Source: Lawsonibacter sp. (lineage in GTDB: Bacteria; Bacillota; Clostridia; Oscillospirales; Oscillospiraceae). Taken from it: a stretch of DNA of 64,000 nucleotides. The notes below the pieces were generated by a model. That model made no database searches. It had not been told where the DNA came from and saw nothing but the letters and a program-made list of their open reading frames with translations. This document shows, piece by piece, positions 1 through 64,000 of this stretch; within the stretch, counting starts at the first letter, position 1; the number at the start of each line of letters is the position of its first letter. The translations under genes were made by a program, and so were the position numbers. Location of the stretch: positions 41,431 to 105,430 of the forward strand of contig JAAWSG010000002.1 of the NCBI GenBank assembly GCA_022801435.1, given 5' to 3'.

Positions 1-90
1 TTTTACTGTAATGTGCTGACCAGACACACCGGCCTGAGCATGATTGCCCAACTGATACCTGACCTCTGTCCAGCGTCTTTTGCGCGTCAT
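1..90 (-). CDS. 5' end of an unknown gene, cut by the window edge
   Basis: Reading leftwards, an ATG at 90-88 follows an AGGAGGGG ribosome site at good spacing and opens a frame that stays open to the window edge (30 codons). The visible N-terminus is basic (begins MTRKRRW) and polar. Too little is present to name a family. It is divergent from the recombinase at 410. Confidence 0.5.
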   Translation of the reverse strand, partial: MTRKRRWTEVRYQLGNHAQAGVSGQHITVK

Positions 91-409
91 TTTACCCCTC
101 CTGTCCGAGCATTCACAAAGTATAGAATTTGAGCGCGGCTGAGGCGAAAAAAATACGGGAAGAAAATTTTGGAAACAGGAGAGAGCTTTCAAAATTCTGG
201 TTGAATGAGTAAGTATGCAACTCGAAAACACTGCGCGCAGATGCCGTGAAATTTGGGTAAATTTGACATAGAAAAGCATATAAAAGCAGCCTGCTGAAGT
301 AAAAAATCAACAGGCTGCCTTTACTTTTTTTTGTAAAACGATGTACTGTCCGCGATTTTTTTGGTAAAATTGTCTGGTATTTTGTCGAAACTGAGGAGGT
401 AACTTTGGA
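91..409. other. Intergenic region with a terminator-like hairpin
   Basis: This AT-richer 319-base stretch separates the edge gene from the recombinase. It holds one strong hairpin with a T-run (286-332) and a lone TTGACA at 264-269 without a well-spaced -10. I see no convincing gene in it. Confidence 0.5.
286..332 (+). terminator. Rho-independent terminator
   Basis: GCAGCCTG (286-293) pairs with CAGGCTGC (311-318) across a 17-base A-rich loop, followed by TTTACTTTTTTTT. The orientation is plus, but no plus-strand gene precedes it inside the window, so it may end an unseen small transcript. Confidence 0.6.
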
Positions 410-1372
410 ATGCCAGGGAAAACATACGGCTACGTCCGCGTATCGACCAAGGGGCAGAAGGAGGACCGCCAGCTGGACGCCATGCAGGAATTCGGCGTTC
501 CGGCGGAGTACATCGTTATTGAGAAGCAGTCCGGAAAAGATTTTGCCCGCCCCGCCTACCTCCAGCTGGTGGAGGAACTGGAGTCCGGTGACGTACTGGT
601 CATCAAGAGCATCGACCGCCTGGGAAGGAATTATACGGAGATCCTGGAGCAGTGGGCCAGTCTGACCCGGGAGAAGAAGGTCTCCATCGTGGTGCTGGAC
701 ATGCCTCTGCTGGACACCCGGGAGCGCCGGGACCTGACCGGGACTCTGATTGCGGACATTGTGCTCCAGCTGCTCAGCTACGTGGCCCAGACCGAGCGGG
801 AGTTCATCCGCCAGCGCCAGGCGGAGGGGATTGCCGCCGCCAAGGCCCGGGGGGTGAGCTTCGGCCCCAAGCGCATCCCCATGCCTGACACCTTTGAGGA
901 GCTGGCGGAGGACTGGTGGTTTGGCCGGACCACCGCCATCCACGCGGGCCAGCGGCTGGGTATCTCCCGCTCCACCTTCACCCGGCGCGCCGAGGAGTGG
1001 AGACTCAGCCGGGGTCTCCCGGTCCGGCCGGCGCCGCGGTCCGACCCCCCGCTTCCGGAGGCCGAAGCCCAGCCAACGCCGCGGCCCCCGCCCCTCCCCG
1101 GCCCGGCGCGAAAAAATCCGGTCTCCGCCCACATAAAATCCTCCTGCCCCGCCAAACTAGCCTTGAAGTGTTTTCCTGCGCTCCGGTCCCGGGGCGTGTC
1201 AGACGGGAGGGTTAACAGTTGCGGACAAAGTGGAAATACGCCCTGGCTGGAGCGCTGGCCGGGCTGGCAAACGGCTTTTTTGGCGGCGGAGGCGGCTCCG
1301 TTCTGGTCCCGGTGCTCACCCGGTACTGCAAGCTGGACCAGCGGCGGGCCTTTGCGACCTCGGTGGCCGTGA
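410..1372 (+). CDS. Serine recombinase (resolvase/invertase family), suspicious C-terminal tail
   Basis: A small serine recombinase that would cut and rejoin DNA through a serine nucleophile. The N-terminus has the hallmark YGYVRVSTKGQ (catalytic Ser in RVS), then SGKDFARPAY and IKSIDRLGRNY, and the long E-helix around QTEREFIRQRQ. A helix-turn-helix lies near residues 170-200 (ISRSTFTRR). The family is normally about 180-240 residues, but this frame runs to 320. The last roughly 110 residues are Pro/Arg-rich, then overlap the first TauE gene (from 1219) in another frame. Either the true gene has been frameshifted after about residue 205, or it has gained a readthrough tail. The start is ATG with GAGGAGGTAA upstream. 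No matching inversion or resolution sites were found. Domain call sure, end unsure. Confidence 0.8.
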   Translation: MPGKTYGYVRVSTKGQKEDRQLDAMQEFGVPAEYIVIEKQSGKDFARPAYLQLVEELESGDVLVIKSIDRLGRNYTEILEQWASLTREKKVSIVVLDMPLLDTRERRDLTGTLIADIVLQLLSYVAQTEREFIRQRQAEGIAAAKARGVSFGPKRIPMPDTFEELAEDWWFGRTTAIHAGQRLGISRSTFTRRAEEWRLSRGLPVRPAPRSDPPLPEAEAQPTPRPPPLPGPARKNPVSAHIKSSCPAKLALKCFPALRSRGVSDGRVNSCGQSGNTPWLERWPGWQTAFLAAEAAPFWSRCSPGTASWTSGGPLRPRWP

Positions 1373-1572
1373 TTCTGCCCCTGTGCATCCTGTCTGCCGC
1401 CGTCTACTTCCTTCGGGGCGGCCTGGATGTGACGCAGGCCCTGCCCTACCTCATCGGCGGCGCTGTCGGAGGCTGGGCGGGGGGGAAGTGGTTCAAGGGT
1501 GTGCGGATGGACTGGCTGCGCCGGGGCTTCGGCCTGCTGCTGATCTATGGAGGGGTGAAAAATCTGCTGTGA
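1219..1572 (+). CDS. Half-size TauE/SafE (TSUP) membrane protein, first of a pair
   Basis: A 117-residue hydrophobic protein of the sulfite exporter TauE/SafE superfamily. It has the family N-terminal pattern of a small-residue helix, GLANGFFGGGGGSVLVP, then three more membrane segments. Standard TauE proteins are about 250 residues with two such halves; this is one half. Start chosen is TTG at 1219, eight bases after GGGAGG; no ATG fits. Its stop overlaps the start of the second half gene (GTGA), so the two are translated together and probably form a heterodimer. The substrate is unknown (sulfite, sulfoacetate or another small anion are typical for the superfamily). Confidence 0.8.
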   Translation: MRTKWKYALAGALAGLANGFFGGGGGSVLVPVLTRYCKLDQRRAFATSVAVILPLCILSAAVYFLRGGLDVTQALPYLIGGAVGGWAGGKWFKGVRMDWLRRGFGLLLIYGGVKNLL

Positions 1573-1928
1573 ATCATTGGCTGCTTCCTCTGGCGGTGGG
1601 CGGGGCAACCGGCGTCCTGTCCGGCTTCGGCGTGGGCGGCGGCACGCTGCTGCTCGTCTATATGACCGCCTTCGCCGGCCTGGACCAGCACCTGGCCCAG
1701 GGGATCAATCTGCTCTATTTCCTCCCCGCCGGGCTGCTGGCTCTGCCCGCCCATATCAAAAACGGGTATCTTGAAAAGCCTGCCCTCCTGCCCGCCATCT
1801 CCGCCGGCCTGGCCTGCGCCGCCCTCGCCGCCTGGGCCGCGACCGGACTGAATGTGGAGCTGCTCCGGAAGCTGTTCGGCGGCTTCCTCATTTTGGCCGG
1901 CTTGGCGGAGCTCTTCGCACCGAGATGA
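1569..1928 (+). CDS. Half-size TauE/SafE (TSUP) membrane protein, second of a pair
   Basis: A 119-residue partner of the preceding gene. It begins at GTG 1569, overlapping the upstream TGA stop by three bases, a typical coupled start. It repeats the half-TauE pattern: GVLSGFGVGGGTLLL in the first helix, the conserved AQGINLLYFLPAG stretch, and a last helix ending at LAELFAPR. The symmetry of the two short proteins suggests the split form of a TauE/SafE carrier rather than a recent frameshift, because each half has its own start signal. Substrate unknown. Confidence 0.8.
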   Translation: MNHWLLPLAVGGATGVLSGFGVGGGTLLLVYMTAFAGLDQHLAQGINLLYFLPAGLLALPAHIKNGYLEKPALLPAISAGLACAALAAWAATGLNVELLRKLFGGFLILAGLAELFAPR

Positions 1929-1984
1929 GAGGGAGACCCCCTCCGCTCCCCGCCAGCGAAAAATGAAAAAAATTGAAATAGTGC

Positions 1985-2013
1985 TTGACATCTGCCCGTA
2001 AATCGGTTATACT
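1985..2013 (+). promoter_or_regulatory. Promoter of the tRNA-Ala pair
   Basis: TTGACA (1985-1990), 17-base spacer, TATACT (2008-2013). A near-consensus sigma-A promoter about 50 bases before the first tRNA. Confidence 0.8.
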
Positions 2014-2062
2014 ACGCTTCGGCAAGTGCGGTTGAACTCCATAGCCGCACCAGGCCCGATGT

Positions 2063-2138
<76 letters not shown>

Positions 2139-2160
2139 CTTTACAACTGAATATCAACGT

Positions 2161-2236
<76 letters not shown>

Positions 2237-2241
2237 CGAAT

Positions 2242-2283
2242 AAGGACTCATATAGCCAACCGCTATATGAGTCCTTGTTTTTG
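2242..2283 (+). terminator. Terminator of the tRNA-Ala unit
   Basis: AAGGACTCATATAG pairs with CTATATGAGTCCTT (14 bp, loop of about 6), followed by GTTTTTG. Confidence 0.9.
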
Positions 2284-2394
2284 CAGGGAGTGTACAAAAT
2301 GAGGTGGACAAAAGAATATTTCGTTCCGATTTGCCGCTAACGTGGTCCGCGCTGGAGTGGGTATGATAGGCGGAGAAAAAATTTCAAAATGCCC

Positions 2395-2448
2395 TTGACA
2401 AACGGGGAAGGATGTATTATTGTATTAGTTGCTTAATACAACAATACA
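2395..2448 (+). promoter_or_regulatory. Promoter and GntR/YtrA-type operator
   Basis: TTGACA at 2395-2400 is followed by TATTGT at 2418-2423 (17 bp). Overlapping and just downstream lies an inverted repeat with 15-base arms, tgtattattgtatta (2413-2427) and taatacaacaataca (2434-2448), matching 14 of 15. The core is TTGTATTA-N6-TAATACAA. Its position over the -10 and transcription start, just before a YtrA-type repressor gene, indicates autorepression. Confidence 0.85.
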
Positions 2449-2460
2449 GAGGAGGACGCC

Positions 2461-2820
2461 ATGGAGTGGAAGCTGGAGGACAGCAGGCCCATCTGGATAC
2501 AGCTGTGGGAGCAGCTGGCCCGAAGAATTGCCACCGGAGCCTATCCCCCCGGCAGCCGTCTGCCCTCGGTGCGGGAGCTGGCGGCGGAGGCGGGGGTGAA
2601 CCCCAACACCATGCAGCGCGCCCTGGCTCAGCTGGAGCAGGAGGGGCTGTGCCGGGCGGACCGGACTGCGGGGCGGCTGGTTACGGGGGACACCCAGGTC
2701 ATTGAGGCGGTCCGGCGGCGGGAGGCGGAGGGGGTCATCCGTCAGTATCTGGAGGGCATGGCCGGCCTGGGCTACACCCGGGAGCAGGCGGCGGAGCTAT
2801 TGAAGGAGGAGTGTTTATGA
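2461..2820 (+). CDS. GntR-family transcriptional regulator, YtrA-like
   Basis: A short (119 residue) GntR regulator of the YtrA type. It has an N-terminal winged helix (PIWIQLWEQL, then PPGSRLPSVRELA and the recognition helix NPNTMQRALAQLE), followed only by a short dimerising helical tail and no ligand domain. It is the first gene of an operon with an ABC ATPase and permease, as in ytr/ecs-like antibiotic-stress operons. The 15-base palindrome directly upstream is the likely target, so it probably represses its own operon until cell-envelope stress or a drug acts. The stop overlaps the start of the ATPase gene. Confidence 0.9.
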   Translation: MEWKLEDSRPIWIQLWEQLARRIATGAYPPGSRLPSVRELAAEAGVNPNTMQRALAQLEQEGLCRADRTAGRLVTGDTQVIEAVRRREAEGVIRQYLEGMAGLGYTREQAAELLKEECL

Positions 2821-3575
2821 GCGAGCTTTTGATTCAGTGCCAGGGACTGTACAAGACCTATGGCCTGCGCCCCGCCCTGTCCGGGGTGGAGCTGGCGGTG
2901 GAGCCGGGGCGCATTGTGGGTCTGCTGGGCCCCAACGGCAGCGGGAAGACCACCCTGATCAAGATTTTATGCGGCCTGCTCCAGCCCACCCTGGGGGAGG
3001 TGCGGGTGGACGGACAGAGCGTGGGTCCGGCCACCAAGGCGGAGGTGAGCTATCTGCCCGACCGGATGTACTTTGCCAGCTGGATGCGGGCGGCGGACCT
3101 GTTCGACCTGTTCCGGGATTTTTACGCGGACTTCGACTATGGGAAGGCGGTGGCCATGTGCCGCAGTCTGGGGGTGGAACCCAGAGACGGGCTCAAGTCC
3201 ATGTCCAAGGGGACCAAGGAGAAGGTGCAGCTGGTGCTGGCTATGGCCCGGAACGCGAAGCTCTACCTGCTGGACGAGCCCATCGCGGGGGTGGACCCGG
3301 CAGCCCGGGATTTTATTCTGCGCACCATTTTGAGCAATTACAACGAGGAGGGGACCGTTCTCATCTCCACCCACCTGATCTCGGACATTGAGAAGGTGCT
3401 GGACGAGGCCGTCTTTCTGAAGCAGGGGAAGGTCATGCTCCACAGGACGGTGGACAGCATCCGGGAGCAGGAGGGCAAGAGCATCGACACCCTGTTCCGG
3501 GAGCTGTTCCGGGCGGAGCCCATGTTTGGAGGGGAATTTGAAGGAGAATCTGAAGAGAAAGGAGGGGAGCTGTAA
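2817..3575 (+). CDS. ABC transporter ATP-binding protein
   Basis: A 252-residue ABC ATPase with Walker A GPNGSGKTT, a divergent signature region MSKGTKEKVQL, Walker B LYLLDEPIAGVDP and an H-loop STHLISD. The loose signature is typical of the YtrB/EcsA-like exporter ATPases. The start taken is ATG 2817, which overlaps the regulator's TGA and sits 8 bases after AAGGAGG; an in-frame GTG at 2811 is too close to that ribosome site. It pairs with the permease that starts on its own stop codon. Likely role: export of, or defence against, a membrane-active compound. Confidence 0.9.
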   Translation: MSELLIQCQGLYKTYGLRPALSGVELAVEPGRIVGLLGPNGSGKTTLIKILCGLLQPTLGEVRVDGQSVGPATKAEVSYLPDRMYFASWMRAADLFDLFRDFYADFDYGKAVAMCRSLGVEPRDGLKSMSKGTKEKVQLVLAMARNAKLYLLDEPIAGVDPAARDFILRTILSNYNEEGTVLISTHLISDIEKVLDEAVFLKQGKVMLHRTVDSIREQEGKSIDTLFRELFRAEPMFGGEFEGESEEKGGEL

Positions 3576-4330
3576 TGCTGCTCAAGCTGTTGAAGTACGA
3601 TTTCCGGGCTATGTGGAAGAGCTTTTCCCTCATCTGGGGGGCGGCGCTGGCCCTGGCGGTGGTCAACCGTTTCACCATCACCGGCCGGTGGAGCACCAGC
3701 CTGGTGGGGGAGAACACCTCCTACGCCGCCCTGTTTGCCCTGTTCCTGGTCTTTGCGGCCATGTTTGTCATCGCCTCCATCTTTGTAATCCAGCGGTTCT
3801 CCCGGGGGCTGCTGGGGGACGAGGGGTATCTGATGCACACCCTGCCCGTCCAGCCCTGGCAGCTGGTGGTTTCAAAGCTGATCTGCGCCCTGGCGGTGTG
3901 GATTGCCAGCGGGGTGGTGGCGGTGCTGTCGATGCTGGTCATGGCCCCGGTGAATTTTTTGGAGATGCTCCAGTACCCCATCTGGCAGGCGCTGTTCCGG
4001 GGAATTATGTCCCATCCGGACGTGCTGGCCTATCTGGCGGAGATTTGTCTGGTGATAGTGTCGCTGATGGTGCTGGGCTTCTCCACCCTCTACCTGGCTA
4101 TGTCTCTGGGACACCTGTCCCCCCGGTGGAAGGGACTGGCCAGCGTGGCCGCCTTCATTGTCCTCGATATCGCCGTCAACCTCTACGGGGGAGAGGTGAG
4201 CGACCGGTTCTCCTTCTGCCTGGAGCGTCACACCGGTCTCTGGATGGCGATCCTGGCGGTGTCCCTCCCCGCGGCGCTGTGCCTGGCCGGGACCTGCTGG
4301 ATTTTGACCCACAAGCTGAACCTGGAGTGA
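3575..4330 (+). CDS. ABC transporter permease (ABC-2 type)
   Basis: A 251-residue membrane protein with about six hydrophobic segments, starting MLLKLLKYDFRAM, which is typical of ABC-2 type permeases beside YtrA-like regulators. The start ATG shares its A with the TAA stop of the ATPase gene, so the two are coupled. It presumably forms a homodimer with two copies of the ATPase. The substrate cannot be read from sequence. A strong terminator follows 30 bases later. Confidence 0.85.
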   Translation: MLLKLLKYDFRAMWKSFSLIWGAALALAVVNRFTITGRWSTSLVGENTSYAALFALFLVFAAMFVIASIFVIQRFSRGLLGDEGYLMHTLPVQPWQLVVSKLICALAVWIASGVVAVLSMLVMAPVNFLEMLQYPIWQALFRGIMSHPDVLAYLAEICLVIVSLMVLGFSTLYLAMSLGHLSPRWKGLASVAAFIVLDIAVNLYGGEVSDRFSFCLERHTGLWMAILAVSLPAALCLAGTCWILTHKLNLE

Positions 4331-4360
4331 AAACCGCCCCGAATACGGGAGGGCAGCAGA

Positions 4361-4394
4361 AAACGGCACAGCTTCTTGGAGCTGTGCCGTTTTT
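4361..4394 (+). terminator. Terminator of the GntR-ABC operon
   Basis: AACGGCACAGC pairs with GCTGTGCCGTT around a short loop and is followed by a T-run. Confidence 0.85.
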
Positions 4395-4498
4395 GCTGCT
4401 TAAAGTCCGTTGTCGTGAAAGCTGCACACAAATGATAATGGCAGTGAAGATGTGATGCCGCGCACGCAATTCAGCGAGGTCATTCCCGCACGCTCTCT

Positions 4499-5686
4499 CT
4501 ATGCGAGCCGCCAGATAGCCAGGCGCTGCTGGTAGCGCTCCCGGTCGGCGGCGGTGTTGGAGTAGGTCCCCTCCCGGCTCCACACCCCCATCCGTTTGGT
4601 GGGGCTGAGGACGCCGTCCTTTTGCTCCAGCCGGGCCAGCAGATAGGACACCTCCCGGGGGATGGCCTCCGGGAAGGGTTCCTCAAAAACCACATACTGC
4701 TGGATATCCTGGCCATGGAAGAGGGTATGCGCCAAATCCTTGCTGTCCGTCTCCATGTAGGCGTTCCGGTCCGCAATCAGACGGTACATACCGGCGTCCT
4801 GTCCGTCCAGAAACAGGCACACACACCGGCCCTTCTCCCGGATGAGCTCCAGGGTAACGGCGTAGGTGGAGGACACCGTCTGATTCAGCCGCCGGACGCG
4901 GGTCTCCTCCCCCCGGAGGGCGAAGTTCAGCTCAAGACGGTCCAGCTCCCCCTGGCAGAACCGGGAGAGAATAGCCTCCACCTCCTGGCCGGTCCAGCCC
5001 GCAAAGGGGATATCCTCTGGGCGGGGGCGTTTTTTGGGGAAGAGGATGTACAGCAGGGATTTTGGAAAACTCCAGCTCTGGCGCAGGGCCCGGACCCCGG
5101 TGAGGAGGGGCAGGCAGTTTTGGATGGAGAGCCTGGGCGCGGGCGGTCTCTCGAAGCAGTCCGGGGCGTTGCTGGAGAGGGGCTGGAAGGGGGCGAGGCG
5201 GTCCGGGTCGAGAAGGGGCTCCGCCCAGGGGGCCGCTATGTTCAAAAAGGCCGTCAGAATGGCGTCGGACCCCTCCGGCGGGTCTTGGGTCAGGCAGGAT
5301 AGCAGCGCCTCCCGGTCCAGCTTGGGGAAGCGCCGGGCCAGCCGGGCGGTGTGCTGCTCCGGGGTGGCGGAGCTGGCCTCCTCGGGCCGGAGGGCAAAGG
5401 CGTCCTCCACCGTACCCTTCCAGCACAGCCGGTAGCCCCAGTTCCCATCCTCCCGGACATAGACCAGCAGGGCGGTACACTCCAGCTTGGCGGAGGGGAT
5501 GCGGACCAGCATTTCGGGGGAGGCTCCGCCTGGCAGACGGGCCAGCACCCCCTCCCGGCACTCCGCCCAGCGCAGCCCGGACAGGTCCAGACTGTACAGC
5601 TTCATCACCGCGTCGGACAGATTGGCCACCTCCAGCTGGACCCGCTTGAGCCTCTGGCGGGGAAAGATCAAAAGATTCAAAGCCAT
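4499..5686 (-). CDS. Hypothetical protein, 395 aa
   Basis: I do not recognise the family. The start is the ATG at 5686, ten bases after AAGGAGGG; the frame is open further upstream but that part lacks a ribosome site and is AT-rich. The protein is soluble-looking with no signal peptide or membrane segment. It has a positively charged N-terminus (FPRQRLKRVQ), a Pro-rich centre (KKRPRPEDIPF) and a C-terminal part with SYLLARLEQKDGV. It is monocistronic, convergent with the ABC operon, and codon use matches its neighbours, so it is probably a real lineage-specific gene. Confidence 0.7.
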   Translation of the reverse strand: MALNLLIFPRQRLKRVQLEVANLSDAVMKLYSLDLSGLRWAECREGVLARLPGGASPEMLVRIPSAKLECTALLVYVREDGNWGYRLCWKGTVEDAFALRPEEASSATPEQHTARLARRFPKLDREALLSCLTQDPPEGSDAILTAFLNIAAPWAEPLLDPDRLAPFQPLSSNAPDCFERPPAPRLSIQNCLPLLTGVRALRQSWSFPKSLLYILFPKKRPRPEDIPFAGWTGQEVEAILSRFCQGELDRLELNFALRGEETRVRRLNQTVSSTYAVTLELIREKGRCVCLFLDGQDAGMYRLIADRNAYMETDSKDLAHTLFHGQDIQQYVVFEEPFPEAIPREVSYLLARLEQKDGVLSPTKRMGVWSREGTYSNTAADRERYQQRLAIWRLA

Positions 5687-5836
5687 GTGGATATTCCCTC
5701 CTTGGATGCAGGGGCTGCCCCTATGAGATATTTTAGCACACCTAGAAGGTAAAAGCAACCTGTTTTCAAAAATCCAACATATTTTGTTTAAATAAAATAA
5801 TGATATAAAAACTGTTTTATTTTCTAAAAATTTTTC

Positions 5837-5865
5837 TTGCATTTTAATTTGAACTGTGCTATAAT
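5837..5865 (+). promoter_or_regulatory. Promoter of the small membrane protein gene
   Basis: TTGCAT (5837-5842), 17-base spacer, TATAAT (5860-5865). It lies in a conspicuously AT-rich island and faces the gene at 5965. Confidence 0.7.
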
Positions 5866-5964
5866 TATTTTACAAAGACATAAAGAGGGCGATTCCGATG
5901 GGCCAGATACATTGTATAGAAATGCGATCAAATTTTGAAAGCAAAGCCGTTAGGAGGGTTTGCT

Positions 5965-6156
5965 GTGGACAAAAGGAAACTATACAAAATAAATGCAGGA
6001 GCAAGTTTGTTTTGTGCAGTTGGGAATCTCTGCATTACTATAATGAAATATTTTACATCAGGTGAACAAATGATTTTGGTCATAACCCACGGCGGTCTCT
6101 CACTTGCCTTTCTGCTGGCAGCTGCGATATGGTATCGAAAGAGCAAAAAGGCATAG
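5965..6156 (+). CDS. Small two-helix membrane protein, 63 aa
   Basis: GTG start at 5965, six bases after TAGGAGGG. It encodes a 63-residue protein with two hydrophobic helices (around residues 9-27 and 38-56) and a basic C-terminus (YRKSKKA). AT content is higher than in flanking genes, which hints at different ancestry. It has its own promoter and a bidirectional terminator shared with the symporter gene. Function unknown. Confidence 0.6.
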   Translation: MDKRKLYKINAGASLFCAVGNLCITIMKYFTSGEQMILVITHGGLSLAFLLAAAIWYRKSKKA

Positions 6157-6209
6157 GCGCTTAGCAAGAGAAGACGCAAAATCAAGTGATCCAAAGCCCA
6201 TATTACAAA

Positions 6210-6246
6210 AGTGGAGAACTGCCCACCGGCAGCTCTCCACTTTTTT
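6210..6246. terminator. Bidirectional terminator
   Basis: GTGGAGAACTGCC pairs with GGCAGCTCTCCAC; there is a T-run on the right and AAAA on the left. It serves the small gene (plus) and the sodium symporter gene (minus), which converge here. Confidence 0.85.
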
Positions 6247-6262
6247 ATGAAACGCTGGGATA

Positions 6263-7792
6263 TCACTTGTTGTAGGACTCGAACTGGCGGATGACCTCCT
6301 CCTCGGGGGGCGGGGTGAGGAGGGAGACGATGACGATTGCCGCGCAGGCGACCAGGAAGGCGGGGAGCAGCTCATAGATATCCCACACGCCGCCCAGGGG
6401 CCGGACCCAGAACTTCCAGAGGAAGATCATCACGCCTCCGGCCACCAGACCGGCCATGATGCCCTGGCGGTTGCTGCGCTTCCAGAACAGGGCGCACAGG
6501 ATGGCGGGCCCGAAGGCGGCGCCGAACCCGGCCCAGGCGAAGGAGACGATCTGGAACACGTTGCTGTCGGGGTCGGAGGCCAGGAAGATGGCGATGACGG
6601 CGATGACCACCACGGTGAGTCGGGCCACCAGCATATTTTGTTTCTGGGTCAGCTTGATGCCCATGACATTCTGGACCAGATTCTCCGAAAAGGCGGAGGA
6701 GGCGGCCAGGAGCTGGCTGTCGGCGGTGGACATGGTGGCGGCCAGGATGCCGGCCAGGATGCAGCCTGCCACAATGGCGGGGAGAATGCCGTAGGTGGAC
6801 AGCAGGTCGGACAGGCGGACGATGACGGTCTCGGTGGCGCTGCCCTCCAGGAAGGGGATACGCCCGGCGTTGGAGACGGCGTGGCCCACGATGCCGATGA
6901 ACACCGCCACCCCCATAGAGATAACCACCCAGACCGAGGCGATGCGGCGGGAGAGTTTCAGCTCATTCTCGTCCCGGATGGCCATAAAGCGCACCAGGAT
7001 GTGGGGCATTCCGAAGTAGCCCAGCCCCCAGGCCATCATGGACACGATGCGGATGAGGCCGTAGGGGGAGGCGGTGTTGGAGACGGGGTCATAGGTCTCC
7101 CCAAAGCGGAAGAACCCGGGCAGGGAGCGGGCGTGGTCCAGCACCGCGTCCAGCCCTCCGGCCTGCACCACGCCGAAGATTACGATAACGGCTAGGGCGG
7201 CGGTCATGATGACCGACTGGATGAGGTCCATGGTGGCCACCGCGGAGAAGCCGCCGATGGAGGTGTAGCTGATGATGACGATGGCGCCCACCAGCACGGC
7301 GGCCATGTAGTCCCACCCGAACAGGCTGTGGAAGAGCTTCCCGATGGCGGCCAGCCCAGAGGCCACGTAGGGCACAAAGAAGATGAGGATAATCAGGGCG
7401 GAGATGCACATGATAACCGGTTTTTTCTCGTGGTAGCGTTTGGAGATAAAGCTGGGGATGGTGATGGCGTCCAGCTGCACGCTGAACCGGCGCAGCCGCT
7501 TGGCTACCAGCAGGAAGTTCAGATAGGTCCCGAAGGCCAGGCCGATGGCGGTCCAGCTGGCGTCCGCCACACCGGACAGATAGGCCAGGCCGGGGATGCC
7601 CATCAGCAGATAGCTGCTCATGTCGGAGGCCTCGGCGCTCATGGCGGTGACCAGGGGGCCCATCCCCCGGCCGCCCAGGTAGAAGCCCTCGGCGCTCTTT
7701 TTGGACCTGCGGCCAATCATCACGCCGGTAAAGATGACCAGGCAGAGGTAGAGGATGATGGTCCCCATAATACAGTACTGTGACGAAGTCAT
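6263..7792 (-). CDS. putP: Sodium/solute symporter, PutP (proline) type
   Basis: A 509-residue SSS-family carrier with about 13 membrane segments, probably importing proline with sodium. Family marks include the TM1-3 region GFYLGGRGMGPLVTAMS, SDMSSYLLMGIPG, the GGFSAVATMD loop and the later ATMSTADSQLL. Length matches PutP. The start ATG at 7792 follows GGGAGGAA; an upstream in-frame start would add an unconserved basic stretch. It is monocistronic with a clear promoter. No proline catabolic gene is nearby, so it could be an osmolyte or nitrogen uptake carrier. Substrate inferred from family only. Confidence 0.88.
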   Translation of the reverse strand: MTSSQYCIMGTIILYLCLVIFTGVMIGRRSKKSAEGFYLGGRGMGPLVTAMSAEASDMSSYLLMGIPGLAYLSGVADASWTAIGLAFGTYLNFLLVAKRLRRFSVQLDAITIPSFISKRYHEKKPVIMCISALIILIFFVPYVASGLAAIGKLFHSLFGWDYMAAVLVGAIVIISYTSIGGFSAVATMDLIQSVIMTAALAVIVIFGVVQAGGLDAVLDHARSLPGFFRFGETYDPVSNTASPYGLIRIVSMMAWGLGYFGMPHILVRFMAIRDENELKLSRRIASVWVVISMGVAVFIGIVGHAVSNAGRIPFLEGSATETVIVRLSDLLSTYGILPAIVAGCILAGILAATMSTADSQLLAASSAFSENLVQNVMGIKLTQKQNMLVARLTVVVIAVIAIFLASDPDSNVFQIVSFAWAGFGAAFGPAILCALFWKRSNRQGIMAGLVAGGVMIFLWKFWVRPLGGVWDIYELLPAFLVACAAIVIVSLLTPPPEEEVIRQFESYNK

Positions 7793-7852
7793 AACATTCC
7801 TCCCAAAGCTCCCCCGCCGGAACACACAGGCCGCCGGAGGCAGATTATTGGT

Positions 7853-7881
7853 ATCATAACAGGAAAATCACAAGAACGCAA
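7853..7881 (-). promoter_or_regulatory. Promoter of the PutP-type symporter gene
   Basis: On the minus strand TTGCGT (7881-7876) and TATGAT (7858-7853) are 17 bases apart. The -10 overlaps the left arm of the 13-base inverted repeat described next. Confidence 0.75.
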
Positions 7882-7933
7882 GCCAGAATAAATTCCGGAC
7901 AAACACCTGAAAGAAACCGAATTTTCCTGTTAT
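7856..7933. repeat. Separated 13-bp inverted repeat around the symporter promoter
   Basis: ATAACAGGAAAAT at 7856-7868 is exactly complementary to ATTTTCCTGTTAT at 7921-7933, 52 bases apart. One arm overlaps the -10 element. This spacing (about six helical turns) suits a looped pair of operator half-sites, but no regulator is encoded nearby. Confidence 0.6.
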
Positions 7934-8040
7934 ATCAGGAGAAATAGACTGTACAGTTCACAAAATGATTCTTTGTACGTTTCCACAAAGTTTTTCCGGC
8001 GGAGAGGGGGCGTTATGCACAGAGAGGCCAGGAGGCGGGA

Positions 8041-8625
8041 CTACTCCTCCCCCTCCAGGAAGTAGGAGGCCTCCATATCCGCCGTGGCCAGGGCGAAGGC
8101 CAGGGGGTACTTCTGAAAAGCCTGGCCCACGGTGCGCCCGTCCTCCGGCCCGGAGAAGCCCATATGCCAGCGGATGGCCATGGCCTCCTCCCGGCTGAGG
8201 CGGAGGTAGCCGTTGACGATGTAGACACTCTTCTCCCCGTGTCCGTAGGGCAGGGGGTCGTCGAAGGTGTAGGTGGGGACCTTCTCCCACTGGCCGGTGG
8301 TCTCGTTTTTCACATTGCGGGTCCCCCGCTTGTAGCAGCCGATCTTGCACAGGTCATGGAGCAGGGCCACAATGGCGATGGACTCGTCGGAGTACTCCAG
8401 GCCGTACAGCTCCTGCACCCGTTCCCGCTGGAGGTAGTCCACCAGGCAGTGGTACACGTTCAGACTGTGCTCGCACAGCCCCCCCTCATAGGCCCCGTGG
8501 TAGCGGGCGGAGGCGGGGGCGGTAAAAAAGTCGCTCTTGTGCTCCAGAAAGTCCAGCAGCTTGTCCGCGCCCTCCCGGACGATGCGGGTCTTGAAAATTT
8601 CGATGAATTCCTCTTTACAGGACAT
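8041..8625 (-). CDS. HD-domain phosphohydrolase
   Basis: A 194-residue HD-domain metal-dependent phosphohydrolase-like protein. Ligand motifs in order: RYHGAYEGGLCEHS (His), ALLHDLCKIGCYKR (the HD pair), YGHGEKSV and MAIRWHMGF. This HD subfamily is common in Firmicutes chromosomes and phages and its substrate is usually unknown. The start is ATG 8625 after AAAGGAGG. It is monocistronic and divergent from the secreted GH26-like gene. Confidence 0.82.
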   Translation of the reverse strand: MSCKEEFIEIFKTRIVREGADKLLDFLEHKSDFFTAPASARYHGAYEGGLCEHSLNVYHCLVDYLQRERVQELYGLEYSDESIAIVALLHDLCKIGCYKRGTRNVKNETTGQWEKVPTYTFDDPLPYGHGEKSVYIVNGYLRLSREEAMAIRWHMGFSGPEDGRTVGQAFQKYPLAFALATADMEASYFLEGEE

Positions 8626-8761
8626 ATGCTTCCTCCTTTTTCATCACAGCGTATCGCGTCCTGTGCCGGAGCGGGACCGGCACGCTCAGGACCGCATTAT
8701 ACCATACTTGTCCTGGGATTGCCAGTGCGGAAATTGACTTTTGACCTATGCGGCCAGCATA

Positions 8762-8790
8762 TTGACAGGGGAGAAAAAAGAGAGTATACT
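8762..8790 (+). promoter_or_regulatory. Promoter of the GH26-like gene
   Basis: TTGACA (8762-8767), 17 bases, TATACT (8785-8790); near consensus. Confidence 0.85.
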
Positions 8791-8858
8791 GAGACAAATT
8801 GCTGTGCATTTTTGCCAGAAAGAGGGCGCGCAGCACATTTTTTTAGGAGGGATTACAC

Positions 8859-11084
8859 TTGACAAAAAAGACCGCGAAGCCCCTGCTGTCCTGTCTGCTG
8901 GCGGCGGCGCTGATGGCCGGACTGTGCCTGAACGCCTCCGCCATCACCTATCCCAACAGCTACTGGCCGTTACAGGACCAATGGATCTCGGCCAGTGAGG
9001 CCAAGGACCCCGACCAGATCATCTCGGTCACTCAGCGGATCTACGACCTGCTGATCCCCTACGGGCTGGACCAGGACGTGTGCTACAATCTGGAGCCCAA
9101 GTGCGGGATGACCTCCTGGGCCTATGAGATCAAGGGAGATCTGGACAACGCCGTCCTCTGGCTCAACCGTCAGGTGGAGCTGGAGCGCTGGCTGGCCGAC
9201 AATGTGGGCGGCTATCTGGACGCCATCCAGAACAACGAGGCCCGCCTGCGCTATCTGGAGGCGGCCCGGAACCCGGCCATCTACGCCCAGACCGGCACAG
9301 GGACCTCCCCCTACGCGGCGGGCCCCCGCACTGGGACCTGGTACGGCTCCCCGGCGGACGGCTCCCGGACGGACGGCTCCGCGGCGCTGATCTACATGGA
9401 GTTCGGGGCCAGCTACAACGCCGGCCACTGGATCGAATACTACACCGAGACCTCTGAGCTGTTCCGCCGCGCCGCCAACGGAGGTGTGGTAGAGGTGGCC
9501 TGGAACTTCGCCGCCTCCACCGCGGGCTGCCAGCAGGTCCTCAGCGCCGACAGCTACATCGCCGAAAACCTGCGGGCCCTGGGCGGGATGAACGCTACCA
9601 TCCTGCTGCGCCTGGGAGCGGAGATGAACAACTGGGAGGAGTGCGACCCCGCCGTCTTCATCCAGGCGTTTCAGAAGATTGCCTCCGCCGCCCGGCAGTA
9701 CTCCAACATCCAGACCGTCTTCTCCCCCGACATGATCAACAACCGGGCGGTCACGGTGGAGCAGTACTACCCCGGGGACCAGTATGTGGACTGGGTAGGC
9801 ATGTCGGTCTACCACCGCAGCAACTACGCCGGCTATAACGGGAGCAATTCCTCCTACACCATGGAGGACACCAGCTACGGGGAGAACGCCTACTACGGCC
9901 AGGGCATCTATGACACCGACCCCCTGGTGGGCATCCAGCACATTGTGGAGGTGGCCGCCGCCCACAACAAGCCGGTCATGATCAGCGAGTGCGGCTTCCC
10001 CTACTACAACGGCAGCGAGGACACCACCGCCTATGCCGTGGACCAGCTGACCAAGTTCTACTCCTACGTAAACATGATCTACCCCCAGGTAAAGGCGGTA
10101 TTCTATTTCGACATCCCCCGGGAGATTGAGGTCTACCACTACGGCCTGTCGGGGAGCTCCACCCTGAACAGCGCCTACACCAGCGCCATCCGGAACAACG
10201 GGGCCTACCTGTCTGAGGTGAACGGCTCCGCGGTGAACTGGGAGCGGCTGGACCAGAGCCAGGGCCTGCCCGGCAAGGTGAAGCTGGCGGTCTACGCCCC
10301 CCTGCCCGGTGTGGTGAACGCCTCCGTGCAGTACTTTGTGGACGGAAATCCGGTGGGGACGGTGAACCAGGCCCCCTACTATCTGGAGCTGGACACCGCC
10401 TCCTGGACCTCCGGCCAGCACACGGTCCACGCGGTGGTCACAGGCAACCAGTTCAGCCGCACCACCCCCACCTATACGGTGAACCTCTCCGGCGGAGGCT
10501 CCGCGCCTGTCCAGCCGGACCAGCCCCAGCAGCCCGCTTCTCAGGAACCCTCCGGATGGGCCAAGGTGCTGATTGAGGAGGCGTCTGAGAAGGGCCTGCT
10601 TACCGAGCGCACCGAGGGCCTGTACAAGGAGCAGATCACCCGCCTCCAGTTCTCGGAGCTGGCGGTGAACCTCATTGAGAAGGCCACAGGCAAGGAGATC
10701 GAGCCCGCGGAGAACACCTTTGACGACACGGATGACGTGATGGCCCTGAAGGCGGTAGCCGCCGGGGTGGCCTTTGGCAAGGGGGAGGGCAAATTCGCCC
10801 CGGACGCCAAGATTACCCGTCAGGAGATCTGCGTGATGCTCAGCAAGGTCATCGAGTACGTGGACGCGGCCAACGGCTCCACCACCCTGGAGGACACCAG
10901 CACCGAGCTGAACAGCGAGAAGTTCCATGACACCTCTGACGTAGCCTCCTGGGCGAAGACCGCGGTGGCGCTGCTGACCAACAACGAGCTGATGAGCGGT
11001 TCCAACGGCGGTATCGCCCCCAAGGCCAACACCACCGTGGAGCAGGCCATCATCCTGGCCTTGGCCCACTTCAACAGATTCTGA
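8859..11084 (+). CDS. Secreted GH26-like protein with Ig-like domain and SLH-like repeats
   Basis: A 741-residue exported protein. A signal peptide (basic KK then LLSCLLAAALMAGLCLNASA) is followed by a helical linker. Residues about 170-440 form a TIM-barrel domain resembling GH26 beta-mannanases, with a candidate acid/base Glu255 in GAEMNNW and nucleophile Glu377 in MISECGF. An Ig-like segment (about 465-540) and a Pro/Gln linker follow. The C-terminus has SLH-like repeats (ITRLQFSELAV, ITRQEICVMLSKV, TTVEQAIILAL) that would bind wall polymers. The start is TTG 8859, eight bases after TAGGAGGG; no ATG fits. It probably acts on surface or dietary beta-mannan, but enzyme activity is inferred. 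Confidence 0.82.
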   Translation: MTKKTAKPLLSCLLAAALMAGLCLNASAITYPNSYWPLQDQWISASEAKDPDQIISVTQRIYDLLIPYGLDQDVCYNLEPKCGMTSWAYEIKGDLDNAVLWLNRQVELERWLADNVGGYLDAIQNNEARLRYLEAARNPAIYAQTGTGTSPYAAGPRTGTWYGSPADGSRTDGSAALIYMEFGASYNAGHWIEYYTETSELFRRAANGGVVEVAWNFAASTAGCQQVLSADSYIAENLRALGGMNATILLRLGAEMNNWEECDPAVFIQAFQKIASAARQYSNIQTVFSPDMINNRAVTVEQYYPGDQYVDWVGMSVYHRSNYAGYNGSNSSYTMEDTSYGENAYYGQGIYDTDPLVGIQHIVEVAAAHNKPVMISECGFPYYNGSEDTTAYAVDQLTKFYSYVNMIYPQVKAVFYFDIPREIEVYHYGLSGSSTLNSAYTSAIRNNGAYLSEVNGSAVNWERLDQSQGLPGKVKLAVYAPLPGVVNASVQYFVDGNPVGTVNQAPYYLELDTASWTSGQHTVHAVVTGNQFSRTTPTYTVNLSGGGSAPVQPDQPQQPASQEPSGWAKVLIEEASEKGLLTERTEGLYKEQITRLQFSELAVNLIEKATGKEIEPAENTFDDTDDVMALKAVAAGVAFGKGEGKFAPDAKITRQEICVMLSKVIEYVDAANGSTTLEDTSTELNSEKFHDTSDVASWAKTAVALLTNNELMSGSNGGIAPKANTTVEQAIILALAHFNRF

Positions 11085-11101
11085 TTTTTCCCCAAACTGT
11101 C

Positions 11102-11136
11102 CATCCCCTCCCCTGACCGGGGAGGGGATGCTTTTG
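11102..11136 (+). terminator. Terminator of the GH26-like gene
   Basis: CATCCCCTCCCC pairs with GGGGAGGGGATG (12 bp) around TGACC, then CTTTT. Confidence 0.75.
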
Positions 11137-11152
11137 ATGCTGTGGGGAGACG

Positions 11153-11180
11153 GGCCCTCCCCTGACCGGGGGAGGCTTTT
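11153..11180 (+). repeat. Second copy of the terminator hairpin
   Basis: CCTCCCC-TGACC-GGGGGAGG followed by CTTTTGC repeats the hairpin of 11102 with the same TGACC loop, 50 bases downstream. It looks like a tandem duplication of the terminator and abuts the stop of the convergent gene. Confidence 0.55.
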
Positions 11181-11181
11181 G

Positions 11182-12015
11182 CTATCCTGGGCGGGAGACC
11201 CGGACCGTTCCCCCTCTGTTCTGGGGCCCTCTTCCGGCGGGGACGCTCCGTTTCACCCCCAGCTGCTCCAGGTGGGGGGCGGCCTCCTGCCAGGGGAGGA
11301 GGAAGGTGTGGATGCCCAGGCTCCGGGCCACCTCCAGCTTCCGGCGCAGGGTGTCCCCGTCGTCAAAGAGGACGAAGTGGGCCCCGCTCTCCCGGCTCAT
11401 ATAGGTGAAGTACCGGGCGCACAGCTCCCCGGAGAAAAAGACCGAGGGCCTGAGCTGCTCCATCCGGGCGGAGAGCTCCTCCTGGCTCAAAGGCTGGCCG
11501 CTGCCGGTGGGGGAGGGAAGGAAAAAGTCCTCCGCCACCCGCTCCAGGGCCAGCGCCAGCCGCCCCCCGCCGAACCGCTCCAGGGCCTCCTCCAGCCGCT
11601 GGCGGAGGGACCCCCCGGACAGCGCCGAGGAGACCAGCACCCGGGCCCCCGGCGCGCAGGAGGCGTACCGTTCGGGCACATACAGCGGCCAGCCCCGGCG
11701 GGAAAACTCCCCGTCCAGACGGGCGGCCAGCTGCTCCAGAGGCGGCAGCAGGCAGTCGAAGTCCAGCACCGCCCCCGCCAGCCCCCGGCTCTGACACTCG
11801 CGCAAAATGTCCTGGCTCAGGGCGGCGGCGGTCCCCAGCCCGTCATACCCCTGATCCCCCAGCATCATCAGCCCGCCCCGGGGAGGCGCGGTCCCCTCCG
11901 CCCGGAGCAGTCTGGCCCCCAGCCGGTAGCCCTGATAGGCCGGCGTTACCCTCCAGCCCTGGATCTCCCCCAGCCGGTGGGGCGGCAGGACGGCAATAAA
12001 TGTATCCTCTGGCAT
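11182..12015 (-). CDS. Hypothetical protein, possibly a degenerate GH18-like barrel
   Basis: A 277-residue soluble protein; ATG 12015 follows AGGGGGAG. Strand order suggests a TIM barrel: LMMLGDQGYDG, then GLAGAVLDFDCLLPPL (position of the GH18 DxxDxDxE motif but without the catalytic Glu), and near the end FVLFDDGDTLRRKLEVARSL and HTFLLPW, which resemble the closing strands of GH18 proteins. If so the active site is lost and it would be a binding or inactive member. No signal peptide. It is convergent with the GH26-like gene. The GH18 link is an inference from pattern only. Confidence 0.55.
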   Translation of the reverse strand: MPEDTFIAVLPPHRLGEIQGWRVTPAYQGYRLGARLLRAEGTAPPRGGLMMLGDQGYDGLGTAAALSQDILRECQSRGLAGAVLDFDCLLPPLEQLAARLDGEFSRRGWPLYVPERYASCAPGARVLVSSALSGGSLRQRLEEALERFGGGRLALALERVAEDFFLPSPTGSGQPLSQEELSARMEQLRPSVFFSGELCARYFTYMSRESGAHFVLFDDGDTLRRKLEVARSLGIHTFLLPWQEAAPHLEQLGVKRSVPAGRGPQNRGGTVRVSRPG

Positions 12016-12119
12016 GTTCGGCTCCCCCTTGTCCAAAGCTTCATCCTGTGATATACTACGCACTACAGCCTATGAGACCGGCGGAACGAATAGAACGGGA
12101 ACCCGCCGCCGGACCAATA

Positions 12120-12174
12120 AACCCAGACACGTCCCATGGGCGCGTGCAGGGATACGACAGGCCGTGTCCCTGCA
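12120..12174 (+). repeat. Dispersed intergenic repeat, copy A
   Basis: A 55-base element starting ACCCAGACACG and ending in an imperfect hairpin, GCAGGGATACG-ACAGGC-CGTGTCCCTGC. A copy about 89% identical by eye lies inverted at 43386-43439, and a truncated copy at 22294-22316. All are intergenic, which suggests a REP/MITE-like family. Confidence 0.75.
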
Positions 12175-12231
12175 TCCGTATCACCGCGTTTGGGCTCAGG
12201 GCCGCAAATTTTGGGAAAAGGAGCGCACGCT

Positions 12232-12738
12232 GTGTCCATCTCACTCATACCCCGGGGGGTGTACCCCTCCATCACGGCGATTCCGCCCGCGGCGCTGAGG
12301 GAGCGGGGAATCCGTCTGGTCCTGGCCGACCTGGACAACACCCTGGTCCCCTACAGGGAGCTGGAGCCGCCGGCCAAACTCATAGCCTGGAAGGAGGAGC
12401 TGGAGACGGTGGGAATCGCCCTCTTTCTCCTGTCCAACAGCCGCAAGCCGGACCGCCCCCGGCTCTTTGCCCAAAAACTGGGGATTCCCTTTCTGGGCCG
12501 GGCGGGCAAACCCAGGCGGGCGGGCTATTTCCAGGCCATGGAGCGCATGGGGGCAGGTCCGGAGCAGACCGTCATGGTGGGGGACCAGATTTTTACCGAT
12601 ATCCTGGGGGCCAGCCGGGCCGGTGTCGTTCCGCTCCTGGTGGAGCCCATCCGGCTGGCGGGCAATCCGGGCCGGTATCTGCGCTACTGGGGGGAGACTC
12701 CCATGCGGCTGCTGGGAAGAAGGAGGCCCTTTGTATGA
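12232..12738 (+). CDS. yqeG: YqeG-family HAD-IIIA phosphatase
   Basis: A 168-residue HAD-superfamily hydrolase of the YqeG/phosphatidylglycerophosphatase-like group. Motif I is LADLDNTLVPY with the DxD nucleophile pair, motif II is LLSNSRKPD, and motif III is GKPRRAGYF followed by VGDQIFTDILGA. The start chosen is GTG 12232, nine bases after AAGGAG, which gives the usual length of about 170; the open frame further upstream lies in the repeat. It overlaps the next gene by four bases (ATGA). In vivo it may dephosphorylate a phospholipid or nucleotide; the exact substrate is uncertain. Confidence 0.88.
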   Translation: MSISLIPRGVYPSITAIPPAALRERGIRLVLADLDNTLVPYRELEPPAKLIAWKEELETVGIALFLLSNSRKPDRPRLFAQKLGIPFLGRAGKPRRAGYFQAMERMGAGPEQTVMVGDQIFTDILGASRAGVVPLLVEPIRLAGNPGRYLRYWGETPMRLLGRRRPFV

Positions 12739-13586
12739 GCGCGAAATTCGGACCCGCGGGCAACTGCGGCAGCTTTTCCCAAACCCACAAGTCCTCCCTG
12801 GACGCGCCGGCTTGGATTGCGGAATTTGGGCTGGACTGCTACGAATACCAGTGCGGCAAGGGGGTGCGGGTGGGGGAGGATACCGCCCGGAAGCTGGGGG
12901 AGAACGCCCGGGCGGCGGGGATCACCCTCTCTCTCCACGCCCCCTACTTCATCAACCTGGCCAACCCGGAGCGGATTTTGCAAAATAACGGCTACGTGCT
13001 GGTCTCCTGCGCGCTGGCGGAGTGGATGGGAGCGGGGCGGGTGGTGGTCCACACCGGGGCGCTCATGGGCCGCTCCCGCCGGGAGGCGCTGGACATCGCC
13101 AAACAGGGGCTGCGGGCGCTGCTGACCGTGGTTGACAACGCTGGCCTGGGCCATATCGCCCTGTGTCCCGAGACCATGGGCAAGCTCAACCAGCTGGGGG
13201 ACCTGGAGGAGGTGCTGGAGCTGTGTACCCTGGATGCCCGCCTGGTCCCCTGCATCGACTTCGGCCATTTGTACGCCCGCTCTCTGGGGGCGGACGACGG
13301 CCAGGAGGCGTTTTGCAGAATGCTGGACCGGGTGGAGGAAGTCCTGGGCCGGGAGCGGGCCTCGGTCTTTCACAGCCACTTCTCCCACATTGAGTTCACC
13401 CCCAAGGGCGGGGAGAAGTGCCACCGCACCTTTGAGGAGGACGGCGGCTACGGTCCGGACTGGACGCCCCTGGCCCGGGAGGTGGCCCGCCGGGGCTGGT
13501 CACCCACCTTCATCTGCGAGTCCGCCGGGACCCAGGCGGAGGACGCGCTGGTCATGAAACAAATCTATCAGGAGTGTTTGCTATGA
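12735..13586 (+). CDS. Endonuclease IV / xylose isomerase-like TIM barrel protein
   Basis: A 283-residue protein of the AP endonuclease 2 family, which includes the zinc-dependent DNA repair enzyme endonuclease IV (Nfo). Metal-site motifs are in order: SLHAPYFINLAN, VVVHTGALMG, LCPETMGK, PCIDFGHLYAR, FHSHFSHIE and FICESAG. These match the His/Glu/Asp pattern of a trinuclear zinc site. It starts on the yqeG stop and its own stop overlaps the peptidase start, so the three are coupled. A role in abasic-site repair is likely but a sugar isomerase role cannot be excluded. Confidence 0.82.
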   Translation: MSAKFGPAGNCGSFSQTHKSSLDAPAWIAEFGLDCYEYQCGKGVRVGEDTARKLGENARAAGITLSLHAPYFINLANPERILQNNGYVLVSCALAEWMGAGRVVVHTGALMGRSRREALDIAKQGLRALLTVVDNAGLGHIALCPETMGKLNQLGDLEEVLELCTLDARLVPCIDFGHLYARSLGADDGQEAFCRMLDRVEEVLGRERASVFHSHFSHIEFTPKGGEKCHRTFEEDGGYGPDWTPLAREVARRGWSPTFICESAGTQAEDALVMKQIYQECLL

Positions 13587-14647
13587 ATCATATGGACAAA
13601 ATTGCGGCCCAGCTGCCTGAGTACGGCCTGGACGCCATGCTCATCACCAGCGATTCCGGGGAGCGGTACGCCCTGGACTTCCACGGGGAGGGTGTGCTTC
13701 TCATCGCCCGGGAGGGGGCCCGCTACATCACCGACGGCCGGTACATTGAGGCCGCCCGGGAGCGGGTGACCGGCGCGGAGGTCTGCCTGGCCACCGCGGA
13801 GAAGGGGCATATGGAGCTGGCCAAGGAGTACATCCAGGGGCGGGCGCTGCACAACGTGGGCTTTGAGAGCGGCGCCATGACGGTGGACGGGGAGAAAAAG
13901 TACGCCCAGGAGCTGCCCTGCATCCTCACCCCCGCCCAGAAGCTGCTGGACGGTCTGCGGGCCTCCAAGGACCCCTGGGAGCAGGACCGGATACGCCAGG
14001 CCCAGGCCATCACCGACGAGAGCTTCCGGGCCATCCTGAACTTCATCCGCCCCGGCATGACCGAGCAGGAGATCGCCGCCCGCCTGGTCTATGAGATGCT
14101 CAGCCGGGGTGCGGAGCGCACCTCCTTCGACCCCATTGTGGCCGCCGGCGCCAACGGCTCCCGGCCCCACGCCGTCCCCGGTGCGCGGGTGGTGGAGGAG
14201 GGTATGTTCATCACCATGGACTTCGGCTGCAAGGTGGGGGGGTATTGCTCGGACATGACCCGCACCGTGGCCCTGGGCCACCCCACCCAGGAGATGGAGG
14301 AGGTTTATGCTGCCGTCCTGGCCGCCCAGAAGGCGGGGATTCAGGCGGCCCGGGCGGGGGTCCCCGGCAGCGAGATTGACGCCGCCGCCCGCCGCTCCCT
14401 CCAGGACGCGGGGTACGGGGCGTACTTTACCCACGGCTTTGGCCACTCTCTGGGGCTGGACATCCACGAAAAGCCCAACGCCAGCACCACAGAGAAGGGG
14501 GAGATGCCCGTGGGCGCGGTCATCTCCGCCGAGCCCGGGGTCTACCTCCCGGGGCGGTTCGGGGTACGGATTGAGGACGTGCTGATTCTGAACGAGACGG
14601 GCTGTGAGGACATCACCCGCTCCCCCAAGGATCTGATTGTACTGTAG
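13583..14647 (+). CDS. Xaa-Pro aminopeptidase family protein (M24)
   Basis: A 354-residue two-domain peptidase: an N-terminal creatinase-like domain, then a pita-bread metallopeptidase. All five metal ligands are visible: two Asp (MDFGCK and SDMTRTV), His in THGFGHS, Glu in SAEPGVY and Glu in RIEDVLI. It removes N-terminal residues before proline and is cytosolic. The start ATG 13583 overlaps the upstream TGA; earlier GTG in frame is less well placed. In many Firmicutes this gene is followed by efp; here a SLOG gene and queH follow instead. Confidence 0.9.
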   Translation: MNHMDKIAAQLPEYGLDAMLITSDSGERYALDFHGEGVLLIAREGARYITDGRYIEAARERVTGAEVCLATAEKGHMELAKEYIQGRALHNVGFESGAMTVDGEKKYAQELPCILTPAQKLLDGLRASKDPWEQDRIRQAQAITDESFRAILNFIRPGMTEQEIAARLVYEMLSRGAERTSFDPIVAAGANGSRPHAVPGARVVEEGMFITMDFGCKVGGYCSDMTRTVALGHPTQEMEEVYAAVLAAQKAGIQAARAGVPGSEIDAAARRSLQDAGYGAYFTHGFGHSLGLDIHEKPNASTTEKGEMPVGAVISAEPGVYLPGRFGVRIEDVLILNETGCEDITRSPKDLIVL

Positions 14648-14680
14648 CGGCCCGGGCGGAAGAAAAGGGAGGGACTTCTG

Positions 14681-15196
14681 ATGCAAAAAAAGGATACCTG
14701 CTGCTTCACCGGACACCGGCCGGATAAGCTGCCCTGGGGGACGGACGAGGGGGACCCCCGGTGCGGGCGGCTGAAGGCGGGCATCCTGCGGGCGGCGGAG
14801 GAGGTCTACCGCCAGGGGACCCGGCATTTTATCAGCGGCATGGCCCGGGGGTGCGACCTGTACTTTGCCGAGGCGGTGCTGGACCTGCGGGAGCGCCTGC
14901 CGGGAATCACCTTGGAGTGCGCCCGCCCCTGTGAGAGCCAGGCGGACCGCTGGCCCCGGGAGGAGCGGGGGCGCTACCAGGCCATTCTGGAGCGCTGCAA
15001 CTATGAGACCCTGGTCCAGCGGCACTATGACCGCTTCTGCATGATGCGGCGCAACCGGTATATGGCGGACCGCTCCAGCCGGCTGCTGGCGGTGTACAAC
15101 GGGGTCCCCAAGGGCGGGACCTACCAGACCCTGCTGTACGCCATGAGCCACGGACTGGACATCCATATTTTAGAGCTGGAGGAGTTTTGCGGATGA
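14681..15196 (+). CDS. SLOG-family protein (DUF1273/YpsA-like)
   Basis: A 171-residue Rossmann-like protein. It opens with CCFTGHRPDKLPWG and has SGMARGCDLYFAEAVL, LAVYNGVPKGGTYQTL and a basic centre, matching the YpsA/SLOG superfamily that is thought to bind nucleotide-derived ligands. YpsA affects division and stress in Bacillus, but the biochemical role is unknown. ATG 14681 has GGGAGGG upstream. It overlaps queH by four bases, so the two are co-translated. Confidence 0.82.
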   Translation: MQKKDTCCFTGHRPDKLPWGTDEGDPRCGRLKAGILRAAEEVYRQGTRHFISGMARGCDLYFAEAVLDLRERLPGITLECARPCESQADRWPREERGRYQAILERCNYETLVQRHYDRFCMMRRNRYMADRSSRLLAVYNGVPKGGTYQTLLYAMSHGLDIHILELEEFCG

Positions 15197-15765
15197 ACAC
15201 CCTGATGCACATCTGCTGCGCGCCCTGCGCCAACCAGCCCGTGGCCCAGCTGCGGGAGGAGGGAGTGCAGGTCGCCGGTTTCTGGTTCAACCCCAACATC
15301 CACCCCTATACCGAGTACCAGGCCAGGAAGCACGCTTTGGAGGAGTACGCCAAACAGGCCGGCCTGAAGCTGATTGTGGGGGGGACCTACGACCTGCGCC
15401 CCTTTATCACCGCGGTGGCGGGGGACATTGACGGCCGGTGCGCCTACTGCTACCGGGTGCGGCTGGAGCAGACCGCCCGCTTCGCCAAGGAAAACGGGTA
15501 CGACAGCTTCACCACCTCCCTGCTCATCTCCCCCTACCAGAACCATGAGGCCATCGTCCAGACGGGCCGGGAGCTGGGGGATGCCTATGGGGTCCCCTTT
15601 CTCTGCCGGGATTTCCGGCCCCTGTTCCAGGCGGGGCAGGAGTACGCCCGGGCCCACGGCTTCTATATGCAGAAGTACTGCGGCTGTATTTTCAGCGAGG
15701 AGGACCGGTACATGGCCCGAAAGCGGCGGAAGAAGGAACAGCAGACCCCTCCCGCACAGGGGTAA
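15193..15765 (+). CDS. queH: Epoxyqueuosine reductase QueH
   Basis: A 190-residue QueH (DUF208) enzyme, which reduces epoxyqueuosine to queuosine in tRNA using iron-sulfur and iron cofactors. Cysteine motifs are visible: HICCAPC at the N-terminus, RCAYCYRVRL in the middle and YCGCIFS near the end. Other queuosine genes are not in the window. The start ATG 15193 overlaps the SLOG stop; TTG at 15187 is possible but less good. The last codons lie in an imperfect tandem repeat (CCTCCCGC...GGGGT) that continues downstream. A bidirectional terminator follows. Confidence 0.9.
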   Translation: MNTLMHICCAPCANQPVAQLREEGVQVAGFWFNPNIHPYTEYQARKHALEEYAKQAGLKLIVGGTYDLRPFITAVAGDIDGRCAYCYRVRLEQTARFAKENGYDSFTTSLLISPYQNHEAIVQTGRELGDAYGVPFLCRDFRPLFQAGQEYARAHGFYMQKYCGCIFSEEDRYMARKRRKKEQQTPPAQG

Positions 15766-15810
15766 CGGACGGACAGAAAACCTCTCCCGCGCGGGGTTAC
15801 ATAGATGAAC

Positions 15811-15846
15811 AAAAAACCTCTCCCCGGCGTGCCGGGGAGAGGTTTT
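15811..15846. terminator. Bidirectional terminator between queH and the LCP gene
   Basis: ACCTCTCCCCGGC pairs with GCCGGGGAGAGGT, with AAAAA on the left and TTTT on the right. Confidence 0.9.
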
Positions 15847-15873
15847 CATCTAGTTTAAGGGAAGGGGAGATAT

Positions 15874-17007
15874 TTAACGGTAGCCCTGGGCCTTAGCGAT
15901 GTTCATGTCGTCCAGGGACATCTCCCGGGTGTAGGGGTTGAGCAGGCGGTTGACCGTCTCCACGGTTTTTTCCGGGTCCAGCTCGTAGCAGTAGGTATAC
16001 TTGCGGTAGACCGCGTCCCCCCGACCCTCCAGGGTGGCGGTCTCCACGCCGGAGGACAGGTCCACATTCACCGCCTGGGAGGCGAAGTAGAGCATATCGT
16101 TCAGGGCCAGGTCGGTGGAGACGTTTTTGTTAAAGGTCTCCACGAAGCTGTTGATCTTGGTCAGGCTGCTCCAGGACAGGACCTTTTTGGCCAGGGCGAT
16201 GAGGAGCTTCTGCTGGGTCTGGGTGCGGCCCACATCGGTATAGCCGGAGCCGTCGTTATTTTTCCGGAAGCGGGCCACCTCCATCGCCTGCTGGCCCGAG
16301 AGGTGGTACTGGCCCTGGGTGTAGTGGATGGACAGGTTCTGGGCGGGGTCGTCGTAGTTCATATTGCAGGGGACGTAGAAGTCGATGCCCCCCAGATTGT
16401 CCACCAGCCGGATAAAGCCCTTGATGTTCACTTTGATGTAGTAGTCGATGGGGATGCCCAGCATTTGGGAGATATCCTCCACCCGCTGCTCCACCCCGCC
16501 CTTGCCGTAGACCAGCTTGGGGTTTTCCGAGCTGCGGGCGATGAGGGTATCCCGGGGGATCGAGACCACCCCCACCTTCTGGTTGGGTACGTCATAGGTC
16601 ATAACCATCATGGTGTCGGTGCGGTAGCCCTCCACGTCGGTGGCGGCCAGGAGGACGGTGTAGACCTGCTCCCGCCTGACCAGGGGTTCGGGCTTGTTGG
16701 GGTCCTCCACAGGCACGCTCCCATCCCCGGTCCCCGCGGGGGTATCGGAGGGCAGCACGGTATTCTGGCTGGGCGGGGGTACGGGGGCCTGGGCGGGCAG
16801 GCGGATAAGGAACCGCGCCCCCAGGTAGACCGCCACGATGACCGCGGACACCACGGCCAGGCAGGAGTACAGCCCCCAGAACAGCCTCCGGCCCGCCGAG
16901 CGGCGTCTGGGGGGATGGGGCGCTCTGCGCGGGGCCTGCCGCCGCGGGGGAGCGGCTCTTCGCCCTCCGGAGCGGCGGCGCTGCATGTCAATATATCTCT
17001 CTTCCAA
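15874..17007 (-). CDS. LCP-family (LytR/CpsA/Psr) cell wall ligase
   Basis: A 377-residue LytR-CpsA-Psr protein that attaches glycopolymers to peptidoglycan from undecaprenyl-linked donors. A very basic N-terminal tail (many Arg/Pro) precedes one membrane helix (about residues 40-62), a Pro/Thr linker and the catalytic domain. Motifs include RTDTMMVMTYD, SIPRDTL with the conserved Arg-Asp, IDYYIKVNIKGF, VDNLGGID and ARFRKNNDGSGYTDVGRTQ. The start chosen is TTG 17007, six bases after GGGAGGGA; ATG at 16986 lacks a good site. It is monocistronic with its own promoter. Wall teichoic acid or capsule substrate is unknown. Confidence 0.9.
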   Translation of the reverse strand: MEERYIDMQRRRSGGRRAAPPRRQAPRRAPHPPRRRSAGRRLFWGLYSCLAVVSAVIVAVYLGARFLIRLPAQAPVPPPSQNTVLPSDTPAGTGDGSVPVEDPNKPEPLVRREQVYTVLLAATDVEGYRTDTMMVMTYDVPNQKVGVVSIPRDTLIARSSENPKLVYGKGGVEQRVEDISQMLGIPIDYYIKVNIKGFIRLVDNLGGIDFYVPCNMNYDDPAQNLSIHYTQGQYHLSGQQAMEVARFRKNNDGSGYTDVGRTQTQQKLLIALAKKVLSWSSLTKINSFVETFNKNVSTDLALNDMLYFASQAVNVDLSSGVETATLEGRGDAVYRKYTYCYELDPEKTVETVNRLLNPYTREMSLDDMNIAKAQGYR

Positions 17008-17047
17008 AAGGGGTCCCTCCCTGCGCAGGTATCCAGTATTCCAAAGT

Positions 17048-17076
17048 ATTATAATCTCTTCGACGCTGTTCGGCAA
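17048..17076 (-). promoter_or_regulatory. Promoter of the LCP gene
   Basis: On the minus strand TTGCCG (17076-17071), 17 bases, TATAAT (17053-17048). Confidence 0.75.
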
Positions 17077-17202
17077 GAGCAAAGGAGGAAGTTCACGAAA
17101 AATTAAGATTTAGGCCCCATCCCGCCGGAGGGTATATCCCGGAGAAAATAGGAAATACTGGGAACAGTTAAAATTTGGGGCGTCCGCCCCGGAAGGGATG
17201 TG

Positions 17203-17484
17203 ATGTATATGGTGAAGGGGATCACCCGGCAGGTTATTCTGGTCAAATCCCCCGACCCCCGCCTGTTTGAGGAGGCCATTTTTATTGTCAAGGAGGAGGC
17301 GCTGGCCCGGGAGGGCGCCAGTGCGGACCAGGTGCTCCGGGAGGCGCGGCAGGCGGCGGACGGCTATCTGAAGCAGGGCAGGGCCTGGAACCGCCGGCTG
17401 GACCGGATTCCCGCCCCCGCCTGGAGCGCTCTGGGGGCGGCGCTGGCCTCAGCGGGCTGGGCGGCCTGGCTGCTGTTGGTGTGA
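17203..17484 (+). CDS. Small C-terminally anchored protein, 93 aa
   Basis: ATG 17203 follows GGAAGGGA. The protein has a predicted soluble N-terminal two thirds rich in charged helices (FEEAIFIVKEEAL, then DQVLREARQAAD) and one hydrophobic C-terminal helix (about residues 72-92). Similar short tail-anchored proteins occur in Oscillospiraceae without a known role. It is divergent from the LCP gene, so a wall-related role is possible but unsupported. Confidence 0.65.
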   Translation: MYMVKGITRQVILVKSPDPRLFEEAIFIVKEEALAREGASADQVLREARQAADGYLKQGRAWNRRLDRIPAPAWSALGAALASAGWAAWLLLV

Positions 17485-17581
17485 CCGTTTTTCCCTCCGG
17501 CGCATAGAATGGTGCGTCTGGAGGAGAACACCCCTTCGGACCTGCAAAGGATAAAGACTTTCTTCCTCCTTCTTTCTTGAA

Positions 17582-17612
17582 AAGGCCGCTCCGGTATTTG
17601 CCGGGGCGGCCT
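17582..17612. terminator. Terminator between two convergent small genes
   Basis: AGGCCGCTCCGG pairs with CCGGGGCGGCCT; on the minus side it is followed by TTTTC, so it best serves the XRE gene at 17618-17857. Confidence 0.7.
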
Positions 17613-17617
17613 GATTT

Positions 17618-17857
17618 CTATAAAAAGGAATTCCAGGATGATCCAAAAAGTTGTTTGACATCACATCCTAAAGCACTTGCTAAGCGAGCGGCATCGCTGA
17701 TAGAAAAACATTCGGGTAGGGTGTTATGCTCTATCTGTTCCAACACCTCGAACGGAATAGAAGCACTTGCCGAAAGATCCTGAATAGAACAGCCACAATG
17801 TTGCCGTAGCTTCCGAAATGTGCTACAGAATTCCGATTCTAGCTCTTTATAGGTCAA
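17618..17857 (-). CDS. XRE-type helix-turn-helix regulator, 79 aa
   Basis: A 79-residue XRE-like regulator. The helix-turn-helix is CSIQDLSASASIPFEVLEQIE, and SISDAARLASALGCDVKQLF is the classic closing part of a Cro/CI fold. The TTG start at 17857 follows GAGGTGAT closely. It is clearly AT-richer than its surroundings, so probably acquired. It is divergent from a second XRE gene, with a long palindrome between them that both could bind. Confidence 0.75.
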   Translation of the reverse strand: MTYKELESEFCSTFRKLRQHCGCSIQDLSASASIPFEVLEQIEHNTLPECFSISDAARLASALGCDVKQLFGSSWNSFL

Positions 17858-17880
17858 ATATATCACCTCACGAATATTAT

Positions 17881-17920
17881 GCCAGTATTGATGCCAAAAC
17901 ACAATGGCATAAATACTGGC
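17881..17920. promoter_or_regulatory. Palindromic operator candidate between divergent XRE genes
   Basis: gccagtattgatgcc (17881-17895) and ggcataaatactggc (17906-17920) form an inverted repeat matching 14 of 15 with a 10-base centre. A plus-strand TATAAT (17924-17929) abuts the right arm, and a minus-strand CATAAT (17881-17876) abuts the left. A repressor on this site would block both promoters. Confidence 0.75.
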
Positions 17921-17949
17921 TTTTATAATGAATAAAGAGGTGATTTTCG

Positions 17950-18168
17950 TTGATATACTATAATATTCGCAATTTAAGGGAGGACAACGACTGGACCCAG
18001 GAGTTTGTGGCCAACTATCTGAACATAAACCGCCGCACCTACTCCGCCTATGAGACGGGGGACATTACCATGTCTCCGGAGACGCTGATACAACTGTCGG
18101 AGCTGCACCGCACCAGCGTGGACTACCTGCTGGGGCTGACCAGAGTGCGGACCCCCTACCCCAGGTAG
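17950..18168 (+). CDS. XRE-type helix-turn-helix regulator, 72 aa
   Basis: A 72-residue Cro/CI-type regulator: LREDNDWTQEFVANYL, then INRRTYSAYETGDITMSPETL, and the usual LSELHRTSVDYLLGLT end. The start is TTG 17950 with AAAGAGGTGAT upstream, the same non-ATG style as the divergent gene. The last codons (VRTPYPR) and the stop lie in the left arm of the terminator hairpin. It probably regulates itself and the divergent gene through the palindrome. Confidence 0.85.
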   Translation: MIYYNIRNLREDNDWTQEFVANYLNINRRTYSAYETGDITMSPETLIQLSELHRTSVDYLLGLTRVRTPYPR

Positions 18169-18183
18169 GGGGTCCGCGCATTT
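18147..18183 (+). terminator. Terminator overlapping the end of the XRE gene
   Basis: GCGGACCCCCTACC (18147-18160) pairs perfectly with GGTAGGGGGTCCGC (18164-18177), then GCATTT. The stem contains the stop codon. Confidence 0.75.
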
Positions 18184-18240
18184 GCTGACGGGTTCAGGTG
18201 TGTGTCCCTGCATGGGTGCGAGCGCATAAATTGGGAACCC

Positions 18241-20088
18241 TCACGCGTTTTTTGCCATACGGCGGCAGGCCAGAGCGGTAGCCAGGAAGTAGCCGCCATA
18301 GACAACCAGGAGGACCCCGGTGGTAATGATGGTGTTGCCGGTGCTGTCCACCTTTCCCACGGCGGAGATGATATCGTTGGCGGCCTTCATCCCCACAGCG
18401 GAGTGTACCAGAGCCAGTGCCAGGGGCAGGAGGAAGGCCAGAGCCACCTGCTGGGAAGCGGAGCGGGTGATCTGTGTTTCCTCGGCCCCCAGGCGGCGGA
18501 GGATAGCGTACCGGCCGGTATTGTCCGCCCCCTGGCTCAGCTGCTGGAGGGCCAGCACCGCCGCCGCGGCCAGCAGGAAGGTGAAGCCCAGGTACAGCCC
18601 CAAAAACAGGGCCAGGATTTTATTGCCCACCATGTCCCCGTAGATGGACAGCCTGCTCTCCGCCCGGACGGCCAGCTGGGCGCGCAGGGAGGTGATGAGC
18701 TGGAGCAGCTGGCGTTCGGTCTCCTCCTTGGTGTCTCCGGCGTAGTCGGCGGACCACACCTGCCGGCGGGGCTCCAGCTGCTGGACCAAACTGTCGGGGA
18801 CCACTACGCACCGCAGGCTGAGGTTTCCGGTGGTGAGCCAATCCTCCCGCTCCTCCAGCAGGGCGGGCAGGGGTCCGGAGTAGGCGGGCTTCCCGTGGCG
18901 GGTCACTAAGGCGTTGTAGTCGGACACCCGGATGACCCCGCTGGCGTCCTCGATGCCGGTGATCTGGGAATCGTTGTAGTAAAACACCGTGTCGTGGCTC
19001 CAGGCCAGACTCTGCTCCGGGATGATCCCCCCCTCCCGGAGGAGGGCGTCAAAGTCGATAAGCTCGGTGTCCCCAGACTGGTTTTGTACCGTGATGTCGA
19101 AGGGGGCCTCCTGGTCGGTCATGGCGGACAGGGTGGAGTTGAGCCCCAGAGAGCTGGCGGTGATGCCGATGGCCAGCAGGAGGAGGATGCACACCACGGT
19201 CTGGGCCAGGTAGGTGGTGTGGACCCGGCTGATCCACTGGCGGAGGGTGAACATATTCAGGTTTTTAAAGTACAGTCCCGGGCGGCTCTGGATGAATTTG
19301 AGCACAAAGCCGGACAGGGAGCGGAAGATGAGCAGGGTCCCCAAGGTTCCCAGGCCCAGCATGGGGAAGCAGAGGAAGGGGAGGGCGATGGACAGCGCCA
19401 TGCCGAAGGTGAGCAGAATGGCGTAGGCGGCCAGGAGGCAGGCCACGCCCAGCAGGCACTGGAGCACCGACACGCCCAGGGGCCGGGGCTTGAGCACCTC
19501 GTTTTTCCGCTCCCCGTGGATCAGGTCGATGAGCCGGGCCCGGGACACCTGCACCCCGCTGAGGGCCATGACCAGCAGGAAGATGACCCCGAAGTAGAGG
19601 GCGGTCTTCCCTGCGGCCCGCGGGGAGAAGTTCAGGGCCAGCAGGGCGGACGCGTCCAGCTCAAACAGGGACAGGGTGAGGGCGGACATCCCGAAGCTGG
19701 CCAGCACCCCCAGGGCCAGTCCGGCGGCCAGGGAGACCAGGCCGATGACGCCGGTCTCCAGCACCAGCAGCCGGGAGACCTGCCCCTGGCTCAGGCCCAG
19801 CAGGAGGTAGGTCCCCAGCTCCCGCTTCCGCCGGCGGAGGAGGAAGCGGTTGGCGTAGAGGATGAGGCAGGCCAGCACCACCGCCACGAAGACGGAGAAA
19901 ACGTCCATCAGCATGAGGATGGATTCCACAATGGGGTTTGCGCTTTTGGACAGCAGGATCATGGCCCCCTGGCCGTCCAGGGAGTTGAAGGTGTAGAACA
20001 GACACACGCCGAAGGTGAGGGTGAGCAGATACACCCCGTAGTCCCGGAAGGAGCGCCGGACGTTGCGCAGAGCCAGCTTAGAGAACAT
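18241..20088 (-). CDS. ABC transporter permease, BceB-like (FtsX family)
   Basis: A 615-residue permease with about ten membrane helices in the FtsX/BceB arrangement: one N-terminal helix, groups of helices, a large extracellular domain (about residues 310-510) and three final helices. FtsX-like features are in LRNVRRSFRDYGVYLL and the cytoplasmic RRRKRELGTYLLLGLS. BceAB systems sense or remove peptide antibiotics such as bacitracin from lipid II. It overlaps the ATPase gene upstream by 11 bases. Unlike most bce loci there is no adjacent two-component system, so control must come from elsewhere. Confidence 0.88.
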   Translation of the reverse strand: MFSKLALRNVRRSFRDYGVYLLTLTFGVCLFYTFNSLDGQGAMILLSKSANPIVESILMLMDVFSVFVAVVLACLILYANRFLLRRRKRELGTYLLLGLSQGQVSRLLVLETGVIGLVSLAAGLALGVLASFGMSALTLSLFELDASALLALNFSPRAAGKTALYFGVIFLLVMALSGVQVSRARLIDLIHGERKNEVLKPRPLGVSVLQCLLGVACLLAAYAILLTFGMALSIALPFLCFPMLGLGTLGTLLIFRSLSGFVLKFIQSRPGLYFKNLNMFTLRQWISRVHTTYLAQTVVCILLLLAIGITASSLGLNSTLSAMTDQEAPFDITVQNQSGDTELIDFDALLREGGIIPEQSLAWSHDTVFYYNDSQITGIEDASGVIRVSDYNALVTRHGKPAYSGPLPALLEEREDWLTTGNLSLRCVVVPDSLVQQLEPRRQVWSADYAGDTKEETERQLLQLITSLRAQLAVRAESRLSIYGDMVGNKILALFLGLYLGFTFLLAAAAVLALQQLSQGADNTGRYAILRRLGAEETQITRSASQQVALAFLLPLALALVHSAVGMKAANDIISAVGKVDSTGNTIITTGVLLVVYGGYFLATALACRRMAKNA

Positions 20089-20845
20089 CCGCCATCCCTC
20101 CCCCCATCCCGGTGACCGCCTGGATGATTTTTTGGAAAAAGGCTTTTCTGCTGTCCCCGCCCCGGCGGAGCTCCAGATAGAGCTGGCCGTCCCGGAGGAA
20201 GACCACCCGCTGGCAGCAGCTGGCGGTGAAGGCGTCGTGAGTGACCATCAGGATGGTGGCCCCCAGCTCCTGGTTCAGCTCCTCCAGCCGGTCCAGCAGC
20301 AGCCGGGCGGACTGGGAGTCCAGGGCCCCGGTGGGCTCGTCCGCCAGCACCAGGGCGGGCCGGGTGACCATGGCCCGGGCGGCGGCGCACCGCTGCTGCT
20401 GTCCTCCCGACATCTGATAGGGATACTTGCCCAGACACCCGGCGATGTCCAGCAGCTCCGCCATCTCCCGCACCCGCTGGTCAATCTTCTGGGCGGGGAA
20501 GCGGAGGATGGACAGGGACAGGGCGATGTTCTCATAGGCGGTGAGGGTGTCCAGCAGGTTGCAGTTCTGGAAGATGAACCCCAATCTCTCCCGGCGGAAT
20601 TTCGCCAGCTCCCGACCCTTCAGCCGGGTGAGCTCCTGCCCATCAATGACAATGGAGCCCGAGGTGGGCCGGTCGATGGTGGATACGCAGTTGAGCAGGG
20701 TGGTCTTGCCCGAGCCGGAGGGCCCCATCACCCCCACAAATTCCCCCGCCTCCAGGGAGAGGGATACGCCGTCCAGAGCCCGGGCCGCGGCCCCGCCCTT
20801 GCCATAGACCCGGCGCAGGTCTGTTACCGTTAAAATTTCTGCCAT
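20078..20845 (-). CDS. ABC transporter ATP-binding protein, BceA-like
   Basis: A 255-residue ATPase of the MacB/LolD/BceA type. Walker A is GPSGSGKTTLLN, the Q-loop is FIFQNCNLLD, the signature is MSGGQQQR (Met for the usual Leu), Walker B is LVLADEPTGALDS and the switch His is in MVTHDAF. It pairs with the BceB-like permease downstream to form a peptide-antibiotic resistance or lipid-flipping complex. The start is ATG 20845 after AAAGGAGG. An inverted repeat AACTGTA-N13-TACAGTT lies just upstream. Confidence 0.9.
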   Translation of the reverse strand: MAEILTVTDLRRVYGKGGAAARALDGVSLSLEAGEFVGVMGPSGSGKTTLLNCVSTIDRPTSGSIVIDGQELTRLKGRELAKFRRERLGFIFQNCNLLDTLTAYENIALSLSILRFPAQKIDQRVREMAELLDIAGCLGKYPYQMSGGQQQRCAAARAMVTRPALVLADEPTGALDSQSARLLLDRLEELNQELGATILMVTHDAFTASCCQRVVFLRDGQLYLELRRGGDSRKAFFQKIIQAVTGMGGGMADVL

Positions 20846-20863
20846 TATTGGCGCCTCCTTTCA

Positions 20864-20890
20864 AACTGTACCAAACTATATCATACAGTT
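20864..20890. promoter_or_regulatory. Inverted repeat in the promoter region of the BceAB-like operon
   Basis: AACTGTA (20864-20870) and TACAGTT (20884-20890) are perfectly inverted with 13 bases between. A minus-strand TATGAT overlaps the right arm. Possible operator. Confidence 0.5.
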
Positions 20891-20995
20891 CTGAGAAAAC
20901 CCGAAAGGAAAGATTAGGATTTTATGAAGAAATGCTTAAATTTAGGAGGGACGCAGGAGTTTGAACGATATTGCGAAATGTCGTGCGATTTTTTC

Positions 20996-21024
20996 TTGTA
21001 AAAGGGGGCAAAGGATGGTACAAT
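20996..21024 (+). promoter_or_regulatory. Promoter of nagA
   Basis: TTGTAA (20996-21001), 17 bases, TACAAT (21019-21024). A leader hairpin (AGCGCTCCC pairing with GGGGGCGCT, about 21075-21100) precedes the ribosome site. Confidence 0.65.
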
Positions 21025-21120
21025 CAGAACAAGGTCTGTCGGGGACCGAGGAAGTAATTTGTGAAAACTGGATAAAGCGCTCCCGTCCAATGGGGGCGCT
21101 CCACAGGAGGCGGAACGAAT

Positions 21121-22245
21121 ATGAAGATCACAGGCGCGATGGTATTTGACCCCAAGGAGGGATTTGTACAGCGGGATCTGTGCATTGCGGGGGACAGGAT
21201 CGCTCCCCAGGGGGAGGGTGAGGTGTCCGCCCGGGGGTGCTGTCTGATCCCGGGGCTGACCGACCTGCACTTCCACGGCTGCCGGGGGGCGGACTTCTCG
21301 GACGGAGACAGCGAGGGTCTGGCGGAGATGGCCCGGTACGAGCTGTCCCGGGGAGTGACGCAGATCTGCCCCGCCGGGATGACCCTGGAGGAGGCGCAGC
21401 TGGTCAAGATCTGCGAGACCGCCGCCGCCCACCGGAGGGCCGGGCTGCCCGGGGCGGAGCTGGTGGGGGTCAATCTGGAGGGCCCCTTCCTGTCTATGGC
21501 GAAGAAGGGGGCGCAGAATGGGGCCTGGCTCCAGCCGCCCAGCGTCCCGCTGCTGGAGAAGCTGATGGAGGCCTCCGAGGGACTGGTGAAGCTGGTGTCG
21601 GTGGCCCCGGAGCTGGAGGGGGCGCTGGACTTCATCCGTCAGGTGAAGGACAGGGTCACAGTTAGCGTAGCCCACACCGCCGCCGGCTACGACACGGCGC
21701 TGGCGGCATTCCAGGCGGGGGCGCGGCAGTGTACCCACCTCTATAACGGGATGGCCCCCTTTGCCCACCGGGAGCCGGGGGTGGTAGGCGCGGCCTTTGA
21801 CTGCGGGCATGTGATGTGTGAGCTGATCTGCGACGGGGTCCACATCCACCCGGCGATGGTGCGGGCGACCTTCCGGCTGATGGGAAAGGACCGGATGATT
21901 CTCATCAGCGACACCATGCGGGCGGCCGGTATGTCGGACGGCAGCTACACCCTGGGCGGGCAGGACGTCACGGTCCGGGGCAACCGGGCGGAGCTGGCGG
22001 ATGGGACCATTGCGGGCTCGGTCACTGATCTGATGGCCTGTTTGAAGGTGGCGGTGTCAGTGGTTGGGATTCCTCTGGCGGACGCGGTCACGGCGGCGGC
22101 GGTGAATCCGGCTAAGGTGATGGGGATTTATGACCGTCTGGGCAGCTTGGATGTGGGCAAGCAGGCCAACGTGGCGGTGCTGGATGAGCATTTGGATTTG
22201 AAGGCAGTCATTTTCCGGGGCGAGGTAGTTTCAGGCTCGCTGTAA
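21121..22245 (+). CDS. nagA: N-acetylglucosamine-6-phosphate deacetylase
   Basis: A 374-residue amidohydrolase that removes acetate from GlcNAc-6-P, feeding amino-sugar use and wall recycling. Motifs are in order: GLTDLHFHG, NLEGPF (metal Glu), VAHTAAGY, QCTHLYNGM (metal His pair), ICDGVHIHP, ISDTM (catalytic Asp) and IAGSVTDL. Length is usual. ATG 21121 follows AGGAGG. nagB is not adjacent; the gene is monocistronic with its own promoter and terminator. Confidence 0.93.
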   Translation: MKITGAMVFDPKEGFVQRDLCIAGDRIAPQGEGEVSARGCCLIPGLTDLHFHGCRGADFSDGDSEGLAEMARYELSRGVTQICPAGMTLEEAQLVKICETAAAHRRAGLPGAELVGVNLEGPFLSMAKKGAQNGAWLQPPSVPLLEKLMEASEGLVKLVSVAPELEGALDFIRQVKDRVTVSVAHTAAGYDTALAAFQAGARQCTHLYNGMAPFAHREPGVVGAAFDCGHVMCELICDGVHIHPAMVRATFRLMGKDRMILISDTMRAAGMSDGSYTLGGQDVTVRGNRAELADGTIAGSVTDLMACLKVAVSVVGIPLADAVTAAAVNPAKVMGIYDRLGSLDVGKQANVAVLDEHLDLKAVIFRGEVVSGSL

Positions 22246-22255
22246 TATATAGTTT

Positions 22256-22291
22256 CGTCCCCTCCGCATTTCTGCGGAGGGGACGCTTTTT
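22256..22291 (+). terminator. Terminator of nagA
   Basis: CGTCCCCTCCGCA pairs with TGCGGAGGGGACG and is followed by CTTTTT. Confidence 0.9.
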
Positions 22292-22293
22292 GC

Positions 22294-22316
22294 CTGTAGG
22301 GACAGGACTTGTCGTG
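22294..22316 (-). repeat. Truncated copy of the dispersed repeat
   Basis: The minus strand reads ACGACAAGTCCTGTCCCTACA, matching the end of copies A and B at about 19 of 21 positions. Only this half of the element is present. Confidence 0.5.
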
Positions 22317-22322
22317 AGGATG

Positions 22323-25300
22323 CTAGTGTTTCTTATCCTTCTTTTTCAGGAGCAGGACTGCCGCAAGGATACCTCCGGACAGCAGAGCCGCGCCGGCCCA
22401 GACCAGGCCGTTGTCTCCAGTAGCGGGCACGCCCTCCTTCCAGGTTGTGGGGACGTCCTCCTCGGGGACATAGACCCACTCCTCCTCCTCCGGGTCCCAG
22501 ACCTTTTTGTAGGTGGTAGGCACATCGCCGTCCCAGATGGTTACCTCATCGGGGGAATCCGGGTCGTTGGGGTCAGGGAGCTGGGTGGGATGCTCGGGGG
22601 TCTCGGGCTGCTCTGGCGTCTCAGGATTTTCGGGGGTTTCGGGCTGCTCGGGAGTCTCCGGCTGTTCGGGGGTCTCGGGCTGCTCCGGCGGCGTCTCAGG
22701 CTGTTCCGGCTCCTCCGGCTTCTTGGGGTCTTCGGGGTCCTTGGGGTCGTTGCCTCCGCCGCTGGGAGGAGTGGTGTTCTTGCTGTTGGAGAATGCGGCG
22801 GTCTGGGTTTCATCCTTGACAATGATGCCGCTCTCTCCGGTGGAGGAGGCCGTCCAGCCGCTGACCTTCTCCTCGCTTACGGAGTACCGGGTCCCCTCGG
22901 GCAGGTCGGTGATGGTGACGGACTCACCTCCGGCCAAGGTAACTTTACCGCCGCTGGAGATGGTCCCCGTCTTCGAGCCGGTGTAGGGGAAACTTTCGGT
23001 CAAATCCTTGCCGTCCGTGTCGGTGAGCTTCACGGTGAAGGTAAACACCGCGCCGCCCGGGTTGTCTCCCTTAACCGTCTTGCTGATTTTCAGGCTTCCC
23101 GTTTTCGCTCCGGGGGTGGGAGGGGGATTTTCGGGGTCTGTGGGCTTCTTGTTGTTGGAGAACGCGGCACTTTGGGTCTCATCCTTTTCGACCGTCCCCT
23201 CCATCGGATTGTCAGATGTGGCCTCCCAGCCCTCGGGGACGGTTTCGGTCACGGTATATTGGGTTCCCAGAGGTAGGTCCCGGATAACGATTTTCTCCCC
23301 GCCGGCCAAAGTGATGGTTTCTCCGTTGGAGATGGTCCCCTCCTTCGAGTTTGAACCGGAGTAGGGGAAACTTCCGCTTAGGGCATTGCCGTCCTTGTCC
23401 TGGAGGGTCACAGTAAAGGTAAACTGTGTCTTCCGATCCGCATCGGTCACAGCGCCGGCAATCTCCTTGCTGATCTCCAGACTGCCGGTACCAGGCTCGG
23501 GTTTCGTGTTGGTGAAGGTGGCGATGTAGTTTTCATCCTTGACAATCACGCCGTAATGGTCTTCGGGGTTGACGAACCAGCCGTCATGGTCAAGCTCAAT
23601 GACCTCAATGACTTTGAACTTGGTTCCCGCGGGCAGGCCCAGGATGGTGACCGCTTCGTTGTGGCGGAGCATCAGGATATTGCCGTCCTTACGTCCATCA
23701 AGGTCACCGATATCGCCGGTCCAGCTGTCGCCATAGAAATAGTACTGGTAATCGGTCACGGGATTTCCATTCGAGTCTGTCAGCTCCACCTTAAACTTGA
23801 AGAACTTTTCGTAGTCCGCGTCAGTCAGGCCATCTCCAGCGATCTGTTTTTTGATGGTGAGCTGTCCGGTGGCGGGCTTGTTGGGCTGATCGTTCCTGTC
23901 CGTGACCACCACAACATTCAGCAGGCTGAACAGGTTGGTCAGGTCGGTGTCCCCCAGATTATCCCGGTTGGCGATGGTATTCTGACCGTCTCCTACATAG
24001 CGATCGAGATCAGCTTGTGATATCTGCTTTACCCTGGCGCGGGCGAAGCCGGTATCGGTGACGAAGAAGGGCTTATAGACCCCACCGTTATCAACGTCAT
24101 GGAGCCCGTAGTCCACCACGGCGTTTTTCTTGAAGTGGAGGTTCATGCTGTCCAGGGTTTTGGAACCCTCGATGTACGCGTCATTCCAGCCATTGAAGGA
24201 GAAATTATCGCTTTTCTGAGTCTGCTTGATGGCGGTGATATCCTGGAGGGTCACGTCGATCAGATTATCCCGGGCGTACTGGCGCATGGTCTGAGTCAAA
24301 CGGCCCACTCCGGCCAGAACGGTCACGCCATCGTCTTCAGTACCTGCGTCTGCGTAGATGGAGTATGTACCCACCACGATGGGGATGACGGTGTCGTTCA
24401 GCGTATAGCCGTCAGGCGCTTGAGTCTCTTTCAGGTAGTACCGGCCATCTTCTTGGCTCTTGGACCAAGTTGCCTTTGCCCAGCCGTAGCCCTTCTCCTC
24501 ATACTCGCTGTTCTTCTCCGCGGAGAAAATCAGGTAGCCGTCCTTGCCGGTTTCCCCTGTGATGACCTCATTTGTGCACGCCTCATCACGGTACAGGGTA
24601 AACTTTGCGCCCTCCAGAGGAACTCCGTCCTGGTCAATTTTCTGGACCCACAGCTCCCGGCGCTCGTTGGGGATGTAAATCATGGAGCGGAAATTCCGGT
24701 TAAACTGCTTGGTATTCAGAGCCTGGAAGCCGCCGTTCACGCCCAAAATCGTCTCAAGCGCATCCTCAGGATACTTCCCCAGTGCCTGATAGCGCTCAGC
24801 TTCGGTTTCTGCGGTGATCTTCAGCTCATCCAGCAGCTCATCCAGCGCCTTCTGGGAGATGATTCCATAGACCATGTGCATATCCCCGTCTGGGTTGTTG
24901 AGCTTATAGCTGGTAGCCAGTCCGGGCAGGTCGTACAGGGTCCCAATGAGCTGCCGGTTGTCCGCGTTCCACTTCAAATGCCAGGGGGCGTTATTGGAGT
25001 GGCTGGTTTCCGAGTTGGTCTTGCCGCTGGCGTGGTTCAGGGCGGCCTCCAGCACGGCTCTCCTCCAGGCGTCCTCATCAGTACCATTCAGCGCTACAGA
25101 GCCGAACCCGCCCAGGTTGCTGCCGTAGAGGGCGTACCGTGTGCCATCCTTGGCGGTCTTGATGGGCACAGCCACCACAAGGCCGCCGCTCAGCTCATCT
25201 GCACTGATTGACGCAGCATTCTGTCCGACCGCGCCGTTTTGGACGTGGTCGCTGCCCACAAACTGGCTGTAGTTGAGCTTCCCCCCGCTGGCGATGTGGG

Positions 25301-28300
25301 ACATGGAGCAGGCATAGGCTCCGGTGGTCCAGCGGTTGGCGACTGAGAGCACAGAGGTTTTGGTATCGTAATACAGCACGATATCAATAGGCTGTTTCCG
25401 GTAGCCCTCGGTAGCCTTTGTTTCACGCAGGATATAATACTGGTCTCCCCGGTCAGCGAAGTTGAAGTAGTTCTTTTCGTCCTTGGCCTCATCCGCTTGG
25501 AAGCCCGCATTTTTGTCTTCGTCCTTATTCACCCGGAAGACCGCGTTGCCGTCTTTGTCCGTTGTCAGGCTCACCAAGGGGGCTCCCTCGTTTTCCGTCA
25601 CATTCTGCCTGACATAGAAGACTTTTTTGTTGAGATCAGGGGTCCCATCGGTATAGAGACACTGGATATCGCCTGGTTTTAGTTCTGCTTCATCTTCCAG
25701 CCTGTCAGCGGGATAAAGTTCAAACGCTACTCCCCCCAGCGGCTGCCCATTCTGGTCCACCTTGACAATCTGCTGGTGGAGCAGGGGCTGGAGGTTGAAC
25801 CGCAGAGCCAGGCTGGAATCGTAGTTGCCGCGCTCCAGGTAGAACATTTTCAGGGTGTGGGAGGTGTTGCTGGCGAAAGTGTAGGCAGGATTTCCGTCCA
25901 TGTCGAAAACAGGATTGCCCTCATCGTCCTTTACCTCGACCCATTGAATATCGGACTCTTTCCCGGCGGCCTGGAACAGATCCTTCAAATTGAAGGTGTC
26001 TGTACGAATACTTCCAGTTATCCCAGTTACTTGTCCGGTAAGCATCGCATCAATATCCACCTTACCGTCTTTCTTGGGGAAGCCGTTGGTTTTCCAGCTC
26101 TGGCCCACAGCAATACTGCCGGTAGAGAAGTCAATCACACCGTAGATTTCGCTGTGAATGCCGCCCAAATCCAGCACCAGCACGTCATCCACAAATACCC
26201 ACACATCATCGTCACCGGAGAACGCAAAAGTCATAGGCTGTTGGCCGCTTCCAGTGTTGACCATACCGTTATTGGGTTGGCGGAAATCTACTTCCACAGT
26301 CATGCCTAGGTGGTGGTTCATGTAGTTGCCGGTTTTATTTGTGAGGTTGCTGCTCTGAATATTTTCACTGTTGGCAAGCTTGCCGTCCTTAATTGTATCG
26401 AACACTTGGGAGGCCGTATTGAAGGGGAAAAAGTTGCCGATACTGCGTTCACCTTTGAAGTCACCCTCTACAAAGGTTTTGTCAGTGCGGTCAACAGCGG
26501 GACCGTCATAAAGGATGAATTTATTTTCGTCCTCATTGTACTCGGCAAAATTTTCCCGCATATTGTAGTAGTAGTATCCCTCATCGTCAATTTGGAACAA
26601 ACCAGGTACATTCTCAAAGGCGCGTTTGGCTGTTCCATCCTCCTTCAAGTTGAACAGATAGTCAAGAGACGGGTTTTGGTCCCAATCCTTAATTACAGTT
26701 TCGCTAATGTTTTGCTTGGGATCTTTAGAGTCAAGCGGTGCGGCGGTATCATTAGAAGCTCCTCCAGGGTCGACTGAATCAAGCATATCACCACACAGCA
26801 TCCAGTTAGCAATCAACTGATAACCAGTGATTTGGTTAGTCATATCGTCTGTATTGATAACAGGATAACCATTTTTAAGAAGAGGCTCTACAATTCCTGC
26901 CATACCAGCGTACTTTTGGCCATATGTTTCGGTACCCGGTTTGCCAGCACCTGCTCCCTTATTCCAGAACCCAGCATGGATTAAACCGTCACCAAAAATC
27001 AGCAGATGACCTTTATTAATCCCACCATCTTTGCTCCAATCATTTACACCCGTTTGCTCTTTGGCTTCGTTGTTCGAATTTTTGTGATAGTCAGTTTTCT
27101 CCAAAAGGTCATTTTTATTTTTTGCCCCATCCCGGTCAGGGTCCGCACAGTAGTCAAACAGATTGACCTTTACATTTTCAGGACTGGCGGCGGAGACAAC
27201 GTGACTTGAAAGATTGATCTCTTCCAGAGTAACTGTATAGGTAAGAATCTCGGGCTTTGTTTTGGTATCTTTCTTGCAGGGATTACCATCACTATCCTTT
27301 TCTACAAAATCCTTTGGGTCATTAGAATTGACATAGACTTGATAAGTAACTCCATTTTTTGTAATTGGTTTAACAGTAGCAATTAACGGATATGTTTCTC
27401 CAATTTTAAGCTCATTTGGAAATTGGGTCCATTCAATTTCAACAAAGCCCCATTTATAACCAGAAGAAGGATAAGGAACTAAACCGTTTTCTGTAGTTTC
27501 ATACTTATCTTCATCTGGATTATTTGAATCTAACTCTAAGTGATTATATGTTGAACCATTCCACGTATCAGGGCCACTCCATCCTCTAACTTTAGTCGGT
27601 AGAATAGAGTCTTTCAACCACTGGATAATTTCGTCACGGCTTAGTTGAGCTAAGTTTATTCTGGTTGCAATAATGCTGTTTTCTTCTACTTTAGCTCCGT
27701 TTTTGAGGATAAAACTCCACTGATTCAAATATTTTGGTATTGGATCACTCAACACCTCCCCTTCTCCAACCTCCACCAGGACAGAGAGCACGGGGGCGGA
27801 GTCAGTCAGGGCGAAGGGTTCAGGGAGGGAGGCGGAGACAGAGAATCTACCCTGAGCGGCTCCGGTCTCCGGGACAGCGGACAGGTCCCAGGCAAGGGCT
27901 TGCTCCGACTTCTTGCCGTCCAGGGTGGAGACGGTGGCCGACTGGGGCAAGAGCTCCGCCAGCATCTCCCGGGTGACGGGCATAAACTCAGAGGCTCCGG
28001 GGAGTCCCAAGCCCCACAGCTTTGCGTCCTCGTTCCAGGCGAGCATTTCCTCCGGGTTGTTCCACTCCCAGCCGGAGACGCAATAGGGGCACAAATAGGT
28101 ACAGGGGTGTCCCTCCTGAGCGGGGGCGTAGCCGCAGGTCTCATCGTGGACGTGCTCAGGCAGGGCATCGGAACCGGGGGTATAGACCTGGTCCTCCGGC
28201 AGGCCGGTGTCGGGGCTGAGGCTGCACGGAGACCCAAGGCTGGCCTCCACAAAGCCGCAGTCCAGGGTATGCGCCGGATGGTGTACGCACAGGCCGCCCT

Positions 28301-28442
28301 CCGGGGTTTCCGCGGCGTATACGCGGGCCCAGTTGAGCATTGGGATCAGAAGGGCCGCGACCAGCGCCCATGCCGCCGCCCGGGTTCCCCAGCGCGTTGT
28401 TTTCAGACGCTTCGGGGAATAGGGTGTTCCTCCTTCATTCAT
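22323..28442 (-). CDS. Large LPXTG-type surface protein with fibro-slime, Cna_B and pilin-like domains
   Basis: A 2039-residue wall-anchored protein. Start ATG 28442 follows GAGGAGGT, then a signal peptide (AAAWALVAALLIPML). A Cys/His-rich segment (CVHHPAH, HVHDETCGY, CTYLCPYC) follows. Residues about 500-760 contain a fibro-slime-like domain (TFAFSGDDDVWVFVDDVLV, LDLGGIHSEIYGVIDF). Two Cna_B/SpaA domains lie near 885-1040 and 1260-1360. Three repeats like the FctA/Spy0128 pilin fold (TGSLKISKTV, LPEGTRYSV) span about 1510-1885. A PEQPET repeat spans the wall; VPATG (about 2003), a hydrophobic helix and KKKDKKH end it. No sortase or pilin partners are adjacent. Residues about 240-600 are much AT-richer than the rest, suggesting a mosaic. 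Likely an adhesin. Confidence 0.88.
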   Translation of the reverse strand: MNEGGTPYSPKRLKTTRWGTRAAAWALVAALLIPMLNWARVYAAETPEGGLCVHHPAHTLDCGFVEASLGSPCSLSPDTGLPEDQVYTPGSDALPEHVHDETCGYAPAQEGHPCTYLCPYCVSGWEWNNPEEMLAWNEDAKLWGLGLPGASEFMPVTREMLAELLPQSATVSTLDGKKSEQALAWDLSAVPETGAAQGRFSVSASLPEPFALTDSAPVLSVLVEVGEGEVLSDPIPKYLNQWSFILKNGAKVEENSIIATRINLAQLSRDEIIQWLKDSILPTKVRGWSGPDTWNGSTYNHLELDSNNPDEDKYETTENGLVPYPSSGYKWGFVEIEWTQFPNELKIGETYPLIATVKPITKNGVTYQVYVNSNDPKDFVEKDSDGNPCKKDTKTKPEILTYTVTLEEINLSSHVVSAASPENVKVNLFDYCADPDRDGAKNKNDLLEKTDYHKNSNNEAKEQTGVNDWSKDGGINKGHLLIFGDGLIHAGFWNKGAGAGKPGTETYGQKYAGMAGIVEPLLKNGYPVINTDDMTNQITGYQLIANWMLCGDMLDSVDPGGASNDTAAPLDSKDPKQNISETVIKDWDQNPSLDYLFNLKEDGTAKRAFENVPGLFQIDDEGYYYYNMRENFAEYNEDENKFILYDGPAVDRTDKTFVEGDFKGERSIGNFFPFNTASQVFDTIKDGKLANSENIQSSNLTNKTGNYMNHHLGMTVEVDFRQPNNGMVNTGSGQQPMTFAFSGDDDVWVFVDDVLVLDLGGIHSEIYGVIDFSTGSIAVGQSWKTNGFPKKDGKVDIDAMLTGQVTGITGSIRTDTFNLKDLFQAAGKESDIQWVEVKDDEGNPVFDMDGNPAYTFASNTSHTLKMFYLERGNYDSSLALRFNLQPLLHQQIVKVDQNGQPLGGVAFELYPADRLEDEAELKPGDIQCLYTDGTPDLNKKVFYVRQNVTENEGAPLVSLTTDKDGNAVFRVNKDEDKNAGFQADEAKDEKNYFNFADRGDQYYILRETKATEGYRKQPIDIVLYYDTKTSVLSVANRWTTGAYACSMSHIASGGKLNYSQFVGSDHVQNGAVGQNAASISADELSGGLVVAVPIKTAKDGTRYALYGSNLGGFGSVALNGTDEDAWRRAVLEAALNHASGKTNSETSHSNNAPWHLKWNADNRQLIGTLYDLPGLATSYKLNNPDGDMHMVYGIISQKALDELLDELKITAETEAERYQALGKYPEDALETILGVNGGFQALNTKQFNRNFRSMIYIPNERRELWVQKIDQDGVPLEGAKFTLYRDEACTNEVITGETGKDGYLIFSAEKNSEYEEKGYGWAKATWSKSQEDGRYYLKETQAPDGYTLNDTVIPIVVGTYSIYADAGTEDDGVTVLAGVGRLTQTMRQYARDNLIDVTLQDITAIKQTQKSDNFSFNGWNDAYIEGSKTLDSMNLHFKKNAVVDYGLHDVDNGGVYKPFFVTDTGFARARVKQISQADLDRYVGDGQNTIANRDNLGDTDLTNLFSLLNVVVVTDRNDQPNKPATGQLTIKKQIAGDGLTDADYEKFFKFKVELTDSNGNPVTDYQYYFYGDSWTGDIGDLDGRKDGNILMLRHNEAVTILGLPAGTKFKVIEVIELDHDGWFVNPEDHYGVIVKDENYIATFTNTKPEPGTGSLEISKEIAGAVTDADRKTQFTFTVTLQDKDGNALSGSFPYSGSNSKEGTISNGETITLAGGEKIVIRDLPLGTQYTVTETVPEGWEATSDNPMEGTVEKDETQSAAFSNNKKPTDPENPPPTPGAKTGSLKISKTVKGDNPGGAVFTFTVKLTDTDGKDLTESFPYTGSKTGTISSGGKVTLAGGESVTITDLPEGTRYSVSEEKVSGWTASSTGESGIIVKDETQTAAFSNSKNTTPPSGGGNDPKDPEDPKKPEEPEQPETPPEQPETPEQPETPEQPETPENPETPEQPETPEHPTQLPDPNDPDSPDEVTIWDGDVPTTYKKVWDPEEEEWVYVPEEDVPTTWKEGVPATGDNGLVWAGAALLSGGILAAVLLLKKKDKKH

Positions 28443-28526
28443 GGGTGTGACCTCCTCTAATACAGTGTCGGAAGGGAGCGCGCTCACTGCCCTCCCGCCG
28501 CCCGCAGACGCAGGCTGTTAAGATCC

Positions 28527-28555
28527 ATTATAGCAATCGCTTCCCGGTCTGTAAA
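28527..28555 (-). promoter_or_regulatory. Promoter of the surface protein gene
   Basis: On the minus strand TTTACA (28555-28550), 17 bases, TATAAT (28532-28527). It lies in the 325-base gap (28443-28767) before the his operon; the rest of the gap holds the his promoter and nothing else I can call. Confidence 0.8.
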
Positions 28556-28681
28556 TAGAAAAAACGGAGAAAATTCCCTCTGGGAGGAAAGCTGCCCGTC
28601 CTCATTTTTTCCCCGGCGGCCCTTGTGACATGAGCCGGGATTCCCTGCGCCGCGTGGCTGGAATTTGTGCAGAATGCCGTG

Positions 28682-28710
28682 TTGACTTTTGCGGACTATT
28701 ACACTACTAT
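28682..28710 (+). promoter_or_regulatory. Promoter of the histidine operon
   Basis: TTGACT (28682-28687), 17 bases, TACTAT (28705-28710). The leader is only about 50 bases, with no His-codon leader peptide, T-box or terminator hairpin. Confidence 0.75.
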
Positions 28711-28767
28711 ATTAAAGTAAACCGCCCCCGCAAAAACACAAGCACAACAGAAGGAAAGGGAACGTAC

Positions 28768-29838
28768 ATGGGACAACTGTACAGCGAGCAAACGGCGCAG
28801 CGTCTGGAGGAGCTGTACCGGAGCTACGGATATATACAATACAAGATGAGCAAATTTGAGCCCTACGATTTATATCTGCGCAACAAGAATTTTCTGGTCA
28901 GCAAGGACATTCTGACCTTCACCGACGGGGACGGCCGGTTAATGGCCCTCAAGCCGGACGTCACGCTGTCCATTGTAAAGAACGCCCGGGGCGGAGAGGG
29001 ATTACAGAAGGTATATTACCGGGAAAACGTCTACCGCACCTCGCCCATGGGCAGGGGGTTCCGGGAGATTATGCAGACCGGTCTGGAGTGCGTGGGGGAG
29101 ATCGACCTGACCGCTATGGGGGAGGTGCTCCGTCTGGCGGCGGAGAGCCTGGCGGCCATCGGGGAGGACTATCTGCTGGACCTGAGCCATCTGGGCTTTG
29201 CGGCGGGCCTGCTGGACAGCGGCGGGGTGGAGGAGGGCCGGGAGGAGCTGCTCCGCCTCATGGGGGAGAAGAACGTCCCCGCGCTGCTGGCCCGGTGCAG
29301 GGAGCTGAGGGTGGCGGCGGGGACAGCGGACTGCCTGAGCCGTCTGGCCGGGCTGTACGGTCCCCCTGGGGAGCTGCTGCCCCAGCTGTCGGAGATGGTC
29401 CGAAACCAGCGGATGGACCAGGCCCTGGAGGAGCTGCGCCAGCTGTGCGCTCTGCTGGAGCCTGAGCGCCTGCGGCTGGACTTCTCCATTGTCAACGATA
29501 TGAGCTACTACAACGGGATTATTTTCCGGGGCTACCTGCCAAAGCTGCCCAGCGGGGTGCTGGCAGGAGGGAGATACGACAACTTGCTGCGCCAGCTGGG
29601 CCGGGAGGGCGGCGCGGTAGGCTTTGCGGTGTACATGGACCTGCTGGAGCGGCTGGAGGGCCCAGAGGAGGAATTTGATGGGGACGTGCTGCTGCTCTAC
29701 GGACCGGAGACCCCGGCGCCGGCAGTGCTCCAGCGGGCGGAGGAGCTCCGGCGGGACGGGCAGCGGGTCCGGACCGAGCGCCGCGCCCCCGAGGGCCTGC
29801 GGTTCCGGCGGACAGAGAGAATGGAGGGGGCGCTATGA
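28768..29838 (+). CDS. hisZ: ATP phosphoribosyltransferase regulatory subunit HisZ
   Basis: A 356-residue paralogue of histidyl-tRNA synthetase that lacks the tRNA-binding end and serves as the regulatory partner of the short HisG. Synthetase-like motifs are visible: YGYIQYKMSKFEPYD, FTDGDGRLMALKPDVT, VYYRENVYR, REIMQTGLE and GVLAGGRYDNLL. ATG 28768 has GAAGGAAAGGG upstream; earlier in-frame starts are not supported. First gene of the his operon, overlapping hisG by four bases. The complex is feedback-inhibited by histidine in known systems, which may be the main control here. Confidence 0.93.
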   Translation: MGQLYSEQTAQRLEELYRSYGYIQYKMSKFEPYDLYLRNKNFLVSKDILTFTDGDGRLMALKPDVTLSIVKNARGGEGLQKVYYRENVYRTSPMGRGFREIMQTGLECVGEIDLTAMGEVLRLAAESLAAIGEDYLLDLSHLGFAAGLLDSGGVEEGREELLRLMGEKNVPALLARCRELRVAAGTADCLSRLAGLYGPPGELLPQLSEMVRNQRMDQALEELRQLCALLEPERLRLDFSIVNDMSYYNGIIFRGYLPKLPSGVLAGGRYDNLLRQLGREGGAVGFAVYMDLLERLEGPEEEFDGDVLLLYGPETPAPAVLQRAEELRRDGQRVRTERRAPEGLRFRRTERMEGAL

Positions 29839-30470
29839 TCAACATTGCCCTGCCCAAGGGGAGACTGGGGGAGCAAGTGTACACCCTGCTGGAGAAGGCG
29901 GGCTGCCCCTGTCCCTCCATCCGGGAGGAGAACCGGAGGCTGGTGTTTGAGAACGAGGAGGCGGGGGTGCGCTACTTCTGGGTAAAGCCCAGCGACGTGG
30001 GCATCTATGTGGAGCGGGCCGCCGCCGATATCGGGGTGGCGGGCCGGGACATTTTGCTGGAGTACCAGCCCGAGGTCTATGAGCTGGCCGACCTGGGAGT
30101 GGGCAGGTGCCGGATGTGTGTGGCGGGCCGGAAGGGGGTCCGGGAGCGCCCCCGGCAGACCCTGCGGGTGGCCACCAAGTTCCCTAACATCGCCAGCCGC
30201 TACTACAGCGCCCTCAGCCGGGACATTGAGATCATCAAGCTCCACGGCTCCATCGAGCTGGCCCCTCTGCTGGGCCTGAGCGACGTGATCGTGGACATTG
30301 TGGAGACAGGCAAAACGCTGCTGGAGAACGGCCTGGAGCTCCGGGAGACGGTGGTCCCCATCAGCGCCCGCCTGATTGCCAACAAGGTGAGCTATAAATT
30401 CAAGCACGAGGAGATCTCCCGCCTGTGCCGGGAGGTCAGCGCCCTTTGCCGGGGGGAGGAGGAAGCATGA
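29835..30470 (+). CDS. hisG: ATP phosphoribosyltransferase, short form
   Basis: A 211-residue HisG(S) that joins ATP and PRPP in the first step of histidine synthesis. It begins INIALPKGRL and has GRDILLEYQPEVYEL, ATKFPNIASRYYS and LHGSIELAPLLGLSD with the PRPP loop VDIVETGKTL. The C-terminal regulatory domain of long HisG is absent, consistent with hisZ upstream. It overlaps hisZ (ATGA) and hisD (ATGA). Confidence 0.95.
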   Translation: MINIALPKGRLGEQVYTLLEKAGCPCPSIREENRRLVFENEEAGVRYFWVKPSDVGIYVERAAADIGVAGRDILLEYQPEVYELADLGVGRCRMCVAGRKGVRERPRQTLRVATKFPNIASRYYSALSRDIEIIKLHGSIELAPLLGLSDVIVDIVETGKTLLENGLELRETVVPISARLIANKVSYKFKHEEISRLCREVSALCRGEEEA

Positions 30471-31753
30471 TACCCATTATCCAATATGAGGAGATACCCC
30501 GGGAGCGGATTTTGAGCCGGACCGGGGAGCGGACCGATGTGGCGGACGCGGTGGCGGAGATCATCCAAGCGGTGCGGGAGGAGGGAGACGAGGCGCTGTT
30601 CCGGTACGCCAAGCAGTTTGACGGGGCGGAGCCGGAGGAGCTGGAGGTCCCCCAAGCTCTGCTGGACCGGGCGGAGGCGGAGCTGGACCCGGAGCTCCGG
30701 TGCATTTTGGAGGAGTCGGCGGAGCGCATCCGGGCCTTCCACAGCCGGCAGGTGCGCAGCAGCTTTCTCATCACCCAGGAGGACGGGGTGATTTTAGGCC
30801 AGAAGATCACCCCGCTGGACCGGGTGGGGCTGTACATCCCCGGGGGGACGGCGGCCTACCCCTCCACGGTGCTGATGAACGCCATCCCCGCCAAGCTGGC
30901 CGGCTGTCCGGAGGTGGTTATGGTCTCCCCGCCCACCTGCGAAGGGGATGTGAACCCCGTTATTCTGGCCGCCGCGAAGATTGCCGGGGTGGACCGGGTC
31001 TTCCGGACGGGGGGAGCTCAGGGGGTAGCGGCTCTGGCCTATGGGACCGGGAGCGTCCCCCGGGTGGACAAGATCGTGGGTCCGGGGAACGCCTACGTGG
31101 CCGAGGCCAAGCGGCAGGTCTTTGGGCAGGTGGCCATTGACATGATTGCCGGCCCCAGTGAGATCCTGGTGGTGGCGGACGGGAAAAGCGACCCCGTCCA
31201 AGTGGCGGCCGACCTGCTCAGCCAGGCGGAGCACGACAAAAACGCCAGCGCGGTACTCATCACGGACAGCGCCGAGCTGGCCGGCCGGGTGCGGGAGGAG
31301 GTAGAGCGCCAGCTGGAGACCCTGCCCCGCCGGGAGATTGCCCAAGCCTCCATGGAGCGAAACGGCAAAATTCTCCTGGTCCGGGACATCCGCCAGGCCA
31401 TCCAGGCGGCCAACGACCTGGCCCCGGAGCACCTGGAGCTGTGTGTGGACGAGCCCTTTGCCTGCCTGGACGAGGTGCGCCACGCCGGGTCCATTTTCCT
31501 GGGCCGCAGCTGTCCGGAGGCGCTGGGGGATTACTTTGCCGGCCCCAACCACACCCTGCCCACCAGCGGGACCGCCCGGTTCTCCAGCCCGCTGTCGGTG
31601 GACGATTTTGTAAAAAAATCCCAGTTTACCTACTACACCCCCGCCGCCCTGGAGAAGGCCGCGGGGAAGATTGCCCGTTTTGCCCGGGAGGAGGGGCTGG
31701 AGGGCCACGCCCGCAGCGCCCTGTCCCGGCTGAGAGAGGAGGAGAGACCATGA
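30467..31753 (+). CDS. hisD: Histidinol dehydrogenase
   Basis: A 428-residue zinc enzyme that oxidises histidinol to histidine in the last two steps. Motifs are GLYIPGGTAAYPSTVLM, FRTGGAQGVAALAYGT, KIVGPGNAYVAEAKR, DMIAGPSEILV, SQAEHDKNA and GPNHTLPTSGTARF. The start ATG 30467 overlaps the hisG stop and the stop overlaps hisC. Length is usual. Confidence 0.95.
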   Translation: MIPIIQYEEIPRERILSRTGERTDVADAVAEIIQAVREEGDEALFRYAKQFDGAEPEELEVPQALLDRAEAELDPELRCILEESAERIRAFHSRQVRSSFLITQEDGVILGQKITPLDRVGLYIPGGTAAYPSTVLMNAIPAKLAGCPEVVMVSPPTCEGDVNPVILAAAKIAGVDRVFRTGGAQGVAALAYGTGSVPRVDKIVGPGNAYVAEAKRQVFGQVAIDMIAGPSEILVVADGKSDPVQVAADLLSQAEHDKNASAVLITDSAELAGRVREEVERQLETLPRREIAQASMERNGKILLVRDIRQAIQAANDLAPEHLELCVDEPFACLDEVRHAGSIFLGRSCPEALGDYFAGPNHTLPTSGTARFSSPLSVDDFVKKSQFTYYTPAALEKAAGKIARFAREEGLEGHARSALSRLREEERP

Positions 31754-32817
31754 GCCGCTATCTCAGCGCCCGCCTGGAGCATCTGGAGGCTTACGTCCCC
31801 GGGGAGCAGCCCCAGGACCGGAGGTACGTCAAGCTGAACACCAACGAGTCCCCCTTTCCCCCCGCGCCGGCGGTGCTGGAGGCGGTGAACGCCGGGGAGA
31901 CCGCCCTGCTGAACCGCTACCCCGACCCGGAGGGCAGACGGCTGAAGGAGAAACTGGCTGGGATGTACGGGGTGGGGCCGGAACATATCTTTCTGGCCAA
32001 CGGCTCGGACGAGCTGCTGAGCTTCGCCTTTCTGGCCTTCTGCGACCAGGAGCGTCCGGTGGCCTTCCCCAGCATCAGCTACGGGTTTTATCCGGTGTAC
32101 GCCAACCTCTACCAGGTCCCCTGCCAGGAGATCCCCCTGCGGGAGGGGTTTTTGCTGGATTTTCGCGACTACTGCGGCTTGGGGAAAAATATTGTCATTG
32201 CCAACCCCAACGCGCCCACGGGGCGGGCCATCCCGGTGGACCAGATTGAGGAGATCGTCCGCACCAACCCGGACCATGTGGTGCTCGTTGACGAGGCGTA
32301 CATCGACTTCGGCGCGGAGAGCTGTCTGCCCCTCATCAAGCGGTACGACAACCTGCTGGTGTGCCAGACCTTTTCCAAGTACCGCTCCCTGGCGGGGGGG
32401 AGGCTGGGCTTTGGCGTGGCCAGCCCGGGGCTGATTGGCGGCCTGGAGACCATCCGGTACTCCACCAACTCCTACAACGTGAACCGCCTCACCGCCGCCG
32501 CCGCCCTGGCCACCTTGGACAGCGAGGACTACTACCGGGCCAACAGCCAGGTCATCCAGGCTAACCGGGCCTGTACCGCGTCGGCGCTGGGGGAGCTGGG
32601 CTTTGAGACCATCCCCAGCGTGACCAACTTCCTGTTCACCCGCTGTCCCCGGGTGGCGGGCGGGGAGCTGTACAGGCGGCTGAAATCCAAAGGGGTGCTG
32701 GTGCGCCACTGGGACAGGCCGGAGATTGCGGACTGGTGCCGGGTGACGGTGGGGACCCGGGAGCAGATGGACGTTTTTTTGGAAAAAGTCCGGGAAATTT
32801 TGAAGGAGGCGGGCTGA
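31750..32817 (+). CDS. hisC: Histidinol-phosphate aminotransferase
   Basis: A 355-residue PLP class II aminotransferase. Visible marks: LNTNESPFPP, FLANGSDELLSFAF, VIANPNAPTGR, VDEAYIDFG and the PLP Lys in TFSKYRSLAGGRLGF. ATG 31750 overlaps the hisD stop. It makes histidinol phosphate from imidazole acetol phosphate with glutamate. Confidence 0.95.
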   Translation: MSRYLSARLEHLEAYVPGEQPQDRRYVKLNTNESPFPPAPAVLEAVNAGETALLNRYPDPEGRRLKEKLAGMYGVGPEHIFLANGSDELLSFAFLAFCDQERPVAFPSISYGFYPVYANLYQVPCQEIPLREGFLLDFRDYCGLGKNIVIANPNAPTGRAIPVDQIEEIVRTNPDHVVLVDEAYIDFGAESCLPLIKRYDNLLVCQTFSKYRSLAGGRLGFGVASPGLIGGLETIRYSTNSYNVNRLTAAAALATLDSEDYYRANSQVIQANRACTASALGELGFETIPSVTNFLFTRCPRVAGGELYRRLKSKGVLVRHWDRPEIADWCRVTVGTREQMDVFLEKVREILKEAG

Positions 32818-32818
32818 G

Positions 32819-33406
32819 ATGCGAGACGCGCAGATATCCCGCAGGACGGCGGAGACGGATATCGCCCTGCGCCTGGAGCTGGACGGCACAGGGAGAAGCG
32901 AGGTCAGCACGGGCTGCGGCTTTTTGGACCACATGCTCACCCTCTTCACCCGCCATGGCCGGTTTGATCTGACCGTGACCTGCCAAGGGGACACCTGGGT
33001 GGACGACCACCACACAGTGGAGGACGTGGGCATCTGCCTGGGGGACGCCTTTGCCCAGGCCTTGGGGGACAGGCGGGGCATTGTGCGCTACGGCTCCTGC
33101 ACCCTGCCCATGGACGAGGCGCTGATCCTCACCGCCGTGGACATCAGCGGACGGGGGATGCTGTGCTGCGCGCTGGATATCCCCACGGAGAAGGTGGGCA
33201 GCTTTGACACCCAGCTGGTCCAGGAATTTTTCATCGCCTTCGCCCGCCGGTCGGACATCACCGTCCACATCCGCCGGCTGGCCGGAGAGAACAGCCACCA
33301 CATCATTGAGGGGGCCTTCAAGAGCCTGGCCCGCTCCCTGGGGGCGGCGGCGGCCATCGATCCCCGGTTCTCCCAGGAGATCCCCTCCACCAAGGGGGTG
33401 CTGTGA
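32819..33406 (+). CDS. hisB: Imidazoleglycerol-phosphate dehydratase
   Basis: A 195-residue manganese enzyme without a fused phosphatase domain, the Gram-positive type. Metal motifs: GFLDHM-like GCGFLDHMLTLFTRHG, DDHHTVEDVGICLG and NSHHIIEGAFK. The phosphatase step is supplied by the PHP gene at the end of the operon. One base separates it from hisC, and its end overlaps the start of hisH. Confidence 0.95.
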   Translation: MRDAQISRRTAETDIALRLELDGTGRSEVSTGCGFLDHMLTLFTRHGRFDLTVTCQGDTWVDDHHTVEDVGICLGDAFAQALGDRRGIVRYGSCTLPMDEALILTAVDISGRGMLCCALDIPTEKVGSFDTQLVQEFFIAFARRSDITVHIRRLAGENSHHIIEGAFKSLARSLGAAAAIDPRFSQEIPSTKGVL

Positions 33407-34023
33407 TGCTGGCGGTGGTGGACTACGGGGTGGGCAACCTGTTCTCCCTGACCTGCTCCCTCCGGGCCATCGGGGTGGAGGTCACGGTCACAGGGGAGGA
33501 GGAGGTCCTGGCCCGGGCGGAGCGGATCATCCTCCCCGGTGTGGGGGCCTTTGGGGACGCGGCCCGGGCCCTGAGGCGGAGCGGCCTGGAGGGGGCGGTC
33601 CTCCAGGCGGCGGAGGGCGGAAAACCTCTGCTGGGCATCTGCCTGGGGATGCAGCTCCTCTTTGACTACAGCGCGGAGTACGGGCGGCACAGGGGGCTGG
33701 GGCTGATTCCCGGCTCGGTCCAGCCCATCCGCCCTCTGGTCCCGGAGGGGTACAAGGTCCCGCACATGGGCTGGAACGGGCTGAATTTCCCCGCGGACCG
33801 GGAAAAAAGCCCTCTGTTTCGGTATGTCCGGGAGGGGGAGCACGTCTACTTTGTCCACTCCTACGCCGGGACGGACTGCGGGGAGAGCACCATTGCCCGG
33901 TCGGAGTACGGGGTCCCGCTGACGGCGGCGGTGGCCCGGGGCAGCGTGTACGGGGTCCAGTTCCACCCGGAGAAGAGCGGAGAGACGGGCCTGAATATTT
34001 TACGGGCCTTTTGTGAGCTGTGA
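33406..34023 (+). CDS. hisH: Imidazole glycerol phosphate synthase, glutaminase subunit
   Basis: A 205-residue class I glutamine amidotransferase: VVDYGVGN at the N-terminus, oxyanion PGVGAFG, nucleophile Cys in GICLGMQLL, and His-Glu in VQFHPEKS. It gives ammonia to HisF. The start ATG 33406 shares its A with the hisB stop; a GTG three bases earlier is possible. Confidence 0.95.
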   Translation: MLAVVDYGVGNLFSLTCSLRAIGVEVTVTGEEEVLARAERIILPGVGAFGDAARALRRSGLEGAVLQAAEGGKPLLGICLGMQLLFDYSAEYGRHRGLGLIPGSVQPIRPLVPEGYKVPHMGWNGLNFPADREKSPLFRYVREGEHVYFVHSYAGTDCGESTIARSEYGVPLTAAVARGSVYGVQFHPEKSGETGLNILRAFCEL

Positions 34024-34044
34024 GCGGCAAGGGGAGGGAGCGCT

Positions 34045-34764
34045 GTGCTGATATTTCCTGCGATTGACTTAAAGGACGGGCAGGTGGTCCGCCTGGTGAA
34101 GGGGGACTTCTCCTCCGTCCATCAGGTGGCCCGAGACCCGGTGTCCACGGCGGAGCAGTTCTATGCCGCCGGGGCCCGGCAGCTCCACATGGTGGACCTG
34201 GACGGGGCCCGGGACGGGGTCCGGAGGAACGGAGAACTGGTCCGGGCGGTGACCGGGTGCGGCCTGCGGGTGGAGCTGGGGGGAGGACTGCGCACCATGG
34301 AGGACCTGGAGGAGGTGTTTGCGCTGGGCATCTGGCGGGCGGTCATCGGCTCGGCGGCGGTCAGCGACCCCGATTTCGTCCGGGACGCGGTGGAGGAATA
34401 CGGCCCGGAGCGGATCGCCGTGGGGGTGGACGCCCGGGACGGCCTGGTGCGCACCGCCGGCTGGGAGGAGGAGACCGGGCTGGACTGCCTGACCTTCGCC
34501 CGGCGGATGGAGGAGCTGGGCGCGGAGTATTTAATCTTTACCGACATTGACACGGACGGGACCCTGTCCGGCCCGCCCTTTGGCCGGCTGGAGGCGCTGC
34601 AAAGGGCGGTGGGGTGCAGCATCACCGCATCGGGCGGGGTGTCCTCCAACGCCGACCTGCGGGCCCTGCGGGACATGGGGCTGTATGGAGCCATCGTGGG
34701 CAAGGCCTGGTACACCGGGGCGGTGGACCTGAAGCTGGCCGTGGAGGAGGGAGGACCCCAGTGA
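34045..34764 (+). CDS. hisA: ProFAR isomerase HisA
   Basis: A 239-residue TIM barrel isomerase: FPAIDLKDGQVVRLVKGDF at the N-terminus, LGGGLRTMED and TASGGVSSNADL as phosphate loops, and catalytic Asp residues in AIDLKDG and TDIDTDGT. GTG start at 34045 after GGGGAGGGA. The stop overlaps the GTG start of hisF. Confidence 0.95.
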   Translation: MLIFPAIDLKDGQVVRLVKGDFSSVHQVARDPVSTAEQFYAAGARQLHMVDLDGARDGVRRNGELVRAVTGCGLRVELGGGLRTMEDLEEVFALGIWRAVIGSAAVSDPDFVRDAVEEYGPERIAVGVDARDGLVRTAGWEEETGLDCLTFARRMEELGAEYLIFTDIDTDGTLSGPPFGRLEALQRAVGCSITASGGVSSNADLRALRDMGLYGAIVGKAWYTGAVDLKLAVEEGGPQ

Positions 34765-35519
34765 TTACCAAGCGGATTATCCCCTGCCTGGACGTGCGGG
34801 ACGGCCGGGTGGTGAAGGGGGTCAAGTTCCAGGGACTGTCGGATGTGAGCTCCCCGGTGGAGCTGGCCCGGTACTACACCGGCTGCGGCGCGGACGAGCT
34901 GGTTTTTTATGACATCACCGCCTCCGCCGAGGGCCGCGCCCTGTTCACCGGCATCCTGCGGGAGACCGCCTCCCAGGTGTTTATCCCCCTGACGGTGGGG
35001 GGCGGCATCAACAGCCTGGAGGATTTTGACCGGGTGCTCAAGTGCGGGGCGGACAAGGTGAGCGTCAACTCGGGGGCCATCCGGGACCCCTCCCTCATTG
35101 GACAGGCGGCCCGGCGCTACGGGGACCAGTGCGTGGTGCTCAGCGTGGACGCCAAGCGGGTGGACGGCCGGTTCCGGGTCTTCGCCAAGGGGGGGCGGGA
35201 GGACACCGGCCTGGACGCCCTGGAGTGGGTCCGGGCGGGCGTGCAGAGCGGCGCGGGGGAGGTCGTCCTGAACAGCATCGACACGGACGGCGTGAAGGGC
35301 GGCTTTGACCTGGAGCTGCTCCAAGCGGTGTGCGAGGTGGTGGACGTACCGGTCATCGCGTCAGGGGGCGCGGGGGGCGCGGAGGATTTTGTCACGCTGT
35401 TCCGCGCCCTGCCCAAGGTGGACGCGGGTCTGGCGGCCTCCATTTTCCACTTCGGCCAGGTGTCCATCCCGGAGCTGAAGCGCACCCTGGCGGCGGAGGG
35501 CATTCCGGTCCGAATCTAA
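34761..35519 (+). CDS. hisF: Imidazole glycerol phosphate synthase, cyclase subunit
   Basis: A 252-residue TIM barrel with KRIIPCLDVRDGRVVKGVKF, LTVGGGINSLEDF, NSIDTDGVKGGFD and IASGGAGGAEDF. It forms the imidazole ring with HisH. It starts at GTG 34761, overlapping the hisA TGA. Confidence 0.95.
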   Translation: MITKRIIPCLDVRDGRVVKGVKFQGLSDVSSPVELARYYTGCGADELVFYDITASAEGRALFTGILRETASQVFIPLTVGGGINSLEDFDRVLKCGADKVSVNSGAIRDPSLIGQAARRYGDQCVVLSVDAKRVDGRFRVFAKGGREDTGLDALEWVRAGVQSGAGEVVLNSIDTDGVKGGFDLELLQAVCEVVDVPVIASGGAGGAEDFVTLFRALPKVDAGLAASIFHFGQVSIPELKRTLAAEGIPVRI

Positions 35520-35540
35520 AAAACAAGAAAGTGTGATACC

Positions 35541-36188
35541 ATGTTACGCGTAGACGAGCTGAAATTTGACGGGAAAGGGCTGATTCCGGCCATTGTGGTG
35601 GATGCGGGCAGCGGGAAGGTGCTGACCCTGGCCTACATGAACCGGGAGAGCCTGGAGATATCCATGCGGGAGAGGCGCACCTGTTTCTGGTCCCGATCCC
35701 GACAGGAGCTGTGGCGGAAGGGGGAGACCAGCGGGAACGTCCAGCACATCGTGGACATCACCGCCGACTGTGACCGGGACGCCCTGGTGGTCCGGGTGAA
35801 CAAGGAGGGCCCGGCCTGCCATCTGGGGACGGACTCCTGCTTCAACAGCCGGGTCTTTGACGGGGCGGCGGCGGAGCCCTTCACGGTGGAGGGGCTGTAC
35901 GGGCTGCTGGAGGGGCGGAAGGAGGACCTGCCCGAGGGCTCGTACACCACCTATCTGTTCCAGAAGGGCATTGACAAGATTTTGAAGAAGGTGGGGGAGG
36001 AGAGCACCGAGGTCATCATCGCGGGCAAGGCGGGGGACAGGCGGGAGACGGTCTATGAGATTGCCGACCTGATGTACCACGTGCTGGTGCTCATGGTGGA
36101 GCTGGGCATTCCAGTGGAGGAGGTCCGGGCTGAGCTGGCCTCCCGCCACGTCATCGACCAAAAGGTGAAGCAGGAGAAGATGGTATGA
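35541..36188 (+). CDS. hisIE: Bifunctional phosphoribosyl-AMP cyclohydrolase / phosphoribosyl-ATP pyrophosphatase
   Basis: A 215-residue HisI-HisE fusion. The HisI part (1-110) has VLTLAYMNRESLE, TCFWSRSRQELW, KGETSGN and metal-site D-x-D pairs in DITADCDRDAL. The HisE part (from about 118) has SYTTYLFQKGIDKILKKVGEE and DLMYHVLVLM. It performs steps 2 and 3 of the pathway. ATG 35541 is 22 bases after hisF; its stop overlaps the phosphatase start. Confidence 0.94.
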   Translation: MLRVDELKFDGKGLIPAIVVDAGSGKVLTLAYMNRESLEISMRERRTCFWSRSRQELWRKGETSGNVQHIVDITADCDRDALVVRVNKEGPACHLGTDSCFNSRVFDGAAAEPFTVEGLYGLLEGRKEDLPEGSYTTYLFQKGIDKILKKVGEESTEVIIAGKAGDRRETVYEIADLMYHVLVLMVELGIPVEEVRAELASRHVIDQKVKQEKMV

Positions 36189-36994
36189 GGCAGAATCTTC
36201 ATACCCACTGCACCTTCTGCGACGGAAAAAATACCCCGGAGGAGCTGGTCCGCGAGGCCATCCGGATGGAGATGGATTCCCTGGGCTTCTCCAGCCACTC
36301 CCCCCTGGCCGGACAGGAGGACTGGACCATGTCCCCGGAGGAGGTCCCCCGCTTCCGGGCGGAGATTTTACGCCTGCGGGAGAAATATGCCGGGCGGCTG
36401 GAGATCTATCTCGGCCTGGAGCAGGACTATTACTCCCCGCCCTCCGGGGAGGGGTGGGACTACCTCATCGGCTCGGTCCACTGTGTGGAGAAGGAGGGCA
36501 GGCTGCTCCCGGTGGACTACCTCCCCGAGGACTTGGCTCGGAGCGTGCGGCAATATTACGGCGGGGACTGGTATGCCCTGGCGGAGGACTATTTTGCTCT
36601 GGCGGGAGGGGTGGCGGAGCGCACCGGCTGTCAGATTGTGGGCCACTTCGACCTGATCGCCAAATTCAATGAAGGGGACAGACTCTTCGACACCAGCCAC
36701 CCCCGGTACGCCAACGCCGCCCTGGAGGCCCTGGACCGGCTGGCGGAGAGAGAGGTCATCCTGGAGATCAACACCGGAGCCATGGCCCGGGGCTATCGGA
36801 GCGCCCCCTACCCCGCCCCCTGGCTGCTCCGGGCCATGGCGGAACGGAAGCTTCCCATCTGCATCACCAGCGACTGCCACGAGCGCTCCAATCTGCTCTT
36901 CGCCTTCCCCCAGGCGGCGGAGCTGGCCCGCTCCTGCGGCTACCGGGAGAGCATGGTGCTGACCCGGGCGGGTTTTGTTCCGGAACCACTGTAG
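36185..36994 (+). CDS. hisK: Histidinol-phosphatase, PHP family
   Basis: A 269-residue PHP-domain phosphatase: NLHTHCTFCDG, LGFSSHSPL, LGLEQDYY, IGSVHCV, IVGHFDLIAKF, EINTGAMARG and ITSDCHERSNLL contain the expected His/Asp/Glu metal ligands. It overlaps hisIE by four bases, which closes the pathway: every histidine step is covered by this operon. No strong T-tailed terminator follows, only a GC-rich imperfect hairpin near 37030. Confidence 0.9.
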   Translation: MRQNLHTHCTFCDGKNTPEELVREAIRMEMDSLGFSSHSPLAGQEDWTMSPEEVPRFRAEILRLREKYAGRLEIYLGLEQDYYSPPSGEGWDYLIGSVHCVEKEGRLLPVDYLPEDLARSVRQYYGGDWYALAEDYFALAGGVAERTGCQIVGHFDLIAKFNEGDRLFDTSHPRYANAALEALDRLAEREVILEINTGAMARGYRSAPYPAPWLLRAMAERKLPICITSDCHERSNLLFAFPQAAELARSCGYRESMVLTRAGFVPEPL

Positions 36995-37094
36995 GGGTCA
37001 TCTGTCCCCGTCAGCCTGGGTCCGCCCCGCCCGCCGCTGGGGGCGGGGGTGTTCAAATATCGTAAAAAACCTCTGCGCTCAGGGGCACATGCCC

Positions 37095-37122
37095 TTGACA
37101 ATGCTCCGGTAATTGCTATAAT
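37095..37122 (+). promoter_or_regulatory. Promoter of the ATP synthase operon
   Basis: TTGACA (37095-37100), 16 bases, TATAAT (37117-37122). Both boxes are consensus, as expected for a strongly expressed operon. Confidence 0.85.
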
Positions 37123-37212
37123 GTGGGAGGAATTCATCCTTCCCCCGCCCGCCCGGCCCTCTCCCGGAGGGAGGCGGAGCGGGGACGGAGGAGCAAAAAG
37201 AAGGGATGTCAA

Positions 37213-38040
37213 ATGAAGCAGCATAAAAGAGCCCTGGCGGTGTGGATTGGGGTAACCCTGGTCCTGCTGGCTGGGGCTCTTCTGGCCGGTACACAGGAAC
37301 GGCCGGAGAGCGTGCAGGCGGCTATGCGGGACGCCGTACTGCATGATATCAACCAGATCGGCTTTTTTGGGGGGAAGGCGGTCAACCCCGGACTGATCTC
37401 CGCCTTCCTGGTGACGGGGCTGCTGCTGCTGGCGGCGGCCTGTATCCGGATCTTTGCCATTCCCCGGTTCCGGTACGCCCCTGGAAAACTCCAGCTGCTG
37501 GTGGAGGAGGCGGTGGGGCTCTTCGACCGCATGGCCAGGGGCAGCAGTCCCCACCGGTGCGGCTTTTTGGGGGCCTACATCTTCGCCTGCGGGTGCTATG
37601 TCTTTGTGGGGACCCTCTTTGAGCTGCTGGGCGTGCAGGCTGTCACCCTCCGCGGCCAGGCGGTGACCCTGCCCGCGCCCCTGTCCGATGTCAACGCGGC
37701 CATCGCCCTGGGGACCCTGTCCTACCTGGTCATCCTCTCCGGCGGGGTGGCGGGGAACGGGGTGCGGGGAGTGGGCAGGACCCTGAAGGAGTTTTCACTG
37801 CCCATCTCCATGAGCTTCCGGCTCTTCGGAGCGCTGCTCAGCGGACTGCTGGTCACCGAGCTGGTGTACTACTACGTCAGCCTGAGCTTTGTCCTGCCCA
37901 TTGTGGTGGGGGTGCTGTTCACCCTGCTCCACGCGCTGATCCAGACCTACGTGCTCACCATGCTCACCTCCCTGTACTACGGCGAGGTGTCCGAGCCGCC
38001 GGAGGCGCATAAGTCCAAAGAAATTCAAGAGACGGTATAG
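37213..38040 (+). CDS. atpB: F-type ATP synthase subunit a
   Basis: A 275-residue membrane subunit that forms the ion channel. Five to six helices are seen. The essential Arg is in SFRLFGALLSG (family RLFGN; the usual Asn is Ala here). The C-terminus ends in LTSLYYGEV, which fits the family LxxxY end. Start ATG 37213 follows AAGAAGGGA; the upstream open frame has no ribosome site. First gene of atpB-E-F-A-G-D-C. There is no atpI ahead of it. Confidence 0.9.
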   Translation: MKQHKRALAVWIGVTLVLLAGALLAGTQERPESVQAAMRDAVLHDINQIGFFGGKAVNPGLISAFLVTGLLLLAAACIRIFAIPRFRYAPGKLQLLVEEAVGLFDRMARGSSPHRCGFLGAYIFACGCYVFVGTLFELLGVQAVTLRGQAVTLPAPLSDVNAAIALGTLSYLVILSGGVAGNGVRGVGRTLKEFSLPISMSFRLFGALLSGLLVTELVYYYVSLSFVLPIVVGVLFTLLHALIQTYVLTMLTSLYYGEVSEPPEAHKSKEIQETV

Positions 38041-38052
38041 GGGGTTTTTACC

Positions 38053-38418
38053 ATGAAGCAGATGTTGAAGCGTGTATGTATCCTGGCCGGAGTCCTGGCT
38101 CTGGCCCTGACCCTGGCCCTGCCCGCCCTGGCGGCGGAGGGGGCCGCGCCCATGGAGGAGACCGCCGTGTCGGAGAGCCAGTCCCCGGACCTGACCCCCG
38201 GCCTGAAGGCGGTGGCGGTGGCCCTGGCCATCGGCATCGCGGCGGGGGGGGGCGGCATCGGCATGGGGCTGGCCACCGCCCGGTCGGCGGAGGGCATCTC
38301 CCGCCAGCCGGAGGCGGAGGGCAAGATCCGCACCATTATGATGCTGGGTCTGGTCTTTATTGAGACCGCCATTATCTATGCCCTGCTGGCGGTCATCCTG
38401 ATTATCTTCGTCATGTAA
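38053..38418 (+). CDS. atpE: F-type ATP synthase subunit c with N-terminal signal-like extension
   Basis: 121 residues, against about 70-90 for most c subunits. The first 28 residues look like a cleavable signal peptide (KRVCILAGVLALALTL, then ALPALAA), followed by an acidic linker. The hairpin proper has helix 1 GIAAGGGGIGMGLATA, the polar loop EGISRQPE and helix 2 LVFIETAIIYALL with the ion-binding Glu. The helix 1 position that is Gln in classic sodium-type rings is Met; the residue after the Glu is Thr. Ion choice is therefore unclear. Confidence 0.9.
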   Translation: MKQMLKRVCILAGVLALALTLALPALAAEGAAPMEETAVSESQSPDLTPGLKAVAVALAIGIAAGGGGIGMGLATARSAEGISRQPEAEGKIRTIMMLGLVFIETAIIYALLAVILIIFVM

Positions 38419-38423
38419 GGCAG

Positions 38424-38924
38424 GTGGACAAAATGCCGCTGAACATTGATTGGCAGCAGATTCTGCTGCACTGGATGAATCTGGCCATTCTCACCGGGGG
38501 GCTGTATGTGCTGCTCTACAAGCCGGTGAAGGAGTTTATCGCCAAGCGGGAGGAGCACTACCGCCAGATGGAGGGGGAGGCCGCGGACAAGCTGGCCCAG
38601 GCGGAGCAGGTCCGGGCGGAGTACCAGGCCAAGCTGGACGGGGCGGGGGAGGAGATCCGCCAGGCCCGCGCCAAGGCCCAGCAGGCCCTCCAGCAGTCCA
38701 CCGAGGAGCAGCTGGCCCAGGCCCAGGAGCAGGCCCGGCAGATCGTGGCCCACGCCCGGGCGGAGGCGGAGCACAGCCGGGAGCGGATTATGAGCGAGTC
38801 CCGGCGGGAGCTGAAGGAGCTGACCGCCCGGGCCGCCAAGAAGCTGGCCGCCCACCCGGAGGCGGACCCCTTTGACCAGTTCCTGGACCTGGCGGAGGGA
38901 GGGCGCGCCCATGAGGAACAATAG
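38424..38924 (+). CDS. atpF: F-type ATP synthase subunit b
   Basis: A 166-residue b subunit: one N-terminal membrane helix (ILLHWMNLAILTGGLYVLLY) and a long charged coiled coil (AEQVRAEYQAKLDGAGEEIR). Length is normal for b alone, so no delta domain is fused to its end. In most bacteria atpH (delta) follows; here the next gene starts 14 bases before the atpF stop and is alpha. Start ATG 38424; a second ATG three codons on (MPLNIDW) is also possible. Confidence 0.92.
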   Translation: MDKMPLNIDWQQILLHWMNLAILTGGLYVLLYKPVKEFIAKREEHYRQMEGEAADKLAQAEQVRAEYQAKLDGAGEEIRQARAKAQQALQQSTEEQLAQAQEQARQIVAHARAEAEHSRERIMSESRRELKELTARAAKKLAAHPEADPFDQFLDLAEGGRAHEEQ

Positions 38925-40665
38925 AGGCCACCTGACGGCGGTGCTGCGCAGCGCCCGCCAGCCCAGCAAGGAGCAGGTCCAGCGTTTTCAGGACTTCCTG
39001 GCCCGGACCTACCAGCGCAAGATCCCCCTGAACTGGGAGCAGGACGACGCCCTCCACGGCGGCTTCCGGCTCCAGGTGGGGTCGGATGTGTACGACTGGA
39101 CCCTCAACGGCAAGGCCCGGCAGTTCCGGGACTACCTGCGCCAGCTGGACGCGGGACAAAACGACATCCTCCCCCTGATGCGCCAGGCGGTGGAGGAGTG
39201 GACCCCCTCCATCGGCCCCGAGGAGTTCGGCCAGGTGCTGACGGTGGACGGGGAGGTGGCCGTGGTGGGCGGGCTGGAGCACGCCCAGTACGGGGAGATT
39301 TTGATGTTCTCCGGCGGGGTGAAGGGGCTGGTCCAGGACCTGCGCCGGGGGGAGCTGAGCTGCATCCTCTTTGACGGCGGGGAGGAGGTCACCGCCGGGA
39401 GCATGGTCCGCCGCACCCTGAAGACCGCCGGGATGCCGGTGGGGGAGGACTACCTGGGCCGGGTGGTGGACGCCCTGGGGATGCCCATGGACGGCAAGGG
39501 TCGCATTCAGCCCGAGGGCTACCGGCCCATCGAGTCCCCCGCCCCCGGTATTCTGGACCGCCAGCCCGTGAACACCCCTATGGAGACCGGCCTGCTGGCC
39601 ATCGACTCCATGTTCCCCATCGGCCGGGGCCAGCGGGAGCTGATTATCGGCAACCGGCAGACAGGAAAGACCGCCATCGCCCTGGACACCATCCTCAACC
39701 AGAAGGGGAAGGACGTGGTGTGCATCTATGTGGCCATCGGGCAGAAGACCAGCTCGGTGGCCCAGCTGGTGGAGAACCTGTCCCGCCGGGGGGCCATGGA
39801 GTACACCACGGTGGTGAACGCCTCCGCGGGGGCCTCCGCCGCCCTGCAATATATCGCCCCCTACGCCGGCTGCGCCCTGGGGGAGCACTTTATGCGCCAG
39901 GGCCGGGACGTGCTCATTGTCTATGACGACCTGAGCAAGCACGCGGTGGCCTACCGGACCCTGTCCCTGCTGCTGGAGCGCTCCCCGGGGCGGGAGGCCT
40001 ACCCCGGCGACGTGTTCTACCTCCACTCCCGCCTGCTGGAGCGCTCCGCCCATCTGAGCGACGAGCTGGGCGGGGGGAGCATGACCGCCCTGCCCATTGT
40101 GGAGACCCAGGCGGGGGACGTGTCCGCCTATATCCCCACCAACATCATCTCCATCACCGACGGGCAGATCTTTTTGGAGGAGGGCCTGTTCTTTGTCGGC
40201 CAGCGGCCCGCGGTGAACGTGGGGCTTTCGGTCTCCCGGGTGGGCGGAGACGCCCAGACCAAGGCCATGAAGTCCGCCGCCGGGGCCATCCGGCTGGAGC
40301 TGGCCCAGTACCGGGAGATGGAGGTCTTTACCCAGTTCTCCAGCGACCTGGACGAGGCCACCAAGCGCCAGCTGGCCTATGGGCAGGGGCTGATGCGCCT
40401 GCTGCGGCAGCCCCAGAACGCCCCCCTGGCCCTCTGCCAGCAGGTCATTTTGCTCACCGCCGCCATGGCCCGCGTGATGCAGGAGGTCCCCCTGGAGCGG
40501 ATGGACGCCTTCCGGGACGGCCTGCTGGCCTTCGCGGAGGAGGAGGGGGCGGACCTGTGCCGGCGGATCGACATGACCGGCCTGCTCCCCCCGGAGGACC
40601 GGGAGGAGATTGTTGGCCTGGCCCGGCGGTATCTGGAAACCTTCCTGGGAAAGAGCGGTGGCTGA
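38911..40665 (+). CDS. atpA: F-type ATP synthase subunit alpha with N-terminal delta-like domain
   Basis: 584 residues, about 80 more than a usual alpha. Alpha proper starts near residue 81 and has Walker A GNRQTGKTA (about 247), VYVAIGQ-type CIYVAIGQK, DDLSKHAVAYR and SVSRVGGDAQTKAMK. Residues 6-80 resemble the C-terminal domain of subunit delta: LTAVLRSARQPSKEQ, then a helix, KIPLNWEQDDALHGGFRLQVG, where family delta has a conserved D-x-x-L-x-G-G, then a closing helix. No full delta gene exists in the operon. Start ATG 38911 follows GGAGGGAG and overlaps atpF. The fusion is read directly from one frame; its function as the stator link is inferred. Confidence 0.9.
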   Translation: MRNNRGHLTAVLRSARQPSKEQVQRFQDFLARTYQRKIPLNWEQDDALHGGFRLQVGSDVYDWTLNGKARQFRDYLRQLDAGQNDILPLMRQAVEEWTPSIGPEEFGQVLTVDGEVAVVGGLEHAQYGEILMFSGGVKGLVQDLRRGELSCILFDGGEEVTAGSMVRRTLKTAGMPVGEDYLGRVVDALGMPMDGKGRIQPEGYRPIESPAPGILDRQPVNTPMETGLLAIDSMFPIGRGQRELIIGNRQTGKTAIALDTILNQKGKDVVCIYVAIGQKTSSVAQLVENLSRRGAMEYTTVVNASAGASAALQYIAPYAGCALGEHFMRQGRDVLIVYDDLSKHAVAYRTLSLLLERSPGREAYPGDVFYLHSRLLERSAHLSDELGGGSMTALPIVETQAGDVSAYIPTNIISITDGQIFLEEGLFFVGQRPAVNVGLSVSRVGGDAQTKAMKSAAGAIRLELAQYREMEVFTQFSSDLDEATKRQLAYGQGLMRLLRQPQNAPLALCQQVILLTAAMARVMQEVPLERMDAFRDGLLAFAEEEGADLCRRIDMTGLLPPEDREEIVGLARRYLETFLGKSGG

Positions 40666-40666
40666 G

Positions 40667-42961
<2,295 letters not shown>

Positions 42962-42962
<1 letters not shown>

Positions 42963-43369
42963 TGGACAGCTTTCAGATGCACATTCTGGCGGCGGACCAC
43001 ACCTTCTATGAGGGGCCGTGCCTCAGCCTGACCATCCCCACCAGCGGCGGGGAGCAGGGGATTTTGGCCCACCACAGCAATATGATCGCGGCGGTCCAGC
43101 CGGGGATTCTGCGCTACCGGCTGCCGGGCCAGGAGGTACAGCAGGCGGCGGTGTCCCAGGGGATGGTGAAGGTGGAGCGCAACGACGTGCTGGTGCTGGT
43201 GGACTCGGTGGAGCGCCCGGAGGAGATTGACGCCGCCCGGGCCCGCCGGGAGGCGGATGAGGCCAGGGAGGCCATGCTGCAGCGGAAGAGCCGCCAGGAG
43301 TACCAGCTGGCCCAGGCGACTCTGGCCCGGGCGCTGAACCGGCTGAAGGTGAAGGGCCTGGAGCGCTGA
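42962..43369 (+). CDS. atpC: F-type ATP synthase subunit epsilon
   Basis: A 135-residue epsilon: N-terminal beta sandwich (FYEGPCLSLTIPTSGGEQGILAHHSN split by the usual G-I-L-x-x-H motif) and C-terminal helical hairpin (ARREADEAREAMLQ). It inhibits ATP hydrolysis in many bacteria. Last gene of the operon; a dispersed repeat follows 17 bases later rather than a classical terminator. Confidence 0.93.
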
Positions 43370-43385
43370 ACCTCCCGTTAGCGCA

Positions 43386-43439
43386 TGTAGGGACACGGCT
43401 TGTCGTGCCCCTGCACCACCCATGGGGCGTGTCTGGGTT
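43386..43439 (-). repeat. Dispersed intergenic repeat, copy B
   Basis: The minus strand is homologous to copy A at 12120-12174 from ACCCAGACACG to GTGTCCCTACA, with about six differences. Directly after atpC, so its hairpin could end or stabilise the atp mRNA. Confidence 0.75.
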
Positions 43440-43476
43440 CACCTGTAAAGTGACACCGAAAAATTTGTCTGCCCCC

Positions 43477-43505
43477 TTGCATTCCGCAGACGGCTGTGCT
43501 ATAAT
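43477..43505 (+). promoter_or_regulatory. Promoter of the antitoxin-like RNA
   Basis: TTGCAT (43477-43482), 17 bases, TATAAT (43500-43505). Confidence 0.8.
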
Positions 43506-43511
43506 AAGCCT

Positions 43512-43587
43512 TGCCAATCACAAAAAATGTCCAAGGGTTTTCACAAGGCGACCCCCGGAGAGGTGCTAGCTCTCCGGGGGCCATTTT
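43512..43587 (+). ncRNA. Antisense RNA of a par/Fst-like type I toxin-antitoxin locus
   Basis: Predicted RNA from about 43512 to the hairpin CCCCCGGAGA/TCTCCGGGGG (43552-43580) plus CCATTTT. It converges on the toxin mRNA and shares the hairpin region with it. It also carries ATGTCCAAGGG (43528-43538), which is complementary to the toxin's start region (CCCTTGGACAT on the minus strand, 43693-43683) and so could block its TTG start in trans. This is the layout of the pAD1 par locus: convergent RNAs, shared terminator and direct repeats. No start codon with a ribosome site is present. Confidence 0.7.
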
Positions 43588-43591
43588 ACGC

Positions 43592-43690
43592 CTACCGCCT
43601 TCCGGTGGTGTGTCTGTCAATCCACTTGCTCACGCAAGTGCCTATCACATTGGACAGGACGGACACGATCAGATTCAGCACTATGTCCAA
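43592..43690 (-). CDS. Small hydrophobic toxin-like peptide, 32 aa (Fst/TxpA-like)
   Basis: TTG start at 43690 follows an excellent AAGGAGGTGA. The peptide has 32 residues: a hydrophobic helix (MDIVLNLIVSVLSNVIG), then CVSKWIDRHT and a basic end GRR. This membrane-helix plus K-W-(I/L)-D pattern is typical of Fst/TxpA-like type I toxins and tiny clostridial membrane peptides. It has its own promoter (TTGCGA-17-TATAAT) and lies opposite an antisense RNA. Too short for routine gene callers. Toxicity is inferred, not shown. Confidence 0.7.
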   Translation of the reverse strand: MDIVLNLIVSVLSNVIGTCVSKWIDRHTTGRR

Positions 43691-43744
43691 GGGAAATCAC
43701 CTCCTTCCCTTTGAACAAGGACAGGAGCGGAAGGCGGTGGGGTC

Positions 43745-43773
43745 ATTATACCAAGAATCGACAGGATTCGCAA
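43745..43773 (-). promoter_or_regulatory. Promoter of the toxin-like gene
   Basis: On the minus strand TTGCGA (43773-43768), 17 bases, TATAAT (43750-43745). Leader of about 50 bases to the TTG start. Confidence 0.8.
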
Positions 43774-43823
43774 GCCGGTCCGAAAAAATTTTGGAAAAAC
43801 GGATAAAAAATGAGGAACCCCCC

Positions 43824-43930
43824 TTGCATTTTGGGAGGAACTGTGTTACAATCACCTTGACATTGCTCAACTGGTATCCCGCACTTCCCTGAACTGCCCC
43901 CCGGAGATTATCCTTCTCCGGGGGGTCTTT
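43824..43930 (+). ncRNA. Second small RNA unit or miaA leader attenuator
   Basis: TTGCAT (43824-43829), 17 bases, TACAAT (43847-43852), then about 40 bases and a 10-bp hairpin CCCCCCGGAG (43897-43906) / CTCCGGGGGG (43916-43925) with TCTTT. Promoter, spacing and hairpin mirror the antitoxin RNA at 43512, suggesting a duplicated antitoxin-type unit whose toxin is missing. Alternatively it is the leader of miaA, which starts 43 bases later, with the hairpin as attenuator. Confidence 0.6.
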
Positions 43931-43972
43931 AACACCTGCGGTCTGCTGCGTACCTGGAAGGAGGTGGAAGCC

Positions 43973-44917
43973 ATGCCCCCAAGGCTCTTAGTCATCAGCG
44001 GCCCCACCGCCTCCGGAAAGACCCGTCTGGCGGTGGAGCTGGCCCTGCGCTGGGGTGGGGAGGTGGTGTCCGCCGACTCCATGCAGGTGTACCAGCACAT
44101 GGACATCGGCACCGCCAAGCCCACCCGGGAGGAGATGCGGGGGGTCCCCCACCATATGCTGGACGTGGCCAGGCCAGAGGAGGACTTCTCAGTGGCCCGG
44201 TATGTGGAGCTGGCCGCCCAATGTGTGGACGGTATCCTGGCCCGGGGGAGGCTGCCCATCCTGGCGGGGGGGACGGGTCTGTATATCGACTCCCTGCTGT
44301 CCGGACGGACCTTTGCCGCCTTCGACCAGCACAGCCCGCTCCGGGGGGAGCTGGAGGAGCGGTACGCCCGGGAGGGGGGAGACGCCCTGCTGGCCGAGCT
44401 GGCGGGGCTGGACCCGGAGACCGCCGCCCGCCTCCACCCCAATGATGGCCGGCGCATTGTCCGGGCCCTGGAGGTATACCGCACCACCGGGAAGACCATC
44501 GCCCAGCACAACGCGGAGACCCGGCGCCTGCCCCCCCGGTACGAGGCGCTGACCCTCACCCTGGCCTTTCGGGAGCGGGCGGATATGTGGGCGCGTATCG
44601 ACCGCCGGGTGGACCAGATGATGGCGGACGGCCTGGTGGAGGAGGTGCGGGCCCTGCTGGACCGGGGGGTCCCGGAGGGCTGTACCGCCATGCAGGCCAT
44701 CGGCTATAAGGAGCTGGCCGCCGCCCTCCGGGAGGGGGGAGACGTGTCCGCCGCCGGGGAGGAGATCAAGCTGCGCTCCCGGCAGTACGCCAAGCGCCAG
44801 CTCACCTGGTTCCGGCGGACCGCCGGAGCGAACTGGATATATTTGGAAAAAAATCCGGATTTTGAAGCGGTGTGCCAGACTTCGACAGCATATATGGAAA
44901 AATATGGTATATCATAG
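43973..44917 (+). CDS. miaA: tRNA dimethylallyltransferase MiaA
   Basis: A 314-residue prenyltransferase that modifies A37 of tRNAs reading UNN codons. Walker A-like GPTASGKTRLAVELA, SADSMQVYQHMDIGTAKPT, HHMLDVARPEEDFSVARY, LAGGTGLYIDSLL and AIGYKEL are classic. Start ATG 43973, eight bases after AAGGAGG; GTG at 43964 is too close. It is followed by hfq, a common pair. Confidence 0.94.
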   Translation: MPPRLLVISGPTASGKTRLAVELALRWGGEVVSADSMQVYQHMDIGTAKPTREEMRGVPHHMLDVARPEEDFSVARYVELAAQCVDGILARGRLPILAGGTGLYIDSLLSGRTFAAFDQHSPLRGELEERYAREGGDALLAELAGLDPETAARLHPNDGRRIVRALEVYRTTGKTIAQHNAETRRLPPRYEALTLTLAFRERADMWARIDRRVDQMMADGLVEEVRALLDRGVPEGCTAMQAIGYKELAAALREGGDVSAAGEEIKLRSRQYAKRQLTWFRRTAGANWIYLEKNPDFEAVCQTSTAYMEKYGIS

Positions 44918-44983
44918 AGGCACTCAGGGCTGAGGGGGCGGGACAAGCCGTCCCCCGGCACTATAGAAAAAGGAGTGCTACAT

Positions 44984-45220
44984 ATGCCAAAGACAAACAA
45001 TCTGCAAGACATTTTCCTCTCTCAGGCCCGGCGGGAGCGCCGGAGCGTCACCATGTTTCTGATGAACGGCTTCCAGATGCGGGGGTTCATCACCGGTTTC
45101 GACTCCTTCGTCGTGGTGCTGACCAGCGACGGAAAGCAGCAGGTCATCTACAAGCACGCCATCTCCACCATTGTTCCGGAGCGGCCCGTTCCCCTGTGCG
45201 GGCCGGAGGGGGAGGAATAG
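44984..45220 (+). CDS. hfq: RNA chaperone Hfq
   Basis: A 78-residue Hfq: [21 protein letters not shown] (Sm1) with the proximal-face Gln and Arg patch, [26 protein letters not shown]-type Sm2 with YKHAIS. The C-terminal tail is short, as in Firmicutes. ATG 44984 after AAAGGAG. Hfq could serve the small RNAs found just upstream of miaA, but no direct evidence is available. Confidence 0.93.
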
Positions 45221-45256
45221 GCGTCCCACTCCGGAACGGAAAGAGAGAACGACTCC

Positions 45257-46525
45257 ATGAAGCAAGGAAAACCTCTGATTACCTTTATGATGCTGGCTCT
45301 GGCGGCGGGGCTGGCGGTCTACTTCGGGGTGTACGCCCTGAACACCATGGAGGACCCCTACAGCACCACCCTGGTCTACCCCTACACGGTGCGGGACAGT
45401 GTGGCGGCGGAGGGTCTGGTGGTTCGGGACGCCCTGGTCCTCCCCGCCCAGCAGGGGATTGTGGAGGTTACCCGGTCGGAGGGGGAGAAGGTGGGCCTGG
45501 GTCAGGAGATCGCCCTGGTCTACCGGGACGCCCAGGCCCAGGCCGACCAGATCCAGCTGGAGCAGCTGCAAATGGAGATCGAGCTCTTGGAGTACGCCAC
45601 CTCCCAGGAGAACAGCGTGGAGTCCGCGGCCCGGCTGGATGAGGACATCCTCCAGTCCATCGTGAGCCTGCGGGCCTCCTACGCCCAGGGGGACGGCACA
45701 CAGCTCCAGGAGCGGGTGATGGAGGTCAAGAGCGCCGTGCTCAAGCGGGGCTACACCTACGGGGAGGGGATGACCGCCGCCGGTATGTCCACCCGCCTGC
45801 GGGAGCTGCATAGCGAGCTGAGCGTGCTCAGCCGGCAGTCCGCCCGGGCCACCACCCGAGTCAACGCCCCTGTGCCGGGGGTGTTCTCCAGCCTGGTGGA
45901 CGGGTATGAGTCCCTGCTCACCCCGGAGAGCGTGATGCAGCTCACCCCCACCTCTCTGCAGTCCCTTATCGACCGGCCCGCCGGAGAGGACAGCGGCTCC
46001 ATGGGGAAGCTGATTACCTCCGACAAGTGGTACTTCGCCGCCAACCTGCCCCAGCCGGCGGCGGAGCGGCTGGAGGAGGGGGAGCAGGCCCGCCTGCAAT
46101 TCTCCGGAAAGCTGGACCGGGAGGTGGAGATGAAGGTGGAGCGGCTCGGCCCCACCGAGGCGGGACGGACGCTGGTGGTGTTCTCCTCCAATCGCTACCT
46201 CACCCTTACCACCCTGCTGCGCCACCAGACCGCCGAGCTGATCTTTGACAGCTGGTCCGGGCTGCGCATCCCCAAAAGCGCCCTGCGGCTGGTGGAGAGC
46301 ACCCAGCAGGACGAGGAGACAGGGGCCTCCACCCAGATCACCCGCCTGGGGGTCTACGCCATGGTGGCGGGGCGGACCGAGTTCCGGGAGGTGTCCATTG
46401 TGGCGGAGGGGGATGACTACTATGTGGTGGACCCGGTGGGGACCGGCCCGAAGGTGCTGCACGCGGGGGACGAGGTGATCTCCCAGGCCACCGGGCTCCA
46501 GGACGGAATGCTGCTGGAGTTCTGA
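45257..46525 (+). CDS. HlyD-family adaptor-like membrane protein
   Basis: A 422-residue protein with an N-terminal membrane helix (FMMLALAAGLAVYFGVYAL), a biotinyl-lipoyl-like segment (GLVVRDALVLPAQQGIVEV, GEKVGLGQEIA), a helical hairpin (IQLEQLQMEIELLEYA) and a second lipoyl half (RATTRVNAPVPGVFSSLVDG) with beta-barrel domains. This resembles HlyD/membrane-fusion proteins. No transporter is adjacent; in Clostridia this gene usually precedes yggS-sepF-divIVA and may act in the envelope at division sites. Function uncertain. Confidence 0.75.
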   Translation: MKQGKPLITFMMLALAAGLAVYFGVYALNTMEDPYSTTLVYPYTVRDSVAAEGLVVRDALVLPAQQGIVEVTRSEGEKVGLGQEIALVYRDAQAQADQIQLEQLQMEIELLEYATSQENSVESAARLDEDILQSIVSLRASYAQGDGTQLQERVMEVKSAVLKRGYTYGEGMTAAGMSTRLRELHSELSVLSRQSARATTRVNAPVPGVFSSLVDGYESLLTPESVMQLTPTSLQSLIDRPAGEDSGSMGKLITSDKWYFAANLPQPAAERLEEGEQARLQFSGKLDREVEMKVERLGPTEAGRTLVVFSSNRYLTLTTLLRHQTAELIFDSWSGLRIPKSALRLVESTQQDEETGASTQITRLGVYAMVAGRTEFREVSIVAEGDDYYVVDPVGTGPKVLHAGDEVISQATGLQDGMLLEF

Positions 46526-46579
46526 CCCCAGACAGCGCCCCAATAAAAATACGACCATCAGACAGAGAGAGGGTTTTTT

Positions 46580-47296
46580 ATGGAACTGACCCAATTGTCC
46601 CAGAACATCGCGGCGGTACAGGAGAGGATCGCGTCCGCCGCCCGCGCCGCGGGGAGGGGGCCGGAGGAGATCACCCTGTGCGCCGCCACCAAGGTGCAGG
46701 AGGATGAGACCATCCGGGCCGCCATCGCCGCGGGCATCCGGGTGTGCGGGGAGAACCGTGTGCAGGAGCTGGCGCAGCACCAGCGGGGGGACGCCTATGC
46801 CGGCGCCCGGGTCCACTTCATCGGCCACCTCCAGACCAACAAGGTCAGACAGGTGGTGGGTCAGGTGGAGCTGATCCAGTCGGTGGACTCCCTCCGGCTG
46901 CTCCAGGCCATCCAGGGCCAGGCGGAAAAGCTGGACCTGGTCCAGGATATCCTGCTGGAGGTCAACATCGCCCGGGAGGAGAGCAAGGGGGGCTGCCTGC
47001 CGGAGCAGCTGGAGGAGCTCCTGGATTTTTCCAGTGGTTTGAGCCATGTCCGGCTGCGGGGGCTGATGGCGATACCGCCGGTCTCCGCCGCTCCGGGAGA
47101 CAATCGAAGATATTTTGCCCAATTACGACAGCTTTTTATTGACATAAGGAGCAAAATGTCGGATAATCAAAAGCATATGAACTGCCTGTCCATGGGCATG
47201 AGTGCCGATTATGAGGACGCTGTCGCGGAAGGGGCCACCCTGGTACGGGTGGGATCGGCGATATTTGGCCCCCGGCCCCCCATGGTGCGCAGGTGA
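46580..47296 (+). CDS. yggS: PLP homeostasis protein YggS/YlmE
   Basis: A 238-residue alanine-racemase-like barrel that binds pyridoxal phosphate through the Lys in AATKVQ (family AVSK). Other marks: CGENRVQEL, HFIGHLQTNK and LSMGMSADYEDAVAEGATLVRVGSAIFG in pieces (CLSMGMSADYE, VRVGSAIFG). ATG 46580 after GAGAGAGGG. As in other Firmicutes it lies directly upstream of sepF. Confidence 0.92.
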   Translation: MELTQLSQNIAAVQERIASAARAAGRGPEEITLCAATKVQEDETIRAAIAAGIRVCGENRVQELAQHQRGDAYAGARVHFIGHLQTNKVRQVVGQVELIQSVDSLRLLQAIQGQAEKLDLVQDILLEVNIAREESKGGCLPEQLEELLDFSSGLSHVRLRGLMAIPPVSAAPGDNRRYFAQLRQLFIDIRSKMSDNQKHMNCLSMGMSADYEDAVAEGATLVRVGSAIFGPRPPMVRR

Positions 47297-47420
47297 GTGC
47301 TCCCCACAGGTCAAGCGAGGTCCTTGCGGGGTCAGCGGCACATAGGAAGCGCGGTTTCCCATGCCCCTGCCGGGACGGGCGGGCGGAGAGCGGAGACGGC
47401 AGAAAGAAATGAGGAGCTTT

Positions 47421-47930
47421 ATGGGAATCTTTGACGAATTTAAACGACTGGCCCACCCCTATGAGGATGAGATCGAGGACGACTATGACGATTTCGACGT
47501 CTCTCCCCGCCCCATCCGGGAGAGAGAGCGGGACCGGGACCGGGATCGGGACAGGGACCGCGCCCCCAGGGGGGAGAGCAGCTACAGCTCCCCGCCCTCC
47601 GCGGTCTATGACGATGAGCGGAGGAGCAACAAGGTGGTCAATATCCGGGCGGCCACCCAGCTCCAGGTGGTGCTGGTCAAGCCGGAGCGGTTTGAGGACG
47701 CCTCCTCCATCGCCGACCACCTGCGGGAGAAGCGCACCGTGGTGCTGAATCTGGAGTCCACCAACAAGGAGATTGCCCGCCGCCTGCTGGATTTTTTGGC
47801 GGGTGTGTCCTATGCTCAGGAGGGAAAGATCAAAAAGGTAGCCGTCTCCACCTATATCATTACCCCCTATAATGTGGATATTCTGGGGGACCTGATCGAC
47901 GAGTTGGAAAATAACGGGCTGTACTTCTAA
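47421..47930 (+). CDS. sepF: Cell division protein SepF
   Basis: A 169-residue FtsZ-bundling membrane anchor. N-terminal amphipathic helix MGIFDEFKRLA, an acidic linker with a run of Arg-Asp pairs (RDRDRDRDR, about residues 34-48), then the SepF core VVNIRAATQLQVVLVKPE and VVLNLESTNKEIARRLLDFL. Start ATG 47421 after TGAGGAG; the upstream open frame is noncoding. The Arg-Asp repeat is encoded by near-identical hexamers and may vary in length between strains. Confidence 0.93.
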   Translation: MGIFDEFKRLAHPYEDEIEDDYDDFDVSPRPIRERERDRDRDRDRDRAPRGESSYSSPPSAVYDDERRSNKVVNIRAATQLQVVLVKPERFEDASSIADHLREKRTVVLNLESTNKEIARRLLDFLAGVSYAQEGKIKKVAVSTYIITPYNVDILGDLIDELENNGLYF

Positions 47931-48007
47931 GCGGCCCGCCGGATTTTGAGCCAGAGCGCGGCGCGGGAAAGACGGGAGCCTGCACCGGTATAGATGGAGG
48001 GAAAACT

Positions 48008-48748
48008 ATGCTCACACCCCAGGAAGTATCCGAACGCGCCTTCTCCAAGGCGTCCTTCGGTGGGTATAATATGTCCCAGGTGGATGAATTTTTGGATATC
48101 CTGACCGGGGACTATACCGCCCTGTACAACGAGAACGCGGTGCTGAAAAGCAAGATGAAGGTGCTGGTGGAGAAGGTGGAGGAATACCGCTCCACAGAGG
48201 AGGCCATGCGCAAGGCGCTGATGACCGCCCAGCGGATGGCGGACGAGCTGATCCGGGAGGCGGAGGAGAAAAAGGCGGACATCCTGCGCCGGGCGGAGAG
48301 CGATGTGCGGACCCGGATGGATGCCCTGTCCAGTGAGGTCCGGGCGGAGGAGTACCGGCTGGAGCAGGCGAAGCAGGCCACCTGCGGCTTTGTGGAGAAG
48401 GTGCGCGCGCTGATGGCCGGACAGGAGGATTATCTGAGCAAGCTTCAGCAGCTGGTCCCCGCCGCGCCCCCGCCGCCGGACCAGGTGGAGCAGACGGTCA
48501 GTGAGATTGACGACAACGTGCAGCGCCTCCTGGCCCAGGCGATGAAGGAGGCGGCCGAGGAAACCCTCCGTGCCCGGCAGGAGGAAGAGGAAGAGGAGGA
48601 GCCGGATGATTTGAGTGATACCGCTGAGTTCCAGCTGACGGGTGAAGAGGAAGAAGAATTTCCAGAGGAGGAGCCGGAGGATCCCCCCCAGGGCCGGAAG
48701 ATCGACTTCGGAGCGCTGCAATTCGGACGGGACTACGAGATCAAATAA
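48008..48748 (+). CDS. divIVA: DivIVA-family protein
   Basis: A 246-residue coiled-coil polar organiser. N-terminal lipid-binding part LTPQEVSERAFSKASFGGYN and VDEFLDILTGDY, then long coiled coil (EEAMRKALMTAQRMADELI), and an acidic C-terminal tail with runs of Glu. It follows sepF as in most Gram-positives. ATG 48008 after GGAGGGAAA. A strong terminator ends the miaA-divIVA stretch. Confidence 0.92.
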   Translation: MLTPQEVSERAFSKASFGGYNMSQVDEFLDILTGDYTALYNENAVLKSKMKVLVEKVEEYRSTEEAMRKALMTAQRMADELIREAEEKKADILRRAESDVRTRMDALSSEVRAEEYRLEQAKQATCGFVEKVRALMAGQEDYLSKLQQLVPAAPPPPDQVEQTVSEIDDNVQRLLAQAMKEAAEETLRARQEEEEEEEPDDLSDTAEFQLTGEEEEEFPEEEPEDPPQGRKIDFGALQFGRDYEIK

Positions 48749-48750
48749 CA

Positions 48751-48790
48751 AAACTCCGGCGGACAGCAGCACTGTCCACCGGAGTTTTTT
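48751..48790 (+). terminator. Terminator after divIVA
   Basis: ACTCCGGCGGACAG pairs with CTGTCCACCGGAGT and is followed by TTTTT. Confidence 0.9.
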
Positions 48791-48893
48791 GCTGTGAGAT
48801 GATCCGATTTGTCCCTGGGGGCTTCAAGGCGGCGTCAGCGGGGGCGGAGAAAATATGTATCCCTGCGGACCGCACAAAACTCTGCCGGAGTGG

Positions 48894-48922
48894 TTGCGTC
48901 CATGGAAAATATCCGGTATAAT
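48894..48922 (+). promoter_or_regulatory. Promoter of the ymdB-like operon
   Basis: TTGCGT (48894-48899), 17 bases, TATAAT (48917-48922). Confidence 0.8.
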
Positions 48923-48959
48923 AAGCAGGAGGCAAAACGCAGACAAGGAGGGCATTGTG

Positions 48960-49736
48960 ATGCTGCTGAACATTCTTGCGGTAGGGGATGTCGTGGGGGA
49001 GGGCGGGCAGGACATTCTGCACCGGCGGCTCCCGAAGCTCCGGGAGGAGACCGGTGCCCATTTTGCCGTGGTCAACGGGGAGAACGCCTCCGGGGTTGGG
49101 ATCACGCCCGCCCAGGCCCGGCGCATACTGGACTCCGGAGCGGATGTCATCACCCTGGGCAACCACACCTGGAACCGCATCCAGATTGGAGATTTTCTGG
49201 ACAAGGAGACCCGCATCCTCCGCCCTGCCAACTACGCGGGGCGGGTCCCGGGCCGGGGAATGGGGGTCTATGCCTGCCAGGGGGTGAGGCTGGCCGTGCT
49301 GAACCTGATGGGCCGGGTGGAGCTGAATCCCAACCTGGACAGCCCCTTCAAAACCGCCAGCCGCCTGCTGGGACAGGGGGGATATGACCTGGCCCTGGTG
49401 GACTTCCACGCCGAGGCCACCAGCGAGAAGGGGGGCATGGCCTGGTATCTGGACGGCCGGGCGGCGGCGGTCTGGGGGACCCATACCCACGTGCCCACGG
49501 CGGACTGCCAGATCCTGCCCCAGGGGACGGGCTTTGTCAGCGACCTGGGGATGACCGGACCCCGGCTGTCCGTGCTGGGCATCAAGCCGGAGAACTCCAT
49601 CAACCTCTTTCTGGGGGGACTGCCCCGGCGGTACGCGGAGGCGGAGGGTCCCTGCAAGCTCAACGCCTGTCTGTTCACCCTGGACACCGAGAAAAAGAGC
49701 TGTACCGCGGTCCGACGGGCAGATATCGAGGAGTGA
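48960..49736 (+). CDS. YmdB-family metallophosphoesterase
   Basis: A 258-residue phosphodiesterase like Bacillus YmdB, which hydrolyses 2',3'- or 3',5'-cyclic nucleotides and affects biofilm and sporulation. Motifs are LAVGDVVGEGG, VVNGENASGVGIT, TLGNHTWN, VDFHAEATSEK and GTHTHVPTAD, the usual metal ligands. The start is ATG 48960 (GTG at 48957 is also possible) after AGGAGGG. It is followed four bases later by yhaO. Confidence 0.9.
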   Translation: MLLNILAVGDVVGEGGQDILHRRLPKLREETGAHFAVVNGENASGVGITPAQARRILDSGADVITLGNHTWNRIQIGDFLDKETRILRPANYAGRVPGRGMGVYACQGVRLAVLNLMGRVELNPNLDSPFKTASRLLGQGGYDLALVDFHAEATSEKGGMAWYLDGRAAAVWGTHTHVPTADCQILPQGTGFVSDLGMTGPRLSVLGIKPENSINLFLGGLPRRYAEAEGPCKLNACLFTLDTEKKSCTAVRRADIEE

Positions 49737-49740
49737 TACC

Positions 49741-50832
49741 ATGCTGAAAATCATTCATGGAGCGGACTTTCACCTGGACAGCCCCTTTGCCGGCCTGGCC
49801 CCGGAGCGGGCCGCCCAGCGGAGAGAGGAGCAGCGGGCGCTGCTGGACCGGTTGTCCGCCCTGGCCCGGGAGCGTCAGGCGGACCTGGTGCTGCTGGCCG
49901 GGGACCTGCTGGACTCCCGCCGGCTGTTCCGGGAGACCGTCCAGGCCCTGTCCCGGAGCTTGGGGGAGATCCCCTGTCCGGTGTTTATCGCCCCAGGCAA
50001 CCACGATTTTTACTCCCCGGGCTCGCCCTGGACCGGGACGGAGTGGCCCGCCAATGTACACATTTTCACCTCCGGGCCGGAGCGGGTGGACCTGCCCAAG
50101 CTGGGCTGCACCCTCTACGGCTGGGCCTTTACTGACAGCCACCGGGAGAGCGGACCCCTGGCCGGCTTCCGGGCGGAGGAGGAGCCGGAGCGCCTCAAGC
50201 TGGCCGTCCTCCACGGCGAGGTGGAGGGGGGCGGCCACTACGGCCCCATCCGGCGGGAGGAGATTGCCGCCAGCGGCCTGGACTATCTGGCCCTGGGGCA
50301 TATCCACCGGGGCAGCGGCCTCCAGCGGGAGGGGGACACCTTCTGGGCCTACCCCGGCTGTCCCGAGGGGCGGGGGTTCGACGAGCTGGGGGACAAGGGG
50401 GTGCTTTATGTGGAGGCGGAGCCCGGCCATGTCACGGTCCAGCCGGTCCCCCTGTGCCGACGGCGGTATCATGTCATTCCGGTGGAGCTGGGCGGGGAAG
50501 CGGAGCCCCTGGAGGCCGCCCGGTCTGCCCTGCCCTCCAGCGCCGGGGAGGACGTGGTGCGGCTGGTGTTCCAGGGGGAGGCTCCCGCCCCCGACCTGGC
50601 CCGGCTGGAGAGGGAGCTGTCCCACCTGTGCTACGGGCTGAGCCTGGTGGACCAGACCCGCCTGCCCCGGGAGCTGTGGACGCGGCGGGGGGAGGACAGT
50701 CTGACGGGGCTGTTTTTGCAGGCCATGTGGGAGCGGTGCCAGGCGGAGCCGGACAGCCAGCTGTGCCAGCTGGCGGCGCGGTACGGCCTGGCCGCTCTGG
50801 AGAACGGGGAGGAGGTCCGGTGTGAAGATTAA
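49741..50832 (+). CDS. yhaO: DNA repair exonuclease subunit, SbcD/YhaO-like
   Basis: A 363-residue Mre11-like nuclease: IHGADFHLDSPF, LLAGDLLDSRRLF, IAPGNHDFYSPG, LAVLHGEVEG and LALGHIHRGSG are the five phosphoesterase motifs with Asp, His and Asn metal ligands. Paired with the ATPase encoded downstream, with which it overlaps by 11 bases. The complex trims DNA ends or hairpins. Confidence 0.88.
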   Translation: MLKIIHGADFHLDSPFAGLAPERAAQRREEQRALLDRLSALARERQADLVLLAGDLLDSRRLFRETVQALSRSLGEIPCPVFIAPGNHDFYSPGSPWTGTEWPANVHIFTSGPERVDLPKLGCTLYGWAFTDSHRESGPLAGFRAEEEPERLKLAVLHGEVEGGGHYGPIRREEIAASGLDYLALGHIHRGSGLQREGDTFWAYPGCPEGRGFDELGDKGVLYVEAEPGHVTVQPVPLCRRRYHVIPVELGGEAEPLEAARSALPSSAGEDVVRLVFQGEAPAPDLARLERELSHLCYGLSLVDQTRLPRELWTRRGEDSLTGLFLQAMWERCQAEPDSQLCQLAARYGLAALENGEEVRCED

Positions 50833-53071
50833 ATCCATGACCGCGGTTTTTGGGGGGCTGGAGGGGGAACGGCTGGAGCCGGGACCGGGTCTGACCCTCA
50901 TCACCGCCCCCAACGAGCGGGGAAAATCCACCTGGGCCGCCTTCTGGAGGTCCATGCTCTACGGCATCGATACCCGGAGCCGGGACAGAAGGACCCGGCT
51001 TGCGGATAAGCGCCGGTTCCAGCCCTGGTCGGGACGCCCCATGGAGGGGGAGCTGGAGCTGGAGTGGCAGGGCCGGGACATCACCCTCCGCCGGGGCCCC
51101 CGGGGGAACGTGCCCTTTGGGTCGTTCTCGGCGGTGTACACCGGGACCCGGGAGCCGGTCCCGGAGCTCACCCCCACCGCCTGCGGGGAGCTGCTCACCG
51201 GGGTGGGAGCGGAGGTGTTTACCCGGTCCGCCTTTCTGGGGGCGGGGGACCTGGCGGTGACTGCCGCGCCCGAGCTGGAGCGCCGCATCGCCGCCCTGGT
51301 CTCCTCCGGGGAGGAGGATGTGTCCTTCTCCCAGGCCCAGGAGCGGCTGAAGGAGTGGCGCAACCGCCGGCGGGTCAACCGCAGCGTGGGGGAGATCCCC
51401 CGGCTGGAGGGGGAGCTGGCCCAGGCGGAGGCCCGGCTGAACCAGATGGACGAGGTCACCCGGCAGCTGGCCAGGCTGGCGGAGGAGCGGGCCGAGCTGG
51501 AGTGCCGCCAGGAGTTTTTGCTCCAGCGCCAGCAGGCCCACCGCCGGTACGCCGCGTGGGAGCTGTCCAGCCGGTACGCCCAGGCCCGGGAGGAGTATGA
51601 GGAGGCCCGGGACCAGCTGGCCGCCCTGGAGGGGGAGCAGGCCCGCTTCGGCGTGCTCCCCGACCGGGAGGCGCTGAAGGAGGCCCAGGGGGAGCTGCAA
51701 TACCTCAAGGTGCTGGGGGAGGAGATCAGACAGGGGGAGGAGGCCCTGAAGCAGGCGGAGGAGCGCTCCGTCCAGGCCCAGGCCGCCGCCCAGGACGACC
51801 TGTTTTCCCAGCTGTCCGGGGAGGAGGCGGTGGCCAGGATCGGGGAGGAGTGTGAGACCTTCCGGCAGGAGCTCCAGCGGGCGGAGCGGCTGAAAAAGCG
51901 GTTTCTGCCCCTTCAGCTGGCGGGGCTTGCGGCCCTGGCGGCGCTGGCCGGGTTTGCGTTTGGCCTGGAGCGGAACATCCCGCTGCTGCTGGCGGCGGGA
52001 GCCGGAATTTATTTGGTATGCGCGGCGGCCTCTCTGCTGTCCCTCTCCCAGGGGAAAAGAGCGCGGGAGCAGGCGAAGGAGCTCCTGGTCCGGTACGGCG
52101 TGGACACACCAGAGGAGCTCGCCGCCCTGGCTCAGGACTACCAGGAGCGCTGCCGGCAGGCGGAGCGGACGGAACACGAGGTCCAGGTCATCCGGGACGC
52201 CGTCGCTCAGCGGAGGGACAGGCAGGAGGCGACCCGGACGGGACTGCTGGACTTTGTTCACCGGTTCGCCCCGGAGGTGCGGGATATGTTTGGCTGCTCC
52301 GCCGCCCTGTCCCGGAGCTTGGGCCTGGAGCATGAGCTGACCGTGGCCCGGGAGCGGGCGGAGGGCCGGAAGCAGCGTCTGGAGGACCTGACCGCCCAGG
52401 GCGCGGGGGAGGGAGAGCTTCCTCTGGAAAAGCCCGGCCCGCCCGAGGGGAGCCTGGAGGAGACCAACCGGGCCCTGGCGCTGGTCCGCCGGGAGCTGGA
52501 GCGGGTGAACACCCAGCACAGCCAGGGGATGGGCCTTCAGCAGGCCATCGGGGACCCCGCCGCTCTGGCCGCCCGGTGCGAGGAGCTGGAGCGCCGCCTG
52601 GCCCGCTGCCAGCTGGAGCACGCAGCGCTGGAGCTGGCCTCCGAGGTGCTGACCCAGGCCAATGTCCGGCTGGGGGAGCGGTTTTCCCCAAAGCTGAACC
52701 AGATCACCAGCCATTACATGTCCCGGCTTACCGGAGGCAGGTACATCGGAGTCAGCCTGTCCAGAGAGCTGGAGGGGGAGGTGCAGTCCAGCAGCGACGC
52801 CCTCTCCCGCAGCGCCCGCTACCTGTCCAGAGGGGCGGCGGACCAGCTGTACTTTGCCCTGCGCCTGTCGGTGTGCCAGCTGTGCCTGCCCCAGAAGCCC
52901 CCCGTCTTTTTGGACGACGCCCTGGCCTCCTTTGACGATGAGCGGCTGGCCCGGGCCCTGGAGCTGCTTTTGGAGCTGGCCCGGGAGCAGCAGATCCTCC
53001 TCTTCACCTGCCAGGGGCGGGAGTCCCGGCTGCTGAAGGGAGTCCCCGGGGTGACTCAGATTACCCTGTGA
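50822..53071 (+). CDS. yhaN: SbcC/YhaN-like AAA ATPase
   Basis: A 749-residue SMC/Rad50-like ATPase. Walker A APNERGKSTW is at the N-terminus, two long coiled coils follow, and the C-terminus has a signature YLSRGAADQLYFALRL and Walker B PVFLDDALASFDD. Between the coils (about residues 365-405) lies a hydrophobic hairpin (LAGLAALAALAGFAFGL, PLLLAAGAGIYLVCAAA) in place of a zinc hook, the YhaN pattern, which may tether the complex to the membrane. GTG start at 50822. Confidence 0.88.
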   Translation: MKIKSMTAVFGGLEGERLEPGPGLTLITAPNERGKSTWAAFWRSMLYGIDTRSRDRRTRLADKRRFQPWSGRPMEGELELEWQGRDITLRRGPRGNVPFGSFSAVYTGTREPVPELTPTACGELLTGVGAEVFTRSAFLGAGDLAVTAAPELERRIAALVSSGEEDVSFSQAQERLKEWRNRRRVNRSVGEIPRLEGELAQAEARLNQMDEVTRQLARLAEERAELECRQEFLLQRQQAHRRYAAWELSSRYAQAREEYEEARDQLAALEGEQARFGVLPDREALKEAQGELQYLKVLGEEIRQGEEALKQAEERSVQAQAAAQDDLFSQLSGEEAVARIGEECETFRQELQRAERLKKRFLPLQLAGLAALAALAGFAFGLERNIPLLLAAGAGIYLVCAAASLLSLSQGKRAREQAKELLVRYGVDTPEELAALAQDYQERCRQAERTEHEVQVIRDAVAQRRDRQEATRTGLLDFVHRFAPEVRDMFGCSAALSRSLGLEHELTVARERAEGRKQRLEDLTAQGAGEGELPLEKPGPPEGSLEETNRALALVRRELERVNTQHSQGMGLQQAIGDPAALAARCEELERRLARCQLEHAALELASEVLTQANVRLGERFSPKLNQITSHYMSRLTGGRYIGVSLSRELEGEVQSSSDALSRSARYLSRGAADQLYFALRLSVCQLCLPQKPPVFLDDALASFDDERLARALELLLELAREQQILLFTCQGRESRLLKGVPGVTQITL

Positions 53072-53104
53072 AGGGGAGAAAGCCCGCGCCCATGTCTGGA
53101 GCGG

Positions 53105-53137
53105 AAAAAAGAGCCGGGGATGTTACTCCCCGGCTCT
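53105..53137 (-). terminator. Minus-oriented terminator without an obvious gene
   Basis: GAGCCGGGGA (53111-53120) pairs with TCCCCGGCTC (53127-53136); on the minus strand it is followed by TTTTTT. No minus-strand gene with a ribosome site lies to its right, so it ends an unknown transcript or doubles as a hairpin for yhaN mRNA. Confidence 0.6.
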
Positions 53138-53181
53138 GTGCGCTGGCTTGTATGACGCTCCTGTTAGCCGTGCCTGTCCTA

Positions 53182-53210
53182 TTTACACATTGGGCCATGT
53201 GTGGTATGAT
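53182..53210 (+). promoter_or_regulatory. Promoter of the 43-residue gene
   Basis: TTTACA (53182-53187), 17 bases, TATGAT (53205-53210). Confidence 0.75.
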
Positions 53211-53265
53211 GTAATCACAGCAAGGGACAAGCCCCTTGTGAGTCACCAGGTAGGAGGTAGAAAGG

Positions 53266-53397
53266 ATGGACGAAAGCATGACAGTGAAGGAAGTGGCTCG
53301 TCTGATTGATTGGCTTAGAGCTCATGGGTACAGCGCAGAGGATGCTATAGATTGCATTAAGTACATCGCAGTCACCCAGGAAACCATCAACAAATAA
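53266..53397 (+). CDS. Small protein, 43 aa
   Basis: ATG 53266 has TAGGAGGT seven bases upstream and its own promoter. The 43-residue product starts MDESMTVKEVARLIDWLRA and continues with a helical HGYSAEDAIDCIKYIAVT. The first half resembles a helix-turn-helix or a short partner protein. An inverted repeat GTAGGTCCC/GGGACCTAC follows (53401-53436). Function unknown; it is probably cargo of a decayed mobile element because the two next small genes are broken. Confidence 0.65.
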   Translation: MDESMTVKEVARLIDWLRAHGYSAEDAIDCIKYIAVTQETINK

Positions 53398-53400
53398 AAA

Positions 53401-53436
53401 GTAGGTCCCCGGCCTAGCAAACCAGAAGGGACCTAC
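53401..53436. repeat. Inverted repeat after the 43-residue gene
   Basis: GTAGGTCCC (53401-53409) and GGGACCTAC (53428-53436) are exact complements with an 18-base loop and no T-run. Possible protein-binding site or weak terminator. Confidence 0.5.
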
Positions 53437-53520
53437 AAACCACGGAAAAGGCGATTATAGCCTACCCTGTAGCCGCCTCCATCATACCAAACTATTAAAC
53501 AAAAGTCAAGGCCACAGGCC

Positions 53521-53610
53521 AGGAGAGAAAGAAATTAAAAGACCTTTGAGGAATGCACAGAACTGATTGCTGGATTGCTGGAAGATATACAAGCCACCCT
53601 GGAAGACTAA
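53521..53610 (+). pseudogene. Frameshifted small gene remnant
   Basis: ERKKLK in one frame joins TFEECTELIAGLLEDIQATL (53542-53601) in another if one base near 53541 is skipped. There is AGGAGA upstream but no ATG/GTG/TTG in the right place. It looks like a degraded 25-30-residue helical protein. Confidence 0.45.
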
Positions 53611-53662
53611 CGGAGGCGGGGGCCGGGAAACCGGCCCAACCTCCCAAAAGGAGGGAAGCGCC

Positions 53663-53852
53663 ATAGAAGCCACAGCGAAGCGCAAGACCCACACCAGCAG
53701 CGAGGTAAAAGCCAGGTATAATAAAAGCATACCGGCAATTTGCCGCAAGGTTAAAACCTGATTTATCCCAGCGTATAGAGGACTACACCGCCAGAGAGGG
53801 CATCAGCAAACCCGAGTTTCTGCAACGGGCAATAGAGGCCCTGGACCAATAA
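53663..53852 (+). pseudogene. Broken small ribbon-helix-helix-like gene (start codon lost, frameshift)
   Basis: AAAGGAGG is followed eight bases later by ATA (53663) where ATG is expected. The first frame reads EATAKRKTHTSSEVKARYN, like the start of small clostridial mobile-element proteins. At an A-run near 53720-53724 the homologous continuation moves one base and reads KAYRQFAARLKPDLSQRIED, then YTAREGISKPEFLQRAIEAL to the stop at 53850. This second part looks like a ribbon-helix-helix DNA-binding or relaxosome-type domain. Two independent lesions argue for a real pseudogene rather than a sequencing error. Confidence 0.6.
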
Positions 53853-53888
53853 AAACCCCGCCTCCGTCATAGGGCGGAGGCGGTTCCA
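53852..53888. terminator. Terminator of pyrB (minus) and the pseudogene (plus)
   Basis: CCGCCTCCG (53858-53866) pairs with CGGAGGCGG (53875-53883). On the minus strand it is followed by GGTTTTT, so it mainly ends pyrB. Confidence 0.8.
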
Positions 53889-53937
53889 TTTTCGTATATT
53901 TCATCGGCGGACAGGTCTATTTCATCATTTTGCCGGC

Positions 53938-54999
53938 TTATTCCAGCGGGGAGTCGCAGAAGCCGCAGCAGTCCTTTCCGCCGACGCGCCGGACCAGGGG
54001 GGGCAGGTAGGGCTGGCTCTGGGTGATGCACCGGGGGTTGCGGCACAGGGGGCGGGTTCCAATCTCCACCTGGGGGGTGAGCTCCTCCCGCTCCTGGAGG
54101 GCCAGGTGCTCCAGCAGGGCCATCCGGGCGAACATGCCGTACCGGGCCTGCTGGAAGTACACCGCCCGGGGGTCGTCGTCCACGTCCACCGCAATCTCGT
54201 CCACCCGGGGCAGGGGGTGCATCACCAGCATATGCTCCTTGGCCCGGTCCAGCTTCCGGCGGGTAAGGATATAGACCCCCTTGCACCGCTCGTACTCCAG
54301 GGGGTCCACAAACCGCTCCCGCTGGATTCGGGTCATGTAGAGCACGTCCAGCTGGGGGATGACCGCCTCCAGGCCGGTGACCTCGGTGAAGCTCATGTGG
54401 TTCTCCAGGAGAAAATCCCGCATATAGCCGGGGACCGTCAGCTCCCGCGGGGAGATGAGGAAGAAGCGCACCCCGTCAAATTTCGCCATGGCCTTGATGA
54501 GGGAGTGGACCGTCCGGCCGTTTTTCAGGTCCCCGCACAGCCCGATGGACAGCCCGTCCGCCTTCCCCAGCAGGCGGGTCATGGTGGTCAGGTCGGCCAT
54601 GGTCTGGGTGGGGTGCATATGGCCGCCGTCCCCCGCGTTGACCACCGGCACGTGGGAGTACAGAGACGCCGCCTTGGCCGCCCCCTCCCACGGGGTGCGC
54701 ATGACCACCACGTCGGCGTAGCCTGAGACCATTTTGATGGTGTCCTTCAAGGTCTCCCCCTTGGCCACTGAGGAGGAGTTGGGGTCCGCGAAGCCGAACA
54801 CCGTCCCTCCCAGCCGGAGCATGGCGGTCTGGAAAGAGAAATTGGTCCGGGTGGAGGGCTCGTAGAACAGGCTGGCCGCCACCTTCCCCTCACACACGTG
54901 AATGAAGCGCTCCGGATGGTCCATGATCTGACTGGCCCGGTCATAGAGGGCGTCCCATTCCTGCCGGGACAGGTCGCCAAAGTCGATCAAATGCCGCAT
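53938..54999 (-). CDS. pyrB: Aspartate carbamoyltransferase with C-terminal PyrI-like zinc motif
   Basis: 353 residues; plain PyrB is about 305-310. The catalytic part has SLFYEPSTRTNFSFQTAMLRL (carbamoyl phosphate site, in pieces EPSTRT), NAGDGGHMHPTQTMADL, TRIQRERF and MHPLPRVDEI. After residue about 310 comes RPLCRNPRCITQSQPYLP and DCCGFCDSPLE: Cys319-x4-Cys324 and Cys345-x2-Cys348, the zinc pattern of the E. coli regulatory chain PyrI, without its nucleotide-binding domain. Start ATG 54999 after GAGGGGGAG. Other pyr genes are not in the window. The zinc part could hold catalytic trimers together or bind a separate PyrI. Confidence 0.93.
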   Translation of the reverse strand: MRHLIDFGDLSRQEWDALYDRASQIMDHPERFIHVCEGKVAASLFYEPSTRTNFSFQTAMLRLGGTVFGFADPNSSSVAKGETLKDTIKMVSGYADVVVMRTPWEGAAKAASLYSHVPVVNAGDGGHMHPTQTMADLTTMTRLLGKADGLSIGLCGDLKNGRTVHSLIKAMAKFDGVRFFLISPRELTVPGYMRDFLLENHMSFTEVTGLEAVIPQLDVLYMTRIQRERFVDPLEYERCKGVYILTRRKLDRAKEHMLVMHPLPRVDEIAVDVDDDPRAVYFQQARYGMFARMALLEHLALQEREELTPQVEIGTRPLCRNPRCITQSQPYLPPLVRRVGGKDCCGFCDSPLE

Positions 55000-55042
55000 A
55001 ATTTGTACTCCCCCTCGCTGTCTCTGGTCACTTTCTCCCGAT

Positions 55043-55071
55043 ATCCTACCATAAAGCGGGGCACTCTGCAA
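55043..55071 (-). promoter_or_regulatory. Promoter of pyrB
   Basis: On the minus strand TTGCAG (55071-55066), 17 bases, TAGGAT (55048-55043). The leader is about 40 bases, too short for a PyrR attenuator. Confidence 0.65.
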
Positions 55072-55090
55072 GCAGAAATTTCCCCGTATG

Positions 55091-55135
55091 AAACCCCTCC
55101 GTTTTCCCAACCCTAGGAGGGAAACGGAGGGGTTT
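55091..55135 (+). promoter_or_regulatory. Long hairpin that sequesters the ribosome site of the CmpB-like gene
   Basis: AAACCCCTCCGTTT (55091-55104) pairs perfectly with AAACGGAGGGGTTT (55122-55135), extended by CCC/GGG past one bulged T. The right arm contains the GGAGGGG ribosome site of the ATG at 55140. Folding would hide that site. There is no T-run, so it is not a simple terminator. Confidence 0.7.
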
Positions 55136-55139
55136 GCGT

Positions 55140-55667
55140 ATGAGATGGTTCTGGTATTTTGGGGTGTACAGCTTTTTGGGGTTTTTGCTGGAGGCGGCCT
55201 TTGCCCGGCTGACCGGGGGCCGCCCGGAGCGGAAATGCCTGCTGGTAATCCCTCTGTGTCCGGTGTACGGCCTGGGCGCGTGCGCCGTCCTGCTGCTGCC
55301 CCGGTGGGTCCGGGAGCTGTGGCCTGCCCTGTTCCTCCTGGGCGGAGGAGCGGCCACCGCAGTGGAGTACGCTGCGGCGGTGTTCTATGAGCGGGGGCTG
55401 GGGGTGTCCTTCTGGGACTACCGGGGCCTGCCCGGGAGCGTGCAGGGCCGGGTGTGCCTGCCCTTCTCCGCCGCCTGGGGGGTGCTGTCCCTGGTCCTGG
55501 TCCGCTGGGTCCACCCCCTGCTCCAGCTCCGGCTGGCCGCCATCCCCTGGCCGGTTACCCTGGCGGCGATGGCGGCGGTGGGGGCGGATATGCTGGTGTC
55601 CTCCGTTCTGCTGCGTACCCAGGGGGACGTGCGCTGTCTGCGCTGGGGCAGGGCTCAGAGCGCCTGA
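55140..55667 (+). CDS. CmpB-family membrane protein (putative ABC transporter type IV)
   Basis: A 175-residue protein with about five membrane helices. Its pattern FWYFGVYSFLGFLLEAAFA, CPVYGLGACAVLLL, EYAAAVFYERGLGVSFWDY and VCLPFSAAWGVLSL matches the CmpB family (PF06541 type), common in Firmicutes and of unknown role. Start ATG 55140; TTG 55134 is inside the hairpin. It is divergent from pyrB and its end overlaps the convergent symporter gene by 13 bases. Confidence 0.8.
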   Translation: MRWFWYFGVYSFLGFLLEAAFARLTGGRPERKCLLVIPLCPVYGLGACAVLLLPRWVRELWPALFLLGGGAATAVEYAAAVFYERGLGVSFWDYRGLPGSVQGRVCLPFSAAWGVLSLVLVRWVHPLLQLRLAAIPWPVTLAAMAAVGADMLVSSVLLRTQGDVRCLRWGRAQSA

Positions 55668-56857
55668 CTGGGGGCCTGCTGGATGTTGTGCTTCTTGGCG
55701 TAGCCGGTGAGAATCAGGGTCAGCGCGCCGTCGCCGGTGACGTTGCAGGCGGTGCCGAAGCTGTCCTGAAGGGCGAAAATGGTCATCATCAGGGCCGTTC
55801 CGGTGTCGTCAAAGCCCAGCACGGTGCGGATAAGACCGAGGGAGGCCATGACCGTCCCCCCAGGCACGCCGGGAGCGCCTACCGCGAAGATCCCCAGCAG
55901 CACGCAGAAGAGCACCATGGTCCCGGGGGCGGGCAGCTTGTTGTAGAGCACCTTGGACACGGTCATGACGAAGAACACCTCCGTCAGCACCGAGCCGCAC
56001 AGATGGATATTGGCAAAGAGGGGGACGCCGAAGTCCACCATATCCCTCCGCAGGACGGGGGAGCGGTGGGCGCAGCGCAGAGCTACAGCCAAGGTGGCGG
56101 CGGAGGACATGGTCCCCACGGCGGTGAGGTAGGCGGGGCCGTAGTACTTCACCACCTCAATGGCGTTTTCGCCGGAGTAGGCCCCGGCCAGGGCGTAGAG
56201 CACCGCCATCCAGATGAAGTGGCCCACCATGACGATGAGGATGACGATGAGGAAGACGGGCAGCTGCTTGGTGATGGAGCCCTCATAGGCCAGGCCGCAG
56301 AAGGTGGAGGCGATGAAGAAGGGCAGCACGGGGATGACTACCTTGGTGACCACCGCCAGGACGATCTGCTGGAACTCCTCCAAAATCTGGGTGACGGCCT
56401 TAGCCTTGGTCCAGGCGGCGGCCAGGCCCACCAGCACCGAGAAGACCAGGGCGGACATGACCGACATGATGGGGGCGATCTCCAGGTTGAAGAGCAGGGC
56501 GGGCAGGTCCCGCAGACCGTCCGCCGCCGACTGGATGGACAGGCCGGGGATAATCAGGTATCCCGCCGCCGAGGACATCAGCGCCGCGCACACCGAGGAG
56601 GTGTAGGCCAGGATCAGGGCCAGGACCAGCATCCGGGAGGCGTTGGCGCTCAGCCGGGTGATGGAGGGGGCGATGAAGCCGATGATAATCAGGGGCACGC
56701 AGAAGGAGATGAGGGAGCCCATCAGGCTCTTGAAGGTAAGTATGACCTGCATGACCGTGTCGCCGGCCGCCAGTCCGCTGCACAGCAGACCGACCCCGAT
56801 GCCGGCCGCGACGCCGATGAGCAGCCGCGCCGGCAGACTGTCCAGAAGCTTTTTCAT
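55655..56857 (-). CDS. Dicarboxylate/amino acid:cation symporter (DAACS family)
   Basis: A 400-residue GltP/SstT-like sodium or proton symporter. Family features: SLISFCVPLIIIGFIAPS in helix 2-3, TMSSAATLAVALRCA in the first re-entrant loop (family SSS motif reduced to MSSAATL), GVPGGTVMASLGLI in the second loop, and DSFGTACNVTGDGALTLI near the C-terminus (family NxxGD). Substrate likely a dicarboxylate or small amino acid. ATG 56857 after AAAGGAGG. Monocistronic. Confidence 0.85.
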   Translation of the reverse strand: MKKLLDSLPARLLIGVAAGIGVGLLCSGLAAGDTVMQVILTFKSLMGSLISFCVPLIIIGFIAPSITRLSANASRMLVLALILAYTSSVCAALMSSAAGYLIIPGLSIQSAADGLRDLPALLFNLEIAPIMSVMSALVFSVLVGLAAAWTKAKAVTQILEEFQQIVLAVVTKVVIPVLPFFIASTFCGLAYEGSITKQLPVFLIVILIVMVGHFIWMAVLYALAGAYSGENAIEVVKYYGPAYLTAVGTMSSAATLAVALRCAHRSPVLRRDMVDFGVPLFANIHLCGSVLTEVFFVMTVSKVLYNKLPAPGTMVLFCVLLGIFAVGAPGVPGGTVMASLGLIRTVLGFDDTGTALMMTIFALQDSFGTACNVTGDGALTLILTGYAKKHNIQQAPSQAL

Positions 56858-56988
56858 GATGCGATTCCTCCTTTTTTATTCACACACAGTTCCCTCCGCC
56901 GCCGGAGCCGCGTTGGGTTAACCCCCAGTATATCACATCCTATGTCCCTTGTAATCGGATTGTGCCATAAAAAAATTTTTTTGCGGCC

Positions 56989-57549
56989 CTAGCCCAAAAG
57001 AGTGTGCTCCAGCAGGAGCTTCAGCCCCATGAACATCAGGGTGGCTCCTCCGGCCAGCTCCGCGGCGGACCGGAAGCGGCCCCCAAAGAGCGCGCCCACC
57101 TTTACCCCTGCGCAGGACAGTACCAGAGTGGTGACGCCGATGAGGGAGGCGGACCGCAGGATATCCACCTGGAGACAGGCGAAGGTGATCCCCACAGCCA
57201 GGGCGTCGATGCTGGTGGCGACCGCCAGGGGGAGCATGGCCCGGGGGGAGAAGGAGGCGTCCAGGCAGGGCTCGCCGCCGCTCCGGGCCTCCCGCACCAT
57301 GTTGAAGCCGATGAGCTCCAGCAGCAGAAAGGCGATCCAGTGGTCCGCGCTGGCGGCCGCCTGCTGGAACCGTACCCCCATCAGCCAGCCCAGCACTGGC
57401 ATCAGCGCCTGAAAACCTCCGAAATACACGCCGCAGATCAGACAGTGCCTGGCCCCCGGGGCGGAGGAGGACAGGCCCTTGCATACAGAGACCGCGAAGG
57501 CGTCCATAGACAGGCTGACAGCGATGAGAAACAGCTCATAAGATCCCAT
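56989..57549 (-). CDS. mntP: Manganese efflux pump MntP
   Basis: A 186-residue six-helix protein of the MntP/YebN family. Asp-containing helix motifs: LSMDAFAVSVCKGL in helix 1 and VATSIDALAVGITFA in helix 4 are hallmarks. Start ATG 57549 after GGAAGGAG gives the standard length. Export of Mn2+ protects against manganese excess. I looked for a yybP-ykoY manganese riboswitch upstream and saw none in the 197-base gap. Confidence 0.9.
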   Translation of the reverse strand: MGSYELFLIAVSLSMDAFAVSVCKGLSSSAPGARHCLICGVYFGGFQALMPVLGWLMGVRFQQAAASADHWIAFLLLELIGFNMVREARSGGEPCLDASFSPRAMLPLAVATSIDALAVGITFACLQVDILRSASLIGVTTLVLSCAGVKVGALFGGRFRSAAELAGGATLMFMGLKLLLEHTLLG

Positions 57550-57688
57550 GATGATGTACACTCCTTCCCGCCGGGACCGGCGCTCTCTGTCAGGGTATGG
57601 CGGAGCGGAGGAAAAGATTCCGGCGGAGCGGAAAATGGGGGAGGAAAATCGGGCAGAAAAATTATGGGGAAAAATTTTGAAAAAGGTG

Positions 57689-57717
57689 TTGACAGAACGG
57701 AGAAGGTGTGGTATTAT
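57689..57717 (+). promoter_or_regulatory. Promoter of tRNA-Leu
   Basis: TTGACA (57689-57694), 17 bases, TATTAT (57712-57717). Confidence 0.85.
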
Positions 57718-57746
57718 AGGTCCTGCGCTGAGACAGTGCAAGGTAC

Positions 57747-57833
57747 GCGCGAGTGGTGGAATTGGTAGACTCGCTGGCTTCAGGTGCCAGTGCTCGCAAG
57801 GGCGTGCGGGTTCGACTCCCGCCTCGCGCACCA
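57747..57833 (+). tRNA. tRNA-Leu (anticodon CAG)
   Basis: An 87-base class II tRNA: acceptor GCGCGAG/CUCGCGC, anticodon stem CUGGC/GCCAG with loop UUCAGGU (CAG), a long variable arm UGCUCGCAAGGGCGU, T-arm GGUUCGACUCC, and encoded CCA. It reads CUG, which is also the proposed specifier of the leuA T-box. Confidence 0.95.
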
Positions 57834-57850
57834 GCTGACAAAGCGCTTTT

Positions 57851-57880
57851 GATGCCGCAGGCTTGAACGCCTGCGGCATC
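57851..57880 (+). terminator. Hairpin after tRNA-Leu
   Basis: GATGCCGCAGGC (57851-57862) pairs with GCCTGCGGCATC (57869-57880), perfect 12 bp, but the following AGGCGTTTCC is a weak T-tract. Confidence 0.6.
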
Positions 57881-57959
57881 AGGCGTTTCCGGGCGTCTGC
57901 GGTTTCACAAGTCAAACGGGGGTAAACCGCGCAGCAGAACTCCCGGAGGGGAAGCGTTT

Positions 57960-58004
57960 GGCCCCCGCCCAAGGCTGTCAGGAGCCGTGGGCGGGGCCTG
58001 TTTT
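57960..58004 (+). terminator. GC-rich hairpin before the transporter gene end
   Basis: GGCCCCCGCCCAAGGC pairs with GCCGTGGGCGGGGCC, followed by TGTTTTATG. Probably a second terminator for tRNA-Leu and, from the other side, a stabilising hairpin at the 3' end of the minus-strand operon. Confidence 0.6.
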
Positions 58005-58020
58005 ATGGGATGGACGCGGG

Positions 58021-59310
58021 TCAGCCGCCAAGACCGAAAAGCTTCATCAGCTTGGGCAGCTGGGTGGAGAGCGCAGATACCGTCATAATCAGCGCAAACA
58101 CATAGCTGATGGTCATGCAGACACGCAGAGCGGCAGGTGTTTTGTAGCCCTCATTGACATCCCTGCGCCACAGGAGGAGCAGCGTGAACAGCCCGCCGAA
58201 GGGGGTGGCGATGGAGGTGGCGATGTTGGCCATCAGGATCAGCTGTGTCGGCGACCCGCCGTAGCTGTAGCACACCGCCGCGGCGAACACAAGGCAGGCC
58301 AGGCAGCCGAAACGGATGAACCGGCTCTCCAGGCTCACGTCCTGTTGAAAGCCCGCGCCCAGCAGCACCATGCCCCGCTGGGTGTTGGCCAGCAAGGAGG
58401 AGAAGCCTGCGCCCAGCAGAGCGAAGCCCATGATGTATCTGGCCGCGCCGCCCATGATGGGGACCAGCATCTCCGCCAGCTGGGCAGGGGCCTTGATGGA
58501 CAGTCCCTGGGGGTGCAGCACGACCGCGCCGACCAGGATGATCGCGCCGGAGATCAGGATTACGCTGATCACATGGACAAGGGCGTCTGTAAACATGACG
58601 CCGTTGAACAGGTCCTCTTTGTTCCACTTCTTTTCCTTGCCCAGATAGGTCGCGTAAATCCCGGCGGTGATGGCGGCGTTGGTTGAGATGAACGCCAGAG
58701 CAGTGCCGAGACTGCCCTCCGGGACGCGGAAGCTCACCAGCCCCTTGGCGAAGAGCCCCCACTCCGGGCCGCCCACGCCGGTCAGGGTGGCGTAGAAGGA
58801 GATAATCATGACCAAAATACATAGAGTGATAATTTTTTCCACTTTGGAGTAGACGTTTTTCGCAAAGTAGCACCCGACCACGATGACCAGCATGATGGCG
58901 GAGCCGATCTTCCAGTCAATGCCGAAGATCAGGTTCATGCCCGCTCCGGTGCCGGAGATATTGCCCATAGTGAAGAACAGGCAGGAGAGAAACACCGCCA
59001 CGCTGACAATGCCGGAGGCGACGGGGCCGTAATATTTGCGGATCGCGTGGATGGTGGGCATTCCGGTGGTGATGGCCAGCCGGTTGGTGGTCAGCATGAA
59101 GGTGATCCCCATGAAGATGATGGGGATGAACAGCCACACCAGATCATAGCCGTAATCCGCGCCCAGCATGGAGGCGGTGGTGACTGCGCCGGGGCCGATG
59201 ACGATGCCCGTGGCGATCAGACCGGGACCAATGCGCTTGACCAGATCCTTCAGCGGGAGGCGCTTGACGTCCGCGCCAAAGACCGCGGGGCTCTCATTTT
59301 TCTCGCTCAT
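58021..59310 (-). CDS. NRAMP-fold transporter lacking the metal-binding motif
   Basis: A 429-residue, roughly 11-helix protein of the NRAMP superfamily. Helix 1 reads KRIGPGLIATGIVIGPGAVT; where metal transporters have Asp-Pro-Gly-Asn, this has Gly-Pro-Gly-Ala. Helix 6 (ALAFISTNAAITAGIYA) lacks the Met-Pro-His motif. Loss of both suggests a different substrate, perhaps organic. It lies downstream of a dihydrodipicolinate-synthase-family gene in the same direction, with a divergent LacI regulator, so it may import that enzyme's substrate. ATG 59310 after AAAAGGAG. A hairpin terminator lies between the two genes. Confidence 0.82.
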   Translation of the reverse strand: MSEKNESPAVFGADVKRLPLKDLVKRIGPGLIATGIVIGPGAVTTASMLGADYGYDLVWLFIPIIFMGITFMLTTNRLAITTGMPTIHAIRKYYGPVASGIVSVAVFLSCLFFTMGNISGTGAGMNLIFGIDWKIGSAIMLVIVVGCYFAKNVYSKVEKIITLCILVMIISFYATLTGVGGPEWGLFAKGLVSFRVPEGSLGTALAFISTNAAITAGIYATYLGKEKKWNKEDLFNGVMFTDALVHVISVILISGAIILVGAVVLHPQGLSIKAPAQLAEMLVPIMGGAARYIMGFALLGAGFSSLLANTQRGMVLLGAGFQQDVSLESRFIRFGCLACLVFAAAVCYSYGGSPTQLILMANIATSIATPFGGLFTLLLLWRRDVNEGYKTPAALRVCMTISYVFALIMTVSALSTQLPKLMKLFGLGG

Positions 59311-59328
59311 AGCATTCTCCTTTTATAC

Positions 59329-59359
59329 AAAAAGGGGCGCTGCGCCGTGGCAGCGCCCC
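59329..59359 (-). terminator. Internal terminator between the DapA-family gene and the NRAMP-like gene
   Basis: GGGGCGCTGC pairs with GCAGCGCCCC, followed on the minus strand by TTTTTG. It would lower transporter expression relative to the enzyme. Confidence 0.8.
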
Positions 59360-59409
59360 AATGAGGCGGAAAGCAAAGGCCAGGGAAGCAGGAGGGGAAT
59401 ATGGAAGGA

Positions 59410-60381
59410 TTACTTGTACTGCTCCATGTCCACCTTGGGCAGCTGGCTGCGCTTCAGGCCCAGAGCGACCCAATCCTTCTCCTCCTGGTTCAGGGGCAGG
59501 ACAGGCTTGCGCATGAGGGCGCTGGAGAAGATGCCGCGCTGATAGAGGGCCTCCTTCAGACGGGCGTGGGCCTCGCCGGAGGGCTGGCCGCCGCCATAGA
59601 TGGCCTGGGAGATGTGATAGATCCGGTCGGACCAGTCCTGGGCCTCCTTGAGGGTGTGCTTGTCAGGGTTGGCAAAGACCTCCCGGGCGGGGCAGATCAG
59701 CTCAGGCACACAGCCCGCAAAGCCGATGAGAGCGCCGTCCATGCCGGGGAACCAGCTGACACACAGGGTCTCGTCGTGGCAGGTGATGAGGGAGATGTCA
59801 GGGCACTCCTCCCGGAGCAGGCGGACGTCGTGCTCATAGATGGAGGTGACGCGTGTGCCCATCTTGATACATTTGACATGCTCGATCTCCTTGCACATCT
59901 TAATCAGGGTCTCCACGGGGTAGAACGCCTTGGAGGTGGCGGGGTAGAGGTGGATGATAATGTCAATGTCGGCGCCCTCGGCCACATCCTTCACGTACTG
60001 GAAGGGGGCGTCAGGGTTCATGCCGAAGCGCAGCCACATGTGGGGAGGCATGAGCAGGATGCCGTCAGCGCCGGCGGCCTTGGCCTCAGCGGCCATCTCG
60101 ATGGATTCCTGGGTGTTCTCGCAGTTGACGCCGGAGATAATGGTCATCACATCGCCGCACTCCTCGGCGCAGATCTCCACAACGCGCTTGCGCTCGGCGC
60201 GGGTCAGGCCGGTGATCTCGCCGGTGTGGCCGTTGCAGACCAGGCCCTCGATGCCCTTGCCGTAGAAGCTCTTGATCCAGCGCAGGTAGACGCGGAACTC
60301 GGCCTCGTTGATGGAGAAGTCGTCATTGAGAGGAACGGAAACAGCGGGGAAGATCGTCTTGAAAGTCTTAACCTTAGCCAT
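59410..60381 (-). CDS. Dihydrodipicolinate synthase / N-acetylneuraminate lyase family protein
   Basis: A 323-residue class I aldolase-type barrel. Schiff-base Lys is in KCIKMGTR, the catalytic Tyr in IIHLYPATS, and the pyruvate-binding G-x-x-G-E site is NGHTGEITGLT. It is longer and unlike a housekeeping DapA; genes with this context usually act in sugar-acid or hydroxy-acid catabolism (retro-aldol or dehydratase). Start ATG 60381 after TTAGGAGA. First gene of the minus-strand unit, controlled by a divergent LacI regulator. Confidence 0.85.
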   Translation of the reverse strand: MAKVKTFKTIFPAVSVPLNDDFSINEAEFRVYLRWIKSFYGKGIEGLVCNGHTGEITGLTRAERKRVVEICAEECGDVMTIISGVNCENTQESIEMAAEAKAAGADGILLMPPHMWLRFGMNPDAPFQYVKDVAEGADIDIIIHLYPATSKAFYPVETLIKMCKEIEHVKCIKMGTRVTSIYEHDVRLLREECPDISLITCHDETLCVSWFPGMDGALIGFAGCVPELICPAREVFANPDKHTLKEAQDWSDRIYHISQAIYGGGQPSGEAHARLKEALYQRGIFSSALMRKPVLPLNQEEKDWVALGLKRSQLPKVDMEQYK

Positions 60382-60507
60382 AATTATATTCTCCTAACAT
60401 CATCTAATTTGAAATTTGAGGGAGGACTGCATCCAGCCTTCAGGCGTTCTGCGTCGCGCGCCGCAGAGTTCCGTCCGCCTTCTGCAATCGTTTGCTGTTG
60501 TGCTTTT

Positions 60508-60536
60508 GTTATACCTCAGGGAAAACCAAAAGTCAA
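60508..60536 (-). promoter_or_regulatory. Promoter of the DapA-family unit
   Basis: On the minus strand TTGACT (60536-60531), 17 bases, TATAAC (60513-60508). The 358-base gap 60382-60739 otherwise holds the palindrome at 60552 and the LacI promoter. Confidence 0.75.
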
Positions 60537-60551
60537 TGGATTTGGGCCTCC

Positions 60552-60567
60552 CTGCAATTTTTTGCAG
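60552..60567. promoter_or_regulatory. Operator candidate for the LacI regulator
   Basis: CTGCAATTTTTTGCAG (60552-60567) is a perfect 6-bp-arm palindrome 16 bases upstream of the minus -35. TTGCA half-sites recur nearby (60481, 60592). Placement fits control of the divergent pair. Confidence 0.55.
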
Positions 60568-60665
60568 ACAGCCTACAATAAGTTGCATATTTTTATATTT
60601 TTGACAATAGATTGGGCTTGAAATTGTGCAGAACAACGAAGAATATCCGCTGGCCAAACCGTGGC

Positions 60666-60694
60666 TTGCGCCGCCTGGGGAAAGGGAGTATAAT
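60666..60694 (+). promoter_or_regulatory. Promoter of the LacI gene
   Basis: TTGCGC (60666-60671), 17 bases, TATAAT (60689-60694). Confidence 0.75.
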
Positions 60695-60739
60695 CAATAC
60701 AAGCAGGTTTATACAAACGATTGCACAAAGGAGAACGCT

Positions 60740-61735
60740 ATGGCAACCTTGAAAGATGTAGCAGAGCTGGCTTGTGTAGACGTGAGCACGGTGTCTCGCG
60801 CGCTGAATAATACGTCATACGTCCACCCGGACACCAAGGAGCGGATCTACGCCGCCGCAAAGGAGCTGGGATACCATCCCAACATGATGGCCCGGGCGCT
60901 GCGGCAGGGGAGACGGCACACCATCGGCGTAGTGGTCCCCCGGCTGCATCTGACCATTTTTTCGCAGATTCTACAGGGGATTGAGCAGGGGGCCAGCAAG
61001 CTGGGCTATGCGACCCTGATCTGCAACACGGAGGACGACCCCAAGACCGAGCGCGACTGCCTGACAAAGCTCCGAAACGGTTTTGTAGACGGGATCATTG
61101 TCGCGGGTACAGGCCGCAACGGACGGCTGATCCGGGACATCAAGGCCAGCGGAATCGCGGTGGTGCAGATCGTGCGCCAGCAGGAGGCCAGTATCAGCAG
61201 CGTCCTGGCGGATTATGAGGCGTGCGGGTTTGATGCCGTGAACTTTCTGTATAACCGGGGATGCCGGAAGATCGGGCTGATCAACGGCTCTCTCCAGCTC
61301 ATTCCATATAAGGGCCGCCATGATGGATACCGTAAGGCGGTCAAGGCGCTGGGTCTGGAGGAACATTTCAGCCAGTCCGACTATCCGGTAAACAGCTTTG
61401 AATACGGCTATGAATGCACCAGCCAGCTGATCGATGAGATCCCCGGCCTGGACGGGCTTTTGACGGCGGTGGATATTCAGGGCCTGGGGGCGATCCGGGC
61501 GCTGACAGAGCTGGGCGTCCGAATCCCGGAGCAGGTTAAGGTCATCAGCTTGACCGGCCACGCGGTGGGCGGAATGCTGGAGACCTCCATGACCTCCATG
61601 GAAATGCCTGCCCACGAGATGGGGGAAAAGGCTGCGGAGATGGTCATTGGCGAGATTGAAGCGCCCTCCGACAAAAAACCGAGCCCGCAATATCTGACCT
61701 TTGCGACCACGCTGGTAGAGCGGGAGAGTACATAA
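60740..61735 (+). CDS. LacI-family transcriptional regulator
   Basis: A 331-residue regulator: helix-turn-helix TLKDVAELACVDVSTVSRAL with the usual hinge helix (MMARALRQGR), then a periplasmic-binding-like ligand domain. Start ATG 60740 after AAAGGAG; upstream open frame is not coding. Divergent from the DapA-family enzyme and the NRAMP-like transporter, which it probably controls. Ligand unknown. Confidence 0.9.
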   Translation: MATLKDVAELACVDVSTVSRALNNTSYVHPDTKERIYAAAKELGYHPNMMARALRQGRRHTIGVVVPRLHLTIFSQILQGIEQGASKLGYATLICNTEDDPKTERDCLTKLRNGFVDGIIVAGTGRNGRLIRDIKASGIAVVQIVRQQEASISSVLADYEACGFDAVNFLYNRGCRKIGLINGSLQLIPYKGRHDGYRKAVKALGLEEHFSQSDYPVNSFEYGYECTSQLIDEIPGLDGLLTAVDIQGLGAIRALTELGVRIPEQVKVISLTGHAVGGMLETSMTSMEMPAHEMGEKAAEMVIGEIEAPSDKKPSPQYLTFATTLVEREST

Positions 61736-61748
61736 CGGCGCGCACAAA

Positions 61749-61782
61749 ATACACCCTGCTGCTTGACGGCAGCAGGGTGTAT
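61749..61782. terminator. Terminator between the LacI gene and leuA
   Basis: ATACACCCTGCTGC (61749-61762) pairs with GCAGCAGGGTGTAT (61769-61782), 14 bp; on the minus strand it is followed by TTTTG, so it ends leuA best. Confidence 0.75.
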
Positions 61783-61855
61783 CAATGGAGGTAGGATCTT
61801 TGGCTGGGTGCTGCGGGCGGTTTTGGGGGGGAATCGGGCCGCCGGTCCGCCTGTG

Positions 61856-63541
61856 CTACCCCCGCTTTGCCCGGTTGATGGCGGCCAGAATGGCGCGGAG
61901 GGGGGCCAGATTGATGTTATGGGACAGGCCGACCCCCCAATACTGCTGTCCGGTGCGCTGGTCCTGGAGGAGGATATAGGCCACGCCCTGGGAGTCCGAC
62001 CCGTCCGTAATGGCGTGGGAGGCGTAGTCCAGGAAGGAGAAGCGGGCCATTTTCTCCCCCCGGATGGCGTTGAAGAAGGCGTCGATGGGTCCGTTGCCCT
62101 GTCCGGACACCTCAAAGACGGTGTCGGTGTGGCGCAGGGTGCCCTGGAAGACCACGTGGGAGTGCCCTTCGGCGTCGATACTCTCCTGGAAGGAGTGCTT
62201 GAGCAGCTTGTAGGGCTCCTTCACATCCACATACTCCTGGTGGAACAGCTCGTTGATCCGCTCCGGGGGGATCTCCTTGCCCACCCGGTCGGTCTCCACC
62301 TGGATGATGTGGCCGAACTCCGGGTGCATGGCCTTGGGCAGGTCGAAGCCGAAGCTGTGTTCCATAATATAGGCGGCCCCGCCCTTGCCCGACTGGGAGT
62401 TGATGCGGATGATGGGCTCGTACTCCCGGCCCACGTCGGCGGGGTCGATGGGCAGGTAGGGGACCTCCCAGAACTGGGTCCCGGAGGTTTTCATATACTG
62501 CACGCCCTTGTTGATGGCGTCCTGGTGGCTGCCCGAGAAGGCGGTGAAGACCAGCTTGCCCGCGTAGGGCTGGCGGTCCCCCACCGGCATCTTGGTGCAG
62601 CGCTCGTACATCTCCTTGATTTTGTTGATGTTGGAGAAGTCCAGCGCCGGGTCCACCCCCTGGGTGTACATGTTCATGGCCAGAGTGACCATGTCCACGT
62701 TGCCGGTGCGCTCCCCGTTGCCGAACAGGGTGGCCTCCACCCGCTCCGCCCCGGCCAGCAGCCCAAGCTCGGTGGTGGCCACGCCGGTCCCCCGGTCGTT
62801 GTGGGGGTGGAGGGAGATGATGGCGCTCTCCCGGGAGGGGAGGGTCCGGATAAAATACTCCAGCATGTCCGCGAACTGGTTGGGCAGACAGTTTTCCACC
62901 GTGGTGGGCAGGTTCAGGATGACCTTGCGCTCCGGCGTGGCATGGAGGTGCTCCAGCACGGCCTGGCAGATCTCCACGGCGTAGTCCATCTCGGTCCCCA
63001 TAAAGGATTCCGGGGAGTATTCAAAGCGCAGGTTCATACCGGATTCAATCATGGGCTGGGACATCTCATAGATCAGGTCGGCGGCGTCGGTGGCGATTTT
63101 GGTGATGCCGTCACAGTCCATGCGGAAGACCACCTTGCGCTGGAGGGTGGAGGTGGAGTTATAGAAGTGGAGAATGACATTTTTCGCGCCCCGGATGGCC
63201 TCGAAGGTCTTTTTGATAAGGTGCTCCCGGGCCTGGACCAGCACCTGGATGGTCACGTCATCGGGGATATGGCCTCCCTCAATGAGCTCCCGGCAGATTT
63301 CGTACTCGGTCTCACTGGCGGAGGGGAAACCGATTTCAATCTCCTTCACCCCGATGTCCACCAGGGTGTGGAAATACTCCAGCTTTTCGGCCAGGTTCAT
63401 GGGGTCCACCAGGGCCTGGTTGCCGTCCCGCAGGTCCACCGAGCACCAGACGGGGGCCTTTTGGATGGTCCGGTCGGGCCAGGTGCGCCCCTGGATGGGC
63501 TGGGGCTGGAAGGGGATATACTTCTCGAAACGGGGTTTCAT
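61856..63541 (-). CDS. leuA: 2-isopropylmalate synthase
   Basis: A 561-residue LeuA of the longer (LeuA2, about 560-residue) type, committing acetyl-CoA and ketoisovalerate to leucine. Catalytic barrel: SVDLRDGNQAL, GVKEIEIGFPSAS, ISLHPHNDRGTGVA (metal His pair) and ATLFGNGERTGN. The C-terminal LeuA allosteric domain (from about residue 440) binds leucine: FQGTLRHTDTVFEVSGQGNG and AYILLQDQ. Start ATG 63541 after AAGGAGGAAA. Preceded by a T-box leader, so it is induced when tRNA-Leu is uncharged. No other leu genes are in the window. Confidence 0.94.
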   Translation of the reverse strand: MKPRFEKYIPFQPQPIQGRTWPDRTIQKAPVWCSVDLRDGNQALVDPMNLAEKLEYFHTLVDIGVKEIEIGFPSASETEYEICRELIEGGHIPDDVTIQVLVQAREHLIKKTFEAIRGAKNVILHFYNSTSTLQRKVVFRMDCDGITKIATDAADLIYEMSQPMIESGMNLRFEYSPESFMGTEMDYAVEICQAVLEHLHATPERKVILNLPTTVENCLPNQFADMLEYFIRTLPSRESAIISLHPHNDRGTGVATTELGLLAGAERVEATLFGNGERTGNVDMVTLAMNMYTQGVDPALDFSNINKIKEMYERCTKMPVGDRQPYAGKLVFTAFSGSHQDAINKGVQYMKTSGTQFWEVPYLPIDPADVGREYEPIIRINSQSGKGGAAYIMEHSFGFDLPKAMHPEFGHIIQVETDRVGKEIPPERINELFHQEYVDVKEPYKLLKHSFQESIDAEGHSHVVFQGTLRHTDTVFEVSGQGNGPIDAFFNAIRGEKMARFSFLDYASHAITDGSDSQGVAYILLQDQRTGQQYWGVGLSHNINLAPLRAILAAINRAKRG

Positions 63542-63574
63542 ATGCGTTTCCTCCTTGTGTCGGCCAGGGGCAAG

Positions 63575-63841
63575 AAAAAACACCCTTGACCTTGAAAATA
63601 AGGTCAGGGGCGTGTTGTCACGCGGTACCACCCTGGTTCAGCTGACAGTTGCCCGCCAGCCCTCACAGCCTCCAACAAGGCTCCGGCCGGTAACGGGGCC
63701 AAACGTCCTGCCCTACTCTCCGCGTTCAGGCAGGCTGCTCAGGGGCCAGTCATACACAGCGCTTCCCCCACCGGCTCGCACCGTCCGCCGGCTCTCTGAG
63801 AGGGAAAGGGCTGTCTTTTTCCCCTTCACCGCATTTTCTTG
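63575..63841 (-). promoter_or_regulatory. T-box riboswitch of leuA
   Basis: The T-box core GGGTGGTACCGCG is on the minus strand at 63633-63621. It is followed by the terminator CGCCCCTGACCTT/AAGGTCAAGGGTG and TTTTTT (63614-63575). Upstream are Stem I elements: AGAGAGCC then GGTGCGAGCCGG as AG bulge and distal loop. A CTG at 63749-63747 in TATGACTGGCC is the best specifier candidate for leucine, matching tRNA-Leu(CAG) at 57747, but the secondary structure was not computed. Confidence 0.9.
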
Positions 63842-63847
63842 TTGGAT

Positions 63848-63876
63848 ATTTTAACGGATATCTCCCCCCTTGTCAA
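63848..63876 (-). promoter_or_regulatory. Promoter of the T-box/leuA transcript
   Basis: On the minus strand TTGACA (63876-63871), 17 bases, TAAAAT (63853-63848). Confidence 0.85.
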
Positions 63877-63918
63877 GAAAAATTTTTGCCTCCGCGGGAG
63901 AGCGCGGGTTGTAATATT

Positions 63919-63982
63919 AAATGCGAAAGAACACGAACCCACCCGAAAGGGTGCGGAACGGTTCAATCGCATTTATTTTTTT
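63919..63982 (+). ncRNA. Compact structured RNA candidate with terminator tail
   Basis: Three nested stems: AAATGCGA/TCGCATTT (63919-63926 with 63967-63974), GAACC/GGTTC (63935-63939 with 63960-63964) and CACCC/GGGTG (63940-63944 with 63949-63953) capped by a GAAA tetraloop, followed by ATTTTTTT. A weak plus promoter (TTGCCT, 18 bases, TGTAAT) sits just upstream. Could be a small RNA or the terminator of an unseen transcript. Confidence 0.5.
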
Positions 63983-64000
63983 GTCTTTGTCTGGCCGGAA

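Follow-up and report, generated by a model that had tools for sequence, protein, structure and literature searches.

An F-type ATP synthase operon without a delta gene

The window (the whole 64,000-nucleotide stretch of Lawsonibacter sp. DNA that we analyzed) contains a complete ATP synthase operon at positions 37213-43369, in the order a-c-b-alpha-gamma-beta-epsilon, as judged from open reading frames and profile searches. All of its genes lie on the + strand. They encode a divergent a subunit of 275 amino acids (37213..38040, PF00119); a c subunit of 121 amino acids (38053..38418, with PF00137 on residues 55-117); a b subunit of 166 amino acids (38424..38924), whose only domain match is PF00430; an alpha subunit of 584 amino acids plus stop, starting with ATG (38911..40665); gamma (40667..41554, PF00231); beta (41559..42962, PF00006 and TIGR01039); and epsilon (42962..43369), with both epsilon domains (PF02823 and PF00401). 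The start of alpha lies inside the end of b (a 14-base overlap), and a Shine-Dalgarno-like GGAGGGAGGG lies 5' of the alpha ATG. A preliminary description, made from the sequence, had given this gene order and stated that atpH is missing, and both the list of open reading frames and the profile searches bear this out: we found no gene between b and alpha in the window operon.

The enzyme belongs with the F-type (F1Fo) ATPases in that alpha, beta, gamma, epsilon, a, b, and c are all recognized in one operon. By visual inspection, alpha, beta, a, and c also have their nucleotide-binding and ion-site signatures. What is absent is one separate full-length delta: only its C-terminal half was found, inside alpha (the genome is 81% complete). 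Some accepted F-type enzymes have delta missing or fused, so we consider the window enzyme a variant rather than a non-member.

The fused domain of alpha

Residues 83-566 of the alpha frame are an ordinary alpha subunit (TIGR00962, 683.5 bits, cut-off 484.45). In front of them, hmmscan places PF00213 (OSCP) on residues 2-75, with 38.0 bits against a cut-off of 22.3 (E = 2.3e-9). The match covers positions 97-171 of the 172 in the profile; positions 1-96, which are the helical N-terminal domain of delta, have no counterpart in the window alpha. As the preliminary description had proposed, alpha carries the C-terminal domain (CTD) of delta without the delta N-domain.

The alpha N-terminus is predicted to have the delta/OSCP C-terminal fold, which is also what the preliminary description had suggested checking by structure prediction. 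An AlphaFold model of residues 1-100, built from 44 aligned sequences, has a mean pLDDT of 79.4, with about 90 over residues 11-60. (The AlphaFold model of the whole alpha chain is poor, with a mean pLDDT of 64.6.) The predicted order is strand-helix-strand-strand-strand-helix, followed by the alpha N-terminal helix at residues 87-95. Foldseek gave 25 PDB matches at E ≤ 0.001, all to ATP synthases of bacterial, mitochondrial, or chloroplast origin; we call the matched chains delta, b-delta, or OSCP by their labels and lengths. With the alignment as the query, HMMER gave 12 distinct PDB sequences at E ≤ 0.01. These are delta, b-delta, and an engineered delta-alpha fusion (9jc1), and the matched stretch is the C-terminal part of delta in each of the 12.

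From Pfam OSCP, AlphaFold, Foldseek, and HMMER, the domain proper spans about residues 8-80 (38932..39150, + strand). The alpha N-terminal helix lies 3' of it, at residues 85-100 by alignment and AlphaFold (39163..39210, + strand), and P88, L89, and W97 of this helix are invariant among 30 aligned fused alphas. The preliminary description had taken the first 80 or so residues as a delta-like unit with a D-x-x-L-x-G-G pattern. The unit stands, and so does its approximate size, but its extent has to be narrowed to the residues just given, with the helix close behind, and the motif reads L-H-G-G-F (with GG at 50-51) and Y-D-W.

Absence of a separate delta subunit

When PF00213 was searched against the whole window genome (G000, 108 contigs, 81% complete), there was no match besides the fused alpha. 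Four near-complete genomes of the genus that have the fusion also lack a second delta match (G007, 1 contig, 96% complete; G021, 97%; G003, 96%; and G005, 95%). The window operon thus has both features of a delta-deltaN-alpha enzyme: the delta CTD is in frame with the alpha N-terminus, and the delta N-domain and a free delta are both absent (in a genome that is 81% complete, with the near-complete relatives in agreement). Neither of the two things that the preliminary description had named as counting against its reading, an atpH elsewhere in the genome or an N-terminus unrelated to delta, turned up in this 81%-complete assembly.

The fused alpha is the only alpha above the cut-off in the window genome. 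Further ATPase-superfamily frames lie on contigs C39, C10, and C53; judging by their lengths, they may be a V/A-type enzyme and another ATPase of this kind.

Comparison with known enzymes

The preliminary description was wrong to think that this fusion was undescribed. The architecture is already known: in the excerpts that we draw on here, Ueno et al. (2025, PMC12229609) both engineered it and pointed to natural cases. They removed the delta N-domain from Bacillus PS3 FoF1 and fused the CTD to alpha (PMC12229609), and they name Acidaminococcus fermentans as having the same natural fusion and UniProt G4Q3K6 and A0A1I2C5T3 as having similar features. The A. fermentans ATP synthase is like that of the window in being a delta-alpha fusion without the delta N-domain, as compared by its published description only. 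In contrast, the excerpts of a 2017 article (PMC5709465) contain no mention of a delta-alpha fusion.

The engineered delta-deltaN-alpha enzyme (PDB 9jc1) likewise has the CTD on alpha, a short linker, no N-domain, and no free delta. The window alpha aligns to its chain I in one collinear stretch (query 8-564 on chain 4-564, or 557 residues of the window protein), with the chain longer by one residue in the delta domain and by three in the linker. According to the excerpts, the PS3 enzyme was made in the laboratory and its epsilon C-terminal domain was also removed, whereas the window enzyme is natural, has both epsilon domains, and has divergent a and c subunits.

A delta CTD is also fused to another stator part in mycobacteria, but there it is joined to b instead of to alpha. 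Mycobacterial b-delta is present in one copy per enzyme and keeps the delta N-domain. This protein (PDB 7jg5, 8j0s, and others) is among the best sequence and fold matches of the fused domain. We rule out a mycobacterial-type b-delta enzyme in the window, as the window b has only PF00430.

Another known type whose operon has no delta is the N-type ATPase. The N-type gene order is beta-epsilon-Q-R-a-c-b-alpha-gamma. The excerpts of PMC5706428 describe N-ATPases as lacking delta and having a longer b. The window enzyme is not of this type: its alpha scores 606.2 with TIGR03324, against a cut-off of 750.5, its order is a-c-b-alpha-gamma-beta-epsilon, and its b, at 166 amino acids, is not elongated.

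Finally, natural two-stalk enzymes seem to exist. In Chloroflexus aurantiacus (PDB 9itj series), b accounts for 72 chains in 18 PDB entries, or four each on average, and delta for 12 chains in 6 entries, or two each. We found no paper on the Chloroflexus enzyme in the open-licence PMC literature, so this point rests on the PDB chain counts. Of the PDB sequences, the Chloroflexus b matches the window b best, but the Chloroflexus delta is a separate 157-residue chain, unlike the fusion in the window.

Distribution and conservation of the fusion

The preliminary description had suggested a survey of relatives, and a long alpha without a separate atpH does recur. We searched 64 genomes of the window's genus with the alpha model, which found an alpha above the cut-off in 42 and none in the other 22. 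The 42 alphas comprise 29 CTD-alpha fusions, 3 full delta-alpha fusions, and 10 without an extension. The same fused frame was read in 24 genomes, the window's included; the other CTD-alpha fusions (G068, G071, G043, G055, and G054) were assigned by open-frame length alone. In one full delta-alpha fusion (L041/L255, G011:C1), the alpha N-terminal helix has an apparent tandem duplicate by eye.

A scan of a collection of named genomes gave 179 relatives, and the best 80 were kept. Among these 80 loci, the fused alpha is open over 560-625 amino acids at 73, and a separate delta frame is present at none. Carriers include Flintibacter muris DSM 110149, Colidextribacter sp. OB.20, Pseudoflavonifractor sp. 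60, Neglectibacter sp. X58, Acutalibacter sp. 1XD8-33, Anaeromassilibacillus senegalensis An867, and Faecalibacterium sp. An121.

The fused domain is under purifying selection that is looser than that on the core. Between the window and 18 relatives, dN/dS is 0.25-0.56 for the domain, whose first codons overlap b, which could push its value slightly down, and 0.15-0.33 for the alpha core.

Among the matches listed, at least 32 of the 391 Clostridia genomes sampled have a delta-alpha fusion (24 CTD-alpha and 8 full). We read 28 of the 32; G718, G644, G557, and G503 are counted by frame and match only. G539 (L211) is counted despite one stop in its match row because the stop is ahead of the start, while the remaining matches that contain internal stops represent separate neighboring genes and do not enter the fusion counts. 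A draw of 348 genomes from the phylum, with a stricter threshold, gave six fused frames (in G000, G081, G539, G479, G1040, and G1081), and G1040 and G1081 are outside the class. (G1149 is cut by a contig end and was kept out of the six.) The profile used for the fusion survey (A1) was built from fused proteins. Of the 114 CTD-alpha loci, 18 have a domain that a profile of ordinary delta does not pick up, and these 18 rest on the fused-protein profile or on alignment by eye.

The fusions are mostly in one clade of F-ATPases, described below as the second group of the alpha tree. In at least 10 genomes (G464, G501, G479, G629, G669, G821, G788, G649, G587, and G106), an enzyme of this second clade, fused in nine and a stub in one, lies beside an ordinary alpha with a separate delta.

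Evolutionary history

CTD-alpha appears to have arisen several times. We built a maximum-likelihood tree of the alpha core, with the extension removed, from 67 rows. This tree takes in 7 of the 80 named loci and is without eleven of the sixty loci (L201, L202, L219, L221, L226, L230, L231, L232, L240, L243, and L254); a quicker tree holds all sixty. The alpha-core tree has two main groups. The first, of 18 rows, holds most of the ordinary alphas with a separate delta, and it also has CTD-alpha (L225, L238/L239, and L326/L327) and a full fusion (L324). The second, of 49 rows (support 100/99), has separate delta mostly at its base, full fusions in between, and CTD-alpha deeper inside, with two separate-delta forms (L224 and L252) among the fusions. 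The window's clade is 29 rows within it (97/96), of which 27 are CTD-alpha and 2 are stubs, that is, alphas with a short extension and no delta match. In the clade with the fusions, delta is therefore found as a separate gene, as a full fusion with alpha, and as a CTD-alpha fusion, and two lineages have none.

On the alpha-core tree, CTD-alpha amounts to 8 changes, and at least 6 are forced by well-supported branches. If the stubs are taken as losses, parsimony gives at least 4 gains of CTD-alpha. A tree of beta (61 rows) agrees on the second clade and on the repeated origins, with 8 changes and at least 5 forced. The beta tree has weak root support, places L248/L249 elsewhere than the alpha tree does, and dropped further loci whose beta was missing, short, or continuous with the gamma frame. 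The change counts leave direction unfixed, since some separate delta genes could have come from the splitting of a fused gene.

Several other gene forms were noticed in these operons. First, L248 (G039:C2) and L249 (G120:C11) have a free-standing CTD-only delta, a frame of 74 amino acids, between b and a normal alpha. This is loss of the delta N-domain without fusion, although the G120 match of L249 shows one internal TAG. Second, gamma and beta form one open frame, with no stop between them, in L214 (G578:C6), L215 (G700:C37), and L342 (G1301:C71). These frames of 797, 802, and 842 amino acids are from three genomes in two families, which have a CTD-alpha fusion too, and the single frame is present in 2 of 9 genomes searched of family f77. 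Taken literally, it would fuse rotor and stator subunits, and the absence of the delta N-domain might leave the axis free for such a link; in L214 and L215, beta retains its own ATG with a Shine-Dalgarno-like stretch 5' of it. Third, the window c subunit has an N-terminal extension of about 50 amino acids that looks like a signal peptide by eye. Stop-to-stop c frames of at least 110 amino acids are found in most CTD-alpha operons and in both stubs; elsewhere, they are 77-101 (full fusions), 75-112 (separate delta), or 74 (free CTD). The a subunit is likewise divergent in the window's clade.

The b subunit and the stub lineages

The C-terminal DPFDQFLDLAE of the window b is presumed to be the docking peptide for the delta domain. 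With a simple pattern, we recognized a C-terminal b helix in 111 of 113 CTD fusions, 10 of 13 full fusions, and 15 of 20 separate-delta operons, but in neither of the 2 stubs and neither of the 2 free-CTD operons. The pattern is loose, as seen from its missing 3 of the 13 full fusions, 5 of the 20 separate-delta operons, and both free-CTD operons. Several of the missed b ends are helical by eye, and in the missed L169 b is split over two frames.

The stubs are L235 (G106:C26) and L237 (G698:C165). Each has a short helix-like extension of alpha, with no delta match, and b directly overlaps alpha. Their b proteins are shortened and lack the C-terminal helix that is present in the other b proteins compared. 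Each stub genome also has an ordinary alpha with a separate delta (L236 for G106 and L278 for G698), and in the L237 operon the a gene is interrupted by an in-frame stop. Loss of the helix together with the CTD, known from these two lineages, is suggestive of the fused domain being the docking site for b. The two lost pieces adjoin in the operon, so a single deletion could account for each stub.

In neither the G698 family (21 genomes) nor the G106 family (150 genomes, 13 with a match) did we recognize another stub genome. The G106 family has 14 matched places. The 8 that were fetched besides G106 are fused or separate-delta forms; of the remaining places, delta is separate at L289-L292, and a contig end truncates L287. 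In the G698 family, L263 and L278 were looked at, and both have a separate delta.

How many stalks?

The numbers of stalks and of a subunits per ATP synthase have been taken as one each. We know of no purified native enzyme of the window's clade. The engineered PS3 enzyme offers a guide, as far as the excerpts of its description go (Ueno et al., 2025, PMC12229609). In the authors' reasoning, the one-stalk limit comes from the position of the delta N-domain on the three-fold axis. Without this domain, they saw up to three b2 stalks and three a subunits by cryo-EM and about two stalks on average by SDS-PAGE. Equilibrium measurements gave an H+/ATP ratio of 5.8, compared to 3.0, and the enzyme makes ATP at half of the usual equilibrium proton-motive force, while its ATP-driven proton pumping is lower (PMC12229609).

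We propose that the window probably encodes a functional F1Fo ATP synthase/ATPase with stator docking built into alpha, and with an F1 that is able to take more than one b2/a stalk. The sequence shows the delta CTD joined to the alpha N-terminal helix, with the delta N-domain lost. As the composition is alpha3beta3, three identical docking domains would sit atop F1 if every alpha is full length. The preliminary description had likewise expected three such domains per F1 and a stoichiometry in need of rethinking, and we judge that it was right. Each domain would bind the C-terminal helix of one b2 dimer, as in ordinary enzymes. Because the N-domain that caps the three-fold axis and sets the one-stalk limit is gone, F1 could take more than one b2/a stalk. 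More stalks would move more ions per ATP, so the enzyme could operate when the proton-motive force is low, as one would expect for a gut fermenter; alternatively, it could use each ATP to pump more ions when the gradient to be overcome is low. From this architecture we infer a native stalk number above one, although a stalk count as such cannot be read from sequence.

The main rival explanation is that the same fusion assembles with a single b2/a stalk, leaving two domains idle and the H+/ATP ratio ordinary. This could come about if a and b were in limited supply, if the c-ring were crowded, or through extra contacts. We take this seriously but think it unlikely on balance. The operon does have one a gene and one b gene, like ordinary operons. 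Also, full-length delta-alpha fusions exist, and they retain the delta N-domain and should still permit one stalk, so fusion alone need not serve several stalks. In the excerpts, triple-stalk particles of the engineered enzyme were very rare by cryo-EM (PMC12229609), but the authors attribute the loss of stalks to grid preparation, and the extra stalks bind via the canonical b2 contact. A single stalk also fits poorly with the history of the delta N-domain, which enforces one stalk and is precisely the part that was lost, repeatedly, at the time of fusion or after it.

A second alternative, that internal starts yield a short alpha so that each F1 has about one delta domain and ordinary stoichiometry, seems improbable. 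A Shine-Dalgarno-like stretch does precede an in-frame start within codons 69-112 in 65 of 74 rows, often as GAGGAG before a GTG at codon 109. However, this GAGGAG encodes the conserved E-E of PEEIG and would be expected anyway, so it is probably frequent for coding reasons, and a start at codon 109 would remove the alpha N-terminal helix. Such a stretch precedes an ATG in codons 80-92 in only 8 of the 74 rows, the Met at that boundary is Ile in some relatives, and across the 74 rows internal starts at the domain boundary are not conserved.

Third, this could be a decaying or non-functional second ATPase, with the fusion as a step in its degeneration. Two lineages have lost the domain, one of them with the in-frame stop in a, and at least 10 hosts also have an ordinary F-ATPase. 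Yet the fused alpha is open at 73 of the best 80 of 179 named relatives, the domain has a dN/dS below 1 and the core a low one, alpha, beta, a, and c retain their nucleotide-binding and ion-site signatures by eye, and the window genome has no other alpha above the cut-off; we find decay very hard to credit. Least credible by far is a normal atpH in the missing part of the genome, with the fused domain as decoration: the assembly is only 81% complete, but the four near-complete fusion genomes have no other delta match and the best 80 of the 179 named relatives have no separate delta frame.

Implications

More broadly, and more tentatively than for the window enzyme itself, we suggest a large, natural, and repeatedly evolved class of F-ATPases. 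In these, F1 would be three-fold symmetric for stator docking and would normally carry two to three b2/a stalks, and the enzyme would serve as a low-gear ATP synthase at low proton-motive force in gut anaerobes, often beside an ordinary enzyme. It would have arisen stepwise, from a separate delta to the full fusion, then by loss of the delta N-domain, and then, in two lineages, by loss of the docking domain. We put the chances for this broader picture at somewhat short of even.

In the open-licence PMC literature, we found no prior report of the spread of the fusion through Clostridia or of the second F-ATPase clade, nor of the intermediate series or the repeated origins, and relative to that literature these are what is new here. 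Cultured carriers (Flintibacter muris and others), together with the intermediates (full fusion, free CTD, and no CTD), allow direct testing.

The engineered enzyme, as described in the excerpts of Ueno et al. (2025), indicates that the delta N-domain enforces a single stalk and that its removal multiplies the ions moved per ATP. If natural enzymes behave likewise, then H+/ATP would be an evolvable gear, set by the number of stalks as well as by the size of the c-ring, and gut anaerobes would be making use of the stalk-number gear.
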